A DNA stretch of 64,000 nt from Brachybacterium aquaticum (GTDB taxonomy: Bacteria; Actinomycetota; Actinomycetes; Actinomycetales; Dermabacteraceae), in assembly GCF_014204755.1 (NCBI RefSeq), contig NZ_JACHLZ010000001.1, positions 2,976,001 through 3,040,000 of the forward strand, given 5' to 3'. The notes under the pieces are model-generated. The model made no database searches, was not told the DNA's origin, and worked only from the letters and a program-made list of their open reading frames with translations. A program made the translations under genes and the position numbers. Positions 1 to 64,000 of this stretch are shown in pieces. The stretch's first letter is position 1; each line of letters begins with the position of its first letter.

Positions 1-1379
1 TCCGGGAGGACGCGGGCGGGGACGGTGACGTCAGGGGCGGCGACGTCAGGGGCGGCGATCTCGTGCGCGGCCGACGGGTCGAGCAGACGGGCGGCCAGGC
101 GCGGGACGACGGCGAGACCGTCCAGGTCGATGCCGCTGCGGACGGTGCGGCCGGTGACGGCACGCGCCCACCATTCGGTGATGTCCGCCGCGGTGAGCCC
201 GGCGGCCTCCTGCGTCTCCAGCGCCCCCGCGGCGGCGAGGGCCGCAGCGCGGCGGGGCTGCTCCAGGCGGCGGCGGGCGCGGGGCACGACGAGCGCGGGG
301 GTGGTGGTGTCCAGGACCTCGGCGACGGTGTTGTACCCGCCCATGCACACCACGGCCGCGGCCTCGGCGATCAGCTCGGGCACGTCGGGGGCGGAGCGGA
401 CCACGGTGGCGTGCCCGTCGGCGATCTCGTGGAGCTCCTCGAGGTCCGCGGTCGGCATCTGCGGGCCGGTGATCAGCAGGTGGCGGTGCCCGGGCGGCGG
501 CGTGGCCTGCAGGGCGAGGCGGGCGAGCTCGGCGCCGTCGGAGCCGCCGCCGAGCACGGTGAGCAGGTACGGGGGCGGCGGCGCCGGGGAGGGACGGTCG
601 CTGCGACGGGGCCGGGCGGCGGGGCGACCTGCGGAGAGGTATCCGGTGGGCTCGGCGAGGCGCGCGAGCGGTCCAGGCAGCTCCCCGGTCAGACGCGGGT
701 CGTAGACGCGGTGGTCGCCGTAGATCCACACGGCGTCCAGGAGCTTCGCGACCCCGTCGGCCCCGCCGAGCTCCTCCCACTCACCGGCGGCGACGCGCGG
801 GGTGTCCAGCACCTCGCGCAGGCCCAGCACGGTGCGGCAGCCGCGGGCGCGGAGCATCTCGAGCACGGGGCGCAGCTCGCCGTCGATGCCGAAGGGGTGG
901 CGGTCGGCGATGAACAGGTCGGGGTCCAGGGCGTCGAGGGTCGCGAGGAGGGCGGCGCTGCGCAGGTCGCGCAGGGCGGCGGGATCCATGCCGAGGCGGC
1001 GCGGGATCCAGCCCTCGGGGCCGCGGGTCAGGCCCGGCAGGATCAGCCAGTCCCAGCCCTCGGGGAGGGGGTCGCGGCCGGCGTCGGGGTGGCCGGCGAT
1101 GAGCAGGCCGCGCACAGGACCGCCGACGAGGGCGGGCAGGTGCTCGGCGAGCGCATGGGCCAGCGCCCGGTTGCGGCGCGCATGCCCGAGCCCGACGGAG
1201 TCGTGGGAGTACAGCGCGATCGTCGCGCCTGCCGCGCCGCGTGCACCTGGTGCTGCGTGCGCACCTGCGACGCCTCGCGTCCCCGCCGCGCTTTGCGGCC
1301 CCGCTGCGCTCCGCGTTCCCGCTGCGCTCCGCGTTCCCGCTGCGCTCCGCGTTCCCGCTGCGCCTCGCGTTCCGACCAT
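1..1379 (-). CDS. Predicted glycosyltransferase, MurG/GT28-like (3' end outside window)
   Basis: Reading the minus strand from ATG at 1379 gives 459 codons open to the window edge, so the C-terminus is missing. After a low-complexity start, the fold begins with TIALYSHDSVGLGHARRNRA, typical of GT-B glycosyltransferases of the MurG-like predicted family (G-x-G-H-xx-R). A second half carries a LLTVLGGGSDG strand, a SAPDVPELIAEAAAVVCMGG segment and YNTVAEVL, the usual nucleotide-sugar-binding half. The start is supported by AGGAGG 7-8 bases upstream. Residues 4-45 are an (GTRSAA)n-like repeat encoded by a tandem 18-bp DNA repeat at about 1304-1365. Substrate is unknown. The family call is fairly secure, the sugar and acceptor are not. 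Confidence 0.75.
   Translation of the reverse strand, partial: MVGTRGAAGTRSAAGTRSAAGTRSAAGPQSAAGTRGVAGAHAAPGARGAAGATIALYSHDSVGLGHARRNRALAHALAEHLPALVGGPVRGLLIAGHPDAGRDPLPEGWDWLILPGLTRGPEGWIPRRLGMDPAALRDLRSAALLATLDALDPDLFIADRHPFGIDGELRPVLEMLRARGCRTVLGLREVLDTPRVAAGEWEELGGADGVAKLLDAVWIYGDHRVYDPRLTGELPGPLARLAEPTGYLSAGRPAARPRRSDRPSPAPPPPYLLTVLGGGSDGAELARLALQATPPPGHRHLLITGPQMPTADLEELHEIADGHATVVRSAPDVPELIAEAAAVVCMGGYNTVAEVLDTTTPALVVPRARRRLEQPRRAAALAAAGALETQEAAGLTAADITEWWARAVTGRTVRSGIDLDGLAVVPRLAARLLDPSAAHEIAAPDVAAPDVTVPARVLP
1304..1365. repeat. 18-bp tandem repeat inside glycosyltransferase N-terminus
   Basis: The unit GCTGCGCTCCGCGTTCCC occurs three times in a row, with degenerate copies on either side. 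It lies in frame in the minus-strand glycosyltransferase and encodes repeated GTRSAA residues just after the start codon. A multiple of three keeps the frame if copies are gained or lost. Confidence 0.8.
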
Positions 1380-1699
1380 GTCTCGGCCCTCCTGTGCTGT
1401 GCGAACACGAGGAGCCTGACGGGCGGCGGTGAGGTGGCGATGAGCCGTCGATGAGGACGTTCTCAGAGTCGGGGAGCCCCGATCAGCCCGAGTTGCGCGC
1501 TCTCACGGTCGATGCGGGCCGCGACATCGACCGTCAGCGCGCACACGTCCGTCCCCGGCCACCACGCGCGGTGAACACATGCGGGAATTCCGCGGCCATT
1601 CCGACATGTCTCCACCGCGCGCCACCGGCTATCGCGTCCGGGGGCGCACACAACGGGCCCGCACGCCACGCGCAGCGGCGGAGAGGGGCAAGGTGACAG
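1380..1699. other. Intergenic stretch between glycosyltransferase and ugd
   Basis: No supportable gene was found here. It holds the glycosyltransferase ribosome site (about 1386-1393), an imperfect hairpin repeat at 1494-1543 that recurs near 18.7 kb, and a weak inverted repeat around 1577-1610 (ACATG..GGAAT facing ATTCC..CATGT). Short open frames in it are not convincing. Confidence 0.6.
1494..1543. repeat. Dispersed hairpin repeat, copy 1
   Basis: The left arm TGCGCGC..TCACGGTCGATG (1494-1514) faces CATCGACCGTCAGCGCGCA (1525-1543) with a two-base bulge, one mismatch and a 10-base loop. The same arms, perfectly paired, occur at 18708-18757 between xylA and xylB. Two related intergenic hairpins suggest a REP-like extragenic palindrome family. 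Confidence 0.7.
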
Positions 1700-3100
1700 T
1701 CACCTGCCCGCGATAGGCACCTGCCCGCTCGCACCCACCGGCTCCGCGGCGGGAGCCTCGTCGGCCGACGGGACCTCCCCTCGCCCGAGCGAGCGCAGCT
1801 CCCAGCCGGCGTCCCTCCACGCCACAGGATCCAGGACCGTACGGCCGTCGATCATGCGGGGCGCGGCGACGCGGGCGCGGGTGCGGACCGGGTCGAAGTC
1901 GCGGTACTCGCGCCACTCGGTCAGCAGCACCACGAGCTCGGCGCCGGCGAGAGCGGCATCGGTGTCGGGCTCGCCGTGAAGGCCCGGCACGCGCCTGGCG
2001 GCGTTGGCGAGCGCCGCGGGATCGGTGACGGTCACGTGCGCCCCGGCGGACATGAGCCGGGCGGTGACCTCGAGTGCCGGGGAGTCGCGCACGTCGTCGC
2101 TGTCGGGCTTGAACGCGGCGCCGAGCACGGTGATCCGTCGGCCGCGCAGGTCGCCGAGCATCTCGCGGGCGAGCTCCACGACGCGCTGGCGCCGGCGCTG
2201 GTTGACGGCGTCGACCTCGCGGAGGAACCCGAGGGCCTCGCCCACGCCGGCGTCCTCGGCGCTGGCGATGAAGGCGCGGATGTCCTTGGGGAGGCAGCCG
2301 CCGCCGAAGCCGACGCCGGCGCGCAGGAACTTCCTCCCGATGCGGTCGTCCATGCCGATCGCGGCGGCGACCTCGGTGACGTCCCCGCCGAGCGCCTCGC
2401 ATATCTCGGCGATCGCGTTGATGAAGGAGATCTTGGTGGCCAGGAACGCGTTGGCGGAGACCTTCACGAGCTCCGCGGTCTCCAGGCCCATGACCAGGCG
2501 CGGCGTCCCGGCCGCGAGCAGCGGCGCGTACACGGCATCCAGGAGCGCGACCTGCGCGTCGGCCGACGCGGCGCCGGGCTCGGCGACGCCGTAGACGAGC
2601 CGATCGGGGGTGAGGGTGTCCTTGACCGCGAAGCCCTCGCGCAGGAACTCGGGGTTCCACATGAGGTCGGTGCCGGGCAGGTGCGCGAGGCGACCGGCGA
2701 GGGTGCGGGCTGTACCGGCGGGGACGGTGGACTTGCCGACCACCAGGGTCGGGGCGCCGCCGCGGGTCGCGATGACACCGGCGAGGGAGGTGACGGCGGC
2801 CTCGAGGTAGGTGAGGTCGGCCCCGAAGCCGTCGGCGCGCTGCGGGGTGCCGAGGCCCAGGAAGTGCACCTCGGCATCGGCGAGCTCCGCGTAGTCGGTG
2901 GTGAAGCGGAGGCGTCCTGCCTCAAGGCCCCGCTGGAGGATCTCCTCGAAGTCGGGCTCGTGGAAGGGCGCGCGCCCGGCCTGCAGGGACACGACACGCG
3001 CGGCATCGACGTCCAGCCCGATCACGTCGTGGCCCAGCTCGGCCATCGCGGCGGCATGCACCGCGCCGAGGTATCCGACTCCTATCACCGAGATGCGCAT
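1700..3100 (-). CDS. ugd: UDP-glucose 6-dehydrogenase
   Basis: The 466-residue product oxidises UDP-glucose to UDP-glucuronate with NAD in the cytosol, feeding capsule or cell-wall polysaccharide synthesis. It opens with the Rossmann motif MRISVIGVGYLG, has the hinge lysine/asparagine segment LVKVSANAFLATKISF (K213, N217) and the catalytic cysteine C269 in GVGFGGGCLPKD; the C-terminal UDP-binding domain follows with GAAFKPDSDDVRDSP. The start at 3100 has GGGAGGAAG about 8-10 bases upstream; an open frame continues upstream to 3403 but is low-complexity. The preceding glycosyltransferase lies on the same strand, so the two may serve one glycan pathway, with a 320-bp gap. Length is normal for the family. 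Confidence 0.93.
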   Translation of the reverse strand: MRISVIGVGYLGAVHAAAMAELGHDVIGLDVDAARVVSLQAGRAPFHEPDFEEILQRGLEAGRLRFTTDYAELADAEVHFLGLGTPQRADGFGADLTYLEAAVTSLAGVIATRGGAPTLVVGKSTVPAGTARTLAGRLAHLPGTDLMWNPEFLREGFAVKDTLTPDRLVYGVAEPGAASADAQVALLDAVYAPLLAAGTPRLVMGLETAELVKVSANAFLATKISFINAIAEICEALGGDVTEVAAAIGMDDRIGRKFLRAGVGFGGGCLPKDIRAFIASAEDAGVGEALGFLREVDAVNQRRRQRVVELAREMLGDLRGRRITVLGAAFKPDSDDVRDSPALEVTARLMSAGAHVTVTDPAALANAARRVPGLHGEPDTDAALAGAELVVLLTEWREYRDFDPVRTRARVAAPRMIDGRTVLDPVAWRDAGWELRSLGRGEVPSADEAPAAEPVGASGQVPIAGR

Positions 3101-3474
3101 GCGCCTGGCTTCCTCCCATGGGGCGTGTCCCCGGGGCCGACGGGCCGGACCCGGGCAATGCTCCCTCACGGTGACAGGCACGGGTGTCCTCGAGGTGTCG
3201 GCCCGGTGGAGCCCGGCGGGCGGGCGGGGGACGAGTTGCGGGGCGCGAGGAGCGGCCGACGGGGCTCGGGTGCCGGCCGACGGGGCCCGGGCCTGCCGAC
3301 GGGGCGCGGGGTCGGCCGACGGGGCGGCCGGGTCGCCCGCGGGAACGCCCCGGCCCCGCCTGCGCCGGGAGCGAAACCCTCCCCCGCCCCCTGGCCGCCC
3401 CACGCCCCGGCCCGTACAGTTTTCAATGACTTCGTCGCCGGGAGCCCCGGCATCCGTTCCCCCTGGAGGACCCC
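3101..3474. other. Divergent intergenic region with repeated GGCCGACGGG decamers
   Basis: This gap separates ugd (minus) from the FrnE-like gene (plus). It holds three exact GGCCGACGGG decamers (3254, 3275, 3314) plus a one-base variant (about 3294), and a half copy CCCGCGGGAACG near 3338 of the 16-bp palindrome family. A TACAGT -10 box at 3415-3420 could start the downstream transcript around 3427. Confidence 0.6.
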
Positions 3475-4218
3475 ATGACCCAGGCCCCGACCGATCCGAC
3501 CCAGGCCGCGCCGCTGATCACCGTGGACGTGTGGACCGACGTGGTCTGCCCCTGGTGCTACATCGGCGAGTCCCGCCTGCACGACGCGATCGAGGCCGAG
3601 GGCCTGACCGGGCAGGTCCACCTGCGCGCCCACTCCTTCGAGCTGGACCCCACCTCCCCCGTCACCCCGGACCAGGACAACATCGAGCACCTCGTGCGGG
3701 CCAAGGGCCTGGACGCCGACCAGGTGCGCCAGATGGAGTCCCAGATCAAGGAGATGGCCGCGGAGATCGGTCGCGAGTACGTCACCGACCGCCCGATGGC
3801 GAACACCCGCGGCGTGCACCGCGTGATGCAGGCGCTGTCCGAGGCGAAGGGCGCCGACGCCGCCACCGAGTTCTTCATGCAGCTCCAGCGCGGCTACTTC
3901 ACCGGCGCGCTGGATCCCTTCGATGCCGACGTGGTCGTCACCCGCGCCGTCGAGGCGGGCCTTGCCGAGGAGACCGCGCGCGCCGCCCACGAGGGCCGCT
4001 CGCACGACGACAAGGTCGACGCCGAGGTGCGCGAGGCCGCGTCGATGGGCGCCCGCGGCGTGCCGTTCTTCCTGTTCAACGACAAGTACACCGCCCCCGG
4101 CGCGCTGCCGATGGACGCCTTCCGCCAGGCCCTGCGCCAGATCGCCGACGAAGCCCGCGCCGAGCGCGGCGAGTCCGCGGGCGCGGGCGCGAAGGGCACC
4201 GAGGGCGAGCAGGCATGA
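3475..4218 (+). CDS. DsbA-family thiol oxidoreductase, FrnE type
   Basis: The 247-residue protein is a cytosolic thioredoxin-fold oxidoreductase of the FrnE branch of DsbA. The redox motif C25-P-W-C28 follows a short N-terminal tail and the strand ITVDVWTDVVCPWCYIG. The inserted helical domain is present and the cis-proline loop appears as GARGVPFFLFNDKY near residue 195-205. There is no signal peptide, so it acts in the cytoplasm on an unknown substrate; FrnE proteins are linked to oxidative-stress resistance and polyketide chemistry. Its stop overlaps the start of the next small gene (ATGA), so both are translated together. The last 25 residues are Ala/Gly/Glu-rich. Confidence 0.9.
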   Translation: MTQAPTDPTQAAPLITVDVWTDVVCPWCYIGESRLHDAIEAEGLTGQVHLRAHSFELDPTSPVTPDQDNIEHLVRAKGLDADQVRQMESQIKEMAAEIGREYVTDRPMANTRGVHRVMQALSEAKGADAATEFFMQLQRGYFTGALDPFDADVVVTRAVEAGLAEETARAAHEGRSHDDKVDAEVREAASMGARGVPFFLFNDKYTAPGALPMDAFRQALRQIADEARAERGESAGAGAKGTEGEQA

Positions 4219-4451
4219 GCGACCCGCAGGCGGTGAGCGACGCGCAGAGCAGCACCGCGGCCCCCGCGAGCCGCGCCGCCACGGAGGGGGCCCCGTCGGC
4301 CGAGCCGGCCGGTGCCCCCGCGCCCGAGGTCGACGCGGCCTCCCAGGCCGGCGAGGCGACGGCCCCACAGACCCTCTCCTCCCTCTCCTCACTGCTGGGC
4401 GGCTCCTTCGCTGGCGGCCAGGCCTGCGCGGCCGACGGCACCTGCGACTGA
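4215..4451 (+). CDS. Small Cys-tailed protein coupled to FrnE-like gene
   Basis: This 78-residue product starts on the ATGA overlap with the DsbA-family gene. The first 50 residues are Ala/Pro/Glu-rich and probably disordered. The end, SSLLGGSFAGGQACAADGTCD, carries two cysteines spaced C-x5-C. Many actinobacterial DsbA/FrnE-type proteins end in a similar GxxCGPDGC tail, so I infer that here the tail has become a separate polypeptide that may be a redox partner or metal site. No firm function can be given. Confidence 0.6.
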   Translation: MSDPQAVSDAQSSTAAPASRAATEGAPSAEPAGAPAPEVDAASQAGEATAPQTLSSLSSLLGGSFAGGQACAADGTCD

Positions 4452-4582
4452 GCAGCCCCACCTCCGCATTCACCGCAGGACCCCTTCGCCCCTCCCCCAC
4501 CGGGAGCGGGCCGAGGGGTTCCGTCGTCGGACCCCCGAAACCCTGCCCGACGTGGCCTGCCCCACTCGCCATGACTTAATGG

Positions 4583-4611
4583 TTGAAGCTTCTATCAGTT
4601 CGGCGCATGAT
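4583..4611 (+). promoter_or_regulatory. Promoter with overlapping dyad before VOC dioxygenase gene
   Basis: TTGAAG (4583-4588) and CATGAT (4606-4611) are separated by exactly 17 bases, giving a transcript start near 4618, 27 bases before the ATG at 4645. The AT-rich island stands out in G+C-rich DNA. An imperfect dyad centred on GAAGCTTC (4585-4592) overlaps the -35 box and could bind a MarR-type repressor, as in regulated catechol dioxygenase genes. The operator is inference. Confidence 0.6.
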
Positions 4612-4644
4612 GGATCCATCGCCCGCCGATCCGAAAGGCACGCC

Positions 4645-5640
4645 ATGACCGCCTCGCCCCTGACCTCCCCCGCCAGCCCCTCCGCTCCTGGCACCGCTGC
4701 GTCCTCGAGCACCGCGCCGGTCGCCGCCCGCACCGTCGACGAGCAGCACTTCACCGCGGACCTCGCGATGGACGCGGTCACCCTGCGCGTCGGCGATCTC
4801 GAGCTCATGAGCTCCTACTACGAGAACGCGCTGGCTCTGCAGCCCATCGAGGAGCAGGCCCGTGTGGGCGGCGAGGTCCACCGCGTGCTCGGCCGTGGCA
4901 ACGTGCCCTTCGTCCGCCTGATCGCGACCCCGGGCCTGCCCGGCGTCGACCCCCGCCAGGCCGGCCTGTTCCACACCGCCTTCCTCTTCGAAGACCAGGC
5001 CTCCCTCGCCGGCACCGTGCTGCGCGCCGCGCAGGATCCGCGCTCCCGCTTCGCCGGCACCGGCGACCACCTGGTCTCCGAGGCCTTCTACTTCACCGAC
5101 CCCGAGGGCAACGGCATCGAGCTGTACTGGGACCGTCCCCGCGACCAGTGGCAGTGGACCAACGGCGAGGTCGCGATGGACACCCTGTTCATCGACCCCA
5201 ACGCCTACCTCTCCCAGCACCTGACCGAGGAAGTCGCCTCGAACCCCGGCATGCGCCCGGGCATCGTCGGCCACGTGCACCTGCAGGTCGGCGACGTCGA
5301 GACCGCCCGCCGCTTCTACATCGACACCCTCGGCTTCGAGACCACCGTGGGCAGCCACCCCGGCGCGCTGTTCGCGGCGGCCGGCGGCTACCACCACCAC
5401 GTCGCGATGAACACCTGGAACAGCCGCGGCGCCGGCCCCCGCGCCGCCGCGCTGGGCCTGGCCGACGTCGCCATCACGGTCCCCGGCCGTGAGGACCTCG
5501 ACGCCCTCACCGCGCGCCTGAAGAAGGCCGGCCTCTCCTACGCCGACGAGGGCCGCTCGGTGAACGTCAACGATCCGTGGGGCACCCCGGTCACCGTCTC
5601 CCTGCCGGGCACCAGCACCGAGGAGCTCCTCGCGCGCTGA
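4645..5640 (+). CDS. VOC-family ring-cleavage (catechol 2,3-dioxygenase-like) enzyme
   Basis: The 331-residue protein has two vicinal-oxygen-chelate modules, as in CatE-type extradiol dioxygenases. Module 1 begins MDAVTLRVGDLELMSSYYEN and includes GLFHTAFLFE and FYFTDPEGNGIELYWDRP; module 2 begins GIVGHVHLQVGDVETARRFYID and ends with YADEGRSVNVNDPWG. Likely metal ligands are the His of GHVHLQV and YHHHVAMN and a Glu/Asp in the last strand. It would open a catechol or hydroquinone ring with a non-haem metal in the cytosol. The ATG at 4645 follows GAAAGG; an open frame upstream to 4312 has no domain. It stands alone with its own promoter and a strong terminator after it. The real substrate is unknown. 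Confidence 0.82.
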   Translation: MTASPLTSPASPSAPGTAASSSTAPVAARTVDEQHFTADLAMDAVTLRVGDLELMSSYYENALALQPIEEQARVGGEVHRVLGRGNVPFVRLIATPGLPGVDPRQAGLFHTAFLFEDQASLAGTVLRAAQDPRSRFAGTGDHLVSEAFYFTDPEGNGIELYWDRPRDQWQWTNGEVAMDTLFIDPNAYLSQHLTEEVASNPGMRPGIVGHVHLQVGDVETARRFYIDTLGFETTVGSHPGALFAAAGGYHHHVAMNTWNSRGAGPRAAALGLADVAITVPGREDLDALTARLKKAGLSYADEGRSVNVNDPWGTPVTVSLPGTSTEELLAR

Positions 5641-5679
5641 GCGCAGCAGGCCCTGGGGCAAGAGCCCCCGGGACGGACC

Positions 5680-5710
5680 AAGGGCGGTGAGCTGTGCTCA
5701 CCGCCCTTTC
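5680..5710 (+). terminator. Intrinsic terminator after VOC dioxygenase gene
   Basis: A perfect 13-bp stem AAGGGCGGTGAGC / GCTCACCGCCCTT encloses a three-base loop TGT and is followed by TTCT. It lies 40 bases after the stop codon at 5640 and between two convergent genes, so it may work in both directions. Confidence 0.85.
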
Positions 5711-5872
5711 TGCCGAGTCCGCTCTCCCCTGCCGACCCGGGGTCCATCAGGCCTCGACCCCGGTTCCCCGGGGGAGGCGATACAGCAACAGTAGGGCTGT
5801 CTCGCGGGCCCGGAACGGGACCTGGGTCCCGAGTTCCGGCGCACTCCCGCACCCGTTCTCACAGCCGGGCCC

Positions 5873-6352
5873 TCACAGCCGGGCGCTGATCTCCTCGGGC
5901 ACCTCGGCGTCCTCCTCCATGAGCCAGGCGCCGGAGTCGTCGGCGGCGATGCGGGTGGCACTGCCGTCGGTCGCGATCACCCACAGCACGTCGGCGTCGG
6001 TCTGCCAGAGCAGGGAGGGCAGGGCATCGCGGGTGTAGAGGAAGTCGTCGGCCCAGAAGTCTTCACCTTCGGCGTCGCGCAGCATCACGCCGACGGAGTC
6101 GCCGGCGGCATCGAGCACCGCGGAGACCTCGCCGGAGGGGGCGGGGACCTCGACGCCGAGCTCGTTGACCGGGGTGGGATCCGGGGTCTCGGGCGTCTCG
6201 GGCTCGGACTCGCCCGTGCAGCCGGCGAGCATCGCGGCGGCCGACGGGCCCAGCGTGAGCGCGGCGACGGCGAGCTCGCGGCGCGTCAGTCGCGGGCGGC
6301 CGCCGCCCGTGCTCTCGGCGCCGCCGGCGCCGCGCCTCCGGAGCCCCCTCAT
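5873..6352 (-). CDS. Secreted lipoprotein of unknown function
   Basis: The 159-residue product starts on an ATGA overlap with the M20 peptidase gene upstream, so it is the second gene of a two-gene operon. The N-terminus holds twin arginines (RPRLTRREL), a hydrophobic stretch and the lipobox LAGC, indicating a lipid-anchored protein, possibly Tat-exported. After a Pro/Glu/Thr linker comes a roughly 100-residue domain of beta-strand character with WQTDADVLWVIATDG. I do not recognise the domain. The open frame runs much further upstream but in the antisense of the peptidase. Confidence 0.75.
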   Translation of the reverse strand: MRGLRRRGAGGAESTGGGRPRLTRRELAVAALTLGPSAAAMLAGCTGESEPETPETPDPTPVNELGVEVPAPSGEVSAVLDAAGDSVGVMLRDAEGEDFWADDFLYTRDALPSLLWQTDADVLWVIATDGSATRIAADDSGAWLMEEDAEVPEEISARL

Positions 6353-7713
6353 CCCTGCGCTCCCCCGCCGGGCCCGGGAGGCGCGGCAGCCTCGTCGGCC
6401 GCGGCGATCCCCGGCGCGACGGCCTCGTCCGGCGCCGCAGCCTGCGCAAGCGCCGCAGTCTCGCCCGGCGCCGCAGCCTGCGCGAGGGCTGCGGCCTGCG
6501 CGAGGACCGCGGCGCGGGCGTCCGGGTCGGCGGCGACGTCGCGGATCACCCAGGCCATGGCGACCGCCGCATCGTCCATGAACCGGTAGCCCTCGGGCGA
6601 GGCGGCGTGGGCGGCGAACTCGCGGGTGTGCAGGGCGCCGCCGGCGCCGGTGATGCCGACGAATGGGTGCAGGCCGGGCACGCGCTGGGACACGTTGCCC
6701 ATGTCGGTGGAGGCGGCGAAGGCGCCGAGGGAGCCGGCGAGCGGCCTGCCGAGCTCGGCCATGGCCGCGTTCCAGGCCCGGCCGAGGGTCTCGTCCTGCA
6801 GGAGAGGCTCGTAGGTCGGCTCGCTCGCGACGATCTCGAGGGTGGTGCCGGTGGCGTGGGCGGCGCCCTCGAAGCAGGCGACGAGCCGCCGGCGCAGCTC
6901 CTCGAACTCCGGCAGGGTCAGCGCCCGGCACTCGAAGTCGACGACGGCCTGCTCGGGGACGATGTTGGTGACCCCGGACTGCTGCGGGACGAGCGCGAGG
7001 CGCTGGCCGTCCTTCAGGCGCTGGCGCAGCAGACCGGCGCCGACCTGGGCGATCACGGCGGCGTCGTTGGCGTTGATCCCGTCGGCCGGATTGGCGGCGG
7101 CGTGCGCGCCGCGACCGGTGAAGGTCGCGCGCCAGCGGCCGACGGCCTGACTGGTCGAACCGAGCACGTCGTAGGTGTCGGTATGCGTCGTGGGGTGGGC
7201 CATGAGGGACAGGTGCACGCCCTCGAAGACGCCGCGCTCGATGAGCAGCTGCTTGCCGCCGCCGTGCTCCTCGGCGGGGGTGCCGATGACCTGCAGGGTC
7301 ACGTCCAGCGCGTCGACGTGCTCGGCGAGCGCGAGGGCGGCACCGAGGGAGGAGCCGGCGATGAGGTTGTGGCCGCAGCCGTGGCCGATCCCGGGCAGGG
7401 CGTCGTACTCGACGCACAGCGAGGCGACCAGGGAGCCGGTGCCGAGGGTGGCGCGGAAGGCGGTGGGCAGCTCGGCGATCCCGCGCTCCACGGTGAAGCC
7501 GGCGTCCTCCAGCAGGTCGGCGCAGCGGTCGTGGGCGCGATGCTCCTCGAAGGCCGTCTCCGGGTCCGCGTGCAGGGCGCGGGAGAGGGTGTGGATCTGC
7601 TCGCGCCGGGCGGCGTAGGCCTCGGCGAACACGGCATGCGGCGCAGCGGCGGTGCTGGCGGAGGTGTCGTTGCTGGCGGGGGTGTCGTTGCTGGCGGGGG
7701 TGTCGGCGGTCAC
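6349..7713 (-). CDS. M20-family metallopeptidase / amidohydrolase
   Basis: This 454-residue protein belongs to the M20D-like amidohydrolases (AbgB, hippurate hydrolase and relatives) that cut N-acyl amino acids or small dipeptides. Visible hallmarks are the metal site CVEYDALPGIGHGCGHN, the catalytic GTPAEEHGGGK, the lid-domain segment AVGRWRATFTGRGAHAAANP and a final metal ligand H in GGALHTREFAAHA. The domain ends near residue 405; the last 50 residues are Ala/Gln/Pro repeats of low complexity. The N-terminus carries a (TPASND)2 repeat encoded by an 18-bp DNA duplication at about 7668-7705. It is probably cytosolic. The lipoprotein gene follows with a 4-bp overlap. Confidence 0.88.
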   Translation of the reverse strand: MTADTPASNDTPASNDTSASTAAAPHAVFAEAYAARREQIHTLSRALHADPETAFEEHRAHDRCADLLEDAGFTVERGIAELPTAFRATLGTGSLVASLCVEYDALPGIGHGCGHNLIAGSSLGAALALAEHVDALDVTLQVIGTPAEEHGGGKQLLIERGVFEGVHLSLMAHPTTHTDTYDVLGSTSQAVGRWRATFTGRGAHAAANPADGINANDAAVIAQVGAGLLRQRLKDGQRLALVPQQSGVTNIVPEQAVVDFECRALTLPEFEELRRRLVACFEGAAHATGTTLEIVASEPTYEPLLQDETLGRAWNAAMAELGRPLAGSLGAFAASTDMGNVSQRVPGLHPFVGITGAGGALHTREFAAHAASPEGYRFMDDAAVAMAWVIRDVAADPDARAAVLAQAAALAQAAAPGETAALAQAAAPDEAVAPGIAAADEAAAPPGPGGGAQG

Positions 7714-7794
7714 GGGGGCGATCCTCCCACGCCTTCCTCGGCGGGACCTGGCCTTTCGCCGAGAAGCGCCGTACTCCCTGCCGCGCGCTCTGCC

Positions 7795-8514
7795 TTACTC
7801 GCTGATGCGCAGCAGCGGCGGGACCAGGCGCGTGCCCGTCCCGGCGCGGTAGAGCCGGGCGGGGCGGCCGCCGGTCGGGGCGGCGTGGCGGTCCAGCTCC
7901 ACGAGGAAGCCCTCGGTGCGGGTGGCCTTGCGGTGGAAGTTGCCGGCGTCCAGCGGGCGGCCCCACACGCTCTCGTACACCCCGCGCAGCTGAGAGACGG
8001 TGAACTCCCCGGGCAGGAAGGTGACCGCGAGGGTCGTGTACTCGAGCTTGGAACGGGCCCGCTCGATCGCGACCTCGAGCACGGCGGCGTGGTCGAAGGC
8101 GAGGGTGACATCGGCGAGGTCCGCCAGCGACCACCAGCGGGCGTCGGCCACGTCCTCGCCGCGCTCGGGGTCGGGCAGGTCCGCGCCGAGGGCCATGAAC
8201 GCCACCGACACGACGTGCCCGCGGGGGTCGCGGCCGGGGGTGCCGAAGGTGCGCACCTGCTCGAGGTGCACGGCGCCGGAGCCGAGCGAGGCCTCGTCGG
8301 CCAGCACCCGGTAGGCAGCACCGTCGAGATCCTCACCGTGGCGGACGAAGCCGCCGGGCAGCGCCCAGGCGCCGCGGTGGGGCTCGTCCTCGCGCTGGAT
8401 GAGCAGCACGCTGAGCGCACCGTCCCGCAGGGTCAGGACGATGAGGTCGACGGCGACGCGGATCTCGGGTGCGGTGCTGTCTGACGCGGTGCTCTCGGAC
8501 GCTGAGGCTTGCAT
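7795..8514 (-). CDS. Nudix-fold regulator with degenerate catalytic box (NrtR-like)
   Basis: The 239-residue protein has an N-terminal Nudix domain and a C-terminal winged-helix-like half (FTVSQLRGVYESVWGRPLDAGNFHRKA), the arrangement of NrtR regulators of NAD metabolism. The Nudix box reads GFVRHGEDLDGAAYRVLADE (about 55-74): the essential REUxEE core is RVLADE, lacking one catalytic glutamate and with Asp for another. It therefore probably senses ADP-ribose or a similar ligand without cleaving it. I chose ATG 8514; an in-frame ATG at 8571 would put the start inside the likely promoter. No NAD-biosynthesis gene is adjacent, so its target is open. Confidence 0.75.
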   Translation of the reverse strand: MQASASESTASDSTAPEIRVAVDLIVLTLRDGALSVLLIQREDEPHRGAWALPGGFVRHGEDLDGAAYRVLADEASLGSGAVHLEQVRTFGTPGRDPRGHVVSVAFMALGADLPDPERGEDVADARWWSLADLADVTLAFDHAAVLEVAIERARSKLEYTTLAVTFLPGEFTVSQLRGVYESVWGRPLDAGNFHRKATRTEGFLVELDRHAAPTGGRPARLYRAGTGTRLVPPLLRISE

Positions 8515-8637
8515 GTGTCCACGATAGACAGAGTTATGGTCACTTTGACACCAATAGGCGGGGTGACTCACAAGTAACGACCGAGCGCTCGCCCCGGCCG
8601 CCGTCGCGGCGGGACTCCGGTACCGCGCCTCACGACC

Positions 8638-9630
8638 TCAGCTCAGCCAGCGGTCCCACTTCTCGGCGCGGTGCTCGGCCTCGACCAGGCGCACGGTCCC
8701 TGAGTGCGAGCGCATGACGATCGACTGGGTGACGATGCGGTCGCCGCGGAAGCGGACCCCGTGCAGCAGGTCGCCCTCGGTGATGCCGGTGGCAGCGAAG
8801 TAGCAGTTGTCGGAGGTGACCAGGTCGTTGGTGGTGAGCACGCGGTCCAGCTCGTGGCCGGCGTCGATGGCCTTCTGCTTCTCGTCGTCGTCCGTGGGGG
8901 CCAGGCGCCCCTGGATCATGCCGCCGGTGGCCTTGACGGCGCAGGCGGCGATGATGCCCTCGGGGGTGCCGCCGGTGCCCAGCAGCATGTCGACCCCGGC
9001 GCCGCGGGCCGCGGCGATGGCGCCGGCGACGTCGCCGTCCATGATGAACTTGACGCGCGCGCCGGCGTCGCGGATCTCCTGCACCAGCGGCTCATGGCGG
9101 GGACGCTCGAGCACGCACACGGTGACCTGGGAGACGGGCTTGCCGAGCGCCTTGGCGACCAGGTGGATGTTCTGCTTGATCGGCAGGCGCAGGTCCACGA
9201 ACTCCGCGGCCTCGGGCCCGACCACCATCTTCTCCATGTAGAACACGGCCGAAGGGTCGTACATGCTGCCCTTCTCGGCGACCGCGAACACGGCGAGGGC
9301 GTTGTTGTAGCCCATGGCGGTCAGGCGGGTGCCGTCGATCGGGTCGACCGCGACGTCCACGTCCGGGCCGGTGCCGTCGCCGACGGCCTCGCCGTTGAAC
9401 AGCATCGGGGCCTCGTCCTTCTCACCCTCGCCGATGACGACGGTGCCGTTCATGCGCACGGTGTCCATGAAGGAGCGCATCGCGTCGACCGCGGCGCCGT
9501 CGGCCCGGTTCTTGTCCCCCGCGCCCACCCAGCGGGCGCCGGCGATGGCGGCGGCCTCGGTGACGCGCACCAGTTCGAGGGCGAGGTTGCGATCAGGGGC
9601 GGTGGTGGTGGTGGCGTCCGACGTGGGCAT
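8638..9630 (-). CDS. glpX: Fructose-1,6-bisphosphatase, class II
   Basis: The 330-residue enzyme hydrolyses fructose 1,6-bisphosphate to fructose 6-phosphate in gluconeogenesis. It shows all class II signatures: [20 protein letters not shown], the metal-binding [18 protein letters not shown], and [10 protein letters not shown]-type phosphate site ([18 protein letters not shown]). ATG 9630 is preceded by GGGAG at a suitable distance; the upstream frame to 9783 is only leader sequence. A TAGGCT box on the minus strand (9728-9723) could start an 86-base leader. Class II is the usual and often sole type in Actinobacteria. It appears monocistronic. Confidence 0.95.
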
Positions 9631-9982
9631 GGAGGTGTCTCCCTCGACTCGAGAACTGGGCGGCACTGGGGCCCCCGACCCGCCTGGGCGACAGGCCGAT
9701 CGGTGCCTGACGTGCACCTGCGAGCCTACCGGCCGCCCCGTCGGCCCGGAGGGACTCCCGGCGGATCGTCGCCGGGTCGTCACCGTCGGGTCGCCAGGCC
9801 GTCACCTGGGGGCGGCAATGCGATGCGAGCAATGGTCAGGAACGCAGCCACAACCAGCAGTTGTGGCGACGGCTCTCGCCACACCACTCGCCGCCGACAC
9901 TCCGCCGGCACCCCTCCGACCCCGGCGGGCATAGGCTTTCCCCGGCACAGCCGCCCCTGCTCCCCCGCGATCCGAGGTCACC
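9631..9982. other. Divergent promoter region glpX / aldo-keto reductase
   Basis: No gene is visible. Each direction has an identical TAGGCT -10-like hexamer: minus strand at 9728-9723 for glpX, plus strand at 9932-9937 for the reductase. A perfect dyad lies at 9847-9867 and one CCCGTCGGCC decamer at 9737. The rest is unremarkable G+C-rich sequence. Confidence 0.55.
9847..9867. promoter_or_regulatory. Perfect dyad GCCACAAC-N5-GTTGTGGC, candidate operator
   Basis: Eight-base arms GCCACAAC and GTTGTGGC are separated by CAGCA. The dyad lies about 65 bases upstream of the likely -10 of the aldo/keto reductase gene. The spacing fits a dimeric regulator site, but no regulator is adjacent. Confidence 0.45.
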
Positions 9983-10918
9983 ATGAAGCAGTTCACCATG
10001 CCGCACACCGACATCACCGCCCCGAACGTGGTGCTCGGCCTGATGCGCATCGCCGAGAAGTCCGACGAGGAGATCCGCACCCTCGTGGGTGCCGCGCGCG
10101 ACGCGGGCATCGACTTCTTCGACCACGCCGACATCTACGGTTGCGAGGTGCACCTGTGCGAGAGGCGGTTCGCGGAGGCGCTGCAGCTGAGCCCCTCCGA
10201 GCGCGAGCAGGTGACCATCCAGTCCAAGGCCGGGATCGTCACCGACGGCCCCTATTTCGACTACTCCCGCGAGCACATCGTCGCCGCGGCCGAGGGCTCG
10301 CTGCGCGCGCTGGGCACCGACTACCTCGACATCCTGCTGCTGCACCGCCCCGATGCGCTGGTGGAGCCCGAGGAGGTCGCCGCCGCGTTCGACGAGCTGC
10401 ACGCGGCCGGGAAGGTGCGCCACTTCGGCGTCTCCAACCACACCCCGCGCCAGATCGATCTGCTCGCGAAGCACGTGAACCAGCCGATCGTCGCCAACCA
10501 GCTGCAGCTGTCGATCACGCACTCGACGATCATCGCCCAGGGCGTCGCGTCGAACATGCAATCCACCGAGCAGTCGCTCGTGCGCGACGGCGGCGGGATC
10601 CTGGACTACTGCCGCCTGCACGACATCACGGTGCAGGCCTGGTCCCCGTTCCAGGCCCGCTTCTTCGACGGCGTGTTCCTCGGACACCCGGAGTACGCGG
10701 AGCTGAACACCGTGATCGACCGGCTCGCGGCGAAGTACGAGGTAGCTCCCGAGGCGATCGCGACCGCCTGGATCACCCGCCACCCCGCACAGATGCAGGT
10801 CGTGCTCGGCACCACCACCCCGCAGCGCGTCGCCGATGCGGCCGCCGGCTCCGAGATCCCGCTGACGCGACCGGAGTGGTACGAGCTGTTCCGCGCCGCC
10901 GGCTGGATCGTGCCCTGA
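9983..10918 (+). CDS. Aldo/keto reductase (YdhF-like)
   Basis: The 311-residue (alpha/beta)8-barrel enzyme reduces aldehydes or ketones with NADPH. Motifs in order: GLMRIAEKSDEEIRTLVGAA, the catalytic Asp/Tyr region FFDHADIYG, the catalytic Lys in TIQSKAG, the LLHRPD strand and VRHFGVSNHTPRQI. The sequence NQLQLSITHS and the C-terminal VLGTTTPQRVADAA complete the cofactor pocket. It resembles the YdhF group; the physiological substrate is unknown. ATG 9983 follows GATCCGAGGTCACC. It stands alone. Confidence 0.88.
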   Translation: MKQFTMPHTDITAPNVVLGLMRIAEKSDEEIRTLVGAARDAGIDFFDHADIYGCEVHLCERRFAEALQLSPSEREQVTIQSKAGIVTDGPYFDYSREHIVAAAEGSLRALGTDYLDILLLHRPDALVEPEEVAAAFDELHAAGKVRHFGVSNHTPRQIDLLAKHVNQPIVANQLQLSITHSTIIAQGVASNMQSTEQSLVRDGGGILDYCRLHDITVQAWSPFQARFFDGVFLGHPEYAELNTVIDRLAAKYEVAPEAIATAWITRHPAQMQVVLGTTTPQRVADAAAGSEIPLTRPEWYELFRAAGWIVP

Positions 10919-11186
10919 TCCCGCGCCGACCCGGCGCTGATCGCGCCCTGACCCGGCCCTGACCCGGCGCTGGCGCTGCCCGGACCCCGCTGCGAGTGTG
11001 GAGGGGTCCCGCATGCGTATGTGACCCGGATCCCGCAGAGGATCTGCGGCTCCGCACGGCTCCTGAAGGGCTCCGCCGTCTGCGACCCCCGCCACGGCCG
11101 CGCGGCCCGCACCTGCCTGCCGTCGACCTCGGCGCTCCGGGATCGGAGCGCTCGGAGGGGCGGCGCGCTGACGCGCGGCAGGTCCC

Positions 11187-11755
11187 TCGATCGGCGGCTT
11201 CGACGAGCACACCATCGGCGCGGACCTCAAGCTGACCTGGCGGGTGCACCGCGCCGGCCGGCAGGTCCGCTTCGCACCCCGCGCCCTGGTGATGGCCGAG
11301 TCGCCCTCGACGCTGCTGGGGCTGTGGAAGCAGCTCGTGCGCTGGGCCCGCGGCCTGCTGCAGACCACGCTGAAGCATCGCGAAGCGGTCGGCGACCCGC
11401 GCCGCGGCATGTTCGGCCTGTACCTGGCGTTCAACACCCTGACCATGATCATCATGCCCCGGCTGCAGCTGCTGCTGGCCCTGCTGCCCGTCCTCGCGCT
11501 CGGCGGCGAGAACCACCTTTCCACCGGCTTCTGGGCATTGCTGGGCTGGCTGGGGCTGGTGCTGACACTCGTGATCGCGCGCGCCGCCCCGCGGCATGGA
11601 ACGAGGTCGAGCGCACGGGCGTGGTCGGCCTCGCCCGGCCCGGCGAGCCCGTCGGCGTGTTCCCCGCAGGGACCGCGAGCGTCGGCGAGCTCGATGCCGA
11701 GGGGCTCACCACCGACTCCCTGCGCTCCGAAACCCGGACGCCGGTGACCGCATGA
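11187..11755 (+). pseudogene. Remnant of a family 2 glycosyltransferase (5' missing, frameshifted)
   Basis: From about 11187 the plus strand encodes IGGFDEHTIGADLKLTWRVH, the (E/D)D-L catalytic-loop region of membrane GT2 synthases, then LWKQLVRWARGLLQTTLKH (the QxxRW motif, here QLVRW) and two membrane segments to about 11585. There is no N-terminal catalytic half. Near 11590 the reading frame shifts: the family's C-terminal motif continues in another frame as WNEVERTGVVGLARPGEPVG and ends at the stop 11753-11755. Truncation plus frameshift means a dead gene. It probably once made an extracellular polysaccharide. Confidence 0.72.
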
Positions 11756-11950
11756 CCATCCCCTCCCCCCGCACCGGCCGCGCCCCGGGCCCCTCCCGGC
11801 GCACGGTCCTGGCGGGGCTGGCCGCAGGAGTCGCCGTGAGCGCACTGGCCGCCTCGCGCACCCCGACCGCCCCGTCCGACGTGCGGGCCGTGAACCTCGG
11901 CCTCGAGAGCGTGCTGGTCGAGGCCGACGCGAGGGCGGAGGACATCCCCC
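11752..11950 (+). pseudogene. Truncated secreted-protein gene coupled to the GT2 remnant
   Basis: An ATG at 11752 overlaps the stop of the glycosyltransferase remnant (ATGA). It encodes SRRTVLAGLAAGVAVSALAA, a twin-arginine-like signal peptide, followed by only about 35 residues of plausible sequence. After about 11950 the frame runs into the leader of the next gene and loses protein character. I read it as the 5' stub of an exported protein that belonged to the glycan locus and was cut by a deletion. The family cannot be told. Confidence 0.5.
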
Positions 11951-12049
11951 GGCAACCTGTGCCCCTCCCCGGACCGGGCACGACAGAATGGCGCGAACTC
12001 TCCACTTCATTCCCACGTGCCGCAGCGGAGCGGCGAGGAGGCAGAACAC

Positions 12050-13075
12050 ATGGCGAACCGACGCATCGGACTGATCGGCGCGGGGGACGTCTCCGTGGTG
12101 CACATCGAGGCGATCCACGACATCGAGGGCCTGGAGCTGGTGGGCATCGCCGACAACGATCCGGCGGTGCTCGCCCGTGCGACCGAGGCGACCGGGGTGC
12201 CCGGCTTCGCCTCCGCGCAGGAGCTGATCGGCGGCGTCCACCCCGACTCCGTGCACGTGACCACTCCGCACCACGAGCACATCGATCCCTCCCTCACCGC
12301 GCTCGCCGCGGGCGTGCACGTGCTGCAGGAGAAGCCGCTCGCGCACACCCTGGAGGAGGGACAGCGCCTTGTCGACGCGCTGGCCGCCGCGGGCCCGGAC
12401 GCTCCGAAGGTGGGCATCTGCTTCCAGAACCGCTACAACCTCGCCTCCCAGCACCTGCGCCGCATGCTCGACTCGGGCGAGCTCGGCGCCGTCAACGGTG
12501 CGTGGGCGTCGGTGGTGTGGGCGCGCAGCGCCGACTACTACCGGGCCAAGCCCTGGCGCGGCACCTGGGACGGCTCCGGCGGCGGCCTGCTGATCAACCA
12601 GGCGATCCACACCCTCGACCTCGTGCAGTGGCTGATGGGCGGTGTGGAGACGATCGACGGGCACGTCGCGACCCGGAAGTTCGCCGACGTCATCGAGGTC
12701 GAGGACACCGCCGAGCTGCTCCTCACCCACCCCGGCGGCGCCACCACCTCGTTCTACGCGACCCTCACCGCACCCCAGGACCGCCCTGTCGAGATCGAGC
12801 TGGACTGCGCGAACGCGTACGTCTCCCTGCGCGGAGGCACCGAGGGCGGGCTCACGATCCGCTGGAAGGACGGGCGCGTGGACGTCCTCGGCGAGCGCTC
12901 GCTGACCTCGGGCGGCCGCTCCTACTGGGGCGTCTCCCACGAGCTGCTCATCCGCGACTTCTACGAGACCCTCGAGGCACCGGAGCCGTTCTGGATCGGA
13001 CCCGGCGAGTCGATGGAGTCGCTGCGGATCCTCAAGGAAGCCTACCGCCTCTCGGGCGTCGGCCCCGCCGCCTGA
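12050..13075 (+). CDS. Gfo/Idh/MocA family oxidoreductase
   Basis: The 341-residue protein begins with the NAD(P)-binding motif RRIGLIGAGDVSVVHIEAI, has the EKP segment HVLQEKPLAHTLEE and the catalytic-helix region GGGLLINQAIHTLDLVQWLMG with lysine/histidine typical of inositol or sugar dehydrogenases. It would oxidise or reduce a cyclitol or hexose derivative in the cytosol. ATG 12050 follows GAGGAGG at eight bases. It is one of four paralogues of this family in the window (also 21471, 23473, 26409) but is not next to them. The true substrate is unknown. Confidence 0.88.
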   Translation: MANRRIGLIGAGDVSVVHIEAIHDIEGLELVGIADNDPAVLARATEATGVPGFASAQELIGGVHPDSVHVTTPHHEHIDPSLTALAAGVHVLQEKPLAHTLEEGQRLVDALAAAGPDAPKVGICFQNRYNLASQHLRRMLDSGELGAVNGAWASVVWARSADYYRAKPWRGTWDGSGGGLLINQAIHTLDLVQWLMGGVETIDGHVATRKFADVIEVEDTAELLLTHPGGATTSFYATLTAPQDRPVEIELDCANAYVSLRGGTEGGLTIRWKDGRVDVLGERSLTSGGRSYWGVSHELLIRDFYETLEAPEPFWIGPGESMESLRILKEAYRLSGVGPAA

Positions 13076-13147
13076 CACACGCCGCCTGACGAGCCGAACC
13101 CTCGCGAGCCGGGCCCGCCTGGGCCCACCCGCGCCCGCCCCGTCCGC

Positions 13148-13530
13148 TCAGGCGGGGCGGGAGGCGGCGTCGGCCGTCTGCTCATCGCCGGCCTCGGCGA
13201 GCAGGCGGATCAGCTCGAACCCGGACCTCACCCGGGCCTTGCGGTACACGTTGGTCAGCCGCAGCTCGACCGTGCGCACCGAGAGGTACAGCTCCCGGGC
13301 GATGGCGCGATTCGTGCAGCCCTGGGCGACCAGGTGCACCACGTCCCGCTCGGCGGAGGTGAACAGCTCCTCGACACGGCGGGCGCCCTCCGGTCCGGCG
13401 GCCCGCTGTCGCACCAGGTCCAGGTTCGCGCCGCGCTCAAGCACCGCGAGCACGTCCTCCGCCCGGCGCTCAAGCCCGGCGCGGGACCGCACGGCGGGCC
13501 GCGGGACCCGGCCCGCACGGCTGCGGAGGC
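13148..13530 (-). pseudogene. C-terminal fragment of a LuxR-type regulator
   Basis: The minus strand ends at 13148 with a clear LuxR/GerE helix-turn-helix: LFTSAERDVVHLVAQGCTNR then AIARELYLSVRTVELRLTNV. About 40 residues of helical sequence precede it (RAEDVLAVLERGANLDLVRQ). Upstream the frame degenerates into Arg/Ser-rich translation, no start with a ribosome site is visible and the frame runs into the opposite-strand ATP-grasp gene. LAL-type regulators with this tail are near 900 residues, so most of the gene has been lost. The upstream limit is approximate. Confidence 0.6.
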
Positions 13531-13619
13531 GGCTGCGCGACCGCCGCCCCCGGGATGCCGACCTGTGGGCCTCACGGACGCCACTGCGCAGGTCAGCACC
13601 CTGTCCTAGAGTCGGGTCC

Positions 13620-14540
13620 ATGCCCCGCATCGCCATCGTGATCACCGGTTCCGAGGACTTCCCCCACGCCCACACCACCCTGGACTCCGGCCCGCTCGTC
13701 TCGGCCCTGCGCGCCCGCGGCGCCGAGGCCGACGCCGTCGTCTGGCACGACGCCGGGGTGGACTGGTCCGCCTACGACGTGGCCGTGCTGCGCAGCCCCT
13801 GGGACTACCTCGAGCGGGGCGAGGAGTGGGAGGCGTGGCTGGACCGTGCGAGCGCCGTGACCACGGTGCTGAACGACCCGGCGCTCGTGCGCTGGAACAT
13901 GGACAAGCGCTACCTCGACCAGCTCGAGCAGGCCGGGATCCCGGGCGTCCCCACCCGCTGGCTCGAGGACGAGGCCTCGCTGCGCGCGGCGCTCGCGGAG
14001 GCGGCGGACGGGGCGGGCGCGGCCGACGGGGGCGCCGCCGAGCCGCACGTCGTCCTCAAGCCCGCCGTGAGCGCGGGCGCGAAGCACACGGGCCTGTTCT
14101 CCCCCGCCGACCCCGCCGCCGCCGAGCTCGGCCGGCAGATCCTCGCCGAGGGCGGCGTGGTGATGCTGCAGCCCGAGGTGGCGGAGCTGTCCGAGGGACG
14201 GGAGAAGGCGCTGTACGTGGTGGACGGGCACTTCACCCACTCGATCTCCAAGGGCGCCCTGCTCGCCCGCGGCGGCGGTCTGCGCGGCGGCACCTACCAG
14301 GAGTCCCCGCAGGTCATGCAGACGTCGGCCGAGGAGCGGGCCTTCGCCGAGCGGGTCCTCACCGCCGTCGCCGAGGTGACCGGACAGGACATGCCGCTGT
14401 ACGCCCGGATCGACACCGTGGACACCGCGGCGCACGGCCTGGTGCTGCTGGAGGCGGAGCTGTTCGAGCCCCTGTTCAACCTGCACGTCGTGTCCGAGGC
14501 GGCCGAGCCCTTCGCCGACGCGATCCTGCGGCGGGTGTGA
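13620..14540 (+). CDS. ATP-grasp domain protein
   Basis: The 306-residue product starts MPRIAIVITGSEDFPHAHTT and has an ATP-grasp fold: the pre-ATP-grasp domain (DVAVLRSPWDYLER), LNDPALVRWNMDKRYLDQLE with the ATP-binding lysine, VVLKPAVSAGAKHTGLF and the metal ligands near LYARIDTV and LVLLEAELFEP. Proteins of this group join a carboxylate to an amine or thiol using ATP and are related to glutathione/RimK-type ligases; no product can be assigned. A TAGAGT box at 13606-13611 only eight bases before the ATG suggests a leaderless transcript. Convergent with the RES toxin gene. Confidence 0.8.
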   Translation: MPRIAIVITGSEDFPHAHTTLDSGPLVSALRARGAEADAVVWHDAGVDWSAYDVAVLRSPWDYLERGEEWEAWLDRASAVTTVLNDPALVRWNMDKRYLDQLEQAGIPGVPTRWLEDEASLRAALAEAADGAGAADGGAAEPHVVLKPAVSAGAKHTGLFSPADPAAAELGRQILAEGGVVMLQPEVAELSEGREKALYVVDGHFTHSISKGALLARGGGLRGGTYQESPQVMQTSAEERAFAERVLTAVAEVTGQDMPLYARIDTVDTAAHGLVLLEAELFEPLFNLHVVSEAAEPFADAILRRV

Positions 14541-14586
14541 GGCGGGGAGGCACCCGCGAGACGTCGACCCCGCTTCTCTGACTTTG

Positions 14587-14613
14587 GAGGGGCCTCAGAT
14601 CCTGAGGTGCCTC
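14587..14613. terminator. Hairpin between convergent ATP-grasp and RES genes
   Basis: CCTCAG and CTGAGG pair around ATC, and the outer GAGG/CCTC extend the stem with a small internal bulge. No long T run follows, so activity is likely but unproven. Confidence 0.5.
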
Positions 14614-14637
14614 GCCGGGAGGTTCTCAGCCCCGGCG

Positions 14638-15282
14638 TCAGCGGATCGGCCACCCCAGGCGGTCCCTCACACGAACGGCCAGGGTGAGGACATCGGCCTG
14701 CTCGAGCGTGCGGGAGAAGCTCGGGCCGGCCGGGAACGCGTCGGCCGCCCTGGCGAACAGCACGATGATCGGGTCGCCGAGGACAGTGGACGGAGCGAGC
14801 AGCCCGTCGATCTGCTCCCCGAGCTGTTCATGGATGGCCTGGGCCCAGGCGCGGCAGGTGCCCCTCGGAGCCTGCGCCAACGAGGCCGACGCACCGTTCT
14901 GGACGGCCCAGTCGCCGCTTCCGCTGCCCCCGGTGAGATCCAGCAGCGCCAGCTCGCGGCTCGGCACCCATCCTGACAGCGCCAGGTCGCTCGTGAGCGT
15001 GATCGCCCGGTCGTCCTGGAACACCTCGGCGAAGCAGGTCGTCGGGGCCGGCGCGGTGTACGAGACGCCGACCGACGAGCGCTCGGCGAGCGGGCCGGGC
15101 TGCGGGTCCCACCTGCTCCGCCGCAAGGGGCCGTGCCATCGCAGTTCGTCCCACGCCATCCTGTAGGGCCCGACGACAGCATGGATTCGCCACAGCGGAC
15201 CGGAGTATCCGGGGACGCACTCCTCCGGCAGCGTCAGTTCGCTCCTGGGACTCCGTGGATTCTTCGGATGCGCACGGCTCAC
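14638..15282 (-). CDS. RES-domain protein, probable toxin of a toxin-antitoxin pair
   Basis: The 214-residue protein carries the RES fold of NAD-consuming toxins such as MbcT and ParT. The invariant Arg is in GPLWRIHAVVGPY, the Glu in SYTAPAPTTCFAEVFQ, and a Ser-rich segment comes later, in the family order R-E-S. Known RES toxins degrade NAD or ADP-ribosylate a target. I chose GTG 15282 because GTGA overlaps the stop of the upstream gene, a usual toxin-antitoxin coupling; an in-frame ATG at 15345 lies deep inside that gene. It is longer than a minimal RES domain by about 40 residues at the N-terminus. Confidence 0.75.
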   Translation of the reverse strand: MSRAHPKNPRSPRSELTLPEECVPGYSGPLWRIHAVVGPYRMAWDELRWHGPLRRSRWDPQPGPLAERSSVGVSYTAPAPTTCFAEVFQDDRAITLTSDLALSGWVPSRELALLDLTGGSGSGDWAVQNGASASLAQAPRGTCRAWAQAIHEQLGEQIDGLLAPSTVLGDPIIVLFARAADAFPAGPSFSRTLEQADVLTLAVRVRDRLGWPIR

Positions 15283-15881
15283 AGCCGGTCCCGCTCGTCG
15301 ACCAGGCTCACCACGGCATCCACGGCGCCTCCGCGCAGGAGCCATCGGACCGGCGACAGGCCCTCCAGCTCCTCCGCGGGGCTCATCATGAAGCGCTGGA
15401 TCGAGAGGGGGTGGGTGTATCGGGGGAAGGCGGGGATGATCTCGCGCAGGCCGGGCATCACCCGGCCGTCGTCGAACTGCCAGGCGGGGAAGCGGGCGGA
15501 CCGCCCGGCACTCGTGGGCAGGGCGAACAGGTCCCCCGCCGCCTTCGACCGGCGGATGCTCGCGTCCTTCCGCCCGAGCAGTGCTGCGACCTCGGCCGTG
15601 GTGAGCGACGAGGCCCAGGCCTCCTGCTCGGCCCGTGCGCGGTCCAGGGCGGCGACGTCGGCGGAGCGGGCGCGACCCTCCGGGGTCAGGTCGTCCTCGA
15701 CGAGGTCCGTGGAGGCAAGGAGGAATTCGCGCTCCCCCGCGCTCAGCGCCTCGGCGGTGGTCTCGCTGGCCTCGTGGAGGATCTCGAGCAGGACGTCGAC
15801 GCTCAGCGGATTGCCACGCCTCTCCAGCGCGTCCTCCAGCCGGGCCGAGTACTCGTGCGTCGCACTGCTCATGGACACCAT
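15279..15881 (-). CDS. Probable antitoxin partner of the RES toxin
   Basis: The 200-residue product is encoded first in a two-gene unit and overlaps the RES gene by four bases. Residues about 85-125 (ASSLTTAEVAALLGRKDASI, then RRSKAAGDLFAL) form a helix-turn-helix, and the C-terminal part (RYTHPLSIQRFMMSPAEELE, then GLSPVRWLLRGG) matches the toxin-binding domain seen in Xre/MbcA/ParS-type antitoxins. It should neutralise the RES protein and repress its own promoter. ATG 15881 is inside the operator-like dyad; ATG 15872, three codons later, is an equally good start. Confidence 0.78.
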   Translation of the reverse strand: MVSMSSATHEYSARLEDALERRGNPLSVDVLLEILHEASETTAEALSAGEREFLLASTDLVEDDLTPEGRARSADVAALDRARAEQEAWASSLTTAEVAALLGRKDASIRRSKAAGDLFALPTSAGRSARFPAWQFDDGRVMPGLREIIPAFPRYTHPLSIQRFMMSPAEELEGLSPVRWLLRGGAVDAVVSLVDERDRL

Positions 15882-15905
15882 GTTACGCCGTGGCTCTGCG
15901 TAACA
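15881..15905. promoter_or_regulatory. Autoregulatory operator candidate of the RES toxin-antitoxin pair
   Basis: A perfect inverted repeat TGTTACGC-N9-GCGTAACA abuts or overlaps the antitoxin start codon. Eight-base arms with centres about 17 bp apart suit a dimeric helix-turn-helix protein, and the antitoxin itself has such a domain. Binding is inferred. Confidence 0.65.
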
Positions 15906-15916
15906 ACAGAGTCGGC

Positions 15917-15938
15917 AGGCGTTCCCGCGGGAACGCCT
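15917..15938. repeat. Palindrome family GTTCCCGCGGGAAC, copy 1 (22 bp perfect)
   Basis: A 22-bp perfect palindrome centred on CCGCGG with the core GTTCCCGCGGGAAC. It lies 31 bases downstream of the YjbR-like gene stop and upstream of the toxin-antitoxin pair. The mate copy is at 16444-16461 on the other side of the YjbR-like gene. Confidence 0.9.
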
Positions 15939-15969
15939 CCACTGCCCCCTGCCGCGGCTCCGCCTGCCG

Positions 15970-16389
15970 CTACTCCACCGCCGCCTCGAAGGTCTCTGGA
16001 TCGATCGGCCGCGTGCTGCGGGGCAGCGTCGCGACGACGAGCCGGTAGGAGTCGGTGACGAGGTCCCGGAGCAGTGCGGCGCCCACGTCGGGGCCGGCGA
16101 CCACGGTGATCCAGTGGCGCTTGTTCATGTGATAGCCGGGACTGATCCCGTCCACGTTCTCGCGCAGCATCTCGGCGTCGCGCGGATCGGCCTTCAGCAC
16201 CACCATCGGCTCACCGTGCAGCTCCCCGGCCAGCAGGAACATCTTCCCCAGCACCTTGACCACCTCGGCGCCCGGGCCGAAGGGCTGCTCGAGCACGGCG
16301 GCAGGCAGCTCGAGCGCACGGTCGAGAGCGATCTCGTGCAGGGTGCTCGCGGTGAGCGAGGGGAGTTCGGGTACACCGGGCTCGACCAT
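15970..16389 (-). CDS. MmcQ/YjbR-family protein
   Basis: The 139-residue protein matches the YjbR/MmcQ family with a CyaY-like fold: LELPAAVLEQPFGPGAEVVK, VLGKMFLLAGELHGEPMVVL, KADPRDAEMLRENVDGISPG, YHMNKRHWITVV. Family members are small cytosolic proteins, often called DNA-binding, with no agreed function. ATG 16389 is the first methionine before the conserved domain; the longer upstream frame passes through a palindromic repeat and is unlikely to be coding. The gene is bracketed by two copies of the GTTCCCGCGGGAAC palindrome. Confidence 0.82.
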   Translation of the reverse strand: MVEPGVPELPSLTASTLHEIALDRALELPAAVLEQPFGPGAEVVKVLGKMFLLAGELHGEPMVVLKADPRDAEMLRENVDGISPGYHMNKRHWITVVAGPDVGAALLRDLVTDSYRLVVATLPRSTRPIDPETFEAAVE

Positions 16390-16443
16390 GGCTGCGATCC
16401 TGCCGTGCGCCCCCGTCGGCCGCCAGTCCCACATGCCCCGGAA

Positions 16444-16461
16444 ACGTTCCCGCGGGAACGT
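16444..16461. repeat. Palindrome family GTTCCCGCGGGAAC, copy 2 (18 bp perfect)
   Basis: The 18-bp perfect palindrome ACGTTCCCGCGGGAACGT lies 55 bases upstream of the YjbR-like start codon, in the divergent gap before the Phd-like gene. Confidence 0.9.
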
Positions 16462-16579
16462 GCGCCACCCAGCGGCACGAGTTGCGGCGACGTCGGCGTC
16501 AGAGCGGCGAGGCATTCCCTCTCTCCGTAGCAGCCAGCAGACTGATCCTCTCGAGCACCCAGCAGGAGGGACATGCGCC

Positions 16580-16801
16580 ATGGAACCGACGGTCGATGCC
16601 GCGCTGCTCGGCGAAGAACTGCCTCGGATCCTTACGGACGTGCAGGCGGGGAGGAGCTGGACGGTCAGCGAGGAGGGCGAGGCATTCGCCCGCATCGTCC
16701 CCCACCACGGTCATCGCTGGGTCGCCATCGAAGAGGTCGCCGCCCTGCTCGCCGAGCTCGGTGCGAATCCGGAGTGGGAGCAGGAACTCCGCGCGGAGTG
16801 A
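16580..16801 (+). CDS. Phd/YefM-like orphan antitoxin
   Basis: The 73-residue protein has the Phd/YefM N-terminal pattern: LPRILTDVQAGRSWTVSEEG then EAFARIVP, the dimerising DNA-binding part of type II antitoxins that pair with PIN or RelE/Doc toxins. The C-terminal helix VAIEEVAALLAELGANPEWE resembles a toxin-binding tail. ATG 16580 has AGGAGGG nine bases upstream. No toxin gene follows: a hairpin and a convergent GH3 remnant do. It is therefore an orphan, or the toxin has been lost. Confidence 0.65.
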   Translation: MEPTVDAALLGEELPRILTDVQAGRSWTVSEEGEAFARIVPHHGHRWVAIEEVAALLAELGANPEWEQELRAE

Positions 16802-16810
16802 CCCTGCTCC

Positions 16811-16835
16811 GTCGGACGACGCCCCGTCGTCCGAC
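16811..16835. terminator. Terminator-like hairpin after Phd-like gene
   Basis: The stem GTCGGACGAC / GTCGTCCGAC is a perfect 10-bp pairing around the loop GCCCC, starting 10 bases after the stop codon. It lies between convergent features and may act both ways. Confidence 0.65.
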
Positions 16836-16840
16836 GCGAC

Positions 16841-17110
16841 CTACGCCCGCACCCCCAGCCACCCGACGCGCAGCAGGTACCGCAGCACGTTCATCGCGGT
16901 GCGCTGCATCTCGCCGAGCGTGATGCCGCCGTCCTTCCCGTAGGAGTCCATGATCGCGTCCTCGCGGGTGGTGCCGAAGTGGACCTCGGAGCCGCGCATG
17001 AGCACGTCGACCTGGGCGCGGACGCGGTAGGCGCTGTCGCGCCGGGCCGGGAAGTGCGGATCCTCCGCCATGCGCATCCACCAGTCGGTCACGACGTTGC
17101 CGTGGGAACG
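16841..17110 (-). pseudogene. C-terminal remnant of a family 3 glycoside hydrolase
   Basis: Minus-strand translation gives NVVTDWWMRMAEDPHFPARR, then VRAQVDVLMRG, and ends GGITLGEMQRTAMNVLRYLL plus a short tail. The DWWM and AQVDVLM segments, and the ELQRxAxNxL pattern at the end, belong to the C-terminal part of beta-glucosidase-type GH3 enzymes. The catalytic N-terminal domain is absent; upstream of about 17110 the sequence becomes the xylB 3' region. It is a fragment of a plant-sugar enzyme next to the xylose genes. Confidence 0.65.
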
Positions 17111-17205
17111 CCGGCTAACCTGACTCAGCCCACCGTCAGGACGGATCGGGAAGAAGGCCTTGGGACCCCAGCCGGACGACTCGACCCGGGGCCTTTCGTC
17201 TGCCG

Positions 17206-17227
17206 GCGCCGAGAGAGTCCTCGGCGC
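17206..17227 (-). terminator. Hairpin following xylB
   Basis: GCGCCGAG and CTCGGCGC pair perfectly around a six-base loop, beginning six bases after the xylB stop at 17233. It is a plausible terminator for the xylAB transcript although no T run follows. Confidence 0.5.
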
Positions 17228-17232
17228 ACCCC

Positions 17233-18642
17233 TCACCCCCAGTCCGCAGTGCGCTCCTTCAGCACCCGGTACGCCTCCAGCACCTCGGGCGTCGGGTCCG
17301 CGCCGACCACGCGCGAGCCGCTGATGCCCCAGGTCGGGGGCTCGCCCTCCCCCGAGAGGGCCCAGGCGGCCTGACGGGCGGCGCCGAGGGCGACGTACTC
17401 CCCGTCGGGAGCGATCGTGACCTCGCGGCCGATGACCGCGGGCGCGAGCTCCTGGACCGCGCGGCTGCGCGCGCCGCCGCCGATGAGGGTGATGCGCTGC
17501 GCGGCGGTGCCGGTGCGCTCCTCGAGCGCGGCGATCCCATCGGCGAGCGAGCAGAGCAGCGCCTCGACGTGGGCGCGAGCGATGTCCTCCCGGGTGGTGG
17601 AGGTGCTCATGCCGGTCAGGGTCGCGCGGGCGGTCGGGCGGTTCGGGGTGCGCTCCCCGTCGAAGTAGGGCAGCAGGGTCACGCCGTGCGCGCCGGGGAC
17701 GGAGGCGAGGGCGAGGCGGGAGAGCTCCTCGTGGTCCACGCCCAGCAGCGCCCGGCCGGTCTCGAGGATGCGGGAGGCGTTGATGGTGGTGGTCATGGGC
17801 AGGAAGCGCCCGGTCGCGTCGGCGAAGCCGGTGACCGTGCCGGAGGCGTCGCCGGGGCGGGTGTCGGAGACCATGGCGCACACGCCGGAGGTGCCGATCG
17901 AGACGGACACGTCCCCCGGGCCGAGGGAGAGGCCGAGCGCGGCGCCCATGTTGTCGCCGGTGCCGGCGGCGATCGCGGCGCCGCCGCCGTTCCCGGTGGT
18001 CGCGGCGGCGTACCCCATGACCTCCTGGGGGGCCGACGGGAGGCGCGGCAGGTCGAGGCCGCGGCCGAGGGCGAGCTCGACGAGCTCCGGCTTCCACGCC
18101 TCCTCGCGGGTGGAGTAGTAGCCGGTGCCGGAGGCGTCGCCGCGGTCGGTGAACGCCTCGGTCCCGTCGGCCGCGAGGTGGAGGGAGACGTAGTCGTGCG
18201 GGAGCATCACCTGCGCGGCGCGCTGCGCGTTCTCCGGCTCGTGGTCACGCACCCAGCGCAGTTTGGAGGCTGTGAAGGAGGCGACCATGAGGCTGCCGAT
18301 CTCCTCGATGCTCGCCTCCGCCCCGCCCATCTCCTCGATGAGCGCGGCGGCCTCCCCCGCCGAGCGGGTGTCGTTCCACAACAGCGCGTCGCGCACCACC
18401 TCGCCGCGACCGTCCAGCAGCACCATGCCGTGCTGCTGTCCGCCGACGGCGACGGCGTCGGCCCGCGCGAGCAGGGGCCCGGCGGCCTCGTCGACCGCTG
18501 CGAGCCAGGCGCGGGGGTCGACCTCGGTGCCGTCGGGGTGGGTGGCGCGGCGCTGGTCGACGACCTCACCGGTCCCCGCGTCCACGAGCAGCGCCTTGGT
18601 GGACTGGGTGGAGGAGTCGATGCCGAGGACGTAGGTGCTCAT
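17233..18642 (-). CDS. xylB: Xylulokinase
   Basis: The 469-residue FGGY kinase phosphorylates D-xylulose to xylulose 5-phosphate with ATP. The N-terminal phosphate loop YVLGIDSSTQSTKALLVD, the substrate segment GGQQHGMVLLD, the catalytic Asp in AGTGDNMGAALGLSLGPG, VSVSIGTSGV and the adenosine motif ITLIGGGARSRAVQELAPAV are all present. It is transcribed downstream of xylA on the same strand with a 138-bp gap containing a long hairpin. Length is normal. Together with xylA it completes entry of xylose into the pentose phosphate pathway. Confidence 0.93.
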   Translation of the reverse strand: MSTYVLGIDSSTQSTKALLVDAGTGEVVDQRRATHPDGTEVDPRAWLAAVDEAAGPLLARADAVAVGGQQHGMVLLDGRGEVVRDALLWNDTRSAGEAAALIEEMGGAEASIEEIGSLMVASFTASKLRWVRDHEPENAQRAAQVMLPHDYVSLHLAADGTEAFTDRGDASGTGYYSTREEAWKPELVELALGRGLDLPRLPSAPQEVMGYAAATTGNGGGAAIAAGTGDNMGAALGLSLGPGDVSVSIGTSGVCAMVSDTRPGDASGTVTGFADATGRFLPMTTTINASRILETGRALLGVDHEELSRLALASVPGAHGVTLLPYFDGERTPNRPTARATLTGMSTSTTREDIARAHVEALLCSLADGIAALEERTGTAAQRITLIGGGARSRAVQELAPAVIGREVTIAPDGEYVALGAARQAAWALSGEGEPPTWGISGSRVVGADPTPEVLEAYRVLKERTADWG

Positions 18643-18707
18643 CAGCGAGCTTTTCCGAGGTGCGGGATGGTGCGGGGCGGACGGAGACGGACGGCGGCGG
18701 ACGGGCT

Positions 18708-18757
18708 GTGCGCGCTCACGGTCGATGCCGTCGCCGGGATCGACCGTGAGCGCGCAC
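18708..18757. repeat. Dispersed hairpin repeat, copy 2 (19-bp perfect stem)
   Basis: GTGCGCGCTCACGGTCGAT (18708-18726) faces its exact complement at 18739-18757 across a 12-base loop. It sits between xylA and xylB, so it could reduce xylB expression or protect xylA mRNA ends. The related imperfect copy is at 1494-1543. Confidence 0.8.
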
Positions 18758-18780
18758 GAGTCTGCCGCAAGGGCGTGGCG

Positions 18781-19974
18781 TCAGGCGCGGAACCCGAGCA
18801 GGTGCTGCATGGCCAGCTGCTGCAGGCGCACGAAGCCGTAGTTGCGCTCCCCCGCCTTGTCGGCGTCGAAGTCCTCGAAGGCGGAGCGGTCCGCGAGCAG
18901 GTCATCGACGGTCTCGCCCTCGGCGAGGGTGGGCTCGGCGAGGTCCGGGACGCCGGAGTACGCGAGCGCCTCCTGCACCTCGGAGTCGGCGCGGAACGCG
19001 ATCGCGCGCTCTTTGAGCATCAGGTACATCTCCATGTTGGCCGCGGCCGCGTCGTACTGGCCCTGCTCGTGCTCGGTGCGGGAGGGCTTGAAGTCGAAGT
19101 GGCGGGCGCCCTCGTAGGCGCCGGGCTTGGACGGGAAGCCGTTCTCGAGCAGGTCGACGGTGAAGAACGCGCTGATCAGGTCGCCGTGGCCGAACACGAG
19201 GTCCTGGTCGTACATCGGGCCGTGCTGGCCGTTGAGGTCGATGTGGAAGAGCTTGTCCGCCCACAGCGCCTGGGCGAGACCGTGGGTGTAGTTCAGGGTC
19301 GCCATCTGCTCGTGGCCGGTCTCGGGGTTGATGCCGACGATGTCGCCGTGCTCGAGCTTCTCGATGAAGGCGAGGGCGTGGCCGACGGTGGGCAGGAAGA
19401 TGTTGCCGCGGGGCTCGTTGGGCTTGGGCTCCAGGCCGATGCGCAGGTCGTAGCCCTTGTCCTTGATGTAGGCGGCGACGGTGTCGATGCCCTCGGCGTA
19501 GCGCTGGTGTGCGGCCAGGAGGTCCTTGGCGCTGTCGTACTCGGCGCCCTCGCGGCCGCCCCACATCACGAAGGTGGTCGCGCCGAGCTCGGCGGCGAGG
19601 TCGACGTTGGCGAGGACCTTGCGCAGGCCGTAGCGGCGCACGGAGCGGTCGTTGGAGGTGAGGGCACCGTCCTTGAAGACGGGGTGGGCGAAGGTGTCGG
19701 TCGTGATCATCTCGATCACGAGGCCGGTCTCCTCGGTGACGGACTTCAGCTCGGTGAGGATCGTCTCGCGCTCGGCGGGGGTCGCGTCGAAGGGGACCAC
19801 GTCGTTGTCGTGGAAGGTGAAGCCCCACGCGCCCAGCTCGGCGAGGCGGCGGATATGGGCACTGAGCTGCAACGGCGGGCGGGTCGCGAGGCCGAACTGG
19901 TCGCGCGCCTCCCAGCCGGTGGTCCACAGACCGAAGGAGAACTTGTCGTCACGGGTGGGGGTGGGTGCGGTCAT
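18781..19974 (-). CDS. xylA: Xylose isomerase
   Basis: The 397-residue cytosolic enzyme converts D-xylose to D-xylulose (and glucose to fructose). Actinobacterial class I features are intact: catalytic H55 and D58 in [12 protein letters not shown]182 and K184 in [11 protein letters not shown], metal ligands E218 and H221 in [10 protein letters not shown], and D246, D256 and D258 in [23 protein letters not shown] 19974 follows AAGGAG at eight bases; the longer open frame to 20328 runs through tandem repeats and the promoter. It heads the xylA-xylB unit, divergent from a ROK regulator. Confidence 0.96.
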
Positions 19975-19994
19975 CAGGAGCGCTCCTTCTGGAT

Positions 19995-20096
19995 CTGCGT
20001 CATTGCGGGAACTGCGTCGTGGCGGGAACTGCGTCGTGGCGGGAACTGCGTCGTTGCGGGAACTGCGTCGTGGCGGGAACAGCGTCGTGCCGGATA
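19995..20096. repeat. Six-unit 17-bp tandem repeat in predicted xylA leader
   Basis: The unit CTGCGTCGTGGCGGGAA repeats six times without spacers, with one or two changes in units 1 and 4 and more in unit 6. It ends 20 bases before the xylA start codon. If transcription begins after the minus-strand TATAGT box (20124-20119), the whole array is in the xylA mRNA leader. Each unit carries GCGGGAAC, half of the palindrome family found elsewhere. Confidence 0.85.
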
Positions 20097-20107
20097 CCGC
20101 CTGACGG

Positions 20108-20130
20108 GTTAGTAAGTCACTATAACTAAC
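20108..20130. promoter_or_regulatory. Overlapping divergent promoters and operator of xylA / ROK regulator
   Basis: The dyad GTTAGT (20108-20113) and ACTAAC (20125-20130) encloses 11 bases. Within it, TATAGT on the minus strand (20124-20119) and TATAAC on the plus strand (20121-20126) form back-to-back -10 boxes for xylA and the ROK gene. A regulator bound here would block both. The AT-rich patch is isolated in G+C-rich DNA. The ROK protein is the obvious candidate ligand. Confidence 0.65.
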
Positions 20131-20150
20131 GATCGTGTGCCACGCTGTAC

Positions 20151-20200
20151 CCACTCGGTGCCACCCACCCGGCACCACCCACTCGGCACCACCCACCCCG
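20151..20200. repeat. 14-bp tandem repeat upstream of ROK regulator
   Basis: About three and a half copies of CCACTCGGCACCAC-like units with a 14-bp period lie between the likely transcript start and the ribosome site of the ROK gene. The same intergenic gap therefore holds two different tandem repeats, one for each divergent leader. Confidence 0.7.
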
Positions 20201-20234
20201 CCGCGATCCGTCGGCCCCTGCGGAAGGAGCCCGC

Positions 20235-21398
20235 GTGCAGTCCACGCACCTGCGCGAGCACAACCTCTCCGCGCTGCTCGGTGCCCTGGTCGCCGCCGAC
20301 TCCCCCGTCTCCCGCGCGACCCTCGCAACGGCGACGGGCCTGACCAAGCCCACGGTCTCCAAGCTCGTCGAGGAGCTGATCGGCGCGGGCCTGATCACCG
20401 AGGGTGCGCCCGTGCCCGTCGGCGCCGGCAGGCCGATGGTGCCCCTCTCCCCCGCCCGCCGCACGCTGCTCGCGATCGGTCTGGAGATCGCGGCCGACCA
20501 CGTCGCCTGCCTCGGGATCGACCTCTCCGGCGAGGTCGTCGCGCATCGTCTCGAGTACCTGAGGGTCACCGCCTCGTCGGCCGACGAGGCCCTGCGGGCC
20601 TGCGCGCGCGTGGTCGGGCAGGTGCGGGCCGACGCCGGCGACCTGCCGGTGGTCGGCGCGGTCGTCGCCGTGCCGGGCCGGATCGCGCCCGACGACGGCC
20701 GGGTCCTCTCGGCCCCGAACCTCGACTGGACCGAGGTGCCGCTGGTGGGGCGGCTGCTGGAGCGGCCCGAGCTCGCGGACCTCACCGTCCGCGCCCAGAA
20801 CGACAATCGCCTCTCGGTGCTCACCGAGATCGACCGTCGGCCCGGGGATTCGTTCCTCTATCTGCGAGGCTCCACCGGCGTGGGCGGTGCGATCGTGCTG
20901 GACGGGGAGCTGATGGACGGCCGGAACGGCTGGGCCGGGGAGCTCGGGCACACGGTCGTGGAGCCCGGCGGGGCGCTGTGCCGCTGCGGGCGGCGCGGCT
21001 GCCTGGAGGCCTACGTCTCCTACCACTCCCTGCGTGAGCGGGCCGGGCTGGGCGACGAGGTGCGGATCGAGGACCTGGTCGACGCCCTCGCCGGCAGCGG
21101 CGACCGCGCCGCGGTGATCGGACTGATCGGGCGCTCCCTCGGCCTCGCGCTCGCCAACGCTCTGAACATCCTCGACCTCGACACCGTGGTCCTGTCCGGC
21201 TACCTCGCCCCCATCGCCGCGGAGCTCGACCCGTTCATCCGTGGCACCGTGGAGGCGCACGCCCTCGCGGTCGAGGCCGGACCGGTGCGGATCGAGCGCA
21301 GCGACGACCAGACCGATCCTGCCCTGCACGGCGCCGCTCGCGCCGCCCTCCAGCCGGTCCTCACCGCCCCCGGCGAGTGGATCGCCCGCACTCGGTGA
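20235..21398 (+). CDS. ROK-family transcriptional regulator (XylR-like)
   Basis: The 387-residue protein has an N-terminal winged helix ([20 protein letters not shown], then [20 protein letters not shown]) and a ROK sugar-kinase-like domain: ATP-like site [26 protein letters not shown], the ROK signature [14 protein letters not shown] and zinc site [15 protein letters not shown] 20235 follows GGAAGGAG. Its position divergent from xylA and next to a shared dyad says it represses xylose genes and is relieved by xylose or a derivative. A Gfo/ThuA/Gfo operon follows it on the same strand, so it may control that too. Confidence 0.88.
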
Positions 21399-21470
21399 CC
21401 GCCCGCCCCTCTCTCATCTGCATCGTCATCCATCGCAGCCATCCACCGCACCATCGCAAGGAGATCACCG

Positions 21471-22712
21471 ATGAGCACGACCGCCGCCCCGTCGGCCGAC
21501 GCCCCCACCACCCCCACCCTGAACGTCGCCATCATCGGCTACGGCTTCATGGGCGCCATCCACGCCCAGGCCTGGCGCACCGCGCCGCGCTTCTTCGACC
21601 TGCCGGTCACCCCCGTGCTGCACACCCTCGTCGGCCGCTCCGAGGGGCCGCTCGCCGAGGCCGCGACGAAGTACGGCATCTCGAACGCCACCACCCGCTG
21701 GCAGGACGTGATCGAGGATCCCGAGATCCACGTGATCGACATCTGCACCCCGGGCGACACCCACGCCGAGATCGCGCTGGCCGCGCTCGCGGCGGGCAAG
21801 CACGTGCTGTGCGAGAAGCCGCTGGCGAACTCGGTCGAGGAGTCCGAGGAGATGGCCCGCGCGGCGGAAGAGGCCGCAGCGCGCGGGGTCCGCTCGATCT
21901 GCGGCTACTCCTACCGCCGCACCCCCGCCCTCGCCTATGCCCGCCAGCTGGTCCAGGAGGGCTTCGTCGGCGAGATCCGTCAGATCCGCGCGGACTACCT
22001 GCAGGACTGGCTCTCCGACGCGAACACTCCCATGGCCTGGCGGCTGGACAAGTCCAAGGCCGGCTCCGGGGCGCTCGGCGACATCGGCGCCCACGTCATC
22101 GACCTGACCCAGTGGATCTCTGGCCTGGAGATCGAGTCGGTCTCCGGCACGCTCGCCACCGTCATCCCCACCCGCCCCCTCACCGGCTCCGCGCAGAACC
22201 TGGGAGGGAAGGGCTCGGCCGACGGCGAGCACGGCACGGTCACCGTCGACGACGTGGCCCTGTTCTCCGCCCGCTTCACCGGCGGCGTGCTCGGCGCCTT
22301 CGAGGCGACCCGCATGGCCCAGGGCCGCAAGAACGCGATCCGGGTCGAGATCAACGGCGAGAAGGGCTCGATCGCCTTCGACTTCGAGCGCATGAACGAG
22401 CTGGAGATCTACGACGCCACCGCCCCAGCGGGCCGCCAGGGCTTCACCCGCGTGCTCGCCACCGAGCCCGAGCACCCCTACGCCGCGCACTGGTGGCCCA
22501 CCGGCCACGGCCTCGGCTACGAGCACACCTTCACCCACGAGGTCGCCGACCTCGTGCGCGCGATCGGCGAGGGCACCGACCCCTCCCCCTCGTTCGCCGA
22601 GGCCCTCCAGGTGCAGCGGATTCTCGCCGCCGTCGAGGCGAGCGACGCCGACGAGTCCCGCTGGACCCCCGTCGGCCCCCACACCACCCCCGCGACGGAG
22701 ACCCAACGATGA
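21471..22712 (+). CDS. Gfo/Idh/MocA family oxidoreductase
   Basis: This 413-residue enzyme has the dinucleotide motif NVAIIGYGFMGAIHAQAW, the EKP motif KHVLCEKPLANSVEE and the catalytic region GSGALGDIGAHVIDLTQWIS with Lys (DKSKAGSG) and His. The C-terminal sheet domain is complete and its length fits inositol/sugar dehydrogenases of the larger type. It is the first of three coupled genes; its stop overlaps the ThuA gene start (ATGA). A ribosome site AAGGAG lies 8 bases before ATG 21471. Substrate unknown, probably a sugar or cyclitol linked to the xylose region. Confidence 0.9.
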   Translation: MSTTAAPSADAPTTPTLNVAIIGYGFMGAIHAQAWRTAPRFFDLPVTPVLHTLVGRSEGPLAEAATKYGISNATTRWQDVIEDPEIHVIDICTPGDTHAEIALAALAAGKHVLCEKPLANSVEESEEMARAAEEAAARGVRSICGYSYRRTPALAYARQLVQEGFVGEIRQIRADYLQDWLSDANTPMAWRLDKSKAGSGALGDIGAHVIDLTQWISGLEIESVSGTLATVIPTRPLTGSAQNLGGKGSADGEHGTVTVDDVALFSARFTGGVLGAFEATRMAQGRKNAIRVEINGEKGSIAFDFERMNELEIYDATAPAGRQGFTRVLATEPEHPYAAHWWPTGHGLGYEHTFTHEVADLVRAIGEGTDPSPSFAEALQVQRILAAVEASDADESRWTPVGPHTTPATETQR

Positions 22713-23476
22713 CCACCCCCCGCACCGCCCTCGTCGTCCGGGGCGGCTGGGACGGGCACCAGCCCGTCGAGGCGACGAACCTGTTCATCCCGTTCCTCGA
22801 GGAGAACGGCTTCTCGGTGCGCATCGAGGAGTCCCCCGCGATCTACGCCGACGCCGAGTACATGGCCACGGTGGACCTGATCGTCCAGTGCACCACCATG
22901 GCCACGATCGAGCGGCCCGAGTTCGAGGGGCTGCGCGGCGCGATCGAGGCGGGCACCGGCATGGCCGGCTGGCACGGCGGCATCGCCGACTCCTACCGCC
23001 ACGAATCCGACTACCTCACCCTCATCGGCGGGCAGTTCGGCTGCCATCCGGGCAAGCACCCGGACGAGAGAAAGGGCGAGCAGGCCGACAACTACGTCCC
23101 CTACACGGTCAACATGCTCCCGGTCGCGGCGAACCACCCCATCACCGCCGGGATCCAGGACTACGACCTGGTCACCGAGCAGTACTGGGTCCTCGCCGAC
23201 GACTACTGCGATGTGCTCGCGACCACCACCCAGAAGGTCCGCGAGTGGGACCCGTGGCACCGCGAGATCACCTCCCCCGCCATCTGGACGAGGCAGTGGG
23301 GCGAGGGCCGGATCTTCGTCTCCACCCCCGGTCACCGGGTCGAGGTGCTCGAGGACCCGAACGTCCGCACCGTCATCGAGCGGGGCATGCTGTGGGCCGC
23401 GCGCGGCTCCGACCAGCCCTACGGCGACCACGCCGGCACCACCCCTCGCAAGGCCGCCGCGGAGGTGACCCGATGA
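22709..23476 (+). CDS. ThuA-domain protein
   Basis: The 255-residue protein has a ThuA (trehalose utilisation) glutamine-amidotransferase-like fold: TALVVRGGWDGHQPVEATNL, a central GMAGWHGGIADSYRHESDYL and HPITAGIQDYDLVTEQYWVL, ending in GEGRIFVSTPGHRVEVLEDP. ThuA proteins work beside Gfo/Idh/MocA dehydrogenases in the catabolism of 3-keto sugars, where they may bind or isomerise the keto intermediate. Here it is sandwiched by two such dehydrogenases with four-base overlaps at both ends. Confidence 0.9.
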   Translation: MTTPRTALVVRGGWDGHQPVEATNLFIPFLEENGFSVRIEESPAIYADAEYMATVDLIVQCTTMATIERPEFEGLRGAIEAGTGMAGWHGGIADSYRHESDYLTLIGGQFGCHPGKHPDERKGEQADNYVPYTVNMLPVAANHPITAGIQDYDLVTEQYWVLADDYCDVLATTTQKVREWDPWHREITSPAIWTRQWGEGRIFVSTPGHRVEVLEDPNVRTVIERGMLWAARGSDQPYGDHAGTTPRKAAAEVTR

Positions 23477-24540
23477 AGGTGGGCATGATCGGCTGCGGGG
23501 TCATCGCTCGCCAGTACCTCGAGACCTTCGACCGCCTCGCGGACGCGCAGCTGGTCGCGGTCGCGGACCTCGACCGTTCCCGCGCCGAAGCGGCGGCCGA
23601 GGGGCGGGAGGGCGTCCGGGTCCTCACCGTCGACGAGCTGCTGGCCGATGCCGAGGTGGACACGGTCCTGAACCTGACGATCCCCGCCGCGCATGCGGAC
23701 GTGGACCTGCGCGCGATCGCGGCGGGCAAGAACGTGTACTCGGAGAAGCCGTTCGCGGTGACCCCCGAGGAGGGTGCGCGGGTGCTCGCCGCGGCGGAGG
23801 AGGCCGGGGTGCTGGTCGGCTCCGCGCCGGACACGGTGCTCGGCACCGGCACCCAGACCGCCCGGGCCGTGATCGACGACGGCGTGATCGGCACGCCGAT
23901 CGCGGCGATGGCCACGATGGTCACGCCGGGTCACGAGCGCTGGCATCCGCAGCCGGATTTCTACTACGTACCCGGCGGCGGTCCGCTGCTGGACATGGGC
24001 CCGTACTACATCCACGCCCTGGTCACGCTGCTGGGTCCGGTGGAGGCGGTGGTCGGTGCCGCGAGCCGTCTGCGCTCGGAGCGGACGATCGGCTCGGGCC
24101 CGCGCGAGGGCGAGACGATCCCGGTCACGACCGACACCCATGTCACCGGCGTGCTCGTGCACGAGAGCGGGGTGCTGTCCACGCTCGTGATGAGCTTCGA
24201 CGCGGTCGCGACCAGCGCCCATCCGCTCGAGATCCACGGCACCGCGGGCACCCTCGCCGTCCCGGACCCCAACCGGTTCGACGGCGACGTCCAGCTGCAC
24301 CGCCTGGGCGGCGACGGCTGGGAGACCCTGCCGGTCACCGGCGGCTACGCCGAGGCCAGGCGCGGCATCGGGCTGCAGGACATGGCGGTGCGCGGGGCGG
24401 ATCTGCGGGCGAGCGGCGCGCTCGGCCAGCACGTCCTGGAGGTCATGAACGGTGTGCTCGAGGCCGCGGCCTCGGGCGCGCGGGTCGAGATCACGAGCAC
24501 CGTGGAGCGCCCGGCGGCGGTGCCGGGCGCCGGGGCCTGA
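23473..24540 (+). CDS. Gfo/Idh/MocA family oxidoreductase
   Basis: The 355-residue third gene of the operon starts MKVGMIGCGVIARQYLETFD, shows NVYSEKPFAVTPEEGARVLA and the catalytic segment GGGPLLDMGPYYIHALVTLL in which Tyr-Tyr-x-His replaces the commoner Gly-x-H-xx-D pattern. This variant is typical of the group next to ThuA genes. Translation is coupled through the ATGA overlap at 23473. It would act with the first dehydrogenase and ThuA in a keto-sugar route. Confidence 0.88.
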   Translation: MKVGMIGCGVIARQYLETFDRLADAQLVAVADLDRSRAEAAAEGREGVRVLTVDELLADAEVDTVLNLTIPAAHADVDLRAIAAGKNVYSEKPFAVTPEEGARVLAAAEEAGVLVGSAPDTVLGTGTQTARAVIDDGVIGTPIAAMATMVTPGHERWHPQPDFYYVPGGGPLLDMGPYYIHALVTLLGPVEAVVGAASRLRSERTIGSGPREGETIPVTTDTHVTGVLVHESGVLSTLVMSFDAVATSAHPLEIHGTAGTLAVPDPNRFDGDVQLHRLGGDGWETLPVTGGYAEARRGIGLQDMAVRGADLRASGALGQHVLEVMNGVLEAAASGARVEITSTVERPAAVPGAGA

Positions 24541-24547
24541 CGGGAGA

Positions 24548-26119
24548 TCAGAGGTTCCAGATCACCGGGACCAGCACGATCTTCACGACGATCGAGAAGG
24601 CGAAGAGGGTCGCGTAGGCGGTCTCGATGCGCTCGTCGCCGACCTTGGAGTTCGCGGCGTCCAGCACTGCGGGCTGGCCGAGGAAGCCGGCGACCGCGCC
24701 GGCCGAGCGCGGGGCGGAGAGGTCGAGGATCCAGCGCGCCGCGATCAGCAGCACCGCGCAGCTGAGCCCCGCGACGACGACCGCGAGAAGCGCGGCCCGC
24801 CAGGCCGTCGGGGAGGACAGCACGGTCGCGACCTCGGGCCCGGCGGTGAGGCCGAGTGCGGCGAGGAAGAGCAGCAGGCCGAGCTGGCGCACGGTCGCGT
24901 TCGCGCCGCCCGGCAGGGACCACACGATCGGGCCGGTGCGGCGCAGCGCCCCGAGCGCCATGCCGACGATGAGGGGGCCGGCGGCGGGGCCGAGGGCGAA
25001 GCTGCCGCCGCCCGGCATGGGCACGCTGACCAGGCCGACGGCGACGCCGAGCACGAGTCCGAGGCCCACGGAGAGGGCGTCGAGCTCGCTGGCCTTGCGG
25101 TCGGAGTCCCCGAGGTAGGCGTGGACGTCCTCGAGCTTCCGGCGGTCCACGACCACGGCGATCCGATCCCCGGGCTCCAGGACGAGGTCGTCGCGGGCGA
25201 GCAGCTCGAGGTCGCCGCGCCGCACGCGGGTGACCACGGCGCCGAAGCGGACGGGCAGGCTCAGCTCGGCGATGGAGCGGGAGGCGAGGTCGGGGTTGGA
25301 GACGGTCAGGCGCGTGAACTCGACGAGGGAGCGGTCGTGGGCGATGTGCCGGTCGGAGATCTCGCCGAGCTCGGCGATGACCTCGTCGACCGCCTCCGGC
25401 ATGCCGACGGCGACCACCTCGTCCCCGGCCAGCAGGTCCTCGCCGGGGACGATGACGCGCACCTTCCCGTCGCGGCGCAGGTAGGAGAAGCGCACGCGCT
25501 GCTCGTGCCACTGGGGCACATCGCGCAGGTTCACGGCATGGTCTACCCGCACGGTCGCCGAGCGCAGGCTCTTCCCGGCGAGCGCAGGGGTGTCCTTCCG
25601 GCCCGGCCAGGCGCGGGTGACGACGGTGGAGACGAGCACGATCCCGACGATCACGCCGATCGGGTAGCCGAAGGCGTAGCCGACCGACGGGCCGGCCGTC
25701 CCGGTCAAGCGCGAGGCGGCGTCCAGCGCCGGGGCGGCGGTGAGCGCGCCGGTGAACAGACCCAGGGTCAGGTCCTGCTGGAGGCCGAGGACGTGGCCGA
25801 GCACGATCGTGGCGATCGCGGCGAGGACGGTGCTGCCGGTCGCGGCGGCCAGCAGCGGCAGCTGCCTGTTCAGGGTGGTGAAGAAGGCGGCACCCGCGGA
25901 GATGCCGACGGTGTAGACGAACAGCGCCAGGCCCAGCGACTGCACGATCTGCATCCCGTCGCCGAGCTGCGGGGCGATCGCCGAGAGGGCCAGGCCCGTG
26001 AACAGGGCGCCGGCGGCGCCGAAGCGGACGCGGCCGAAGGGGATCGCGCCGAGCACGGCGCCGGTCGCGACGACCAGGAACAGCGTGAGCAGGGGGCTGC
26101 TCGCGAGGACCACGATCAC
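24548..26119 (-). CDS. AspT/YidE-type transporter with two RCK_C domains
   Basis: The 523-residue membrane protein has the AAE-exchanger layout: about five N-terminal membrane helices (LTLFLVVATGAVLGAIPFGR to VGIVLVSTVV), a central cytosolic part with two TrkA-C/RCK_C regions (LLAGDEVVAVGMPEAVDEVI and LEPGDRIAVVVDRRKLEDVH), then about five further helices ending VVKIVLVPVIWNL. The duplicated AspT motif appears as GLFTGALTAAPALDAA and FLGQPAVLDAANSKVGDERI. Family members exchange aspartate/alanine or export succinate-type acids; the substrate here is open. It converges on the Gfo operon with a 7-bp gap. Confidence 0.88.
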   Translation of the reverse strand: MIVVLASSPLLTLFLVVATGAVLGAIPFGRVRFGAAGALFTGLALSAIAPQLGDGMQIVQSLGLALFVYTVGISAGAAFFTTLNRQLPLLAAATGSTVLAAIATIVLGHVLGLQQDLTLGLFTGALTAAPALDAASRLTGTAGPSVGYAFGYPIGVIVGIVLVSTVVTRAWPGRKDTPALAGKSLRSATVRVDHAVNLRDVPQWHEQRVRFSYLRRDGKVRVIVPGEDLLAGDEVVAVGMPEAVDEVIAELGEISDRHIAHDRSLVEFTRLTVSNPDLASRSIAELSLPVRFGAVVTRVRRGDLELLARDDLVLEPGDRIAVVVDRRKLEDVHAYLGDSDRKASELDALSVGLGLVLGVAVGLVSVPMPGGGSFALGPAAGPLIVGMALGALRRTGPIVWSLPGGANATVRQLGLLLFLAALGLTAGPEVATVLSSPTAWRAALLAVVVAGLSCAVLLIAARWILDLSAPRSAGAVAGFLGQPAVLDAANSKVGDERIETAYATLFAFSIVVKIVLVPVIWNL

Positions 26120-26408
26120 GCTGCTCCTTCCCGTGCCCGCGAGGGGCCGACGGGGGTGGGCGCGCTGGTCGCGGGCACCTCGATGTGGCGTTCGGGTCCA
26201 GGGTAGGCCCGACGGGGCGGCGACGTGGGGCCGGGTTGTCCGAGGTCACGCCGACGGGACGGTAGGTGCGGCCGACGGCGGGTGGTGCGGGGCGCCCGTT
26301 CGGACCTGGCAACCTCCGGCACCCCTCCCCGTCGGCCGTCGTGATGCACGACACTGGCAGGGACTGCGTCCGGGCGCCCGCCCGCACACTCGACCGAAAG
26401 GACTGTCG

Positions 26409-27497
26409 ATGGCCGTCTCCGAAGGAGCCAACTACGCCCCCGCCGCGATGCCGAAGACGGTGGTGGACCCGGGCGAGTTCGTGTTCGCCGCGATGCACCT
26501 GGACCACGGCCACATCGGAGGCATGACCCAAGGTCTGCTGGGCGCCGGCGCGACGCTGAAGTGGGTGTACGACCCGCAGCCGGAGCGCATCGCCGCGTTC
26601 AAGGAGCGGTTCCCCGAGGTGCAGGTCGCCTCGAGCGAGGAGGAGGTCCTCGCCGATCCCGAGGTGCACCTGGTCGCCGCCGCCGCAGTCCCGTCCGAGC
26701 GCGCACCGCTGGGCATCCGGGTGATGGAGGCCGGCAAGGACTACTTCACCGACAAGACGCCGCTGATCACGCTCGAGCAGCTCGCCGAGGCGAAGGCCGC
26801 CGTGGAGCGCACCGGCCGGAAGTACATGGTCTATTACTCCGAGCGGATCCACGTCGAGGCCGCCATGCTCGCCACCCAGCTCATCGAGCAGGGCGCGATC
26901 GGCAAGGTCATCCAGGTCCAGGGCCAGGGCCCGCACCGCATGGGCGATCCGTCCACCCGCCCCGACTGGTTCTTCGAGCGCGCCCGCTACGGCGGCATCC
27001 TCACCGACATCGGCTCCCACAACTTCGAGCAGATGCTCACCTTCACCGGCTCGGAAGACGCCGAGATCCTCTCCTCGGCGATCGGCAACTTCGGCAACCC
27101 CGAGCACCCGGAGCTCGACGACTTCGGCGACGCGCACGTCGCGCTGTCCTCCGGCGCTACCGGCTACGTACGCGTGGACTGGTTCACCCCCTCGGGCCTG
27201 CGCACCTGGGGCGACGGCCGCTTCTTCGCGATCGGCACCGAGGGCTACATCGAGCTGCGCAAGTACCTCGACGTCACCACCGACAACGGCCCCGACCAGG
27301 TCATCCTCGTGGACGGCACGGGCGAGCACCGCCTCGAGGCCCACGGCAAGGTCGGCTACCCGTTCTTCGGCGAGCTGGTCCTGGATGTCCTGAACCGCAC
27401 CGAGAACGCCATGACCCAGGCCCACGCCTTCAAGGCCGTGGAGCTCGCGCTGACAGCGCAGAAGCAGGCGCGGGAGCTGACCGGCCGGCAGGGCTGA
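26409..27497 (+). CDS. Gfo/Idh/MocA family oxidoreductase
   Basis: The 362-residue protein is an atypical member: the N-terminus reads EFVFAAMHLDHGHIGGMTQG instead of the classic GxGxxG, followed by YFTDKTPLITLEQLAEAKAA (variant EKP, here DKTP) and GGILTDIGSHNFEQMLTFTG. The fold seems complete. ATG 26409 follows GAAAGG. A strong terminator closes it, so it is transcribed alone. It is the fourth family member in the window; loss of the canonical NAD motif may mean a changed cofactor mode. Confidence 0.85.
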   Translation: MAVSEGANYAPAAMPKTVVDPGEFVFAAMHLDHGHIGGMTQGLLGAGATLKWVYDPQPERIAAFKERFPEVQVASSEEEVLADPEVHLVAAAAVPSERAPLGIRVMEAGKDYFTDKTPLITLEQLAEAKAAVERTGRKYMVYYSERIHVEAAMLATQLIEQGAIGKVIQVQGQGPHRMGDPSTRPDWFFERARYGGILTDIGSHNFEQMLTFTGSEDAEILSSAIGNFGNPEHPELDDFGDAHVALSSGATGYVRVDWFTPSGLRTWGDGRFFAIGTEGYIELRKYLDVTTDNGPDQVILVDGTGEHRLEAHGKVGYPFFGELVLDVLNRTENAMTQAHAFKAVELALTAQKQARELTGRQG

Positions 27498-27524
27498 GCC
27501 GGGTCAACCTGAGCAGGACCGGAT

Positions 27525-27563
27525 CGAGGGGTCCGACGGGCGTGGTGCCCGTCGGGCCCCTCG
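27525..27563 (+). terminator. Strong intrinsic terminator after the fourth Gfo gene
   Basis: A 17-bp stem from CGAGGGG..GACGGGC to GCCCGTC..CCCCTCG, with one G-U wobble, closes a five-base loop GTGGT. It starts 28 bases after the stop codon 27497 and precedes the convergent DUF222-HNH gene. Confidence 0.8.
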
Positions 27564-27617
27564 TGTGTGCGGGGGGCTTGGCGCGAGAGTCGTGCGGCCG
27601 ACGGGAGCTCAGTGCTC

Positions 27618-29234
27618 TCACGCGGCGAGCCGCAGCACGTTCTCGCAGAGCACGTCCACGCAGGCCGCGAGGCTGAAGCCCTCCCCACGGGTGGTCGCGG
27701 CGATGCGCTCGGGGTCCGGGTCGACCACGGGCCCGGCGCCATGTGCGAGGTCCGGGTCGGCCGACGGGAGCTCGGAGGTCGGGGCGTCGGGTCCTCCCCC
27801 GAGGGCGGTCCCGCGGCGGATCACGAGGTGCTCGAGCATCGCCGGCCATGCCGCCTGCACGGGCATCCCGTCGGAGTCGAGCACCCGGAACCTCGCGCCC
27901 TCGCCCGGCGTGACGGTGCGCACCACCCGCAACCCGCCCTCGTGGACCATCACGTGGTGGCGGCGGCACAGCAGCACGAGTCCCTCCAGGTCGGTCGCGC
28001 CGCCCTGCGACCAGGGCGTGAGGTGGTGGGCGTCGAGGTGCTTGGTCTGGTGACAGCCGGGGAAGCCGCAGGTCCGATCGCGCAGGCGCAGGGCCCGGCG
28101 CTGGGCGCGGGAGGCGAGGCGGCGCGAGCGCCCCAGGTGCAGGATCTCGCCGCCGGCATCGGTGATCGCGACGGACACCTTCCCCGTGCATGCCAGACGC
28201 TCGGCGGTGGCGGGTTCGAGGGGTCCGGCGCCGAGCGCTCCGCTGCGCGGAGGCGTTCCCGCGGGAACGTCTGAGGGGTCGGCGGGCTCGCTGGCTGCGG
28301 TCGCTGCTGCGGCCGACGGGTCTCGCTCCTCGTCGGGGCGCGCAAGCGTTCCCGCGGGAACGTTCTTCGCGAGCGCCTCGGCGCTGACCTGCACGATCAC
28401 GACATGACGGTCTTCGCCGGAGCGGTCGTCCGGAGTGGCGTCGAGGTAGGTGCGGGCGAGGTCGTGGAGGGCGTCGGCCCGGCGCTGCTCGAGGGTGGCG
28501 TCGGTGGTGACCTCGGCGAGGCGCTCGGCGAGCGGGTCATCGACGGCGGTGGCTGCCGGTGCATCGGCGGCGGAGTTGCGTGAAGCCGAGGCGTCGGCGT
28601 GCTCACCCTCAATCTCCGATGGCGGCGCGCTTCCGTCACGGTCCAGTGCGAGCTCGAGGGCGGTGATGACCTCGGCGCCGAGCTCGGCGGGGAGCACTGC
28701 GCGGACCTCGACCATCCCGTCGTCGCGCACGAACCAGCGGGCCTGGCGTCGGGCGTCCTGGCCGAGGCGGGAGCCATCCGCCGCACGGAACCCGGCGATC
28801 GTCGCGGCGAGCTGCGAGGCGGTCATGGCACGGGCCATCTCCACGAGCACCACCTCGTCGACCCGGTCCGCGACGCGGGTGAGCTCGCGGACCTTGGAGT
28901 AGGACAGGCGCCCCCGACGGAACTCGGCGACGGTCAGCGGCATGGAGGGAAGGATCCGCGCGACGCGGACGTGCTCTCGGGCGGTGCCCGGGGACATGGA
29001 ACAGGACCAGGCGAGCCAGTGCGCGGTGGACTTCAGCCCCACGTAGTGGCCGACCCCGCCGCGGGCCTCGAACTCGGAGAGCATCAGCAGGAACTCGCAG
29101 GTCGCCGCCGCGAGGAGCGCCGCGCGCTGCTGGATCTGCTGTCCCATCTCCTCGGCCTCCTCGGCGGTGAGGGGCTCGGGCGGGGGCGGGTCCTCGCCCG
29201 TCGGGCGGGAGGGATGCGGAGTGGCGAGGGTCAT
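27618..29234 (-). CDS. DUF222 / HNH endonuclease-domain protein
   Basis: The 538-residue product has the actinobacterial DUF222 domain (HYVGLKSTAHWLAWSCSMSP, then GTAREHVRVARILPSMPL) and a C-terminal HNH nuclease with zinc cysteines: CGFPGCHQTKHLDAHHLTPW, GLVLLCRRHHVMVHEGG. Such genes are multicopy in many Actinobacteria (REP13E12 type) and may be mobile. Two copies of the GTTCCCGCGGGAAC palindrome (28254, 28347) lie in the variable linker and are translated in frame as NVPAGT and DVPAGT. ATG 29234 follows GGGAGA. Role unknown; a DNA-cutting activity is inferred from the HNH motif. Confidence 0.88.
   Translation of the reverse strand: MTLATPHPSRPTGEDPPPPEPLTAEEAEEMGQQIQQRAALLAAATCEFLLMLSEFEARGGVGHYVGLKSTAHWLAWSCSMSPGTAREHVRVARILPSMPLTVAEFRRGRLSYSKVRELTRVADRVDEVVLVEMARAMTASQLAATIAGFRAADGSRLGQDARRQARWFVRDDGMVEVRAVLPAELGAEVITALELALDRDGSAPPSEIEGEHADASASRNSAADAPAATAVDDPLAERLAEVTTDATLEQRRADALHDLARTYLDATPDDRSGEDRHVVIVQVSAEALAKNVPAGTLARPDEERDPSAAAATAASEPADPSDVPAGTPPRSGALGAGPLEPATAERLACTGKVSVAITDAGGEILHLGRSRRLASRAQRRALRLRDRTCGFPGCHQTKHLDAHHLTPWSQGGATDLEGLVLLCRRHHVMVHEGGLRVVRTVTPGEGARFRVLDSDGMPVQAAWPAMLEHLVIRRGTALGGGPDAPTSELPSADPDLAHGAGPVVDPDPERIAATTRGEGFSLAACVDVLCENVLRLAA
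28254..28269. repeat. Palindrome family GTTCCCGCGGGAAC, copy 3 (16 bp, in coding sequence)
   Basis: CGTTCCCGCGGGAACG is a perfect 16-bp palindrome inside the DUF222-HNH gene, read on the minus strand as Asp-Val-Pro-Ala-Gly-Thr. Confidence 0.9.
28347..28362. repeat. Palindrome family GTTCCCGCGGGAAC, copy 4 (16 bp, in coding sequence)
   Basis: A second in-gene copy, 93 bp from copy 3, encoding Asn-Val-Pro-Ala-Gly-Thr on the minus strand. It shares its right flank TTCTTCGC with copy 5 at 46879. Confidence 0.9.
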
Positions 29235-29413
29235 GGCGGTCTCCCGGGGTGTGCGGCAGAAGCGTGCGGCAAAAGCGTGCGACGGACGGCGGGATCGGAC
29301 GGGCGTTCGAGTGCGTCCGTCCAGTCCAGTCGCCCTGCGCACACGGCGCATCCCCCGGGCCGGGAATGTGGACGAAGCGGCGCTGTGGAGGAACCGTCAC
29401 ACCTCGCCCCCTT

Positions 29414-29442
29414 TTGCCATAGTTAGCATTGCGAACTACTAT
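29414..29442 (+). promoter_or_regulatory. Promoter and operator of the MarR/MFS locus
   Basis: TTGCCA (29414-29419) and TACTAT (29437-29442) are spaced by 17 bases. The transcript would start at about 29449-29451, the GTG start itself, so it is leaderless. The spacer contains the dyad TAGTT-N9-AACTA (29420-29438), well placed for MarR autorepression. Confidence 0.72.
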
Positions 29443-29450
29443 CAGTCGTC

Positions 29451-29972
29451 GTGACCAGAACTTCTCTGCCCTCCGCGACCGGTGACGAGCGCCCGGCGGC
29501 GCCCGACGCCGCGGCCACCTCCAGCACCGAGTCCGCGCCCGGCAACCCCTCCCGCGAGGAGCTGCCCCAGCACCTCGCGCTGGTGTGCAGCCTGTTCGCC
29601 CGCATGGCGGCCCGACGGTCCGAGGTGGGCGTCGGCACCGTGTCCTGGCGGGTGGTGGCCACGATCGAGCGCTTCGGGAAGCTGCGGCTGAGCGAGATCG
29701 CCGAGCGCGAGCGCGTCTCGCGCCCCACGGCGACCACGGTCATCAAGCGGCTCGAGGAGGAGGGGCTGGTGCGTCGGGAGCCGGACCCCACCGACTCCCG
29801 CTCCGTCCTGGTCAGCACCACCGACAAGGGCTCGGCGCAGCTGGCGATCTGGCGCGAGCAGCTCGCCGTCGGCGTCGGCTCCCTGCTCGAGCACCTGCCC
29901 GAGGAGGATCTGGCGACCCTCTCCCGGGCCTCGGAGATCCTCGCCGGGGTCCTCGAGGTCCACGACCGCTGA
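29451..29972 (+). CDS. MarR-family transcriptional regulator
   Basis: The 173-residue protein has a disordered N-terminus and a MarR winged helix: VSWRVVATIERFGKLRLSEI, the recognition helix RVSRPTATTVIKRLEEEGLV and the wing RREPDPTDSRSVLVSTTDKG. It is a probable drug-responsive repressor. GTG 29451 coincides with the predicted transcript start. The MFS exporter gene follows after 113 bp on the same strand, the usual MarR-pump arrangement, and a dyad sits between the promoter boxes. Confidence 0.9.
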   Translation: MTRTSLPSATGDERPAAPDAAATSSTESAPGNPSREELPQHLALVCSLFARMAARRSEVGVGTVSWRVVATIERFGKLRLSEIAERERVSRPTATTVIKRLEEEGLVRREPDPTDSRSVLVSTTDKGSAQLAIWREQLAVGVGSLLEHLPEEDLATLSRASEILAGVLEVHDR

Positions 29973-30085
29973 TCCCCCGGCCGCTGATCCCCCTGACCGC
30001 TGAGGTCCCGTCGGCCGACGGACCCCCGCACCCCTCTGCCCGCCCGCTCCCCCACCCGTCCTCTCCCCACGGAAAGAAGTCCTGT

Positions 30086-31402
30086 ATGAGCAGCACCGAG
30101 ACCACCACCGGGACCACCTCGGCCCCGGCCCAGGCGGCACCCGCCGCCTCGTCCATCCCGACTCTCCGCGACGCCTTCCACCAGCCCAAGGCCGTGTGGG
30201 CGATCGCCTTCGCCGCCACCGTGTCCTTCATGGGCATCGGCCTGGTGGACCCGATCCTCCCCGCGATCAGCTCGCAGCTGGACGCCTCGCCTTCGCAGGC
30301 GATGCTGCTGTTCACCAGCTACCTCTTCGTCACTGCGATCGCCATGTTCTTCACCAGCTGGTTCGGCAGCAAGGTGGGCGTGAAGCGCACCCTGCTCGTC
30401 GGCCTGGCCTTCGTGGTCGTGTTCGCGGCGCTGGCCTCGACCGCCGGCAGCGTCAACGAGATCATCGGCCTGCGCGCCGGCTGGGGCCTCGGCAACGCCC
30501 TGTTCATCTCCACCGCTCTCGCGGCGATCGTCGGGGCGACCGCCGGCCCGTCGGGCGGCGCGATCATCCTGTACGAGACCGCGCTCGGCATCGGCATGGC
30601 CCTCGGCCCGCTGCTCGGCGGCCTGCTCGGCACCGTGTCCTGGCGCGCACCGTTCGCCGGCACCGCCGTGCTCATGGGCATCGGCTTCCTCGCCATCGCG
30701 ATCCTGCTCCAGCGCGAGGCGAAGCCGGCCCCGGTCTCGCCGGTCGCCGCACTGAAGGCCCTGAAGAACCCGGCCCTGCGCACCCTGGCCCTGACCGCCG
30801 TGTTCTACAACATCGGCTTCTTCACCCTGCTGGCCTACTCGCCCTTCCCGCTCGAGCACGCCGCGGCCGCCGCCGGCATCGAGTTCGGCGCCATGGGCAT
30901 CGGCTGGGTCTTCTTCGGCTGGGGCCTGGCGCTCGCGATCACCTCGGTGTTCGTCGCCCCCGTCCTGACCCGCAAGATCGGCCTCATCCCGACGCTGCTG
31001 ACCACCCTCGGCCTGCTCACCGTCGTGATGCTCGTGCTGACCGTCTTCCACACCTCGATGACCGGGATCGTCACCCTCATCGTCATCGGCGGCCTGCTGC
31101 TGGGTGTCATGAACACGGCACTGACCGAGACCGTCATGGAGGCCACCGACCTGCCCCGCGGCGTGGCCAGCTCCGCCTACTCCGGCGTGCGCTTCCTGGG
31201 CGGTGCGATCGCCCCGGCCGTCGCCGGCCCGCTCGCGGAGGCGACTACCTCCGGTGCGCCGTACCTGATGGCCGCCGTCTCGCTCGTGCTCAGCATGATC
31301 ATCCTCGCGATCGGCCGACGCCACCTGTCCCACGTCCGCCAGGAGCACCACCTCACCGCGGCCGAGGAGGTCGAGGCGATCACCGCCGGCGACGAGGTCT
31401 GA
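30086..31402 (+). CDS. MFS drug-efflux transporter
   Basis: The 438-residue membrane protein has about 12 hydrophobic helices. The family motif A region reads FFTSWFGSKVGVKRTLLVGL between helices 2 and 3, and helix 5 carries the antiporter-like motif YETALGIGMALGPLLGGLLG (motif C of drug:H+ antiporters). ATG 30086 follows GGAAAGAAG. With the MarR gene upstream it forms an inducible efflux unit. Both cytosolic tails are short. A terminator hairpin follows at 31439. Confidence 0.9.
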   Translation: MSSTETTTGTTSAPAQAAPAASSIPTLRDAFHQPKAVWAIAFAATVSFMGIGLVDPILPAISSQLDASPSQAMLLFTSYLFVTAIAMFFTSWFGSKVGVKRTLLVGLAFVVVFAALASTAGSVNEIIGLRAGWGLGNALFISTALAAIVGATAGPSGGAIILYETALGIGMALGPLLGGLLGTVSWRAPFAGTAVLMGIGFLAIAILLQREAKPAPVSPVAALKALKNPALRTLALTAVFYNIGFFTLLAYSPFPLEHAAAAAGIEFGAMGIGWVFFGWGLALAITSVFVAPVLTRKIGLIPTLLTTLGLLTVVMLVLTVFHTSMTGIVTLIVIGGLLLGVMNTALTETVMEATDLPRGVASSAYSGVRFLGGAIAPAVAGPLAEATTSGAPYLMAAVSLVLSMIILAIGRRHLSHVRQEHHLTAAEEVEAITAGDEV

Positions 31403-31438
31403 GGTCCCGGATCTCCGACTGACGTCACCTGAGGAGTA

Positions 31439-31476
31439 GCCCCCGTCCTGCCGCTGATGCGGCGGGGCGGGGGCTT
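31439..31476 (+). terminator. Terminator after MFS gene
   Basis: GCCCCCG at 31439-31445 pairs with CGGGGGC at 31468-31474, with further G-C pairs inside around a TGAT loop, followed by TTCT. It begins 36 bases after the stop codon. Confidence 0.75.
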
Positions 31477-31529
31477 CTGCCTTCCCCTGGCCGCGACGAG
31501 TCCTGCCGGCCACCCCGTACCCTGACCCG

Positions 31530-32267
31530 ATGACCACCCCCGAGCTCCTGGCCCTGCTGGGCCTGGCGCTGACGATAGTGGTGGGCGCAGTCGCGCAGCG
31601 CACCACGGGGATGGGGTTCGCGCTGCTGATCGCGCCGTTCCTGGTGCTGGCGCTCGGGCCGCTCGAGGGGATCCTCGTGACCAATGCGTTCGGGGTGGTC
31701 TCGTCGGTGGTGAACCTGGTGCTGATGTGGCGCGACGTGGACTGGCCGCGTGCGGCGGTGCTGGCCCCGATGGGGATCGTCGGCATCGTGCCCGGGGCGC
31801 TCGCGGTGCGGTGGCTGCCGGAGGCGCCGCTGGCTGTCGCGGTCGCGGCGCTGATCCTGGTCGCGCTCGCCCTCACGCTGCTGCTGCGGGGCCGGACCTT
31901 GCCTCGCTCCCGCGCGCTCGCCGCGGCCGGCGGCTTCACCTCAGGGTTCCTCAACGTCACCGCGGGCGCCGGCGGACCGGGCCTGGTGGTCTACGCGCGC
32001 GCCACCGGCTGGCCGCACCACCTGTTCGCCGCGACCGCGCAGCTGCAGTTCATCGTGCTCGGCGCAGCGTCGCTGCTCGCCAAGGGCGCGCTGCCCTCCC
32101 TCGCAGCCCCCACCTGGGCGGTGCTGCTGGTCGCCCTCGCGCTCGGCATCGGGATCGGGTCATGGCTCGCGCCGAAGCTCGACCCGGACGTGGGGATGCG
32201 GATCGTGATGGTCCTGGCGATCGGCGGGGCACTGCTCGCGCTCGGGCGCGGGCTGCTCGCGCTCTGA
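31530..32267 (+). CDS. TSUP-family (TauE/SafE) anion exporter
   Basis: The 245-residue membrane protein shows the two halves of the TauE/SafE family: LTIVVGAVAQRTTGMGFALL with ALGPLEGILVTNAFGVVSSV in the first half and AAGGFTSGFLNVTAGAGGPG in the second. These carriers export sulfite, sulfonates or organic acids. About 8 hydrophobic segments are seen. A TACCCT box at 31516-31521 nine bases before ATG 31530 suggests a leaderless mRNA. Substrate is unknown; a second family member is at 39864. Confidence 0.87.
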   Translation: MTTPELLALLGLALTIVVGAVAQRTTGMGFALLIAPFLVLALGPLEGILVTNAFGVVSSVVNLVLMWRDVDWPRAAVLAPMGIVGIVPGALAVRWLPEAPLAVAVAALILVALALTLLLRGRTLPRSRALAAAGGFTSGFLNVTAGAGGPGLVVYARATGWPHHLFAATAQLQFIVLGAASLLAKGALPSLAAPTWAVLLVALALGIGIGSWLAPKLDPDVGMRIVMVLAIGGALLALGRGLLAL

Positions 32268-32328
32268 GGCGCGCGCTGCCGTCGGCCGACGAACCCTGCC
32301 ACATCTCGGGCCGCCCGCGCCCGACCCG

Positions 32329-32838
32329 TCAGCTCCCCAGCGCCTCGTACTCCCCCGCGCGGGGCATGTAGTGGCTGTCCCACACCTCCATGGTGGGGAC
32401 GTCGCCGCCGCTCAGCGACCCGACGAAGCGGTCGAGGTACCACTCCCAGCCGGGGCCGACGTTCTGGAGCATGTCGCGGGGAACGTCGTGGTGGCGCAGG
32501 GCGAGGTACGTGACCTCGCCGGCCGCGCCGCCGGCCCCGTCGGACCCGCCTTCGAGCTCGAGGGACAGCAGCCAGGACCCCTCCCCCATCGACGAGCTGA
32601 CCGTGAGCAGTCGCTCCGGCTCGCAGGCGTGGATCGTGTAGGTCGACGGGGTCGCCTCGCCGGGCTCGGCGTTCATGGTGACCTCGACCGTGCCGCTCGC
32701 GGGATCACCGGTCCAGGTGCCGTACCAGGTGGCGAGGCGGCCCGGGTCGACGGCGTGCTGCCACACCTGGGCGGGGGCGGCGGGGACCACGCGCCGCAGC
32801 ACGAGGTCGGATCCGTCGAGGGTGCCGGAGATGCTCAT
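32329..32838 (-). CDS. SRPBCC (AHSA1-like) domain protein
   Basis: The 169-residue protein has the START/AHSA1-like fold: DLVLRRVVPAAPAQVWQHAV, then DPGRLATWYGTWTG, a central sheet ending PERLLTVSSSMGEGSWLLSL and a long C-terminal helix (NVGPGWEWYLDRFVGSLSGG). Proteins of this class bind small hydrophobic ligands in a deep pocket; no ligand can be named. It begins on an ATGA overlap with a small upstream fragment. Confidence 0.85.
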   Translation of the reverse strand: MSISGTLDGSDLVLRRVVPAAPAQVWQHAVDPGRLATWYGTWTGDPASGTVEVTMNAEPGEATPSTYTIHACEPERLLTVSSSMGEGSWLLSLELEGGSDGAGGAAGEVTYLALRHHDVPRDMLQNVGPGWEWYLDRFVGSLSGGDVPTMEVWDSHYMPRAGEYEALGS

Positions 32839-33041
32839 GCGCCCACCGTAGCCCGATCAGGGTGCGCTCGGTGCGGCGCCGCCTGTACTGCCGCTTCCGT
32901 CCCGCCGGCTCCGCAGCGCGCCTGGCTCCCGCCGAGGATGCTGCCGAGAACGAGGGCGATGAGCACGACCGGGAGCGTGACGCCGTCAGGGACGCCGCAG
33001 GTGGTGCGCGAGCCGACCTGGGCGAGGACCTGCATGAGCAA
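32835..33041 (-). pseudogene. Duplicated 3' fragment of the neighbouring membrane-protein gene
   Basis: A 68-codon frame encodes LPVVLIALVLGSILGG, closely matching LPILITILIALVIGGILGGI at the end of the 33136-33858 product. The DNA also aligns: GCCGAGGATNCNGCCGANNA at about 32933 and 33198 plus an ACGAGGGCGATGAG block. It therefore looks like a tandem partial duplication of that gene's tail. It has no good ribosome site, though its stop overlaps the SRPBCC start. It could still make a one-helix peptide. Confidence 0.45.
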
Positions 33042-33135
33042 GGAGGCGCCATCGTCGCCCCTCGGCGGGGCGCGGGGAACGCCTTGTCCGAATCGGGATC
33101 CGGCCGACGCGATTCGGCCGACGGGGCCCGCCCCC

Positions 33136-33858
33136 TCAGCGCGAGAGGTGCTCCGGCCTCCGCGCCCGGTCCACGCGGCGGTACTCGCGGATCCCGCCGA
33201 GGATCCCGCCGATCACGAGGGCGATGAGGATGGTGATGAGGATCGGCAGGTCCGGGATGTCGCCGACGGTGCGCGAGAGGGCCTGCTCGAGAAGTCCGAG
33301 GGAGACGTCGGCCGTGAGGAGGAGCGCGGCGACGGCGCCGGCGACGGCGAGCCCGGTCTGGAGGGCGCGGGCCTGACCGGTCGCGGCCATGAGGAAGCCG
33401 ACGAGCGCGGCGAGCGCCATGCCCTCGACGATGAGGGAGGCGAGCACCACGAGGATCGAGTCGGTGAGCACGAGCATGGGGGCGAGGATCCGGCCGGGCT
33501 CGCCGATGCCGATCAGCAGGCACGCGGCGGTGCCGAGGGCCGCGGTCCAGGTCCGTCCCTCGCCGAGCACGACCACGGCGATGGCCGCGGCGGCCGCGCA
33601 CAGCAACCCCAGCACCATTCCGGCGCCGGTGAGGGCGGTGACCAGGGGGAACGGTCCGGCGAAGGCGCGCACGACCGCCAGCAGCAGCCCGGCGATCAGC
33701 CCGATGCCGAGGGCGAGCCCGGAGCGGTTCCACAGCTCCCGGGGTCCGCTGGTCACGGCCGCCGCGACGACGAAGGCGACCGGGAGCGCGAACAGGACGG
33801 CCGTGAGCGCACCGTTCAGGAGTTCGGAGGGATCCAGATCGAAGGACATGGGGTCCAT
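33136..33858 (-). CDS. Multi-pass membrane protein of unknown function
   Basis: The 240-residue protein has about seven hydrophobic helices, starting LLNGALTAVLFALPVAFVVA and ending PDLPILITILIALVIGGILG with a basic tail EYRRVDRARRPEHLSR. No known motif was recognised. ATG 33858 lies two bases from the stop of the MFS gene; GTG 33864 would overlap that stop as GTGA and is an alternative. It is the second gene of an operon with the MFS transporter, so it may assist it. Confidence 0.75.
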   Translation of the reverse strand: MDPMSFDLDPSELLNGALTAVLFALPVAFVVAAAVTSGPRELWNRSGLALGIGLIAGLLLAVVRAFAGPFPLVTALTGAGMVLGLLCAAAAAIAVVVLGEGRTWTAALGTAACLLIGIGEPGRILAPMLVLTDSILVVLASLIVEGMALAALVGFLMAATGQARALQTGLAVAGAVAALLLTADVSLGLLEQALSRTVGDIPDLPILITILIALVIGGILGGIREYRRVDRARRPEHLSR

Positions 33859-33860
33859 GG

Positions 33861-35153
33861 TCACCCGGAGGCGGCGTCGGAGCCAACCCGTCGGCCGCGC
33901 AGATGCCAGGCCCACAGCAGCGCGCCGACGATGACGTAGCCGAGCGCGGCGAGCGCGACGACGGCGAGACTGCCCGTGATCAGGGGCGCGATCACCCCGG
34001 AGAGCAGGGCGTTCATCACGAGGGTGAAGAAGGTGCCGAGCGAGGCGGCGGCGCCGCGCTGGTGCGGGAAGAGGTCGAGGATCTCCAGCTGGATGGGGGC
34101 GAAGAAGAGGGACGCGGTGAAGGACATGAGCATCGGCCCGATCAGCACCGGCAGCAGGGTGACGTCGAGCCCGCCCGACGGCGCGGGGGCGATCAGGACG
34201 AGCACGAGGTTGATGACGCTGGCGGCGAGGGTGCCGAGGTAGCCGAGGGTGATCAGGCGCGTGCGCTCCATGACGTCGGCCGCGCGGCCCACCACGAAGG
34301 AGCCTGCCATCATCCCGAGGATGAGCGGGACGAACAGCACCCAGAAGTCCTGCTCGCCGAGGCCCAGCAGGCGCACCACGATGATCGGGGCGGCGGCGAC
34401 GAACACGAAGTGGGCGGCGAACCCGAACGCGGTCGCGAGCGCGATCCGCATCATCGTCAGCGACCGCCCCACCTCCCACAGCGCGCCGACGACGGCGCCG
34501 ATCCGCAGGGGGATCCGCTGTTCCTTCGGGAGGGATTCGGGCATGAGCGCGGTGAGCACGAGGACGACCACGCCGTACAGACCCACGCCCGCGAAGACCC
34601 AGCGCCAGTCGCCGAGCAGCAGCAGCCAGCCGCCGAGCACGGGCGCGATGACCGGCGCGAGCGCGAAGATCATCATGATGCGGGCCATGAGCTTCTGCGC
34701 CTCGGCCCCGGCGAACAGGTCGCGCACCACCACGCGGGAGACGATCGTGGCGGCGCCGGCGCTGACCCCCTGCAGGATCCGCAGCGCGATGAGCATGCCC
34801 ATGCCGGTGGCGAGGGTCGCGCCGAACATGGCGAGGATGTAGATCGCCAGGCCCGTGAGCATGACCTTCTTGCGGCCGAGCGCGTCGGACATCGGTCCGT
34901 GGAACACGCTCATCACGGCGAAGGAGGCGAGGTAGACGCTGATCAGCTGCTGCAGGACCACGTCGGACGCGCCGAACTCCTCACCGATCCGTGGGAACGC
35001 GGGGAAGACGGTGTTGATCGTGAAGGGGCCGAGCATGCCGAGCGCGGCGAGGGTGAGGGTGATGCGGGCACCGGCGGTGCGGCGGCGGGAGGGGCCGGTC
35101 GCTGGTACGGCCGCAGCGCTGCGGGGGTCGTCCGACGGGGCGGGGGTGGTCAC
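33861..35153 (-). CDS. MFS multidrug transporter, Bcr/CflA-like
   Basis: The 430-residue membrane protein has 12 predicted helices. Helix 1 reads ITLTLAALGMLGPFTINTVF; the Bcr/CflA loop 2-3 is MSVFHGPMSDALGRKKVMLT, then the RILQGVSAGAATIVSRVVVR segment in helix 4 and FALAPVIAPVLGGWLLLLGD in helix 5. It is a proton-driven exporter of chloramphenicol/bicyclomycin-type compounds or other small molecules. The start is the first methionine; the leader peptide is Ala/Ser-rich. It is followed by the unknown membrane protein with almost no gap. Confidence 0.9.
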   Translation of the reverse strand: MTTPAPSDDPRSAAAVPATGPSRRRTAGARITLTLAALGMLGPFTINTVFPAFPRIGEEFGASDVVLQQLISVYLASFAVMSVFHGPMSDALGRKKVMLTGLAIYILAMFGATLATGMGMLIALRILQGVSAGAATIVSRVVVRDLFAGAEAQKLMARIMMIFALAPVIAPVLGGWLLLLGDWRWVFAGVGLYGVVVLVLTALMPESLPKEQRIPLRIGAVVGALWEVGRSLTMMRIALATAFGFAAHFVFVAAAPIIVVRLLGLGEQDFWVLFVPLILGMMAGSFVVGRAADVMERTRLITLGYLGTLAASVINLVLVLIAPAPSGGLDVTLLPVLIGPMLMSFTASLFFAPIQLEILDLFPHQRGAAASLGTFFTLVMNALLSGVIAPLITGSLAVVALAALGYVIVGALLWAWHLRGRRVGSDAASG

Positions 35154-35224
35154 CCCGGCAGTCTAGGTGGGACCGCTTTCCGGGGGTGGGCAGGTGGGTC
35201 GGGCGCGGCCGACGGGGGCTGCGG

Positions 35225-36910
35225 TCACTGCGGTCCCTTGAGGCCCCGGCGCACCATCCGTCCGAGCCGTCGGGCGGGCCCGGCGCCGGCGGCGAGGTAG
35301 GTGCCCAGCAGCGCGGTCGCGCCGCCGGAGACGAGCATGAGCGGGTCTCGCAGGCTGATGCGGCCGGGCTGGGCGGCGACGACGGTGCCGATGCCGACCA
35401 GGAGCGCGCTCATGGTCATGCCGACGATGAGGCGGTCGGCGGTGTTCTCGAGCCGGTCCACGGCGCGGTCGAGGTCCTCGGGGTGCAGGCGCACGGGCAC
35501 TCCGCGGGCCTCGACCTCGTCCAGCAGCCGTCCGGCGCGCTCGGGCAGCTCCCCGCCCACGCGCAGGGCGTTCAGCGACGAGGTGCGCACGCGGCGGGCG
35601 AGCGCCTCGGGGCTGAGCAGCTCGGCGAGGGCGACGGGGATGACCTCGGTGAGGACGGTGGAGAGGTGGAAGCCCGGGTCCAGGACGGTGGCGGTGGACT
35701 CGGTGAGCACGAGCATGCGCAGCAGCGAGGACACGTCCGAGGGGAGCTGGAGGTGGTGGCGGCGCAGCATCGCGGTGAGCTCCTCGACGATGCGGGCGGT
35801 GGGCACCTCGGCGAGGGGCTGGGCGGAGAGGGCCTCGAGCATGTTCTCGAGGTCGCGGGTGAGGCGGCGGCGGTCCAGGGCGCCTCGCGGCGGGGCGAGG
35901 CGCACGAGCGCCGAGACGGCGCCGTCGTGGTCGCCGTGGGTGAGGGCGAACAGCAGCCGCAGGATCTCCTCGCGCACGGACTCGGAGAGCTGCCCGACCA
36001 TCCCGAAGTCGATCAGCGTGATCGTGCCGTCCTCGCCGACGAACAGGTTCCCGGGGTGGGGGTCGGCGTGGAAGTACCCGTCCACCAGCACCATCCGCAC
36101 CAGTGCCCGGGTGGCGCGGGTGGCGAGGGCGGTGCGGTCGATGCCGGCGGCGTCCAGGGCGGCGACGTCGTCGATCTGCAGGCCGGTGACGCGCTGCTCG
36201 GTGAGGACCTCGGCGGTGGTGAGCTCGTGATGGACGGTCGGGATGCGCACGGTGGGAGCGGCGGAGAGGTTGCGTCGCATGCGCTCGGCGTGGGCGGCCT
36301 CGGCGCGGTAGTCGAGCTCGCCGCGCATGGTGCGGTCGAAGCCGGCGACCAGGGCGACCACGTCGACGTTGCGGGCGGTCTCCCATTCGCGGGCGGCGAG
36401 GGAGGCGAGGGTGCGCATCAGCTCGAGGTCGGCGAGGACCACCTCGCTGACTCCGGGCTTGCGGACCTTGACCACCACCTCGGAGCCGTCGTGGAGGCGG
36501 CCGAGGTGGGCCTGGCCGATGGAGGCGGTGGCGAGCGGCTCCTCGTCGAGCGCGGCGAAGAGCTCGTGCGGGGGCGCGCCGAGCTCCCGCTCGATGACGT
36601 CGGCGACCTGCGCGTACGGGACGGGCGCGGTGTGGGCTCGGAGGCTGCGCAGCTCCTCGGTGTACTCGGCGGGCAGGAGGTCGTCGCGGGTGGAGAGCAT
36701 CTGGCCGAGCTTCACGAACGTGGGGCCGAGCTCCTCGAGGGCGCGGCGGAGGCGGCTGGGCCCGTCGGCCGCCGCGTCCTCGCGCGGGAGGCGGCGGCGC
36801 ACCATCTCGGGAAGGTGCTCGCGCAGCCCGATCTGGGCGGCGAGGGCCCCGAGCCCGTTGCGGGCCAGGATCTCGGCGATGCGGCGGTACCGGGGCGCGT
36901 CAGCTGCCAT
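35225..36910 (-). CDS. ABC1/UbiB-family atypical kinase
   Basis: The 561-residue protein has the UbiB/ADCK kinase-like domain: the KxGQ motif in LGPTFVKLGQMLSTRDDLLP, the Ala-rich nucleotide loop PLATASIGQAHLGRLHDGSE, the ATP lysine VVVKVRKPG, the catalytic loop VDGYFHADPHPGNLFVGEDG and metal Asp in ITLIDFGMVGQL. Two C-terminal membrane helices (IVGMTMSALLVGIGTVVAAQ and LMLVSGGATALLGTYLAAGA) anchor it. Family members support quinone biosynthesis or lipid homeostasis through ATPase activity. ATG 36910 precedes the conserved N-terminus. Single gene. Confidence 0.92.
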   Translation of the reverse strand: MAADAPRYRRIAEILARNGLGALAAQIGLREHLPEMVRRRLPREDAAADGPSRLRRALEELGPTFVKLGQMLSTRDDLLPAEYTEELRSLRAHTAPVPYAQVADVIERELGAPPHELFAALDEEPLATASIGQAHLGRLHDGSEVVVKVRKPGVSEVVLADLELMRTLASLAAREWETARNVDVVALVAGFDRTMRGELDYRAEAAHAERMRRNLSAAPTVRIPTVHHELTTAEVLTEQRVTGLQIDDVAALDAAGIDRTALATRATRALVRMVLVDGYFHADPHPGNLFVGEDGTITLIDFGMVGQLSESVREEILRLLFALTHGDHDGAVSALVRLAPPRGALDRRRLTRDLENMLEALSAQPLAEVPTARIVEELTAMLRRHHLQLPSDVSSLLRMLVLTESTATVLDPGFHLSTVLTEVIPVALAELLSPEALARRVRTSSLNALRVGGELPERAGRLLDEVEARGVPVRLHPEDLDRAVDRLENTADRLIVGMTMSALLVGIGTVVAAQPGRISLRDPLMLVSGGATALLGTYLAAGAGPARRLGRMVRRGLKGPQ

Positions 36911-36978
36911 GCGGGGATGGTATCGAGCGGGCCTGCCCGGGGGCTGGGCACGTGACGAGGGCCGGGCGGCCGACGGCG

Positions 36979-37605
36979 TCACCAGTTCGCCGGCGGCCAG
37001 GGCTCCCCGTCGGCGATGGCGTTCAGGGCGTAGGCGAACTGCCCGTCCACACTCTCGCGCAGGATGTCCGCGTGGCCGGCGTGCCTGGCGACCTCCTCGA
37101 TGCAGTGCAGCGCCACCCAGCGCACGGTCCAGCGCTCCTCGCCGCTGAACCAGGGCGCCTCCGGGGTGGGGACCGGGGCGTCGAGCTCGGCGCCGCGCAG
37201 GGCATCGGCGAGCGCGGTCGCGGCCGACTCGAGCTCGGCGATCAGGGAGTCAGCGGTGTCCCCCGGACGCAGCTCGCCGGAGTCGTCGCCGGAGAGGGCG
37301 TCGGTGGTGTTCGAGGCGGCGTCGCTGTCGGGCGCGCTCGGGTCGGCCTCGCCCACCGCTCCCCCGTCGGCCGACATCCCGCGCGCCGCGGCGGTCGCCG
37401 CGCGGGTCTCGTCGGTGAAGCCGGTGGTGACCGCGAGGACGTGGCGGGCGAGGGTGCCGAGCGTGAACCGGGAGACGGTGGGGCGCTGCTCCAGCTGCTC
37501 GCGGGAGAGGCCCTGGAGGGTGGTGGCGACCTGGTGGACCTGCTGGGCGGCGTAGACGGCGAGTCCGTCGTGCTCCGTGGTGACGTCGGCGGTGAGGAAC
37601 GGCAT
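36979..37605 (-). CDS. DinB-fold protein (DUF664-like)
   Basis: The 208-residue protein has a four-helix DinB bundle: LAVYAAQQVHQVATTLQGLS, FTLGTLARHVLAVTTGFTDE with the first metal His, and EVARHAGHADILRESVDGQF with two more His residues, a trinuclear His metal site as in mycothiol-dependent enzymes. A 45-residue acidic Ser/Asp insertion (about 75-120) separates the helices. AAGGAG lies eight bases before ATG 37605. It diverges from a WYL regulator across a gap with two dyads, and such pairs are usually functionally linked. Confidence 0.82.
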   Translation of the reverse strand: MPFLTADVTTEHDGLAVYAAQQVHQVATTLQGLSREQLEQRPTVSRFTLGTLARHVLAVTTGFTDETRAATAAARGMSADGGAVGEADPSAPDSDAASNTTDALSGDDSGELRPGDTADSLIAELESAATALADALRGAELDAPVPTPEAPWFSGEERWTVRWVALHCIEEVARHAGHADILRESVDGQFAYALNAIADGEPWPPANW

Positions 37606-37680
37606 CGGGGGCTCCTTGCTGAGGGCGTGTGGGCGTGGGCGTGCCGGAGTGGGCGTACCCCGCACTCTCCTCCCCCCGGG

Positions 37681-37716
37681 AGGACAGATCCTGTCCTCGA
37701 AGCGGGACAGACTGTC
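37681..37716. promoter_or_regulatory. Double dyad in the DinB / WYL-regulator divergent promoter
   Basis: AGGACAG-ATC-CTGTCCT (37681-37697) is a perfect dyad, followed at 37706-37716 by GACAG-A-CTGTC. Both share the half-site GACAG. They lie midway between the divergent starts at 37605 and 37761 and are good binding sites for the WYL protein. Confidence 0.65.
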
Positions 37717-37760
37717 GCCCATCACCCCGACCCCCGATCTCCGCCCCGCGAGGAGGCTCC

Positions 37761-38705
37761 ATGAGCGACGTGACCACGAGGGCCCTCCGCCTGCTCGCGC
37801 TGCTGCAGTCGCGCTCGTTGTGGACCGGGCCGGAGCTGGCCGCGGAGATGGAGGTGACCACGCGGACCGTCCGGCGCGACATCGACCGGCTGCGGCAGAT
37901 GGGCTATCCGGTGCTCACCTCGGCCGGGCACGGCGGCGGCTACCAGCTCGGCGCGGGCCGGGCGCTGCCGCCGCTGCTGCTGAGCTCGAGCGAGGCGGTC
38001 GCGGTCGCCGTCGGGCTGCGGCTCGCGGCGAGCTCCGGGGTGGAGGGGCTGGACGAGGAGGCGCTGCGGGCGCTGGCGGCGCTGGACCGGATCCTGCCCG
38101 CGCACGTGCGGGCCGAGGTCGGCGCGGTCTCGGACGCGATGGGCGTCATCTCCCGCAGCGCGCCCGGGGTGCGGGCCGAGGTGCTGACGGCGCTCGCCAC
38201 CGCCGTGCGGGACGTGGTGCGGGCGCGGGTGGACTACGAGCGGGCCGACGGGGAGCGGTTCGAGCGGCGCCTGGAGCCCTACCGGGTGCGGTCGATGGAG
38301 GGTCGCTGGTACCTGTTCGCCTGGGATCTGGACCGGGAGGACTGGCGCACCTTCCGACTGGACCGCATGCAGGCCGTGCACGTCTCGACCTTCACCTTCC
38401 CGCCGCGCCCCACCCCGGATGTCGAGGACCTGGTGCGCGAGTCGATCACGGTGCGCGCCTACGAGACGGCCTGCACGGTGCGGATCCTCGCCCCCTACGA
38501 ACGGGTCGCCCCCGAGATCGGGGCGCGGGCCGGCACGCTGACGCCCGACGGGGACCAGGCGTGCATCCTCCGCGCCGGCGCCGACACCATGCGCTGGGTG
38601 GTGCTCTTCCTGGCCCAGCTCGGCGAGGGGGTGGAGGTGATCGAGCCGCCGGAGCTGCTGGAGGAGATCCAGGCGCTCGGACGGTGGGCGGCCTCGGCGA
38701 GGTGA
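37761..38705 (+). CDS. WYL-domain transcriptional regulator (YafY-like)
   Basis: The 314-residue protein has an N-terminal HTH_11 (LRLLALLQSRSLWTGPELAA, then EMEVTTRTVRRDIDRLRQMG), the wing YPVLTSAGHGGGYQLG and a WYL domain (YRVRSMEGRWYLFAWDLDRE, then DWRTFRLDRM) followed by the C-terminal extension ending EEIQALGRWAA. WYL proteins sense nucleotides or small ligands. AGGAGG sits six bases before ATG 37761. It is divergent from the DinB gene and probably controls it through the GACAG dyads. Confidence 0.9.
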   Translation: MSDVTTRALRLLALLQSRSLWTGPELAAEMEVTTRTVRRDIDRLRQMGYPVLTSAGHGGGYQLGAGRALPPLLLSSSEAVAVAVGLRLAASSGVEGLDEEALRALAALDRILPAHVRAEVGAVSDAMGVISRSAPGVRAEVLTALATAVRDVVRARVDYERADGERFERRLEPYRVRSMEGRWYLFAWDLDREDWRTFRLDRMQAVHVSTFTFPPRPTPDVEDLVRESITVRAYETACTVRILAPYERVAPEIGARAGTLTPDGDQACILRAGADTMRWVVLFLAQLGEGVEVIEPPELLEEIQALGRWAASAR

Positions 38706-38913
38706 GCGGCGCGGTGAGCGGCACGCGGCTGGCGGCGACGACGCCCGCGTCGCCAGGCCGAGGCACTGACCTCCTGGTACCCCCTGACCTGCACACACGC
38801 TGAACGAATCGGACATATCCCCTACCATCGAGGGTGCGGCCGACGTACCCTGGGGACCTGTGCGGGGAGGCGGACAGGGCCGCCTTCCTCTCGGGAACGG
38901 ACGCCGCACCGCC

Positions 38914-39798
38914 ATGCCAGCACGCCGCCCTCAGCCAGTTCGAACGCAGCCCCGTCGACCGCAGCCGCGCGCCGCGGCGCTGCTCGCCGCCGCACTCCTG
39001 CTGGCCGGGATGCTCGCCGCCTGCGGCGGCAGCGTCGAGGAGCCCGCCCCCACCGCGCAGGACACGATCCCCGCGCGGGTGGGCGAGCCGCGGCAGGTGC
39101 CGGTGGCGAGCGCGCCGTCGGGGTCCGACGAGGGCACTGCGGGCAAGGGCTCGTCGGCCGGCGGTCCGACCGACGGGGCTGCGAGCGACGGGGAGGCGGC
39201 CGACGGTCGCGCCCCCGGCGCGGCCCCTCCGACACGCACCCGCATCTCCGGCGTCTGGCCCGACGAGAGCTGGCAGGTCGAGGAGCTTCCCGGGGACGCC
39301 TGCGAGGGCCGGGCCCCCCAGCGCACCCGCTGGGCGATCGGGGAGGCACGCTTCGCGTGCGGAGCCCCCGCGGATCTGCTGATCGCCTGCGCGCCGGTGG
39401 GCGGGGACGAGGCGCTGTGCCTGCAGGACGTGAGCGAGCGGCGCGCGGCGCGGATCCACTCCCCCGCGATCGCGGGGTACGCGGAGCCCGCGATGGAGCA
39501 GCCGCATCCGATGCTGGTGGTGCTGGCCGACGGGACCATCTGCGAGGCCGTGGGCCGGGACGACATGGACCACAACGCGGGTCGGCAGTCGTGGCTGCAC
39601 TGCGGAGAGGACTCGGCGCTGCTGCTGGACCAGCGCTCGGCCAGCGAGTACTTCGACCGCGAGGACGGGCTGTGGACGGCCGAGCTCGGCGTCGGCGCCA
39701 GGGCGCCTCGCACCGTCGCGGTGCGGGAGGCGGTGTTCGCCGCGACCGAGGAGGACCTCGACGAGCACGGCTGGGAGCTCGGGTGGCGACCGGAGTGA
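38914..39798 (+). CDS. Secreted lipoprotein of unknown function
   Basis: The 294-residue precursor has a basic n-region, hydrophobic AALLAAALLLAGMLAACGGS with lipobox LAAC, then a long Ser/Gly/Asp linker partly encoded by CGGCCGACGG-type DNA, and a 180-residue extracellular domain with six cysteines (for example PGDACEGRAP, RFACGAPADLLIACAPVGGD, CLQDV, TICEAVG, WLHCGED) that could form three disulfides. I do not recognise the domain. ATG 38914 is chosen; an in-frame GTG at 38860 would add a poorly conserved leader. A TACCAT box at 38823-38828 may be its -10. Confidence 0.75.
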   Translation: MPARRPQPVRTQPRRPQPRAAALLAAALLLAGMLAACGGSVEEPAPTAQDTIPARVGEPRQVPVASAPSGSDEGTAGKGSSAGGPTDGAASDGEAADGRAPGAAPPTRTRISGVWPDESWQVEELPGDACEGRAPQRTRWAIGEARFACGAPADLLIACAPVGGDEALCLQDVSERRAARIHSPAIAGYAEPAMEQPHPMLVVLADGTICEAVGRDDMDHNAGRQSWLHCGEDSALLLDQRSASEYFDREDGLWTAELGVGARAPRTVAVREAVFAATEEDLDEHGWELGWRPE

Positions 39799-39863
39799 AG
39801 CGGCGGGGTGATGCAGGCGGGGTGAAGCCGGCGGCGTGAGGCGGGGCCTGCACCCCAGGGGCG

Positions 39864-40709
39864 TCAGGGGATGAGCAGGCCGATCGCGGCGAGGACCGTG
39901 AGGCCGAGGACGAGCTTGTCGAAGACCTGCTGCGGGATGCGCCGGGCGACCTTCGCGCCGAAGTAGGCGGCGATCAGCACCACCGGGATCAGGACCAGGT
40001 CCATCATCAGCGTCTCGCGGGTGAAGAGGCCCAGCCCCGCCGAGAAGGGCAGCTTGAACAGGTTGATCACCGCGAAGAACCAGGCGCTCGTGCCGAGGAA
40101 CGTCATCACCGGCATCCGCATCATCAGCAGGTACAGCGACATCACGGGCCCGGCGGCGTTGGCGACCATGGTGGTGAACCCGCCGAGCAGGCCGTAGGCG
40201 ACGCCCTGCGCGGTCGCGGCGGCGCCCTTCTGCGAGCCGACCTCGGGGGTGGCGGCAGTGGTGCCGCTCGAGGCGGCGCCGGAGGGCGTGTCACTCGCCT
40301 TCTCCGCCTCGGCGCGGCGCTGGGCGCGCATCCGCCGTGCGACGGTGAGCGCGACGAGGGCGATGAGGATGATGCCGATGGTGACGCGCACGGTCGTGTC
40401 GTCCACCGCGGCGAAGAAGAACACCCCGATGATCACGCCCACCATGGCGCTCGGCAGCAGGCGGACGAGGGTGCGCCAGTCGGGCTCGCGCCGGTAGACC
40501 CACAGCGCCGTCATGTCTCCCACGATCAGCAGCAGCAGGAGCGCGGCGGTCGACTCCTTCGCGGGCATGGCCAGCGCGAACGCGCCCGCGGCGAGGGTTC
40601 CGGCACCGGGCAGGGCGGTCTTGGAGAAGCCGACGATCAGCGCGCCGAGCACCACCAGCGCCCAGGACGCGGCGGGGAGGGTCGGCAGCAGGGAAGCGAG
40701 ATCAGGCAC
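39864..40709 (-). CDS. TSUP-family (TauE/SafE) anion exporter
   Basis: The 281-residue protein has about eight membrane helices. The first half shows WALVVLGALIVGFSKTALPG and AFALAMPAKESTAALLLLLI, the second GLLGGFTTMVANAAGPVMSL, the duplicated TauE/SafE signature. A charged 45-residue loop (MRAQRRAEAEKASDTPSGAA and onward) joins the halves. It exports a sulfur oxyanion or organic acid of unknown identity. It is a single gene, unlike the smaller paralogue at 31530. Confidence 0.88.
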   Translation of the reverse strand: MPDLASLLPTLPAASWALVVLGALIVGFSKTALPGAGTLAAGAFALAMPAKESTAALLLLLIVGDMTALWVYRREPDWRTLVRLLPSAMVGVIIGVFFFAAVDDTTVRVTIGIILIALVALTVARRMRAQRRAEAEKASDTPSGAASSGTTAATPEVGSQKGAAATAQGVAYGLLGGFTTMVANAAGPVMSLYLLMMRMPVMTFLGTSAWFFAVINLFKLPFSAGLGLFTRETLMMDLVLIPVVLIAAYFGAKVARRIPQQVFDKLVLGLTVLAAIGLLIP

Positions 40710-40838
40710 GGATGGTCAACCTACCAGCGCCATGCGTGCGGAGCTTCTGGCGTCCGGGGAAGGGAGGCACCGGGCGGCCAGCGGCGCGCCCCTCACGACC
40801 GGCGGATTCGAGGGCGCGCTCGCGCTATCGGGCAGGAC

Positions 40839-41543
40839 CTACCGGATCCAGGCGGTGTCGACCTCTCCCCCGCCGCTCACCGCCGCGCGCAGCGCGCCGA
40901 TGACCAGCGCCATCGCAGCGGCGCCAGGGTCGATGACGCCCTTGGCGCTGTCGCCGACGTAGCTGGCGCGTCCGCGGCGGGCGGTGAGGTCCGCGGTCGC
41001 CGTCGCCGCGTCGACGGCGGCCTGCTCGGCGGCGGCGAGGGCGGCCGACGGGTCGGCGCCTCCCTCGCCCTCTCCCGCACCCTCGTCCGACTGCTGGCGC
41101 AGCGCGTCCACGGCAGGCGCCAGCGCGTCGACCATGGTCCGGTCCCCGACCTTCGCCTCGCCGTACTTCTGGATCACGGCCTGGCCAGCGGCGAGCGCCT
41201 CCGTGAGCTCGCCGAGGGTGGGGACCGCATCCCCATCGACCGCCCGGGCGAGATCGCGGAAGAACATCCCGAACAGGGGCCCGCTCGTCCGGCCCACGCC
41301 GAGCCAGGCACGCGACATGGCGGTGACCCAGTCGCGGTAGGAGCCCTCGCCCGCCGTGTCGAACTCCTTCTCGGCGTTCTTCATGGCGGTGCGGACGTTG
41401 GCGCCGAAGTCGCCGTCGCCCGCGCGGCGGTCGAGGTCGCCGAGCGCGTCGGCCGCGGAGAGCAGGACCTCGCGCAGGGTGGTGACGAAGGCGTGGCCGA
41501 GGTCGTCCGGCAGGGTGCGGGAAGTGCTGGTGGTGTCGTTCAT
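40839..41543 (-). CDS. dhaL: Dihydroxyacetone kinase subunit DhaL
   Basis: The 234-residue protein binds ADP/ATP and two Mg ions. The acidic metal motif is in ALGDLDRRAGDGDFGANVRT (three Asp), followed by SRAWLGVGRTSGPLFGMFFR and VGDRTMVDALAPAVDAL; the C-terminal RGRASYVGDSAKGVIDPGAA is the nucleotide lid. An extra Gly/Glu-rich loop (about 155-170) is unusual. It lies 10 bp downstream of dhaK. No dhaM (phosphotransferase) gene is near, so ATP rather than PEP may be the phosphate donor, or DhaM is elsewhere. Confidence 0.92.
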   Translation of the reverse strand: MNDTTSTSRTLPDDLGHAFVTTLREVLLSAADALGDLDRRAGDGDFGANVRTAMKNAEKEFDTAGEGSYRDWVTAMSRAWLGVGRTSGPLFGMFFRDLARAVDGDAVPTLGELTEALAAGQAVIQKYGEAKVGDRTMVDALAPAVDALRQQSDEGAGEGEGGADPSAALAAAEQAAVDAATATADLTARRGRASYVGDSAKGVIDPGAAAMALVIGALRAAVSGGGEVDTAWIR

Positions 41544-41553
41544 CGTGGTCTCC

Positions 41554-42552
41554 TCACCAGGTCAGGGCGGGGGTGCGGACGGGGGCGTCCCAGAGGCGGC
41601 GCAGCTCGTCGTCCAGCGGCATGAGCGTCAGCGAGAAGCCGTGCATGTCCAGGCTCGTCACGTAGGAGCCGACGAGGGAGCGGCCCACCTCGATGCCAGC
41701 ATCGCGCAGGCGGTGGTGGAGGCGCCGGGCGGCGAGGTTCAGCTCGAGCGGGTAGGCGGCGCCGAGCCCGTTGACGATCGCGAGCACGCGGTCGCCCTTG
41801 GCGAGCCCCAGCTCCTCGAGCAGCGGGTCCAGGAGGAGGTCGGTGAGCCCGTCAGCATCCGTGAAGGGGACGCGGCGGGCGGCGCGCTCGCCGTGGATGC
41901 CGACGCCCAGCTCGACCTCGTCGGAGCCGAGCTCGAACTGCGGCGCGTCGTCCCCGGGGTGGGTGCCGGCGGCGAGCGCGAGGCTCATCGTTCGGGCCGA
42001 CGCGGCGACCCGTCGGCCGACCTCCGCGACCTCGTGCAGGTCCTTCCCCTCCTCCGCGGCGGCGCCGCAGACCTTCTCGACGATGACGGTGGCGGCGGTG
42101 CCGCGCCGGCCAGGGCCCTCGCCGTCGGAGGACTCGGTCGCGAGGTCGTCGTCGACCAGCACGATCTCGGTGTCGATCGCATCGTCGCCGCTGATCTCCC
42201 CGGCGATGCGGAAGTTCAGCACGTCGCCGGTGTAGTTCTTGACGATCTGGACCACGCCGCGGCCGGAGTCCGCGGCCTTGGTCGCCTCGAGGACCTGCAG
42301 GGCCGTGGGGCTCGCGAACACGGCGCCGGCGACCGCGACGTCGAGCATGCCGGTGCCGACGAAGCCGGCGTGCAGGGGCTCGTGACCGGAGCCGCCGCCG
42401 GAGACGAGGCCCACCTTGTCCCGGGCACGCTCCTTGCGGGCGACGAAGCGGTGCTCGGCGTCGAGGTCGAGCAGGTGAGGGTGGGAGAGCACGAAGCCCT
42501 CGAGGGCCTCGGGCACGATCTGGTCGGGGTCGTTGAGGATGCTGCGTCGCAC
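41554..42552 (-). CDS. dhaK: Dihydroxyacetone kinase subunit DhaK
   Basis: The 332-residue protein binds dihydroxyacetone covalently through a histidine. Motifs: GLVSGGGSGHEPLHAGFVGT with H57, the DVLNF segment with D110 (IVKNYTGDVLNF), and the hemiaminal histidine H220 in ELGVGIHGERAARR. It forms a kinase with DhaL, the next gene, to produce dihydroxyacetone phosphate for glycolysis. A short insert DLATESSDGEGPGRRGTAAT widens one loop. The start ATG 42552 is the natural one (MRRSILNDPDQIVPEALEGF). Confidence 0.95.
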   Translation of the reverse strand: MRRSILNDPDQIVPEALEGFVLSHPHLLDLDAEHRFVARKERARDKVGLVSGGGSGHEPLHAGFVGTGMLDVAVAGAVFASPTALQVLEATKAADSGRGVVQIVKNYTGDVLNFRIAGEISGDDAIDTEIVLVDDDLATESSDGEGPGRRGTAATVIVEKVCGAAAEEGKDLHEVAEVGRRVAASARTMSLALAAGTHPGDDAPQFELGSDEVELGVGIHGERAARRVPFTDADGLTDLLLDPLLEELGLAKGDRVLAIVNGLGAAYPLELNLAARRLHHRLRDAGIEVGRSLVGSYVTSLDMHGFSLTLMPLDDELRRLWDAPVRTPALTW

Positions 42553-42663
42553 GGGAGCGCCTTCCGGTCGGGGGCGGCGGGCAGGGCACGGACCCGGTCA
42601 CGTCTCGAGCACGGATGCTCGAGGGCCGGGACGGAGCGCCCTCGTCGAGCCTATCCTCCAGCC

Positions 42664-43263
42664 ATGGACACCACCACGGCCCGTCGGGGAGGGACGCTGC
42701 TGGCGGTGCTCGTGGGCCTGTTGCTGCTCGCGCTCGGCGGGGCGCCGGTCGCCCACGCCTGCAGCTGCGTCGGCTATGACTTCGACGAAGCGGTCGAAGA
42801 GGCGGACCTCATCGCCGACGTACGGGTTCAGCACGAGCTCGAGGCCGAGGACGGCTACGTCACCTACTACGCCGTCGTCGACAGGGTCTGGAAGGGCGAG
42901 CACGCCCGGACGATCCGCCTCGGCACCCACGAGCAGACCACCGCCTGCGGTCTGGGCCGGATCCCGCCCGACTCGCGCCTTCGACTGTGGGCCTACGGCG
43001 GGGACGGCTCGTACTCGACCAACTGGTGCGCCCTCCCGCAGAAACCTCCGTCGGACGTCCGCGCCGCCCTCACCGAGAAGCTCGGCGAGCCCACCGACCT
43101 CACCGACATCCCCCTGCCGGTCGAGCCCGAGCGGGTGCCGCGCCCGCCGTCGTGGCCGCTGTACGCCGTGGGCGTCGTGCTCGTGGCGCGGGTGAGCATG
43201 CAGGCGGTGCGCGCGGCTGCGGTGGGTGTGGGGCTGGCATTGCACCGGAGGTCGCGGGGCTGA
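42664..43263 (+). CDS. Secreted TIMP/NTR-like protein with C-terminal membrane helix
   Basis: The 199-residue precursor has a signal peptide LLAVLVGLLLLALGGAPVAH followed at once by ACSCVGYDFDEAVEEADLIA. A mature N-terminus at CSC and the later cysteines in TTACGLG and STNWCAL resemble bacterial netrin-like/TIMP-type domains, which are OB-folds. A C-terminal helix PLYAVGVVLVARVSMQAVRA then basic tail would anchor it outside the cell. Function unknown. A TATCCT box (42652-42657) close to ATG 42664 suggests a leaderless mRNA. Confidence 0.7.
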   Translation: MDTTTARRGGTLLAVLVGLLLLALGGAPVAHACSCVGYDFDEAVEEADLIADVRVQHELEAEDGYVTYYAVVDRVWKGEHARTIRLGTHEQTTACGLGRIPPDSRLRLWAYGGDGSYSTNWCALPQKPPSDVRAALTEKLGEPTDLTDIPLPVEPERVPRPPSWPLYAVGVVLVARVSMQAVRAAAVGVGLALHRRSRG

Positions 43264-43385
43264 GCTCAGCGCAGCCGCGGCCCTCTATCCACATACCTTT
43301 CCTCCACCGGAGCAGGTGCGCCACACTTGACGCAGCGCGTCCGCCTCATCCGCAAACGCGAACCCCCTGCTCCGAGGAGGACCCG

Positions 43386-43889
43386 ATGGGCGACTGGTTG
43401 CGCGATACGGCTGATGGGCTGGCGCATTGGCTCGGACTCGCCGAGCCGTTCGCCCCCTACGTCACGGCAACAGTTGCGGCCGTCGCGGCGGCAATCGCAC
43501 TCCTCACCCTCCGCCACCGAATCCGAGCCGACAGCCGGGCGGAATGGTGGACCCGCGCCGAGTACGCCTTGGACCTCATCCGCGAAGAGAACAAGGTCGG
43601 CCGGAACACGGGCATGGTTCTCCTCTATGGCCTGCTGGACGACGAACGGTGGGATGCCGCTGACGTCGTCACCCTGGGGAAGGCCAATCAAGTGCTGATC
43701 AACGAGATCACCGCCCGCGCGAGACGCGCCTCTGAGACGTCTCCGGCGCCTTCAGTTGGCTCCGCCCCCACCGCGACTCCCCAAGGCGATGCCCACGACG
43801 ATCCGGCCCCACGGCCACGGCCCACTTCCGCCGTCACTGCTGGGGCCCGTAGACTTGAGGACACACTTCGGAGGAGGTGGCAGAGATGA
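43386..43889 (+). CDS. Small single-helix membrane protein, unknown
   Basis: The 167-residue product has one hydrophobic helix near the N-terminus (APYVTATVAAVAAAIALLTL) followed by a soluble helical region TRAEYALDLIREENKVGRNT and GMVLLYGLLDDERWDAADVV, then a Pro/Ala-rich disordered tail ending RRLEDTLRRRWQR. Not recognised. GAGGA lies six to ten bases before ATG 43386. Its codon use is a little less G+C-biased than neighbours. Its stop overlaps the next small gene (ATGA). Confidence 0.68.
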   Translation: MGDWLRDTADGLAHWLGLAEPFAPYVTATVAAVAAAIALLTLRHRIRADSRAEWWTRAEYALDLIREENKVGRNTGMVLLYGLLDDERWDAADVVTLGKANQVLINEITARARRASETSPAPSVGSAPTATPQGDAHDDPAPRPRPTSAVTAGARRLEDTLRRRWQR

Positions 43890-44080
43890 CGACCCAGCCC
43901 TCGTTCGACCCGTCCGAGCACGTCGAGGCTGAGCACCAGCCGACGCTCGTGGTCATGGAGTCCATGAACAACGAGGCCTTCTACGTGGATGACCCTCTGG
44001 ATGTGGAGTTCCTGCGCCTCGCCGACAAGTTCCAGCTGAAGGCGTCCAAGATTGCCGTCGAGCACGCCGGCGACAAGTGA
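43886..44080 (+). CDS. Small acidic protein, unknown, coupled to upstream membrane protein
   Basis: This 64-residue protein (MTTQPSFDPSEHVEAEHQPT and onward, ending KASKIAVEHAGDK) starts on an ATGA overlap and has a strong GGAGGAGG ribosome site eight bases upstream, so it is well expressed. A TAGACT box at 43850-43855 inside the preceding gene may give it its own promoter. Predicted mostly helical, no cysteines. No family recognised; position suggests it works with the 43386-43889 protein. Confidence 0.68.
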   Translation: MTTQPSFDPSEHVEAEHQPTLVVMESMNNEAFYVDDPLDVEFLRLADKFQLKASKIAVEHAGDK

Positions 44081-44228
44081 CGGGGATTCGCGTTCCACAC
44101 GGGTCGCTGCGCTGAAGGTCGCAGAACTGCGACACCGCCCGCGATCGCAGCCGCCGCACCCGGCGGTAACCTCTCCCTGACAGACATTCGGTGTCGGCGC
44201 GGGGGTGCCGGCCAGACGAAGGGTGGCC

Positions 44229-44705
44229 ATGGATTTCGGGATGTTCCGACTGTTCTTCCTGCTGATCCCGGCGATCATCGGGCTGAGCGCGCTGTGGATG
44301 GCGATCACCGCGGTGCGGGACCTGCGGCGCTCCTCGCGCCTGACCTCCCAGGGCCAGCAGACGCAGGGCCTGGTGATCTCCTCGCACATCCACTACAGCG
44401 GCTCGCGCGAGAACCGCACCTCGAGGCTGGTCGAGACGATCGAGTTCGTCACCGACCGCGGGCAGACGATCCGCGCGAACCCGACCGTGGCAGACCACAA
44501 GTCCGTGGACCGCCAGGGCATGACCGTCCCCGTCTTCTACGACCGCGACCGCCCCGAGCAGTTCATCGCCCCGCACAACGGGCGCAGCCTCTCCCCCGGC
44601 GGAGCGATCGTGAAGATCGTCGTCGCCGTGGTGATGCTCGTGTTCATCACCTTCTTCATCGTCGGCAGCCAGACGATGATGGCGGGCTTCCCGCAATTCG
44701 GCTGA
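44229..44705 (+). CDS. DUF3592-like membrane protein
   Basis: The 158-residue protein has an N-terminal helix FFLLIPAIIGLSALWMAITA, a beta domain with TSQGQQTQGLVISSHIHYSG, LVETIEFVTDRGQTIRANPT and VPVFYDRDRPEQFIAP, and a C-terminal helix AIVKIVVAVVMLVFITFFIV. Helix-sheet-helix with the V-x-Y-D-P/R-x-x-P pattern is the DUF3592 layout. Function unknown, membrane. ATG 44229 is preferred over GTG 44205 because GAAGGG precedes it. Confidence 0.75.
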   Translation: MDFGMFRLFFLLIPAIIGLSALWMAITAVRDLRRSSRLTSQGQQTQGLVISSHIHYSGSRENRTSRLVETIEFVTDRGQTIRANPTVADHKSVDRQGMTVPVFYDRDRPEQFIAPHNGRSLSPGGAIVKIVVAVVMLVFITFFIVGSQTMMAGFPQFG

Positions 44706-44762
44706 CGGGTCGGCCGACGGGGCGGGGGCTCCACCGCCCGCCGCCCCTCGGCACAATCCCTC

Positions 44763-45989
44763 TCAGCTGCTGGTGTCCGAGCTGCTGGTGTCCGAGCCGC
44801 TGGTATCAGTGCTGTCGCTCTCGGTGCTGCCGCTCCCGTCGGCCGGCGCCTCACCCGACGGCGCTTCGCCCGACGGGGGCTCGCCCCCGGGGCCGCCCAT
44901 GCCGCCGCCGTCGGACGCCCCGCCGGGGCCGCCCTCCCCGCCCGACGGGGGCTCCCCGCCGCCCATGGCCCCGCCGCCGCCCATGCCGCCGGCCTCGGGC
45001 TCGGTGGTGGTGTCAATCGGGACGTCGATGCTGAAGGAGTAGCCGGACTCGAGGCTGCCGGAGAGCTGGGCGAGCTGCTGGTCGTAGCCGTCGGAGAAGA
45101 TCCCGTCGGTCTCCAGGGTGAGCTGGGCGAGGTTCTCGGCGCTGCCGGTGTAGGCGTCCAGCGCGTAGACGCCGTCGGCCGCGTCCTGCGGCAGGGCGAT
45201 CTGCGAGGTGAGGATCGCGTTGGTCGAGTCGACGATCGACTCGGCGTCGGGGAACACCTCGAAGTGCAGGTGGGGCCAGCGGCCGGAGTAGCAGCCGGGG
45301 AAGATCGAGGTGAAGGTGACCTTCCCCTGCGCGTCGGCGATCTGGACGCCGCGCAGGTAGGTCTCGTTCTCCACGCCCGAGGAGTACATGGAGTACCGGC
45401 CCTCGGCGTCGCACTGCCACAGGTACACCGCCGCGCCCTCCATCGGCACGTCGCCCGCGGCCATGTCGATGATGGTCATGGTGATCTCGAGGCCCACGCC
45501 GTCGGCGGTGGTGTCCGAGTCGATGCTGGTGCGGATGTCGCTGCGCTCCACCCCGCTGGTCTCGAGCACGTCCTGACCGTTGGAGCCGTCGCCCGGGTAG
45601 GGCCCGGCGGTCTCGCCCGGCATCTCGGTGAGGGCGGAGTCGGCCGACGAGGCGCTGCCGCCGCCGTCGCTCGCGCTCGTCCCGCCACTCGTGCCGGTGG
45701 TGGTCGAGGCGTCGGTGCTGGAGCAGGCGGCGAGGACCGCGACGACACTGCCCGCGCCGAGCACGCCGAGCGCGCCGCGGCGGGTGACGACGGTGGCGAC
45801 GTCGAAGGCGAGGCCCTGGTCCTCCACGTCCTCCTCGGGGTGGTGCAGGCGCCGGCCCTCGAAGCGGGCGTCGGTCGTGGTGCCGGCGGCGCTGGGGTCG
45901 TGGGGGTCGTGCTCGCGCGCCTCGGGGAAGGGGCGGCCGAAGCGGTGGCCGACGGGCCGGCGGCCCGGGGTGTCCTCGGTCTGGTTCAT
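44763..45989 (-). CDS. Tat-exported lipoprotein with intradiol dioxygenase-like domain
   Basis: The 408-residue precursor has a 65-residue cytosolic N-terminus, a twin-arginine signal VTRRGALGVLGAGSVVAVLA with lipobox LAAC, a Ser/Gly linker and an intradiol-dioxygenase-type domain (about 125-320): VYLWQCDAEGRYSMYSSGVE, YLRGVQIADAQGKVTFTSIF, PGCYSGRWPHLHFEV. The tyrosines and the HLH histidines match the ferric-iron ligands of protocatechuate/catechol 1,2-dioxygenases. The C-terminal 85 residues are Gly/Ser/Pro repeats. Extracellular aromatic or sugar oxidation is possible. ATG 45989 follows GAGGA. Confidence 0.82.
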   Translation of the reverse strand: MNQTEDTPGRRPVGHRFGRPFPEAREHDPHDPSAAGTTTDARFEGRRLHHPEEDVEDQGLAFDVATVVTRRGALGVLGAGSVVAVLAACSSTDASTTTGTSGGTSASDGGGSASSADSALTEMPGETAGPYPGDGSNGQDVLETSGVERSDIRTSIDSDTTADGVGLEITMTIIDMAAGDVPMEGAAVYLWQCDAEGRYSMYSSGVENETYLRGVQIADAQGKVTFTSIFPGCYSGRWPHLHFEVFPDAESIVDSTNAILTSQIALPQDAADGVYALDAYTGSAENLAQLTLETDGIFSDGYDQQLAQLSGSLESGYSFSIDVPIDTTTEPEAGGMGGGGAMGGGEPPSGGEGGPGGASDGGGMGGPGGEPPSGEAPSGEAPADGSGSTESDSTDTSGSDTSSSDTSS

Positions 45990-46190
45990 GGCGGGTCCTC
46001 TCGTCGCGGGGGCTGATGAGGGAAACGTAGGAACGGAGTCTGTGCATCTGCTGTCGACCGGCCATGGACCTGCCCCTGTGACCGGGACCTCCGTGGTGGC
46101 ATGCCCTGCGGGCACCTGGAGGGCGTGGGTGGGGCGGGCAGTGGTCGGCCAACTCGGCAGGCTCTCCGCGGATTCCGTACCTTGCTGGTC

Positions 46191-46865
46191 ATGCGACTTC
46201 TCCTGCTCCGCCATGGCCAGACCCCCAGCAACGTCGGCGGGATCCTGGATGCCGCCTACCCCGGGCCCGGTCTCACCGACCTCGGTCACGCCCAGGCCCG
46301 CGCCGTCCCGGACGCGCTCGCGGGAGAGGACATCGCCGGGATCCACGTCTCGCGCCTGCTGCGCACCCATGAGACCGCCGCCCCGCTCGCGGCCGCGCGC
46401 GGGATCAGCCCGCGCCTGACCGAGGGGATTGAGGAGATCCGCGCCGGGGAGCTGCAGGGCCGGCAGGACGCCGACGCGGTGCGCGCCTACCAGGGCATGC
46501 ACCACCGCTGGAGCGCGGGCGAGTTCGACGACGGCGTGCCCGGCGGCGAGAGTGGACAGCAGTTCTGGGACCGCTGGACCGCGGCGCTGCGCCATATCTC
46601 CGGCCTCTATGCGGAAGGCGCCTCCGTGGTCGTGGTCAGCCACGGCGCCGCGATCCGCACCTTCGCCGCGGTCGCGGGCGGGCTCGGGGCGGCGAGCCTC
46701 GCGGAGCGTCCGCTGTTCAACACGGGCCTGGTCACGGTGGTGGGCAGCGTGGAGAGCGGTTGGAGCGTCGAGGACTGGGAGGCGAGCCCCGTCGGCGGAG
46801 AGCACCTGTTGTCCGGCACGAAGCACGACGTCACGGCCGACGATCGGGCCGAGGCGCGGGCCTGA
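46191..46865 (+). CDS. Histidine phosphatase family protein (phosphoglycerate mutase-like)
   Basis: The 224-residue protein has the catalytic RHG motif at once: MRLLLLRHGQTPSNVGGILD. The second Arg is in VSRLLRTHETAAPLA, the catalytic Glu in EEIRAGELQG and the second His in VVVVSHGAAIRTFAAVAGGL. Members dephosphorylate sugar phosphates, nucleotides or cobalamin precursors. A TACCTT box eight bases before ATG 46191 points to a leaderless transcript. It converges on the nir-siroheme operon, which makes a tetrapyrrole role conceivable but unproven. Confidence 0.9.
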   Translation: MRLLLLRHGQTPSNVGGILDAAYPGPGLTDLGHAQARAVPDALAGEDIAGIHVSRLLRTHETAAPLAAARGISPRLTEGIEEIRAGELQGRQDADAVRAYQGMHHRWSAGEFDDGVPGGESGQQFWDRWTAALRHISGLYAEGASVVVVSHGAAIRTFAAVAGGLGAASLAERPLFNTGLVTVVGSVESGWSVEDWEASPVGGEHLLSGTKHDVTADDRAEARA

Positions 46866-46878
46866 CCGCGGGCCCAGA

Positions 46879-46898
46879 AACGTTCCCGCGGGAACGTT
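46879..46898. repeat. Palindrome family GTTCCCGCGGGAAC, copy 5 (20 bp perfect)
   Basis: AACGTTCCCGCGGGAACGTT, perfect over 20 bp, 13 bases after the phosphatase stop codon. It shares its right-hand flank TTCTTCGC with copy 4 in the DUF222-HNH gene. Confidence 0.9.
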
Positions 46899-46923
46899 CT
46901 TCGCCGGACGGGTCTGCATGCCG

Positions 46924-46943
46924 GGCGTTCCCGCGGGAACGCC
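46924..46943. repeat. Palindrome family GTTCCCGCGGGAAC, copy 6 (20 bp perfect)
   Basis: GGCGTTCCCGCGGGAACGCC, perfect over 20 bp, lies 45 bp from copy 5 and 20 bp from the convergent CbiX-like gene stop. The pair fills the convergent gap and may serve as transcription stops for both strands. Confidence 0.9.
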
Positions 46944-46962
46944 TCTCGCCGAGTACTCCGCG

Positions 46963-47709
46963 TCAGCTCGCCGTGACAGCGAGCGCGTCGGCAGCGCTGC
47001 GGAACCGCTCGGCGGCCACGACGATCACCTCGGGGTGCGCGCCGAGCGGGGCGGTGACGAGGTCCGCGCCGGATTTCTCGACAAGGCCTGCGAAGTGGCC
47101 CGGGGCGAGCACGTAGCTCGCGGCGATCACACGCCGCGCCCCGCCCGCGCGGGCCGCCGCGACCGCGTCCGGCAGGCGCGGGGAGCAGCCGGCGCCGTAG
47201 CCGACGCTGACCGGGCAGGGCAGGTGCGCGGCGAGCTGAGCGCGCATCTCCTCGACCGCGAGCGCGGCGGCGGGGTCGGTGGAGCCGGCCGCGGCGAGGA
47301 CCACGTGGTCGCCGGGACGATGCCCGGCGTCCCCGCCGCTCACCTCCGCGAGGCGCTCGCGCAGCACCCGCACGAGGCCCGGATGGGGGCCGAGGGCGGG
47401 AGCGGCAAGGGCGCCCGGGTGCGGGGCGACAGCGGCGGCGATGTCGACGGAGGTGTGGAACCCGGTAGACAGCAGCAGCGGCACGACCACCACGGGCGCA
47501 CCGGGCTCGTCGGACGAGCCGGGCGCACCATGCTCCGCGCCCAGCGCCTCGGCGACGACGTCCGCCACCTCGGGCTGCTCGACGTCGACGTAGGCCTCAC
47601 GCACCTTCACCTCCGGCAGGGTGCGGGCAAGACCCTCGCGGATCCGGACGATCTCGGCGCGACCGTCCGGGGAGCTGGTGCCGTGGGAGCAGGCGACGAG
47701 GGTGGTCAC
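46963..47709 (-). CDS. Sirohydrochlorin chelatase (CbiX-like)
   Basis: The 248-residue protein has two CbiX/SirB halves: TLVACSHGTSSPDGRAEIVR with the catalytic His, VVVVPLLLSTGFHTSVDIAA with the second metal His, and a second half DHVVLAAAGSTDPAAALAVE with RRVIAASYVLAPGHFAG. It inserts Fe (for siroheme) or Co (for cobalamin) into sirohydrochlorin. Its place as the last gene of the nirCBD-cobA-hemD operon argues for iron and siroheme. ATG 47709 overlaps the hemD-like stop. Confidence 0.88.
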   Translation of the reverse strand: MTTLVACSHGTSSPDGRAEIVRIREGLARTLPEVKVREAYVDVEQPEVADVVAEALGAEHGAPGSSDEPGAPVVVVPLLLSTGFHTSVDIAAAVAPHPGALAAPALGPHPGLVRVLRERLAEVSGGDAGHRPGDHVVLAAAGSTDPAAALAVEEMRAQLAAHLPCPVSVGYGAGCSPRLPDAVAAARAGGARRVIAASYVLAPGHFAGLVEKSGADLVTAPLGAHPEVIVVAAERFRSAADALAVTAS

Positions 47710-48626
47710 GGGGCGGGCTCCTCAGCAGCGGGGGCAGGGTTCGGGGAGGCGGGGGTCGCGCCCGCGGAACTGGGGACGGTCGTGGGGTCGTAGTGCTGCA
47801 CCACCGCGCGGACCAGCGCGCCCATGCGGCTGCGCTCGGGGATCATCGCGGGCAGCCCGCGGGCCTCGAGGGGTCCGGCGGTGAGCGGACCGACGGCCGC
47901 CATGAGCAGCCTCCCGCTCCTCACGTGCTCGGTGATGCCGGGCAGGGCGCCGGCGCGCTCGGCGACGGCGAGCCAGTTCTCGGTGCCGGGCGCGGCGGTG
48001 AACAGCACCGCGTCCACCTCGCCCGCGGCGCAGTCGAGCACGGAGCGGTGCACGGCCTCGGGGTCCCGCGGCGGGCCCCAGCGGTACACGGTCAGGGCCA
48101 CGAGGTCCGCGCCCGCATCGAGCAGGAACTCGTCCAGCCCGTCGGCCCCGGAGCCGTGGTGCTGGACGGCGACCCGCACGTCGGTGAGGTCGGCACCTTC
48201 GAGGTGGTCGAGGATCTCGGCGGAGGTGCCGTCGGGCGCGACCCAGCCGACGCCGAGCCCCATCGCCTGCGCGGCGCCGCGGGCCTTGGGCCCGCGGGCG
48301 ATGACGAAAGTGCGGGCGAGTGCGTCGCGCAGGGCCTGGCCGAGCCCGGCTGCGTCGGCCGCCTCGAACCAGCCGCGCACGCCCACGCCGGTGGTGACGA
48401 TCAGCAGCTGCGGCGGGGCGGCGAGGAGCTCGGCGGTGCGAGCGAGGAGCTGGGGATCGTCCACGTGCGGGATCATGCTCATCGCCGGGGCGTGCTGGAT
48501 CCGGGCACCGTGGCGCTGCAGGGCGGCGGCGAGCTCGTCGGCCCGGCGATCCAGGGCGAGGACGAGCCGCCGTCCCTGGAGAGCGCCAGAGAGCCGGGGC
48601 GCGTCGGGGCGGGACGGGTCGGTCAC
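47706..48626 (-). CDS. hemD: Uroporphyrinogen-III synthase
   Basis: The 306-residue protein resembles HemD: GRRLVLALDRRADELAAALQ, RHGARIQHAPAMSMIPHVDD, then QLLIVTTGVGVRGWFEAADA, KARGAAQAMGLGVGWVAPDG, and DAVLFTAAPGTENWLAVAER. These are the two half-domains that cyclise hydroxymethylbilane. Actinobacterial operons often carry this HemD-like protein with nitrite reductase. ATG overlaps the cobA stop by four bases. The C-terminus has a short helical extension (RSRMGALVRAVVQHYDPT) that could be DNA-binding in related regulators, so a regulatory role is an alternative. Confidence 0.82.
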   Translation of the reverse strand: MTDPSRPDAPRLSGALQGRRLVLALDRRADELAAALQRHGARIQHAPAMSMIPHVDDPQLLARTAELLAAPPQLLIVTTGVGVRGWFEAADAAGLGQALRDALARTFVIARGPKARGAAQAMGLGVGWVAPDGTSAEILDHLEGADLTDVRVAVQHHGSGADGLDEFLLDAGADLVALTVYRWGPPRDPEAVHRSVLDCAAGEVDAVLFTAAPGTENWLAVAERAGALPGITEHVRSGRLLMAAVGPLTAGPLEARGLPAMIPERSRMGALVRAVVQHYDPTTVPSSAGATPASPNPAPAAEEPAP

Positions 48627-49480
48627 GGCACGGGCTCCTGGAGGGGCGGGGCGGGGACGGCGAGGGCGGGGACTGCCGCTCCAGTATCCGTGCTGCGTCG
48701 GGCCGACGGGTCCTCCCCCAGCAGGCCGGGCCTCGCGACCTCGCCGATGACGATGACGGCGGGGCTGCGCACATCGGCCTCGCGGGCCGCGCGGCGCACG
48801 TCCCCGAGGGTGGTGCGGGTGGTGCGCTGGCGCGGGTTGTGGCCGTTCTCGATGATCGCGACGGGCCGGGCCGCAGGGACCCCGTGCGCGAGCGCCGCGG
48901 CGACGAGGGAGGGCAGGGCGCGCACGCCCATCAGCACCACGGTGGTGATGGTGTCGTCGGCGAGCGCCGCGAGGGTCGCAGCCGACGGTCCGTGCACCCC
49001 GTCGATATCGTGGCCGGAGACCACATGCACCGACTGGGCGACGCCGCGGTGGGTGACAGGCACCCCGGCGGCCTGCGGGACGGCGAGGGCGCTGGAGATC
49101 CCGGGGACGACCTCGACCTCGATCCCGGCGGCGAGGCAGGCGAGCTGCTCCTCCCCGCCGCGACCGAGCACGAACGGGTCCCCGCCCTTCAGCCGCACCA
49201 CGTTCCGGCCGGCGCGGGCGTGCTCGATGAGCAGGGCGTTGATGCCGTCCTGCGGGACGGGGTGGTGGCCGGGGCGCTTGCCCACGTCGAGCACGAGGGT
49301 GTCCTCGCGCAGCTCGGCGCGGATCTCGGCGCCGGGGCCGAGCCGGTCGGCGACCACCACGTCCGCCGCGCGCAGCAGCCGCAGCGCCCGCACGGTGAGG
49401 AGGTCCAGCGGTCCCGGTCCGCCGCCGACCAGGGCGACTCGCCCCGTCGCGACGTTCCCCGTCGCGAAGCCCCCCGTCAC
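48623..49480 (-). CDS. cobA: Uroporphyrinogen-III C-methyltransferase (SUMT)
   Basis: The 285-residue enzyme adds two methyl groups from S-adenosylmethionine to uroporphyrinogen III to give precorrin-2. Motifs: VALVGGGPGPLDLLTVRALR, DVVVADRLGP, VGKRPGHHPVPQDGINALLI, VVRLKGGDPFVLGRGGEEQL, EVVPGISSALAVPQAAGVPV and TTVVLMGVRAL. GTG 49480 overlaps the nirD stop (GTGA), preferred over the longer frame to 49801. The dehydrogenase step (precorrin-2 to sirohydrochlorin) has no gene in the operon. Confidence 0.93.
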   Translation of the reverse strand: MTGGFATGNVATGRVALVGGGPGPLDLLTVRALRLLRAADVVVADRLGPGAEIRAELREDTLVLDVGKRPGHHPVPQDGINALLIEHARAGRNVVRLKGGDPFVLGRGGEEQLACLAAGIEVEVVPGISSALAVPQAAGVPVTHRGVAQSVHVVSGHDIDGVHGPSAATLAALADDTITTVVLMGVRALPSLVAAALAHGVPAARPVAIIENGHNPRQRTTRTTLGDVRRAAREADVRSPAVIVIGEVARPGLLGEDPSARRSTDTGAAVPALAVPAPPLQEPVP

Positions 49481-49923
49481 CGCGCGCCGCCGCGCAGGAG
49501 GTACAGGTCGCCGTCGAGCGTGCGCACGGGCCAGACCCGCAGGCGCCGGAACTCCTTGCCCTGGGTGTCCACGCACGTGCCGGAGCGCAGGTCGAAGATC
49601 TGCTTGTACATCGGGGAGGCGACGGTGGGGCGGTCGCCGCGGGAGCCGACGATGCCGCGGGAGATGACGTTCGCCCCGGAGTAGGGGTCGTGGTTGTCGA
49701 CGGCGCGCACGTCCCCGTCGGCCAGGAGGAACAGCGCCACCTGCTCCCCGTCCACGAGCGCCGCGCGGCCGCGCTCGACCTCGAGGTCGGTCAGCGGGCA
49801 CAGCTTCACCCAGTTCGCGGCGATCGCGCGGGGCAGGGCCTTGGGCACGGCGCGGTGGCGGCGCGCGCCGGGGGTGGTGTGCGGGACCGCGAGGTGCATG
49901 TCGGAAGAGTGGGTCGTGGTCAT
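49477..49923 (-). CDS. nirD: Nitrite reductase (NADH) small subunit
   Basis: The 148-residue protein has the Rieske-like beta fold of NirD: ANWVKLCPLTDLEVERGRAA, LVDGEQVALFLLADGDVRAV, DNHDPYSGANVISRGIVGSR, ASPMYKQIFDLRSGTCVDTQ. As in other NirD proteins the Cys/His iron-sulfur ligands of true Rieske proteins are absent; it supports NirB structurally. A 35-residue N-terminal extension is unusual. Start ATG 49923 overlaps the nirB stop and its stop overlaps cobA. Confidence 0.92.
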   Translation of the reverse strand: MTTTHSSDMHLAVPHTTPGARRHRAVPKALPRAIAANWVKLCPLTDLEVERGRAALVDGEQVALFLLADGDVRAVDNHDPYSGANVISRGIVGSRGDRPTVASPMYKQIFDLRSGTCVDTQGKEFRRLRVWPVRTLDGDLYLLRGGAR

Positions 49924-52514
49924 CGTCGTACCTCCAGGGTGGTGCCGGCGATCAGGACGCGGCTGTCGGTGCGCTCCTCGGGGCGGGCGGGGCGGGCCTG
50001 TCCGCGCTCGGGGACGTAGGCGAGGTCGGGGTCGGGGGTGGTGGGGGCGTTGACGAAGGAGCGGAAGCGGGCGAGCTTGGCGGGGTCGGCCAGGGTCTCG
50101 GCCCACTCGTCGCGGTAGTTCGCGACGTGGCGCTCCATCGCCGCGTCGAGGTCGGCGCACAGGCCCAGCGAGTCCTCCATGATCACCTCGCGCAGCCCGT
50201 CGATCCCGCCCTCGAGGGAGACCATCCACGGGGCGGTGCGCTGGAGCTTGTCCGCGGTGCGGATGTAGTACATGAAGTAGCGGTCCAGGGTGCGGATGAG
50301 GGTGGCGTCGTCCAGCCCCTCGGCCAGCAGCTCGGCGTGGCGCGGGGTGGCGCCGCCGTTGCCGCCCACGTACAGGTTCCAGCCCTGGGCGGTGGCGATG
50401 ATGCCGGCGTCCTTGGCGCGGGCCTCGGCGCATTCGCGGGCGCAGCCGGAGACGCCGAGCTTGAACTTGTGCGGGGCGCGCAGGCCGCGGTAGCGCAGCT
50501 CGAGCTGCACGGCCATGGAGGTGGAGTCCAGCACGCCGTAGCGGCACCAGGTGGAGCCCACGCACGATTTCACGGTGCGCAGGGACTTGCCGTAGGCGTG
50601 GCCGGACTCGAAGCCGGCGTCCACCAGGCGCTTCCAGATCTCGGGCAGCTGCTCGAGGCGGGCACCGAACATGTCCACCCGCTGGCCGCCGGTGATCTTG
50701 GTGTACAGCCCGTAGTCGCGGGCCACCTCCCCGACCGTGATCAGGCCCTCGGGGGTGACCTCGCCGCCGGGCATGCGGGGCACGACCGAGTAGGTGCCGT
50801 CCTTCTGGAGGTTCGCCATGACGTGGTCGTTGGTGTCCTGCAGGGTGGCGTTCTCGCCGTCCAGCACGTGCTCCCCGCCGAGGACGGCGAGGATGGAGGC
50901 GAGCACGGGCTTGCAGGTGTCGCAGCCGCGGCCGCGGCCGAACCGCTCGATGACGGCGCTGAACGTGGTCAGGCCCGAGACGTGCACGGCGTCGAACAGC
51001 TGACGGCGGGTGAGGGCGAAGTGCTCGCACAGCCCCGTCCCCACGCTGCGGCCCATCTTCGTCAGCTGCCCGCTGATCAGGCCCTTCACCGCGACGACGC
51101 AGGACCCGCAGGTGGCGCCGGCCTTCGTGCAGGCCTTCACGTCGGCGAGGTCGGCGCATCCCTCCTCGGCGACGGCGTGGCGGATCGCGCCGGCGGTCAC
51201 CGAGGAGCAGGAGCAGACCACGGCCTCGTCCGGCAGCTCCGCGGTCGGCGGAGCGATGCCGCCGGCAGGGACGAGATAGGCGGCGGGGTCCCCGCCGAGC
51301 GCACCGCCGACGAGGGGACGCAGCGCCCCGTAGGCGGAGGCATCGCCCACGAGCATGCCGCCGAGCAGGGTCTTCGCGTCGTCGGAGAGGACGAGCTTCT
51401 TGTGCACCCCGGCGACGGGGTCGGTGTAGACCACGTCCAGCGCGCCGGGAGTGGTGGCGAAGGCGTCGCCGAAGCTGGCGACCTCGACCCCGGAGAGCTT
51501 GAGCTTGGTGGACAGGTCGTAGCCGGCGAACTCGGCGTCCCCGCCGAGGATCCGGTCGCAGGCCACCTCGGCCATGGCATTGCCGGGGGCGACCAGGCCC
51601 ACGCACTGCCCCTCGTAGGAGGCGACCTCGCCGATCGCGAGGACCTGGGGGTCGGAGGTGGCGCAGCCCGCGTCGATCTCGACACCGCCACGGGGATGGC
51701 AGATGAGGCCCGCCGCGCGGGCGAGCTCGTCACGGGGGCGGACGCCGACGGTGAAGACGACCAGATCCGCCTCCAGCTCGTCCCCGTCCTTCAGGGTCAC
51801 GCCGCGGACGGCACCGGTGTCCCCGGCGAGCACGGCAGTGGTGCGGGCGCCGGTGCGCACGGCGATGCCGCGCTGCTCGATGAGGCGGCGCAGCACGCCG
51901 CCGGCGGGCAGGTCGAGCTGGGCGGACATGAGCCGGTCGTTGGACTGGAGCACGGTCGCCTCGGCGTCCATGCCCTGCAGGGCGCCGGCGGCCTCGAGGC
52001 CGAGCAGTCCGCCACCGACGACGATCCCGCGCACGGGCCGGCCGAGCGCGGCGGCCCGCTCCTCGACGTGCACACGCAGGGCCGCGACGTCGTCGAGGGT
52101 GCGGTAGACGAAGCAGCCGGGCAGCTCCGCCCCGTCGACCGGGGGCCGGGAGGCGACGGAGCCGGTGGCGAGGACGAGGTGGTCGTAGGTGTGGACGGCG
52201 CCGGAGGCGGTGGTGACGGTGCGGGCGCCGCGGTCGATCGCCAGGGCCGGGTCGCCCTCGTGGAGGGTGACGCGGGGGTCGGCGAAGATCGTGGCGGGCA
52301 GGGTCAGGGCGTCCTCGCCCTCGCCGTCGAAGTAGCGGGTCAGGCCCACCCGGTCGTACGGGAGGCGGGACTCGTCGCCGAGGACGGTCACGGAGATCCG
52401 CTCCTCAGCGCGGGTGACGAGGGAGTCGACCAGGCGGTGCGCGGCCATGCCCGCGCCGATCACGACGATCCGGGGGCTCTGGGTGGTGGGGCTCTGCGGG
52501 GTGGGGCTGTTCAT
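49920..52514 (-). CDS. nirB: Nitrite reductase (NADH) large subunit
   Basis: The 864-residue cytosolic enzyme reduces nitrite to ammonium with NADH. Order of domains: FAD/NAD module (RIVVIGAGMAAHRLVDSLVT to about 400), a BFD-type [2Fe-2S] site with C434, C436, C469 and C472, a further CxxC (C531, C534), and the sulfite/nitrite-reductase domain with the 4Fe-4S/siroheme cysteines C651, C657, C691 and C695 (CVGSTWCRYG, GCARECAEA). It needs siroheme, supplied by the genes just downstream. ATG 52514 overlaps the nirC stop. Confidence 0.95.
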   Translation of the reverse strand: MNSPTPQSPTTQSPRIVVIGAGMAAHRLVDSLVTRAEERISVTVLGDESRLPYDRVGLTRYFDGEGEDALTLPATIFADPRVTLHEGDPALAIDRGARTVTTASGAVHTYDHLVLATGSVASRPPVDGAELPGCFVYRTLDDVAALRVHVEERAAALGRPVRGIVVGGGLLGLEAAGALQGMDAEATVLQSNDRLMSAQLDLPAGGVLRRLIEQRGIAVRTGARTTAVLAGDTGAVRGVTLKDGDELEADLVVFTVGVRPRDELARAAGLICHPRGGVEIDAGCATSDPQVLAIGEVASYEGQCVGLVAPGNAMAEVACDRILGGDAEFAGYDLSTKLKLSGVEVASFGDAFATTPGALDVVYTDPVAGVHKKLVLSDDAKTLLGGMLVGDASAYGALRPLVGGALGGDPAAYLVPAGGIAPPTAELPDEAVVCSCSSVTAGAIRHAVAEEGCADLADVKACTKAGATCGSCVVAVKGLISGQLTKMGRSVGTGLCEHFALTRRQLFDAVHVSGLTTFSAVIERFGRGRGCDTCKPVLASILAVLGGEHVLDGENATLQDTNDHVMANLQKDGTYSVVPRMPGGEVTPEGLITVGEVARDYGLYTKITGGQRVDMFGARLEQLPEIWKRLVDAGFESGHAYGKSLRTVKSCVGSTWCRYGVLDSTSMAVQLELRYRGLRAPHKFKLGVSGCARECAEARAKDAGIIATAQGWNLYVGGNGGATPRHAELLAEGLDDATLIRTLDRYFMYYIRTADKLQRTAPWMVSLEGGIDGLREVIMEDSLGLCADLDAAMERHVANYRDEWAETLADPAKLARFRSFVNAPTTPDPDLAYVPERGQARPARPEERTDSRVLIAGTTLEVRR

Positions 52515-53449
52515 CGGGTCGCTCCCACCAGGGGCGCCTCCGCCTCGGCGGCCGACGGGAGGGCGAGGGCGGGCACGTCGGCCGCGGGGGCGCCGGTCGC
52601 AGCGGGGGCGCCGGCCACGTCGGCCGACGGGAGCGCGCCGGGGGCGCCGGCCGACGCCTGCTTGCGGCGGTGGGCGAAGTAGAGGGGGAGGCCGACGAAG
52701 GTGAGGCCGCCGACGAGGTTGCCGACCACGGTCGGGATCTCGTTCCAGAGCAGGTAGTCCATGAGGGTGAAGTCCGCGCCGAGCAGAAGGCCGGAGGGGA
52801 ACAGGAACATGTTCACGATGGAGTGCTCGAAGCCCATGTAGAAGAAGAGCATCACGGGCATCCACATGCAGGCGATCTTCCCCAGGATGCTGTCGGACAT
52901 GAACGCGCCGACCACGCCGGTGGAGACCATCCAGTTGCACAGCACGCCGCGCACGAACAGGGTCAGCATCCCGGCGGCGCCGTACTCGGCGTAGCCGACG
53001 GTGCGGCCGTGGCCGATCTCGGAGATGGCCTGGCCGACGGCGCTCGGCTCGGTGGAGAAGCCGTAGGTGAAGTAGATGGCCATGAGCAGCGCGACGGCGA
53101 CCGCGCCGATCAGGTTACCGAGGAACACCAGGCCCCAGTTGCGCAGCATCGCGGGGAGGGTGACGCCGTCCTTCTTCGCGATCCAGGCGAGGGGCACGAG
53201 GGTGAACACACCGGTCAGGAGGTCGAAGCCCATCAGGTACAGCATGATGAAGCCGACCGGGAAGAGCATCGCGCCGAGCAGCGGCTGCCCGGTCTGGGTG
53301 GAGACGGAGACGGCGAACGCGGCGGCGAGGGCGAGGATCGCGCCGGCCATCGTGGCGCGCAGGATGGTGGCGCCGGCGGAGTACTTCACCTTCGAGGCAC
53401 CGGCCGCGGTGAGGCGGTCGACGAGGTCGACGGGCTGGACGTAGGACAT
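52511..53449 (-). CDS. nirC: Formate/nitrite transporter, NirC-like
   Basis: The 312-residue membrane protein is an FNT channel with about six helices. Typical segments: AGAILALAAAFAVSVSTQTG, LLTGVFTLVPLAWIAKKDGV, WGLVFLGNLIGAVAVALLMA, RGVLCNWMVSTGVVGAFMSD (the C/L-N-W motif), MLFFYMGFEHSIVNMFLFPS with the central selectivity His, and NEIPTVVGNLVGGLTFVGLP. The C-terminal 45 residues are Ala/Pro-rich and partly encoded by GGCCGACGGG-type DNA. It heads the operon and brings nitrite to NirBD. ATG 53449 precedes a conserved N-terminus. Confidence 0.92.
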   Translation of the reverse strand: MSYVQPVDLVDRLTAAGASKVKYSAGATILRATMAGAILALAAAFAVSVSTQTGQPLLGAMLFPVGFIMLYLMGFDLLTGVFTLVPLAWIAKKDGVTLPAMLRNWGLVFLGNLIGAVAVALLMAIYFTYGFSTEPSAVGQAISEIGHGRTVGYAEYGAAGMLTLFVRGVLCNWMVSTGVVGAFMSDSILGKIACMWMPVMLFFYMGFEHSIVNMFLFPSGLLLGADFTLMDYLLWNEIPTVVGNLVGGLTFVGLPLYFAHRRKQASAGAPGALPSADVAGAPAATGAPAADVPALALPSAAEAEAPLVGATR

Positions 53450-53661
53450 GGCATCTCCCGGGGAGAGTGGAGGGTGGTCATGTCCCGTGCGCCTGCAGCG
53501 GGGTGCGGCCATCCTGGGCTCTCGTCCCCCGGACACGAAGGCCGGGAGGGCGCCGTGACCGTTCCGTGATGTGGCGTCCCAGGGGTGGGCGGGGGCTTCT
53601 ACGATGCGGAGCTGAGCCGTCGCCGAGCCCCACCGGCTCCCGAGCAGAGGAGCACTCCCCC

Positions 53662-54207
53662 ATGGCCTGGACCCCCACCGCCGAGGACGACCGCCGCTTC
53701 CTCGCCCTCGCCATCGAGCAGGCGCGCACCAGCTGGGACGAGGGCGGGGTGCCGATCGGTGCCGTGCTCGTCCACGACGGGCAGGTGCTCGGCGCCGGGC
53801 ACAACCAGCGCGTCCAGAAGGACTCCGCGATCCTGCACGGCGAGACCGACGCGATCGAGAAGGCCGGGCGTCTGCGCGCGAGCGTATACCGGGAGTCGGT
53901 GCTGTACACGACCCTGTCGCCGTGCATCATGTGCTCCGGCACCGCGCTGCTGTACGAGATCCCGCGGATCGTGGTGGGCGAGAACCGCACCTTCGAGATG
54001 GCCGAGGACCTGCTGCGCGAGCGCGGCGTCACCGTGGACGTGCTCGACGACCCCGACTGCATCGCGCTGATGGAGCGGATGATCGCCGAGCGGCCCGAGA
54101 TCTGGAGCGAGGACATCGGCGTGGAGACGGGCGAGCTCAGCGCGTCGGCCGACGGCGCGCGCGCTGCCGGCGCCGAGGGCTCCGACGTCGACGGCGCCGG
54201 CCGGTGA
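53662..54207 (+). CDS. Cytosine deaminase, fungal (CDA-fold) type
   Basis: The 181-residue zinc enzyme deaminates cytosine to uracil. Zinc ligands are H59 in ILHGETDAIEKAGR (with catalytic E61), C88 and C91 in TTLSPCIMCSG; the following YEIPRIVVGENRTFEMAEDL matches yeast cytosine deaminase rather than the bacterial CodA amidohydrolase. A TACGAT box at 53600-53605 is the likely -10. It overlaps the cytosine permease gene by four bases (GTGA), confirming a cytosine salvage operon. The last 25 residues are low-complexity. Confidence 0.9.
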   Translation: MAWTPTAEDDRRFLALAIEQARTSWDEGGVPIGAVLVHDGQVLGAGHNQRVQKDSAILHGETDAIEKAGRLRASVYRESVLYTTLSPCIMCSGTALLYEIPRIVVGENRTFEMAEDLLRERGVTVDVLDDPDCIALMERMIAERPEIWSEDIGVETGELSASADGARAAGAEGSDVDGAGR

Positions 54208-55487
54208 CCGCGGCCGAGCTGCGCCAGGAGGCGGGCACCGAGCCCGTCGACCCCGACTACCCGGTCACTCCGGTCCCCGCCTCGGCGCGGCGCGGTGTCG
54301 TCTCGATCTCGGTGGTGCTGATCGGGTTCACCGTCTTCGCGCCGACGCTCATGGCCGGCGCCTCCATCGGCGCGGCCTTCCGCTTCAGCGAGTTCCTGGC
54401 CGTGCTGCTGGTGGGCTCGGTGGTGCTCGGCGCGTACGTCGCCGCGATCGGCTTCCTCGGCGCCCGCACCGGTCTGACCACGGTGGTGATGTCGAGGTAC
54501 ACCTTCGGCACCGCCGGGTCGAAGCTGGTCTCGGTGCTGCTGGGCGGCACGCAGATCGGCTGGTACGGGGTGGCGGTCGGCTCGATCGGGCAGATGACCG
54601 CGCTCGCCTTCGGCTGGGAGAGCGCCTGGGCGCCGGCGCTGGTGATGATCGGGGTCTCCGCCCTGATGATGCTCACGGCGCTGTACGGCTACGAGGGCAT
54701 GTACTGGGTCTCGCTGATCTCCACGCCGCTGATCCTGGTGCTCGCCTTCTGGATCACCGCGCTCGCGCTCACCGAGGTGGGCGGCTGACGGGGCCTGTTC
54801 GACATCGCGCCCACCACCTCCATGACCTGGGCCGCGGCCGTGACGACCGTGGTGGGCACCTTCGCCTCCGCCGGGACGCAGGCCGCGAACTGGACCCGCT
54901 TCGCGAAGCGCGGCCGCGACGCCGTGATCGCCTGCGGGCTCGGCTTCGTGATCGGCAACGGGCTGATGGTGTTCTTCGGCGCCGTCTCCGCGCTGGCCTT
55001 CGGAGAAGGCGACTTCACCACGCTGCTGCTGGGCATGGGCATGATCGGCTGGGGCCTGTTCTTCCTGTTCGGGAACCTGTGGAAGTCCAACGCCGATGCC
55101 GCCTACGCCTTCGGCGTCGCCGGGGCCGAGCTCGCGAACGCCCGGCGCAAGGGCCCCTTCATCATCGGCGGCGTCGCCATCGGCACCGTGCTCGCGCTGC
55201 TCGGCGTCGAGGGGCACATCGTGGGCTACCTCAGCCTCATCGGCATCCTCATCCCGCCGGTCGGCGGGGTGCTCATCGGCGACTGGATCGCTCGCTGGCG
55301 CGGCGGGCAGCCGGCCCTGTCCACGCTGACCGAGAAGGTGCGCTGGCAGGCGCTCGTGCCGTACGTGCTCGGCTGCGTGGTGGCGTGGGTGAGCAATGAG
55401 TACGGGATCGGCATCGCGCCGCTGACCGGGATCGTGGTGGCGCTGGTGGGGGCGTGGGTGCTGGGGGTGCGGGCGGGGCGACGCTGA
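54204..55487 (+). pseudogene. codB: Cytosine permease interrupted by one in-frame TGA
   Basis: GTG 54204 opens a frame that encodes a CodB/NCS1 permease: RRGVVSISVVLIGFTVFAPT, GARTGLTTVVMSRYTFGTAG, GGTQIGWYGVAVGSIGQMTA, up to LALTEVGG, then TGA at 54786-54788. In the same frame the family sequence resumes immediately (RGLFDIAPTTSMTWAAAVTT, GTFASAGTQAANWTRFAKRG) and runs to 55487. Without the stop the protein would be 427-428 residues, normal for CodB with about 12 helices. So a single nonsense change or read error splits the gene. An ATG at 54822 could restart translation of the second half, but that would lack the first helices. Confidence 0.85.
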
Positions 55488-55524
55488 GGGCGTCGCACTC
55501 GGCCGACGGGCGGCGTCCGCGGGC

Positions 55525-56388
55525 TCAGCCCCAGGCGCCGCCCTCGCCGTCGGTGAGCGGGAGCGTGCCCGCGGCGCGGTGGCGCTCGTACAGCTCGCGC
55601 AGGTGATCCCGGTACTCCGGATCGTCACCGGCCGGCTCCATCGGCGGGAGCGCGGCGAGGAGCTGGTCGGCGATCTGGTCGCGGTCCCACCAGGCGGGGA
55701 TCATGACGCCCGCGAACTCGCGGGCCGTCCTCTGCACGTCCTCGAGCGAGGTGGACAGGATCAGATCCGAGGTCGTCACCTGGAGCGGGTCGCCCGGCAT
55801 CTCCGACTCCCGGCCGACGTGCAGGCGGACGTGAAGCCCGTCGGGCGCCCATGTCACCGCGAAGCGGGTCCGGTGATAGCCGCGGTCGTGCAGGGCGATG
55901 ACGCCGTCCAGGATCTGCAGGAGGAAGCCGGTGCCGACCAGGGCGGGCAGTGATGCGGCGCTCGCGACGAGGTCGTCGTAGAGGGCGACGGGCATCGGCA
56001 CCTCGAAGTAGTGCTTCTCCCGCTTCTGCTCGATCCTCTCGCGGAGCTGGTCCCCCGCGAGGTCGAGGATCCTTATCGCCGACGGGTCCGCCGAGCGGAC
56101 GTTCGTGACGAGGTAGAGGTGCGCGGCGGGATCCGTCTCGAAGGCCTCGACCTGGTTGGGCTCGAGCCACAGGAAGTCGCCGCGGCCGGCGCCGCCGAAG
56201 GCCTTGATCTCGATCAGGCGCTTCTCACCGGTGGTGTCGTCGAAGGACTCGACATCGACCAGGGCGTCCTTCTTGCTGCGCAGGTCGACGGCCATCCGTC
56301 CAGCAGCGCGCTCGTAGGCGATCACGGCCTCGATGGCTCGGGCCTCGATCTCGTGGTTGGACAGCTTCAGCAGGTCCGCCTGGTTCAT
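55525..56388 (-). CDS. DUF3883-domain protein, nuclease-like
   Basis: The 287-residue product has an N-terminal DUF3883 domain: EARAIEAVIAYERAAGRMAV, then DALVDVESFDDTTGEKRLIE, IKAFGGAGRGDFLWLEPNQV, AHLYLVTNVRSADPSAIRIL. The D..(6-20)..E-x-K pattern (IEIKAFG) is that of PD-(D/E)xK nucleases. The C-terminal 150 residues (for example HRTRFAVTWAPDGLHVRLHV) are not recognised. DUF3883 proteins are frequent in restriction and defence islands. ATG 56388 precedes the conserved start MNQADLLKLSNHEIEARAIE. It diverges from the Nudix-helicase operon. Confidence 0.75.
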   Translation of the reverse strand: MNQADLLKLSNHEIEARAIEAVIAYERAAGRMAVDLRSKKDALVDVESFDDTTGEKRLIEIKAFGGAGRGDFLWLEPNQVEAFETDPAAHLYLVTNVRSADPSAIRILDLAGDQLRERIEQKREKHYFEVPMPVALYDDLVASAASLPALVGTGFLLQILDGVIALHDRGYHRTRFAVTWAPDGLHVRLHVGRESEMPGDPLQVTTSDLILSTSLEDVQRTAREFAGVMIPAWWDRDQIADQLLAALPPMEPAGDDPEYRDHLRELYERHRAAGTLPLTDGEGGAWG

Positions 56389-56531
56389 GGCGTGATCATG
56401 ACAGAGGGGGCCGACGGCCGCCGGTCGAAGATCCACATGCCATGCGCCTCGAGACACTTGAGAACCCTCGCTTCCCCAGCCGCGGCACCTCTCGACCCTC
56501 GGCTTTCGCTGCGCATGTCACCGCCGCTTCG

Positions 56532-56537
56532 TACGAT
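56532..56537 (+). promoter_or_regulatory. -10 box of the Nudix-helicase operon
   Basis: TACGAT lies 35 bases before the GTG start 56572, giving a start near 56544 and a leader that contains the GAGGAGA ribosome site at about 56556. The -35 region is not clear. Confidence 0.45.
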
Positions 56538-56571
56538 CGACGGTGTCGGCCCAGGCAGAGGAGATTGCGCG

Positions 56572-57000
56572 GTGGAGAATCCAGTCATCCGAGTCGTCGG
56601 CGCCATCGTCGAACGAAACGGCGCGGTCTTCGCCGCTCGACGCAACGCCGAGCGCAGCGCCGGCGGGCTGTGGGAATTCCCCGGGGGCAAGATCGAAACC
56701 GGCGAGACGCCCGAGGCCGCACTGCGCCGCGAACTTCAGGAGGAGCTGGGTGTCGACGTCGCTGTTGGCCCGTTCGTCGACCGGAGCCTGAGCGATGTTG
56801 GCACCGCGCGCATCGAGCTCTCCTGCTACGCCGCGCAGTTCACGGGCGAGGATCCGACTACCAGCAGCGACCACGACGCGATGCAGTGGGTGCCTCTCAC
56901 GGAGTTGTCCTCGCTGCAATGGGCGCCTGGCGATGTCCCACTCCTCGAGGGCTTGCCAGAGCGGCTCGCAACTCTCCGCGACGAGTCCAAGGCGAAGTGA
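56572..57000 (+). CDS. MutT-type Nudix pyrophosphohydrolase
   Basis: The 142-residue enzyme has a complete Nudix box at residues 39-61 (GKIETGETPEAALRRELQEE then LGV), with all catalytic glutamates, and the MutT-like LWEFPGG lead-in and QWVPLTEL tail. It probably cleans oxidised or unusual nucleoside triphosphates such as 8-oxo-dGTP. GTG 56572 follows GAGGAGA at eight bases. Its stop TGA shares one base with the helicase start (TGATG), so the two are co-translated. The pairing of this Nudix with a DUF3427 helicase argues for a joint DNA repair or defence task. Confidence 0.85.
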   Translation: MENPVIRVVGAIVERNGAVFAARRNAERSAGGLWEFPGGKIETGETPEAALRRELQEELGVDVAVGPFVDRSLSDVGTARIELSCYAAQFTGEDPTTSSDHDAMQWVPLTELSSLQWAPGDVPLLEGLPERLATLRDESKAK

Positions 57001-60000
57001 TGGAGGCGCAGCCGGCCCTGGATCCCGGCCTCTACGAACTGCTCCTCACCACGGGCCTCACTGATGCGGTGCAGTCGACCGAAGAGCAGGGCTTCCTCAC
57101 TCCGACGGAGGACGTGGACGACGCGGATGTCGTGCATGTCCTCTCCCAGCACGTCGCACGAACCGTCGAGCAGGCGTTGAAGACTGCACCCCGTGAGGAG
57201 CGCATCGCCCTCGCGAACCGTCTCCTCTCGGCTTTGCCCTCCACTGCCCCGGATCCCGAAGTGTCTCCTGGGCCGCGCCTTCTCACCTCGGTGACGCCAC
57301 CGGAGACACCCCTCCTGCCCCGTCCGTCGACACCGCTCAGCGACGTCGCGCTCTTCACGAACTCACGAATGGATCCGCAGCTCGGCTCGGAACTGCGCCT
57401 CGAGATGGGGAGCGCGGATCGGATTGACCTGCTGTGCGCGTTTGTGCAGTGGAGCGGGATCCGCGTGCTGGAATCGGCCTTGCGCGAGGCGGCTGATCGC
57501 GGAGTGCCCATCCGGGTTCTGACCACCACGTATATCGGTGCCACGGACCGGAAGGCGCTGGACTACTTCGTGCGCTCACTGAACGCCGAGGTGCGGGTCA
57601 ACTACGACGCGCAGTCCACCCATCTCCACGCGAAGGCGTGGATGTTCCATCGGTCCAGCGGTTACACCACCGCGTATGTGGGCAGCTCGAACATGAGCCG
57701 GGCAGCGCTCGTCGACGGACTAGAATGGAACGTCCGTCTCTCGCACCTCGCGACCCCGAGCCTGGTCGACAAGTTTGAGTCGACCTTCGAGACCTACTGG
57801 GACGACGCGGCGTTTGCGCCGTACAACCCAGACACCGACGCCGAATTCCTCGATGCACTCCTCGCGAAGAACAGCGGCCGCGCCACCTCGACAGACCTGT
57901 CGATCAGCCATCTCGACGTACGTCCATACCCGCACCAAACAGAGATGCTGGATGACCTCGCCGCCGAGCGGGAGGTGCACGATCGACGCCGCAACCTGCT
58001 TGTCGCGGCAACAGGCACGGGCAAGACCGTGGTTGCCGCGCTCGACTACAAGCGCTTGCAGACATCGGACGCCGACCAACCGACCATCCTCTTTGTCGCG
58101 CACCGCAAGGAGATCCTCGAGCAGTCCCTGAGGACCTACCGCGACGTGCTGAAGGACGGCGCGTTCGGGGAACTGTTCGTCGACGGGCGGAAGCCCATCC
58201 GGCGGCGCCATGTCTTCGCCTCGATCCAGTCGCTGCAGCAAGCCGGCGAGCTCGAGCGATGGGCGCGCGACCACTTCGACATCATCGTCATCGACGAGTT
58301 CCATCATGCCGAGGCGGCGACGTACCGAAAGGTCCTCGACCACTTCACCCCCAGAGCACTCCTTGGGCTCACCGCGACACCCGAGCGGGCCGACGGGGTG
58401 GACGTGTCCCAAGCGTTTTTCGAGGGTCGCGTGGCGAGCGAGCTGCGGCTGTGGGACGCGCTCCGCGCCGACCTGCTTGTGCCTTTCCACTACTTCGGGA
58501 TCGCCGACGGAGTGGACCTCAGCGGGATGCGATTCACTCGCGGTGCGTACAACATTGACCAGCTGAACAGCTTGTACACCGGCAACGATGCTCGAGCCGC
58601 AAAGGTGCTTCAGGCCCTGCGTGACAAGGTCACCGACCCGAGTCGAATGAGAGCGCTCGGGTTCTGCGTCAGTGTCGAGCACGCCCATTACATGGCCGAG
58701 GTGTTCCGTCGCGCAGGTCTCCCCTCGCTTGCACTCAGCGGCGCTTCCGGGTCCGATGTGCGACAGGAGGGGCTCGCGAAGCTACGGCGCGGCGAGATCG
58801 TGTGCCTGTTCGCCGTCGACCTCTTCAACGAGGGCCTCGACATCCCGATGATCGACACGGTCCTCATGCTGCGCCCCACGCAGTCCGCCACAATCTTCCT
58901 CCAACAGCTGGGCCGCGGGCTCCGTCGAGCGGACAACAAGGCCGTACTCACCGTGCTCGACTTCGTCGGCCTCCAGCACACGAACTTCCGCTTCGACCTG
59001 AAGTACCGCGCGCTGACCGGGCTCTCCCGGAACAAGCTCGAGCGGAGCATCCGGGACGGATTTCCGTTTCTCCCTCCTGGAACGCAGATCGTCTTCGACC
59101 GCGTCGCACAGGACATCGTGCTGTCGAACGTGAAGAAGCAACTCAAGCTGTCCACGCGTGACTTGGTGGCAGACGTTCGTCAGCACAAGCCGGCCGACGC
59201 TACCCCTGTGGACTACGGCTTGGGCTCGTACCTGCACTCGGCAGAGCGGTCCCTCGCTGACATCTACGGACCGGGGACGCGCAGCTTGAACAGCCAGAAG
59301 CGTTCTGCGAGCTGGTCCACTCTCGTGGACTGGGCCTTCCCTGCCAGCCGAACGAAAGATTTGACGGAAGCAGCCGACGCGCTCCTTCGACGACTCGTCA
59401 CGCTGACCCACGTCGACGATCCGGAGCGGATTCAGGCGTATCGCCGGCTGCTTACGGCACCGTCTCTCCCCTCAGCTGTCGAGACGGACCTCTACGCAGC
59501 GATGCTCGTGTACTCCTTCTGGCCTACTGGCGAGCGGAGCATCCGCGAAGGACTCGAGCAGCTGCGTTCCCATCCCGTTGTCGTGAAGGAGATCCTCCAG
59601 CTGCTGACGTACCTAGAGCAGTCCTCGAGAGTGCGACCGGAGGCACTGACGGGCTCTGTCGCGCGCTCTCCGCTGCGATCGCACGCGAGTTACTCGCGCG
59701 AGGAACTTCTGGCCGGACTGGGGCTTGGCACTCTAGATACCGGCGCGCCGGGCTCGATTCGCGAAGGCGTGAAGTGGTTGCCCAGCATGAGCGTGGACGC
59801 CTTGCTGGTGACGCTGAAGAAGTCAGAAGCGGACTACTCCCCCACCACCATGTACCGCGACTACGCGATCAACCAGGAGCTCTTCCACTGGGAGTCCCAG
59901 AGCACGACAAGCGTGGAGAGTCGCACTGGTCAGCGATACATCAACCACGCCTCGCGGGGTTCAAGCGTCGTACTCTTCGTTCGGCGCGCGAAGACAGGCG

Positions 60001-60140
60001 ACATCGGCACCGAGCCCTACACGTGCCTCGGCATAGCGCAGTTCCAGCAGGCGACGGGGTCACGGCCAATGCAGATCGTGTGGCGGCTAGACCGGACGAT
60101 GCCGGCTGACCTGTTCATGGAAGCTCGGGCGGTGGCGTAA
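57000..60140 (+). CDS. SF2 helicase with N-terminal HKD (PLD) nuclease and DUF3427
   Basis: The 1046-residue protein combines three parts. Residues about 110-280 form a phospholipase-D-like HKD nuclease with H210-x-K212 and GSSN (228-231). Residues 300-660 are an SF2 helicase: Walker A ATGTGKT (337-343), DEFH box (432-435), LTATP (457-461) and motif VI QQLGRGLRR (635-643). Residues from about 680 to the end match DUF3427. Only one HKD copy is present, so it may dimerise. Related proteins occur in defence islands. Base composition and codon use are visibly less G+C-biased than in the neighbours, suggesting transfer. It converges on the acyltransferase with a 9-bp gap. Confidence 0.9.
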   Translation: MEAQPALDPGLYELLLTTGLTDAVQSTEEQGFLTPTEDVDDADVVHVLSQHVARTVEQALKTAPREERIALANRLLSALPSTAPDPEVSPGPRLLTSVTPPETPLLPRPSTPLSDVALFTNSRMDPQLGSELRLEMGSADRIDLLCAFVQWSGIRVLESALREAADRGVPIRVLTTTYIGATDRKALDYFVRSLNAEVRVNYDAQSTHLHAKAWMFHRSSGYTTAYVGSSNMSRAALVDGLEWNVRLSHLATPSLVDKFESTFETYWDDAAFAPYNPDTDAEFLDALLAKNSGRATSTDLSISHLDVRPYPHQTEMLDDLAAEREVHDRRRNLLVAATGTGKTVVAALDYKRLQTSDADQPTILFVAHRKEILEQSLRTYRDVLKDGAFGELFVDGRKPIRRRHVFASIQSLQQAGELERWARDHFDIIVIDEFHHAEAATYRKVLDHFTPRALLGLTATPERADGVDVSQAFFEGRVASELRLWDALRADLLVPFHYFGIADGVDLSGMRFTRGAYNIDQLNSLYTGNDARAAKVLQALRDKVTDPSRMRALGFCVSVEHAHYMAEVFRRAGLPSLALSGASGSDVRQEGLAKLRRGEIVCLFAVDLFNEGLDIPMIDTVLMLRPTQSATIFLQQLGRGLRRADNKAVLTVLDFVGLQHTNFRFDLKYRALTGLSRNKLERSIRDGFPFLPPGTQIVFDRVAQDIVLSNVKKQLKLSTRDLVADVRQHKPADATPVDYGLGSYLHSAERSLADIYGPGTRSLNSQKRSASWSTLVDWAFPASRTKDLTEAADALLRRLVTLTHVDDPERIQAYRRLLTAPSLPSAVETDLYAAMLVYSFWPTGERSIREGLEQLRSHPVVVKEILQLLTYLEQSSRVRPEALTGSVARSPLRSHASYSREELLAGLGLGTLDTGAPGSIREGVKWLPSMSVDALLVTLKKSEADYSPTTMYRDYAINQELFHWESQSTTSVESRTGQRYINHASRGSSVVLFVRRAKTGDIGTEPYTCLGIAQFQQATGSRPMQIVWRLDRTMPADLFMEARAVA

Positions 60141-60149
60141 GCGGACGCG

Positions 60150-61469
60150 CTAGGGCCGGGTCGCCGATGTCCTCTGGCCTGCGACTGCCACCACCCCGAA
60201 CATCCACATCCCCGCCACCGGCAGCAGCGGCCACCACCAGGTCACGCCGCTCTCCCCCACCACGCCCACGGACGCCATCACGGCGAGGCCCGCGATCACG
60301 CACACCGCTGCGGCGATCGGCTTCCACACGGGCGGCGCAGGGCGGTCGTCGGCGCGCGGTGTCTCGAAGCGGCCCATCACCAGCACCACGAGGCCCGTCA
60401 GAGCGAGCAGCACGAACACCCACAACGGCCGCGTCACCCACCACATCCCCGTCAGCGGCTCGGGCAGCAGCACCCGCGCATCGAGCGCGAGCAGCAGATG
60501 GGCGAGGCCCACCATGACCGTGAGGTGCCACAAGAACCAGGTCATGATCCGCTGGTTCACGAGCACGGTGACGAACCACAGCCTCGGCCGGCGCAGCAGG
60601 GCCTCGAGCGGCTTCTCCAGCGAGAGCACGAGCCCGGCCTGGAGCATGCCGAGGAACGCCATCGTCACGCGCGTCGGGCTCGAGTTGGAGATCGCATCTC
60701 CCCCGGCAGTGATCATCGAGAGCGGATAAGGGCCCACCAGCACGAGTAGCAGGAGGCCGACCAGACCGATCCCGGCCAGCAGCATCCGTCGGTCCATGCC
60801 GGAGAGCCGGCCGTCGAGCCAGGCGTAGCCGACCTGGTGGAACGCCGCCCAGACGAGCAGGTAGTTCGGGTAGCCGAGCAGCGGCTGGTCGGCGGCGATG
60901 CTGGTCGCGTCGACGATCCCGGCGAGCGCGATGCCGCCCACGATCGACCACCACCCGAAGCGCTCCCACAGCCACAGGCACGGCGGGCCCACGAGGATCA
61001 CCATCAGGTACGCAGCGAGGAACCAGCTGGGGATCAGCGCCATCTGCGAGGCGAGCTGCACGGTCGCCGTCGGCGCCCCCGCCCGAACGGCGACCACCCC
61101 GATCACGAGCCAGGCGAGCAGCAGCGGGATCAGCGGGATCCCGAGGCGTCGGAGCCTCGTGCGCAGCCATTCCGCGTAGCCGATCTCCTTGCGCCTCGCG
61201 GAGCGCCAGGAGAGGCCGTTGGAGTAGCCGCCGACGAGGAAGAAGATCGGCATCACCTGGAACGCCCAGGTCAGCGGGTGCGTCCACCTCGCGCCGTCGA
61301 GGACGCCGTGCGGGAGGACCCCGCCGTCGGGGTCGACGGCGATGATCGTCCAGTGCCCGAGGACCACCACGGTGATCGCCGCGGCGCGGAGGAAGTCGAC
61401 CACGCGATTACGGCTCGCGGGCGTCGCGGCGTCGACCTTCTCGGCGCGGCTCGGGCGCGTGCTCGTCAT
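60150..61469 (-). CDS. Membrane acyltransferase (acyltransferase 3 family)
   Basis: The 439-residue protein has about 10-11 membrane helices and the family start RNRVVDFLRAAAITVVVLGH with the catalytic His, followed by FQVMPIFFLVGGYSNGLSWR and RTRLRRLGIPLIPLLLAWLV. Members transfer acyl groups (O-acetyl, succinyl) to sugars, peptidoglycan or lipids at the membrane. ATG 61469 has GAGGGGA upstream; the longer open frame to 62342 lies antisense to the methyltransferase. Target unknown. Confidence 0.88.
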   Translation of the reverse strand: MTSTRPSRAEKVDAATPASRNRVVDFLRAAAITVVVLGHWTIIAVDPDGGVLPHGVLDGARWTHPLTWAFQVMPIFFLVGGYSNGLSWRSARRKEIGYAEWLRTRLRRLGIPLIPLLLAWLVIGVVAVRAGAPTATVQLASQMALIPSWFLAAYLMVILVGPPCLWLWERFGWWSIVGGIALAGIVDATSIAADQPLLGYPNYLLVWAAFHQVGYAWLDGRLSGMDRRMLLAGIGLVGLLLLVLVGPYPLSMITAGGDAISNSSPTRVTMAFLGMLQAGLVLSLEKPLEALLRRPRLWFVTVLVNQRIMTWFLWHLTVMVGLAHLLLALDARVLLPEPLTGMWWVTRPLWVFVLLALTGLVVLVMGRFETPRADDRPAPPVWKPIAAAVCVIAGLAVMASVGVVGESGVTWWWPLLPVAGMWMFGVVAVAGQRTSATRP

Positions 61470-61631
61470 CGGGTCCCCTCCCCTCGTCTCCCGCGTCGGC
61501 CCACGGAGCAGAGCCGCTGGAAGTGGCGACAATCTACCCCGAGCCACGCACTTCGCATGCCGGACCGCCCCTCCCTGGCGTCCCCGGCAAGAGCGCTTCC
61601 ACGCCGCGGCAGGGTCTGCGAGGCTCAGTCC

Positions 61632-62303
61632 ATGACCGCACACCACCACGCCTCGCACGCCCACGCGCCCGCGCACGCCGAGCCGGACCCCGATCTCTCC
61701 CCCACCGAGTACTGGGAGCAGCGCTACTCCGGCAGCGAGCGGGTCTGGTCGGGGAAGGTCAACGAGACCATGGCCTCGGTCGTCGCCGAGCTCGCGCCGG
61801 GCACAGCGATCGACCTCGGCTGCGGGGAGGGCGGGGACGTGCTCTGGCTCGCCGAGCAGGGCTGGCAAGCGCTCGGCCTGGACATCTCGGCGACCGCCGT
61901 CGGGCGCGGGCGGGATGAGGCCGCTGCACGAGGGCTCGACGGGGCGAGCTTCGAGGCAGTCGACCTCGACGCGTGGGAACCCGGCCCTGCTTCGGTCGAC
62001 CTGGTCACCGCGAGCTTCTTCCAGTCGAACGTTGCGCTCGACCGCACGGCGATCCTGCGCCGGGCCATGACGGCGCTGCGCCCCGGCGGGCGCCTGGTCA
62101 CGATCTCGCACGCGGCACCGCCGTCCTGGGCGAAGGACCACCCTGCGAAGATGGTCTCCGTGCAGGAGGAGGCCGAGCAGCTCGTCGGCTCCTCCGAGGA
62201 GTGGGAGGTCGAGCTCGCCGAGGAGCGGACCCGTGCCGCGACTGCCCCCGACGGCTCGGTGGGCGAGCACCTCGACGCAGTGCTGGTGCTGCGGCGGCGC
62301 TGA
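61632..62303 (+). CDS. SAM-dependent methyltransferase
   Basis: The 223-residue class I methyltransferase begins with a His-rich stretch (MTAHHHASHAHAPAHAEPDP), which may bind metal, then EYWEQRYSGSERVWSGKVNE. The SAM motif is AIDLGCGEGGDVLWLAEQGW, motif II QALGLDISATAVGRGRDEAA, and RRAMTALRPGGRLVTISHAA follows. The small-molecule substrate cannot be told; the WEQRY-x-G start occurs in thiopurine/tellurite-type methyltransferases. It diverges from the acyltransferase. Confidence 0.87.
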   Translation: MTAHHHASHAHAPAHAEPDPDLSPTEYWEQRYSGSERVWSGKVNETMASVVAELAPGTAIDLGCGEGGDVLWLAEQGWQALGLDISATAVGRGRDEAAARGLDGASFEAVDLDAWEPGPASVDLVTASFFQSNVALDRTAILRRAMTALRPGGRLVTISHAAPPSWAKDHPAKMVSVQEEAEQLVGSSEEWEVELAEERTRAATAPDGSVGEHLDAVLVLRRR

Positions 62304-62397
62304 CGACCGCTCGCCCTCAGCAGGCACAGCAGACAGGGGCAAGAATCCTCCGCCAGGCGCGGGCGTGACCGGTCAGGTCATGGCCGCGCCGTCGGCC

Positions 62398-63966
62398 TCA
62401 TTCGCAGCCGACCCCGTCGCCGTCGCGGTCCAGCTTCCTGCTGTAGCCGGGGTCGCCGGCGTGCACGGGTGCAGCTCCGGCCGCGCGAGCCGCGTCGCAG
62501 TTCTTGAAGTAGACGCTGCCGCCGCCGGAGCCGCCGTCGTTCGACTCCTCCTTCGGCGCGGGCTCGTACACCGGAGCGGGGGCCGGCGCAGGCTCGGGCG
62601 CGGGTTCCGGCTCGGGCTCCGGGGCGGGCTCCGGGGCGGGCTCGGGCGCGGGGGCCGGTTCCGGCGCGGGCTCCTCCTCGGTGGCGACGACGTCGCCCTC
62701 GCCGGTCGCGGGCCACGGGTCCTGGTCGGTGATCGCTTCGAAGCCCTCGCAGTCGTTGAGCACGCGCTCCATGGCGTCGGCCTCGGCGGGCTTCACCCAC
62801 AGGTCGTACTTGTCCTTCACCGCGAGCTGCCGTGCCACGTACTCGCAGCGGAAGGACTTGTTCGGCGGGAGCCAGGTGGCGGCGTCGCCGTCGCCCTTCT
62901 GCCGGTTCAGGCTCGACTCGACAGCCAACAGGTTCAGCGGGTCGTTGGCGAACTCGCGGCGGGTCTGTTCGTCCCAGCTCGCGGCACCGGTCTGCCACGC
63001 GTCGGAGAGGGCGACGACGTGGTCGATGTCGACCGTGCTGTTCGCACGGTCGAAGTCGACGGTGCTGCCGCTGTACGGCGAGTCGAGGGTGCCGGTGAGG
63101 ACCACGCACCCGTTCGTGCCGGCCTTGAGCGTGAAGGCGGTGAGGTCGCGGCGCAGGATGTCGTTGCGGGTGTCGCAACCGTTGCGATCCATGTCCTCAC
63201 GCCAGCCGAACAGCTCCCGGTCATACCCGGTCTTCGGCGCGCGACCCTTCTCCTCGAGCCCCACCAGCATGGCGAGCGCCGTCCCGTTGGCCGCCTCCAC
63301 GACCTCGGGAGTCGGGCTGGGGGTGGCCGACGGTGTGGGGCGCGGGGACGGGCTGGGCGACGCGGTGGTGGTGGCTACGGGCGTCGGGGTGACGGTCTCG
63401 GTCGGCTTCGCCGTGGTCGGCTCCTCGCTCGGGACCGCATCCTCCTCGACCACCGCCGCCTTGACACCGGCGGCTTCGGTGGGCGGGGTCTCGGACGTGT
63501 CGACCGAGGCTCCGATCGCGAACATGCCGACGAGCCCGAGCGTGACCAGTCCCGAGATCACGCGAGAGGGCCACTTCACGGTGTCGAACTGGCGCAGGGG
63601 CCGGCCCTTGGCGTCCTTCACCCTGCCGGTGGTCAGCAGGAGAAGGTCGATCAGCCACCAGATCCACAGGCCGCCGAAGGTGACGAGCTTCAGCAGTCCG
63701 GTCTTCCACCTGCCCAGGTAGAAGCGGTCCACACCCCACACACCGAGGAACAGCGACAGCGCCCAGGCGACCGGAAAGCTCTTCAGCGTCGCAGGGACCG
63801 GGCGCTGAGGAGTCGGGCCCGTACGGCGGGCGTTCTGCGGGGGTCGCGGGGCCACCGGGGTGAAACGCTGCTCGCGCCCTCCGGTGGGCGAGGTGCCGAA
63901 GCTGGGGGCCGAGGGCCAGGATCCGATGTCGTCGGATTCCGGCGTCGTGGGGTGCTGAGGGGCCAT
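62398..63966 (-). CDS. Membrane-anchored nuclease: TM2 + HNH (DUF1524-like) + Excalibur
   Basis: The 522-residue protein is modular. Residues about 65-155 hold a TM2 domain (WALSLFLGVWGVDRFYLGRW, then TFGGLWIWWLIDLLLL) and a third helix. A Pro/Thr/Ser linker follows. Residues about 225-410 are an HNH nuclease of the DUF1524/GmrSD type: GCDTRNDILRRDLTAF, VDIDHVVALSDAWQTGAASW, NDPLNLLAVESSLNRQKGDG. A (PAPE)n linker precedes an Excalibur calcium-binding domain ending SRKLDRDGDGVGCE. The nuclease would face outside the membrane, possibly degrading extracellular DNA. Start ATG 63966; the gene is single. Confidence 0.88.
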   Translation of the reverse strand: MAPQHPTTPESDDIGSWPSAPSFGTSPTGGREQRFTPVAPRPPQNARRTGPTPQRPVPATLKSFPVAWALSLFLGVWGVDRFYLGRWKTGLLKLVTFGGLWIWWLIDLLLLTTGRVKDAKGRPLRQFDTVKWPSRVISGLVTLGLVGMFAIGASVDTSETPPTEAAGVKAAVVEEDAVPSEEPTTAKPTETVTPTPVATTTASPSPSPRPTPSATPSPTPEVVEAANGTALAMLVGLEEKGRAPKTGYDRELFGWREDMDRNGCDTRNDILRRDLTAFTLKAGTNGCVVLTGTLDSPYSGSTVDFDRANSTVDIDHVVALSDAWQTGAASWDEQTRREFANDPLNLLAVESSLNRQKGDGDAATWLPPNKSFRCEYVARQLAVKDKYDLWVKPAEADAMERVLNDCEGFEAITDQDPWPATGEGDVVATEEEPAPEPAPAPEPAPEPAPEPEPEPAPEPAPAPAPVYEPAPKEESNDGGSGGGSVYFKNCDAARAAGAAPVHAGDPGYSRKLDRDGDGVGCE

Positions 63967-64000
63967 GCCCGTCCTTCTGACTCGTCGCCTGGTCCGCGCG

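Follow-up and report, generated by a model that had tools for sequence, protein, structure and literature searches.

Type IV restriction enzymes attack modified DNA and possess no self-protecting methyltransferase; to our knowledge, how their hosts keep modified cytosine out of their own DNA is a question that has rarely been asked. For one of these enzymes, SauUSI from Staphylococcus aureus (PDB 7CLG), the recognition of modified cytosine, translocation at the expense of ATP, and shredding of DNA have all been demonstrated. The nuclease motif of SauUSI is H(X)K(X)4E, and its target-recognition domain (TRD) adopts the SRA fold, with a modelled pocket comprising Y831, F841, I842, W868, and D858 (PMC7913695); the words “Nudix”, “MutT”, and “operon” do not occur in that structure paper. 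Two Nudix hydrolases are reported to act on 5-methyl-dCTP. E. coli NudG does so with a kcat/Km of 3x10^5 M-1 s-1 (PMC3744803), and for mycobacterial MutT2 this nucleotide is the substrate of highest activity (PMC10742078). The adjacency of Nudix and Type IV genes is already in print in the form of two passing remarks. The candidate defense gene PDC-S07 and a Type IV system form the only consistently co-localized pair (23/23) of 24 co-occurring pairs in Streptococcus suis (PMC12813430). PDC-S07 is listed there as a stand-alone candidate, unlike the role of module partner that we propose for it in this report.

The locus studied here lies in a 64,000-nucleotide stretch of the Brachybacterium aquaticum genome (“the window”). 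The first-pass annotation described a DUF3883 gene divergent from overlapping Nudix and helicase-nuclease genes, and reading frames and Pfam searches confirm this layout. The DUF3883-type gene (P0001; positions 55525-56388, reverse strand) encodes a match to NOV_C (PF13020, 33 bits, 5.5e-08), the domain that we take to have been named DUF3883 formerly. The intergenic region that follows (56389-56571) probably contains the promoter of the other two genes, both of which are on the forward strand. The Nudix gene (P0002; 56572-57000) begins with GTG by our reading of the sequence, and the P0002 translation is counted from 56584; it matches PF00293 (1.1e-22), and its Nudix box (GX5EX7REUXEEXGU, 56686-56754, residues 35-57), read from the translation, is intact. 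The stop codon of this gene shares one base with the ATG of the next (TGATG), which encodes a protein of 1046 amino acids (P0003; 57000-60140).

By homology, the 1046-residue protein is a SauUSI-type, 5-methylcytosine-dependent Type IV restriction enzyme, and thus an already known kind of enzyme. It matches the PADLOC model mREase_IV (PDLC03659) with 1081 bits over residues 108-1044, and the SauUSI structure is its best match among solved structures both by sequence (1.6e-88) and in a Foldseek search with the predicted model (952 alignment columns, 22-23% identical). Since SauUSI-like relatives went into building that model, it does not test the fold independently; its confidence in the SRA domain is uneven (block means 37-78). 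As a SauUSI-type enzyme requires, a single chain carries a PLD-family nuclease domain (PLDc_2, PF13091, 3.4e-12; residues 158-267, 57471-57800), an SF2 helicase-like ATPase with Walker lysine K342 (57921-58925; ResIII, residues 308-463, PF04851, 2.6e-37; Helicase_C, residues 540-642, PF00271, 2.5e-12), and a C-terminal DUF3427/SRA-type target-recognition domain (residues 889-1040, 59664-60119; PF11907, 9.9e-18, spanning only profile positions 124-277 of 280). This is the order of PLD nuclease, SF2 ATPase, coupler, and SRA-type reader found in SauUSI. The nuclease had been annotated as an HKD enzyme; the PLD family assignment stands, but the motif is HxK rather than a full HKD. Its H210 and K212 (57627-57635) align with H119 and K121 of SauUSI, and the position of the motif’s glutamate is occupied by His, E126 not being conserved among 13 aligned sequences. 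In an alignment to the SauUSI protein of a staphylococcal locus (L293), pocket residues D858 and W868 are retained as D954 and W964, while Y831, F841, and I842 are replaced by I, L, and V, and M829 by G. P0003 differs from SauUSI in that its nuclease motif is preceded by about 90 additional residues and in that it falls in the other PADLOC model, PDLC03659 instead of PDLC03658. The proposal that this is a defense locus was borne out, and the suggested comparison with defense-system databases returned both mREase_IV for P0003 and PDC-S07 for P0002.

The closest solved structures to P0002 are 5x1x, NudG (2rrk), and MutT2 (5zrc), and NudG (Orf135) and MutT2 are its closest characterized relatives by sequence. 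None of the 25 NCBIfam families listed is matched by P0002 above its cut-off (NudG, PRK10546.1, 102 of 156 bits; MutT, 77 of 148); as it is under the curated NudG cut-off, we call it NudG-like and not NudG. In a tree of Nudix sequences it groups with neither NudG nor MutT2, the latter (5zrc, on a long branch) lying outside the P0002 group. The Nudix box pattern is intact in 77/77 sequences linked to SauUSI-like genes, in 11/11 from the genus (P0002 included), and in 6/7 of those linked to HNH genes. An Asp at the PAD position of NudG occurs in all 74 labelled SauUSI-linked sequences, E. coli MutT presumably having Asn there; as a pointer to substrate this residue is weak. The PADLOC candidate PDC-S07 (PDLC04899) matches P0002 over its length (141 bits). 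Since it also takes an unlinked paralog (L217, 119 bits) and is reported from 99% of Enterobacter genomes (PMC12851794), the model is not specific for the module.

The Nudix gene was suggested to be a conserved neighbor of the helicase gene, and this is true of SauUSI-like and staphylococcal loci, but not of the close clade outside the genus. A Nudix gene lies within 400 bp of the enzyme gene in 72 of 80 SauUSI-like loci (the best 80 of at least 563) from six phyla, and such neighbors are found in both bacteria and archaea. In the remainder of these best 80, one Nudix gene is at 1051 bp and seven loci have none; in five of the seven, one or both flanks run out within 700 bp. One locus (L157) has no Nudix gene in its flanks and no relative in its genome at 1e-10. 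The patterns used for the search fall within the helicase and so do not favor loci with a Nudix gene, although the query locus itself has one. In Staphylococcus, 29/30 loci are linked; the exception is L306, a pseudogene with multiple stops for which the sequence covers only about 130 bp on the 5' side. The product of L293 in this set is identical to 7clg over 952 amino acids, and a Nudix gene is present at its 5' side. Among 12 congeneric loci, the Nudix gene is linked in all ten that have sequence there; in seven genomes of the genus, Nudix loci lack a complete SauUSI-like gene, and no evaluable SauUSI-like gene in the genus is without a Nudix gene. Outside the genus, homologs of the same clade have a linked Nudix gene in 0/29 cases (L072 being covered only to its 3' end), and longer variants of the enzyme in 0/3. 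Thirteen genomes of the order with a same-clade enzyme outside the genus (G057, a partial gene, was left out) include six with an unlinked Nudix relative at E<=1e-18 and seven with none, which indicates that the nuclease can live without the Nudix.

Linkage has outlasted repeated rearrangement. On a single FastTree tree, the linked Nudix genes show at least ten changes of side or strand while remaining linked (L117, with Nudix genes on both sides, was scored as 5'). In the Nudix tree, the genes of this genus group apart from those of the SauUSI-like clade, and a topology that unites all module Nudix genes in one clade is rejected (AU p 0.0005, in a test run after the tree was seen, with a quick tree and groups defined by gene context); the two sets are not one clade. 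In four congeneric loci (L206, L209, L211, and L212), not in this window, the same Nudix family instead adjoins an SRA-HNH-like nuclease. These partners match only HNH_2 in Pfam, with no SRA domain, but their profile is co-linear with SRA-HNH proteins (such as TagI and ScoA3IV) across the SRA portion as well as the HNH portion (hhalign probability 75%, E 2.5e-5). The sequence match to TagI is weak (E 0.11) and covers the HNH part only, and comparison of the HNH profile with the SauUSI-like alignment was not significant. Within the DNA covered, no Nudix gene was found in 25/30 HNH loci or in the SRA-HNH loci retrieved with PF02182 (L307-L309). By eye, orphan Nudix genes adjoin an apparent polyphosphate kinase in two loci (L208 and L210), where no restriction enzyme was recognized, and an apparent transposase in another (L207).

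We propose, with about an even chance of being correct, that the two genes constitute a Type IV module in which the Nudix enzyme destroys 5-methyl-dCTP, such that the host does not incorporate the mark that its own enzyme attacks. By homology to SauUSI, the large protein would read 5-methyl- or 5-hydroxymethyl-cytosine in incoming DNA, translocate with ATP, and shred it. We infer that the Nudix enzyme would yield the monophosphate from 5-methyl-dCTP, and perhaps from 5-hydroxymethyl-dCTP and dCTP as well; the 5-methyl-dCTP could arise from the shredded DNA or from the host’s own DNA turnover. Without the Nudix, the host could build this nucleotide into its DNA and the enzyme would then cut there. 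The Nudix would thereby assume the role played by the methyltransferase in restriction-modification, protecting the host by cleaning the pool and not by marking DNA. Counted against this reading are the absence of linkage in the 29 homologs outside the genus, the score of P0002 below the NudG cut-off, and the host genome’s own C5 methyltransferase, accompanied by a FokI-domain protein and Vsr, because of which m5C in the host’s DNA cannot be dismissed altogether. The idea that C5 methyltransferases and the enzyme exclude each other was considered and rejected: the direction is as expected in two genera, but significant neither in this one (3/13 genomes with the enzyme vs. 14/25 without, p 0.086) nor in Staphylococcus (6/30 vs. 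10/31, p 0.38), and an “intact only” comparison (p 0.07) was made after the data were seen.

The same chemistry and linkage would be expected if the Nudix were a second attack on phage, draining the 5-hydroxymethyl- or 5-methyl-dCTP of cytosine-replacing phages and leaving DNA that already carries the modification for the nuclease to cut. According to a suggestion in one review, a host could detect phage through the conversion of its CTP pool to 5hmdCTP (PMC12707154). Yet less modified dCTP would mean less of the very modification on which the nuclease depends, and the occurrence in the genus of the Nudix without the nuclease, but of no evaluable nuclease without the Nudix, fits protection better; we regard a phage-directed Nudix as unlikely. 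Nor do we favor a generic, MutT-like house-cleaner that disposes of, e.g., oxidized nucleotides and has nothing to do with methylcytosine, perhaps limiting mutation during repair after cutting. Some linked Nudix sequences do score about equally on the MutT and NudG models (93 and 90 bits for L062), and the Asp at the PAD position is also found in other relatives, including the structure 3r03. However, P0002 is one of 15 NUDIX matches in this genome, so the host has Nudix genes besides it; the linkage to SauUSI-like genes was kept through the rearrangements described above; and in this genus a further probable reader of modified DNA also has the Nudix as its neighbor. We consider this explanation rather improbable.

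Two further alternatives concern the makeup of the locus. The DUF3883 protein had been proposed as the third component of a single system with the Nudix and the helicase-nuclease, and homologs of P0001 do occur near the module in three congeneric loci (L097, L102, and, as a partial match, L100); a fourth, L209, has one roughly 5 kb away from its Nudix-HNH pair. Apart from these and the window’s own locus, none was found in the loci scanned among L061-L218. Composition also separates this gene from the other two: G+C is 0.644 in the large gene and 0.679 in the Nudix gene vs. 0.70 in the DUF3883 gene and 0.71-0.72 in two flanks measured, and GC3 is 0.81 in both vs. 0.94 and, in two flanking genes, 0.95-0.97. 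The window’s 40 commonest decamers have a density of 2.5 per kb in the large gene, compared with 11.2 per kb elsewhere. These differences mark the Nudix and large genes, but not the DUF3883 gene, as a foreign unit, in agreement with the earlier impression of acquisition. A three-gene system is thus very unlikely, and the DUF3883 gene is probably a neighbor and not a part. The protein itself has one match among solved structures (E 0.19, not credible), and its single-protein AlphaFold model was discarded (mean pLDDT 39). Finally, the large protein could be a RadD-like repair helicase instead of a restriction enzyme. In the fold search RadD comes second to SauUSI, and it is a top NCBIfam match (though at 99 bits far below the cut-off of 720). 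By sequence, only 7clg and a Type I R subunit rank above it in the PDB. But RadD matches cover the helicase core only, whereas those to SauUSI run the whole length, with the nuclease and two SRA residues kept, and the gene is patchily distributed (13/38 genomes of the genus); we can give this idea hardly any credence.

Returning to the pool-cleaning module, a broader proposition would be that SauUSI-type restriction is the work not of one protein but of a nuclease-antidote pair that purges 5-methyl-dCTP, that this arrangement arose on two or more occasions and was extended in this genus to an SRA-HNH-like nuclease, and that SauUSI, the member studied best, has been examined without its partner. 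We hold this proposition tentatively, as somewhat more apt to be wrong than right. If the partner does clean the pool, this would explain the presence of PDC-S07 in defense loci and give a reason for the Nudix gene found next to what is well known in staphylococci as a barrier to gene transfer. With 5-methyl-dCTP available but no Nudix, the nuclease would be expected to turn toxic. In E. coli, where cloning is usually done, this effect could have been masked by NudG. A pool-cleaning partner would then represent a further route to self-protection, beside the marking of DNA and simply lacking the mark.

The 1046-residue protein encoded in the window almost certainly belongs to the SauUSI-type restriction family, and we regard this assignment as firm. 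Its domains are PLDc_2, ResIII, Helicase_C and DUF3427, and it matches the PADLOC Type IV model PDLC03659 along its full length (1081 bits). By sequence, its best solved relative is 7clg (1.6e-88), the structure of SauUSI (PMC7913695). An AlphaFold model made from an alignment of 29 SauUSI-like relatives had a mean pLDDT of 63; in a fold search with this model, 7clg ranked first (E 3.4e-46, 952 alignment columns), albeit with TM-scores of just 0.39-0.49 and a large rmsd, and RadD came next, on the helicase core. The catalytic residues H119 and K121 of SauUSI are conserved as H210 and K212, and its SRA residues D858 and W868 as D954 and W964, but the remaining SRA-pocket residues differ, with I, L, V and G in their places. 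SauUSI itself is already well described as a Type IV enzyme: it requires ATP, recognizes S-5mC-NGS sites bearing either 5mC or 5hmC, translocates along DNA and shreds the stretch between sites (PMC7913695; PMC3874153). From homology, we infer the same activities for the window's protein.

The gene for this protein (57000-60140, forward strand) is preceded by a Nudix gene (56572-57000, forward strand), whose stop codon shares one base with its start (TGATG). Divergent from the Nudix gene is that for a NOV_C/DUF3883 protein (55525-56388, reverse strand). The first-pass annotation had suggested acquisition of the helicase gene and a possible single system of all three. By composition, the Nudix gene and the large gene look like a foreign unit because GC3 is 0.81 in both, versus 0.95-0.97 in the two flanking genes tested; the DUF3883 gene, at 0.94, does not look foreign. 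The large gene is also, as had been remarked, poor in decamers common in the window, such as CCCGTCGGCC, with 42 copies in the 64-kb window, either strand counted, and overlapping forms almost as frequent. The genome is a single contig of 3.45 Mb and, by its G+C content and relatives, probably that of an actinobacterium.

The Nudix gene is a regular companion of such nucleases. We scanned a genome collection with an alignment headed by a SauUSI-like protein (L062) and used the best 80 of the 563 loci found. A Nudix gene of the same family lay within 400 bp of the nuclease gene in 72 of these 80, on the 5' side and same strand in 40, on the 3' side and same strand in 23, and 3' and convergent in nine; one further locus had it 1051 bp away. 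The seven remaining loci lacked it, but in five of them the available sequence extends no more than 700 bp beyond the gene at one end or both; of the best 80, just two loci (L133 and L157) lack a Nudix gene even though both flanks are present. The 73 Nudix-bearing loci belong to Bacillota (48), Bacteroidota (12), Methanobacteriota (6), Actinomycetota (3), Pseudomonadota (3) and Bathyarchaeota (1). Extra Nudix genes were rare in flanks of up to 5 kb per side of these 80 loci: L160 has a second (936 bp), and L117 has one on each side. In Staphylococcus, a SauUSI-like enzyme is present in 30 of 61 genomes. All but one of the 30 loci have a Nudix gene at the 5' side, and four genes among these 29 (L282, L287, L302 and L305) are partial or carry a stop. 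The thirtieth (L306), a pseudogene with many stops and about 130 bp of 5' DNA, is uninformative on linkage. The product of one Staphylococcus locus, L293, is identical to 7clg across 952 residues, and 4 bp separate the matched Nudix and nuclease stretches there. Thus, the characterized SauUSI has a Nudix partner too.

The enzyme, whole or partial, occurs in 13 of 38 genomes of the window's genus. At the 12 loci besides the window's, the Nudix gene is 3-18 bp upstream in ten, and the other two stop at the 5' edge of the nuclease gene; one of these two genomes has a Nudix gene with the remaining gene piece on a different contig (L215). The Nudix gene is thus a conserved neighbor in the broad scan, in Staphylococcus and in this genus, but none of the 29 same-clade homologs outside the genus has a linked one; of the 13 genomes from the order in that set, seven lack any close Nudix. 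We consider the two-gene unit of Nudix and nuclease to be firm both for SauUSI-like enzymes generally and for the window's genus.

Seven genomes of this genus have the same Nudix gene at a locus without a whole SauUSI-like gene: G002, G004, G026 (where it is a second copy), G029, G030, G032 (two such loci) and G034. At four loci (L206, L209, L211 and L212), its neighbor encodes an HNH_2 protein; relatives of this protein in another genus (L227-L229) have a Nudix gene immediately upstream. These HNH_2 proteins have a probable SRA-like N-terminal domain. Because an alignment of this family with SRA-HNH endonucleases is co-linear (probability 75%, E 2.5e-5) and Pfam finds no SRA domain in it, we term it only “SRA-HNH-like”. 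Among 30 HNH loci examined, a Nudix gene is within the flanking DNA present in five (L220, L224, L227, L228 and L229), and a SauUSI-like gene adjoins in three (L219, L235 and L236), the HNH_2 relatives being directly next to it (L098/L219, L085/L236 and L235); the flanking DNA present at the others holds neither. In G034 (L213, 6726-10628), genes for a NaeI-type nuclease (8161-9087, forward strand; PF09126, 1e-110) and a C5 methyltransferase (9156-10289, reverse strand) separate the Nudix gene from the final portion of a SauUSI-like gene. An m5C-making system now occupies the former place of an m5C-dependent nuclease, and the Nudix gene has been retained; its frame continues from one that by eye resembles a ribokinase.

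The surroundings of these loci also recur. A deaminase-like frame (labeled by eye) and a cytosine/purine permease (PF02133) border the module in the window (53659-55487); a permease frame of similar look borders that of L097, and a similar frame is near the Nudix gene in L206 (by eye). These neighbors may be connected with salvage of methylcytosine or may simply mark where the module inserted. An acyltransferase gene (60150-61460) adjoins the module on its other side, and look-alikes, recognized from the first residues of the predicted product, are near SauUSI-like or HNH-Nudix loci in L097, L098, L099, L100 and L209. Their presence in several congeners suggests a shared insertion site.

The window's Nudix protein matches the PADLOC candidate system PDC-S07. 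Among NCBIfam models, NudG scores highest (102 bits, below the cut-off of 156), ahead of MutT models at 76-77 bits, and the solved structures nearest to it are 5x1x, NudG (2rrk) and MutT2 (5zrc); linked Nudix genes at other loci score about equally with the MutT and NudG models. NudG is catalogued as a 5-methyl-dCTP pyrophosphatase (PMC5389931), with a kcat/Km of 3x10^5 M-1 s-1 on that substrate (PMC3744803), and MutT2 is reported to be most active on it too (PMC10742078). The PDC-S07 model (PDLC04899) also takes an unlinked NudG-like paralog (L217, 119 bits), and PDC-S07 has been reported for 99% of Enterobacter genomes; the model therefore probably scores housekeeping NudG as defense.

A phylogeny of 124 Nudix proteins places those of the window's genus with unlinked paralogs from the order (support 92) and groups the proteins of the SauUSI-like clade with NudG, 3r03, 5x1x and a pair of unlinked genes (support 92); MutT2, on a long branch, joins seven other unlinked genes. 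A single clade uniting the SauUSI-linked Nudix proteins with those of the genus loci (SauUSI-like-linked, HNH-linked and orphan) was rejected (p 0.0005), in a test made once the tree had been seen and with groups defined by gene context. Further, in a FastTree phylogeny of 122 nucleases, the window's genus nests within a clade without linked Nudix genes, linkage state changes at least four times, and side or strand among linked genes changes at least ten times. DUF3427 helicase-nucleases of about 1330 residues (L079, L080 and L081), which lack a linked Nudix gene, form their own branch. The rejected single clade and these changes indicate that the link probably formed more than once and was retained through rearrangement, the pattern expected from selection for the pair.

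What might be selected? SauUSI-type enzymes recognize 5mC and 5hmC. A cell converting methylated DNA of its own, or the DNA that the enzyme has shredded, to 5-methyl-dCTP would write target sites into its chromosome, and an adjoining 5-methyl-dCTP pyrophosphatase would stop such incorporation. We put the chance that the Nudix protein protects the host from its own nuclease in this manner at about even. This mechanism would account for the Nudix family, its conserved active site and its association with another probable reader of modified DNA, and for the finding that, in the window's genus, Nudix genes occur alone and no evaluable nuclease gene does. By itself, it leaves unexplained the same-clade homologs outside the genus. 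Those enzymes may have narrower targets, or those cells may have another cleaner; MazG- or DCTPP1-like enzymes are examples. The window's own genome also has adjacent genes for a protein with a FokI cleavage domain, a C5 methyltransferase and Vsr (L214, G000:C1, ~414.8-418.2 kb). Given this methyltransferase, the host probably methylates cytosine at some sites despite its SauUSI-type enzyme; either the window's enzyme must spare those sites or one of the two must be silent.

The adjacency of Nudix and SauUSI genes has been mentioned twice before in the literature searched, in passing: a figure legend describes the small “DNA repair” proteins beside Streptococcus SauUSI homologs as MutT homologs (PMC7641849), and a Streptococcus suis survey co-localized PDC-S07 with RM type IV in 23 of 23 cases (PMC12813430). 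The SauUSI structure paper (PMC7913695) mentions neither Nudix, MutT nor an operon, and we found no mechanistic link between Nudix and SauUSI or Type IV restriction in the open full-text literature searched. An ordinary-looking operon here pairs an enzyme of an already described restriction family with a conserved partner, whose role had gone without explanation in that literature.
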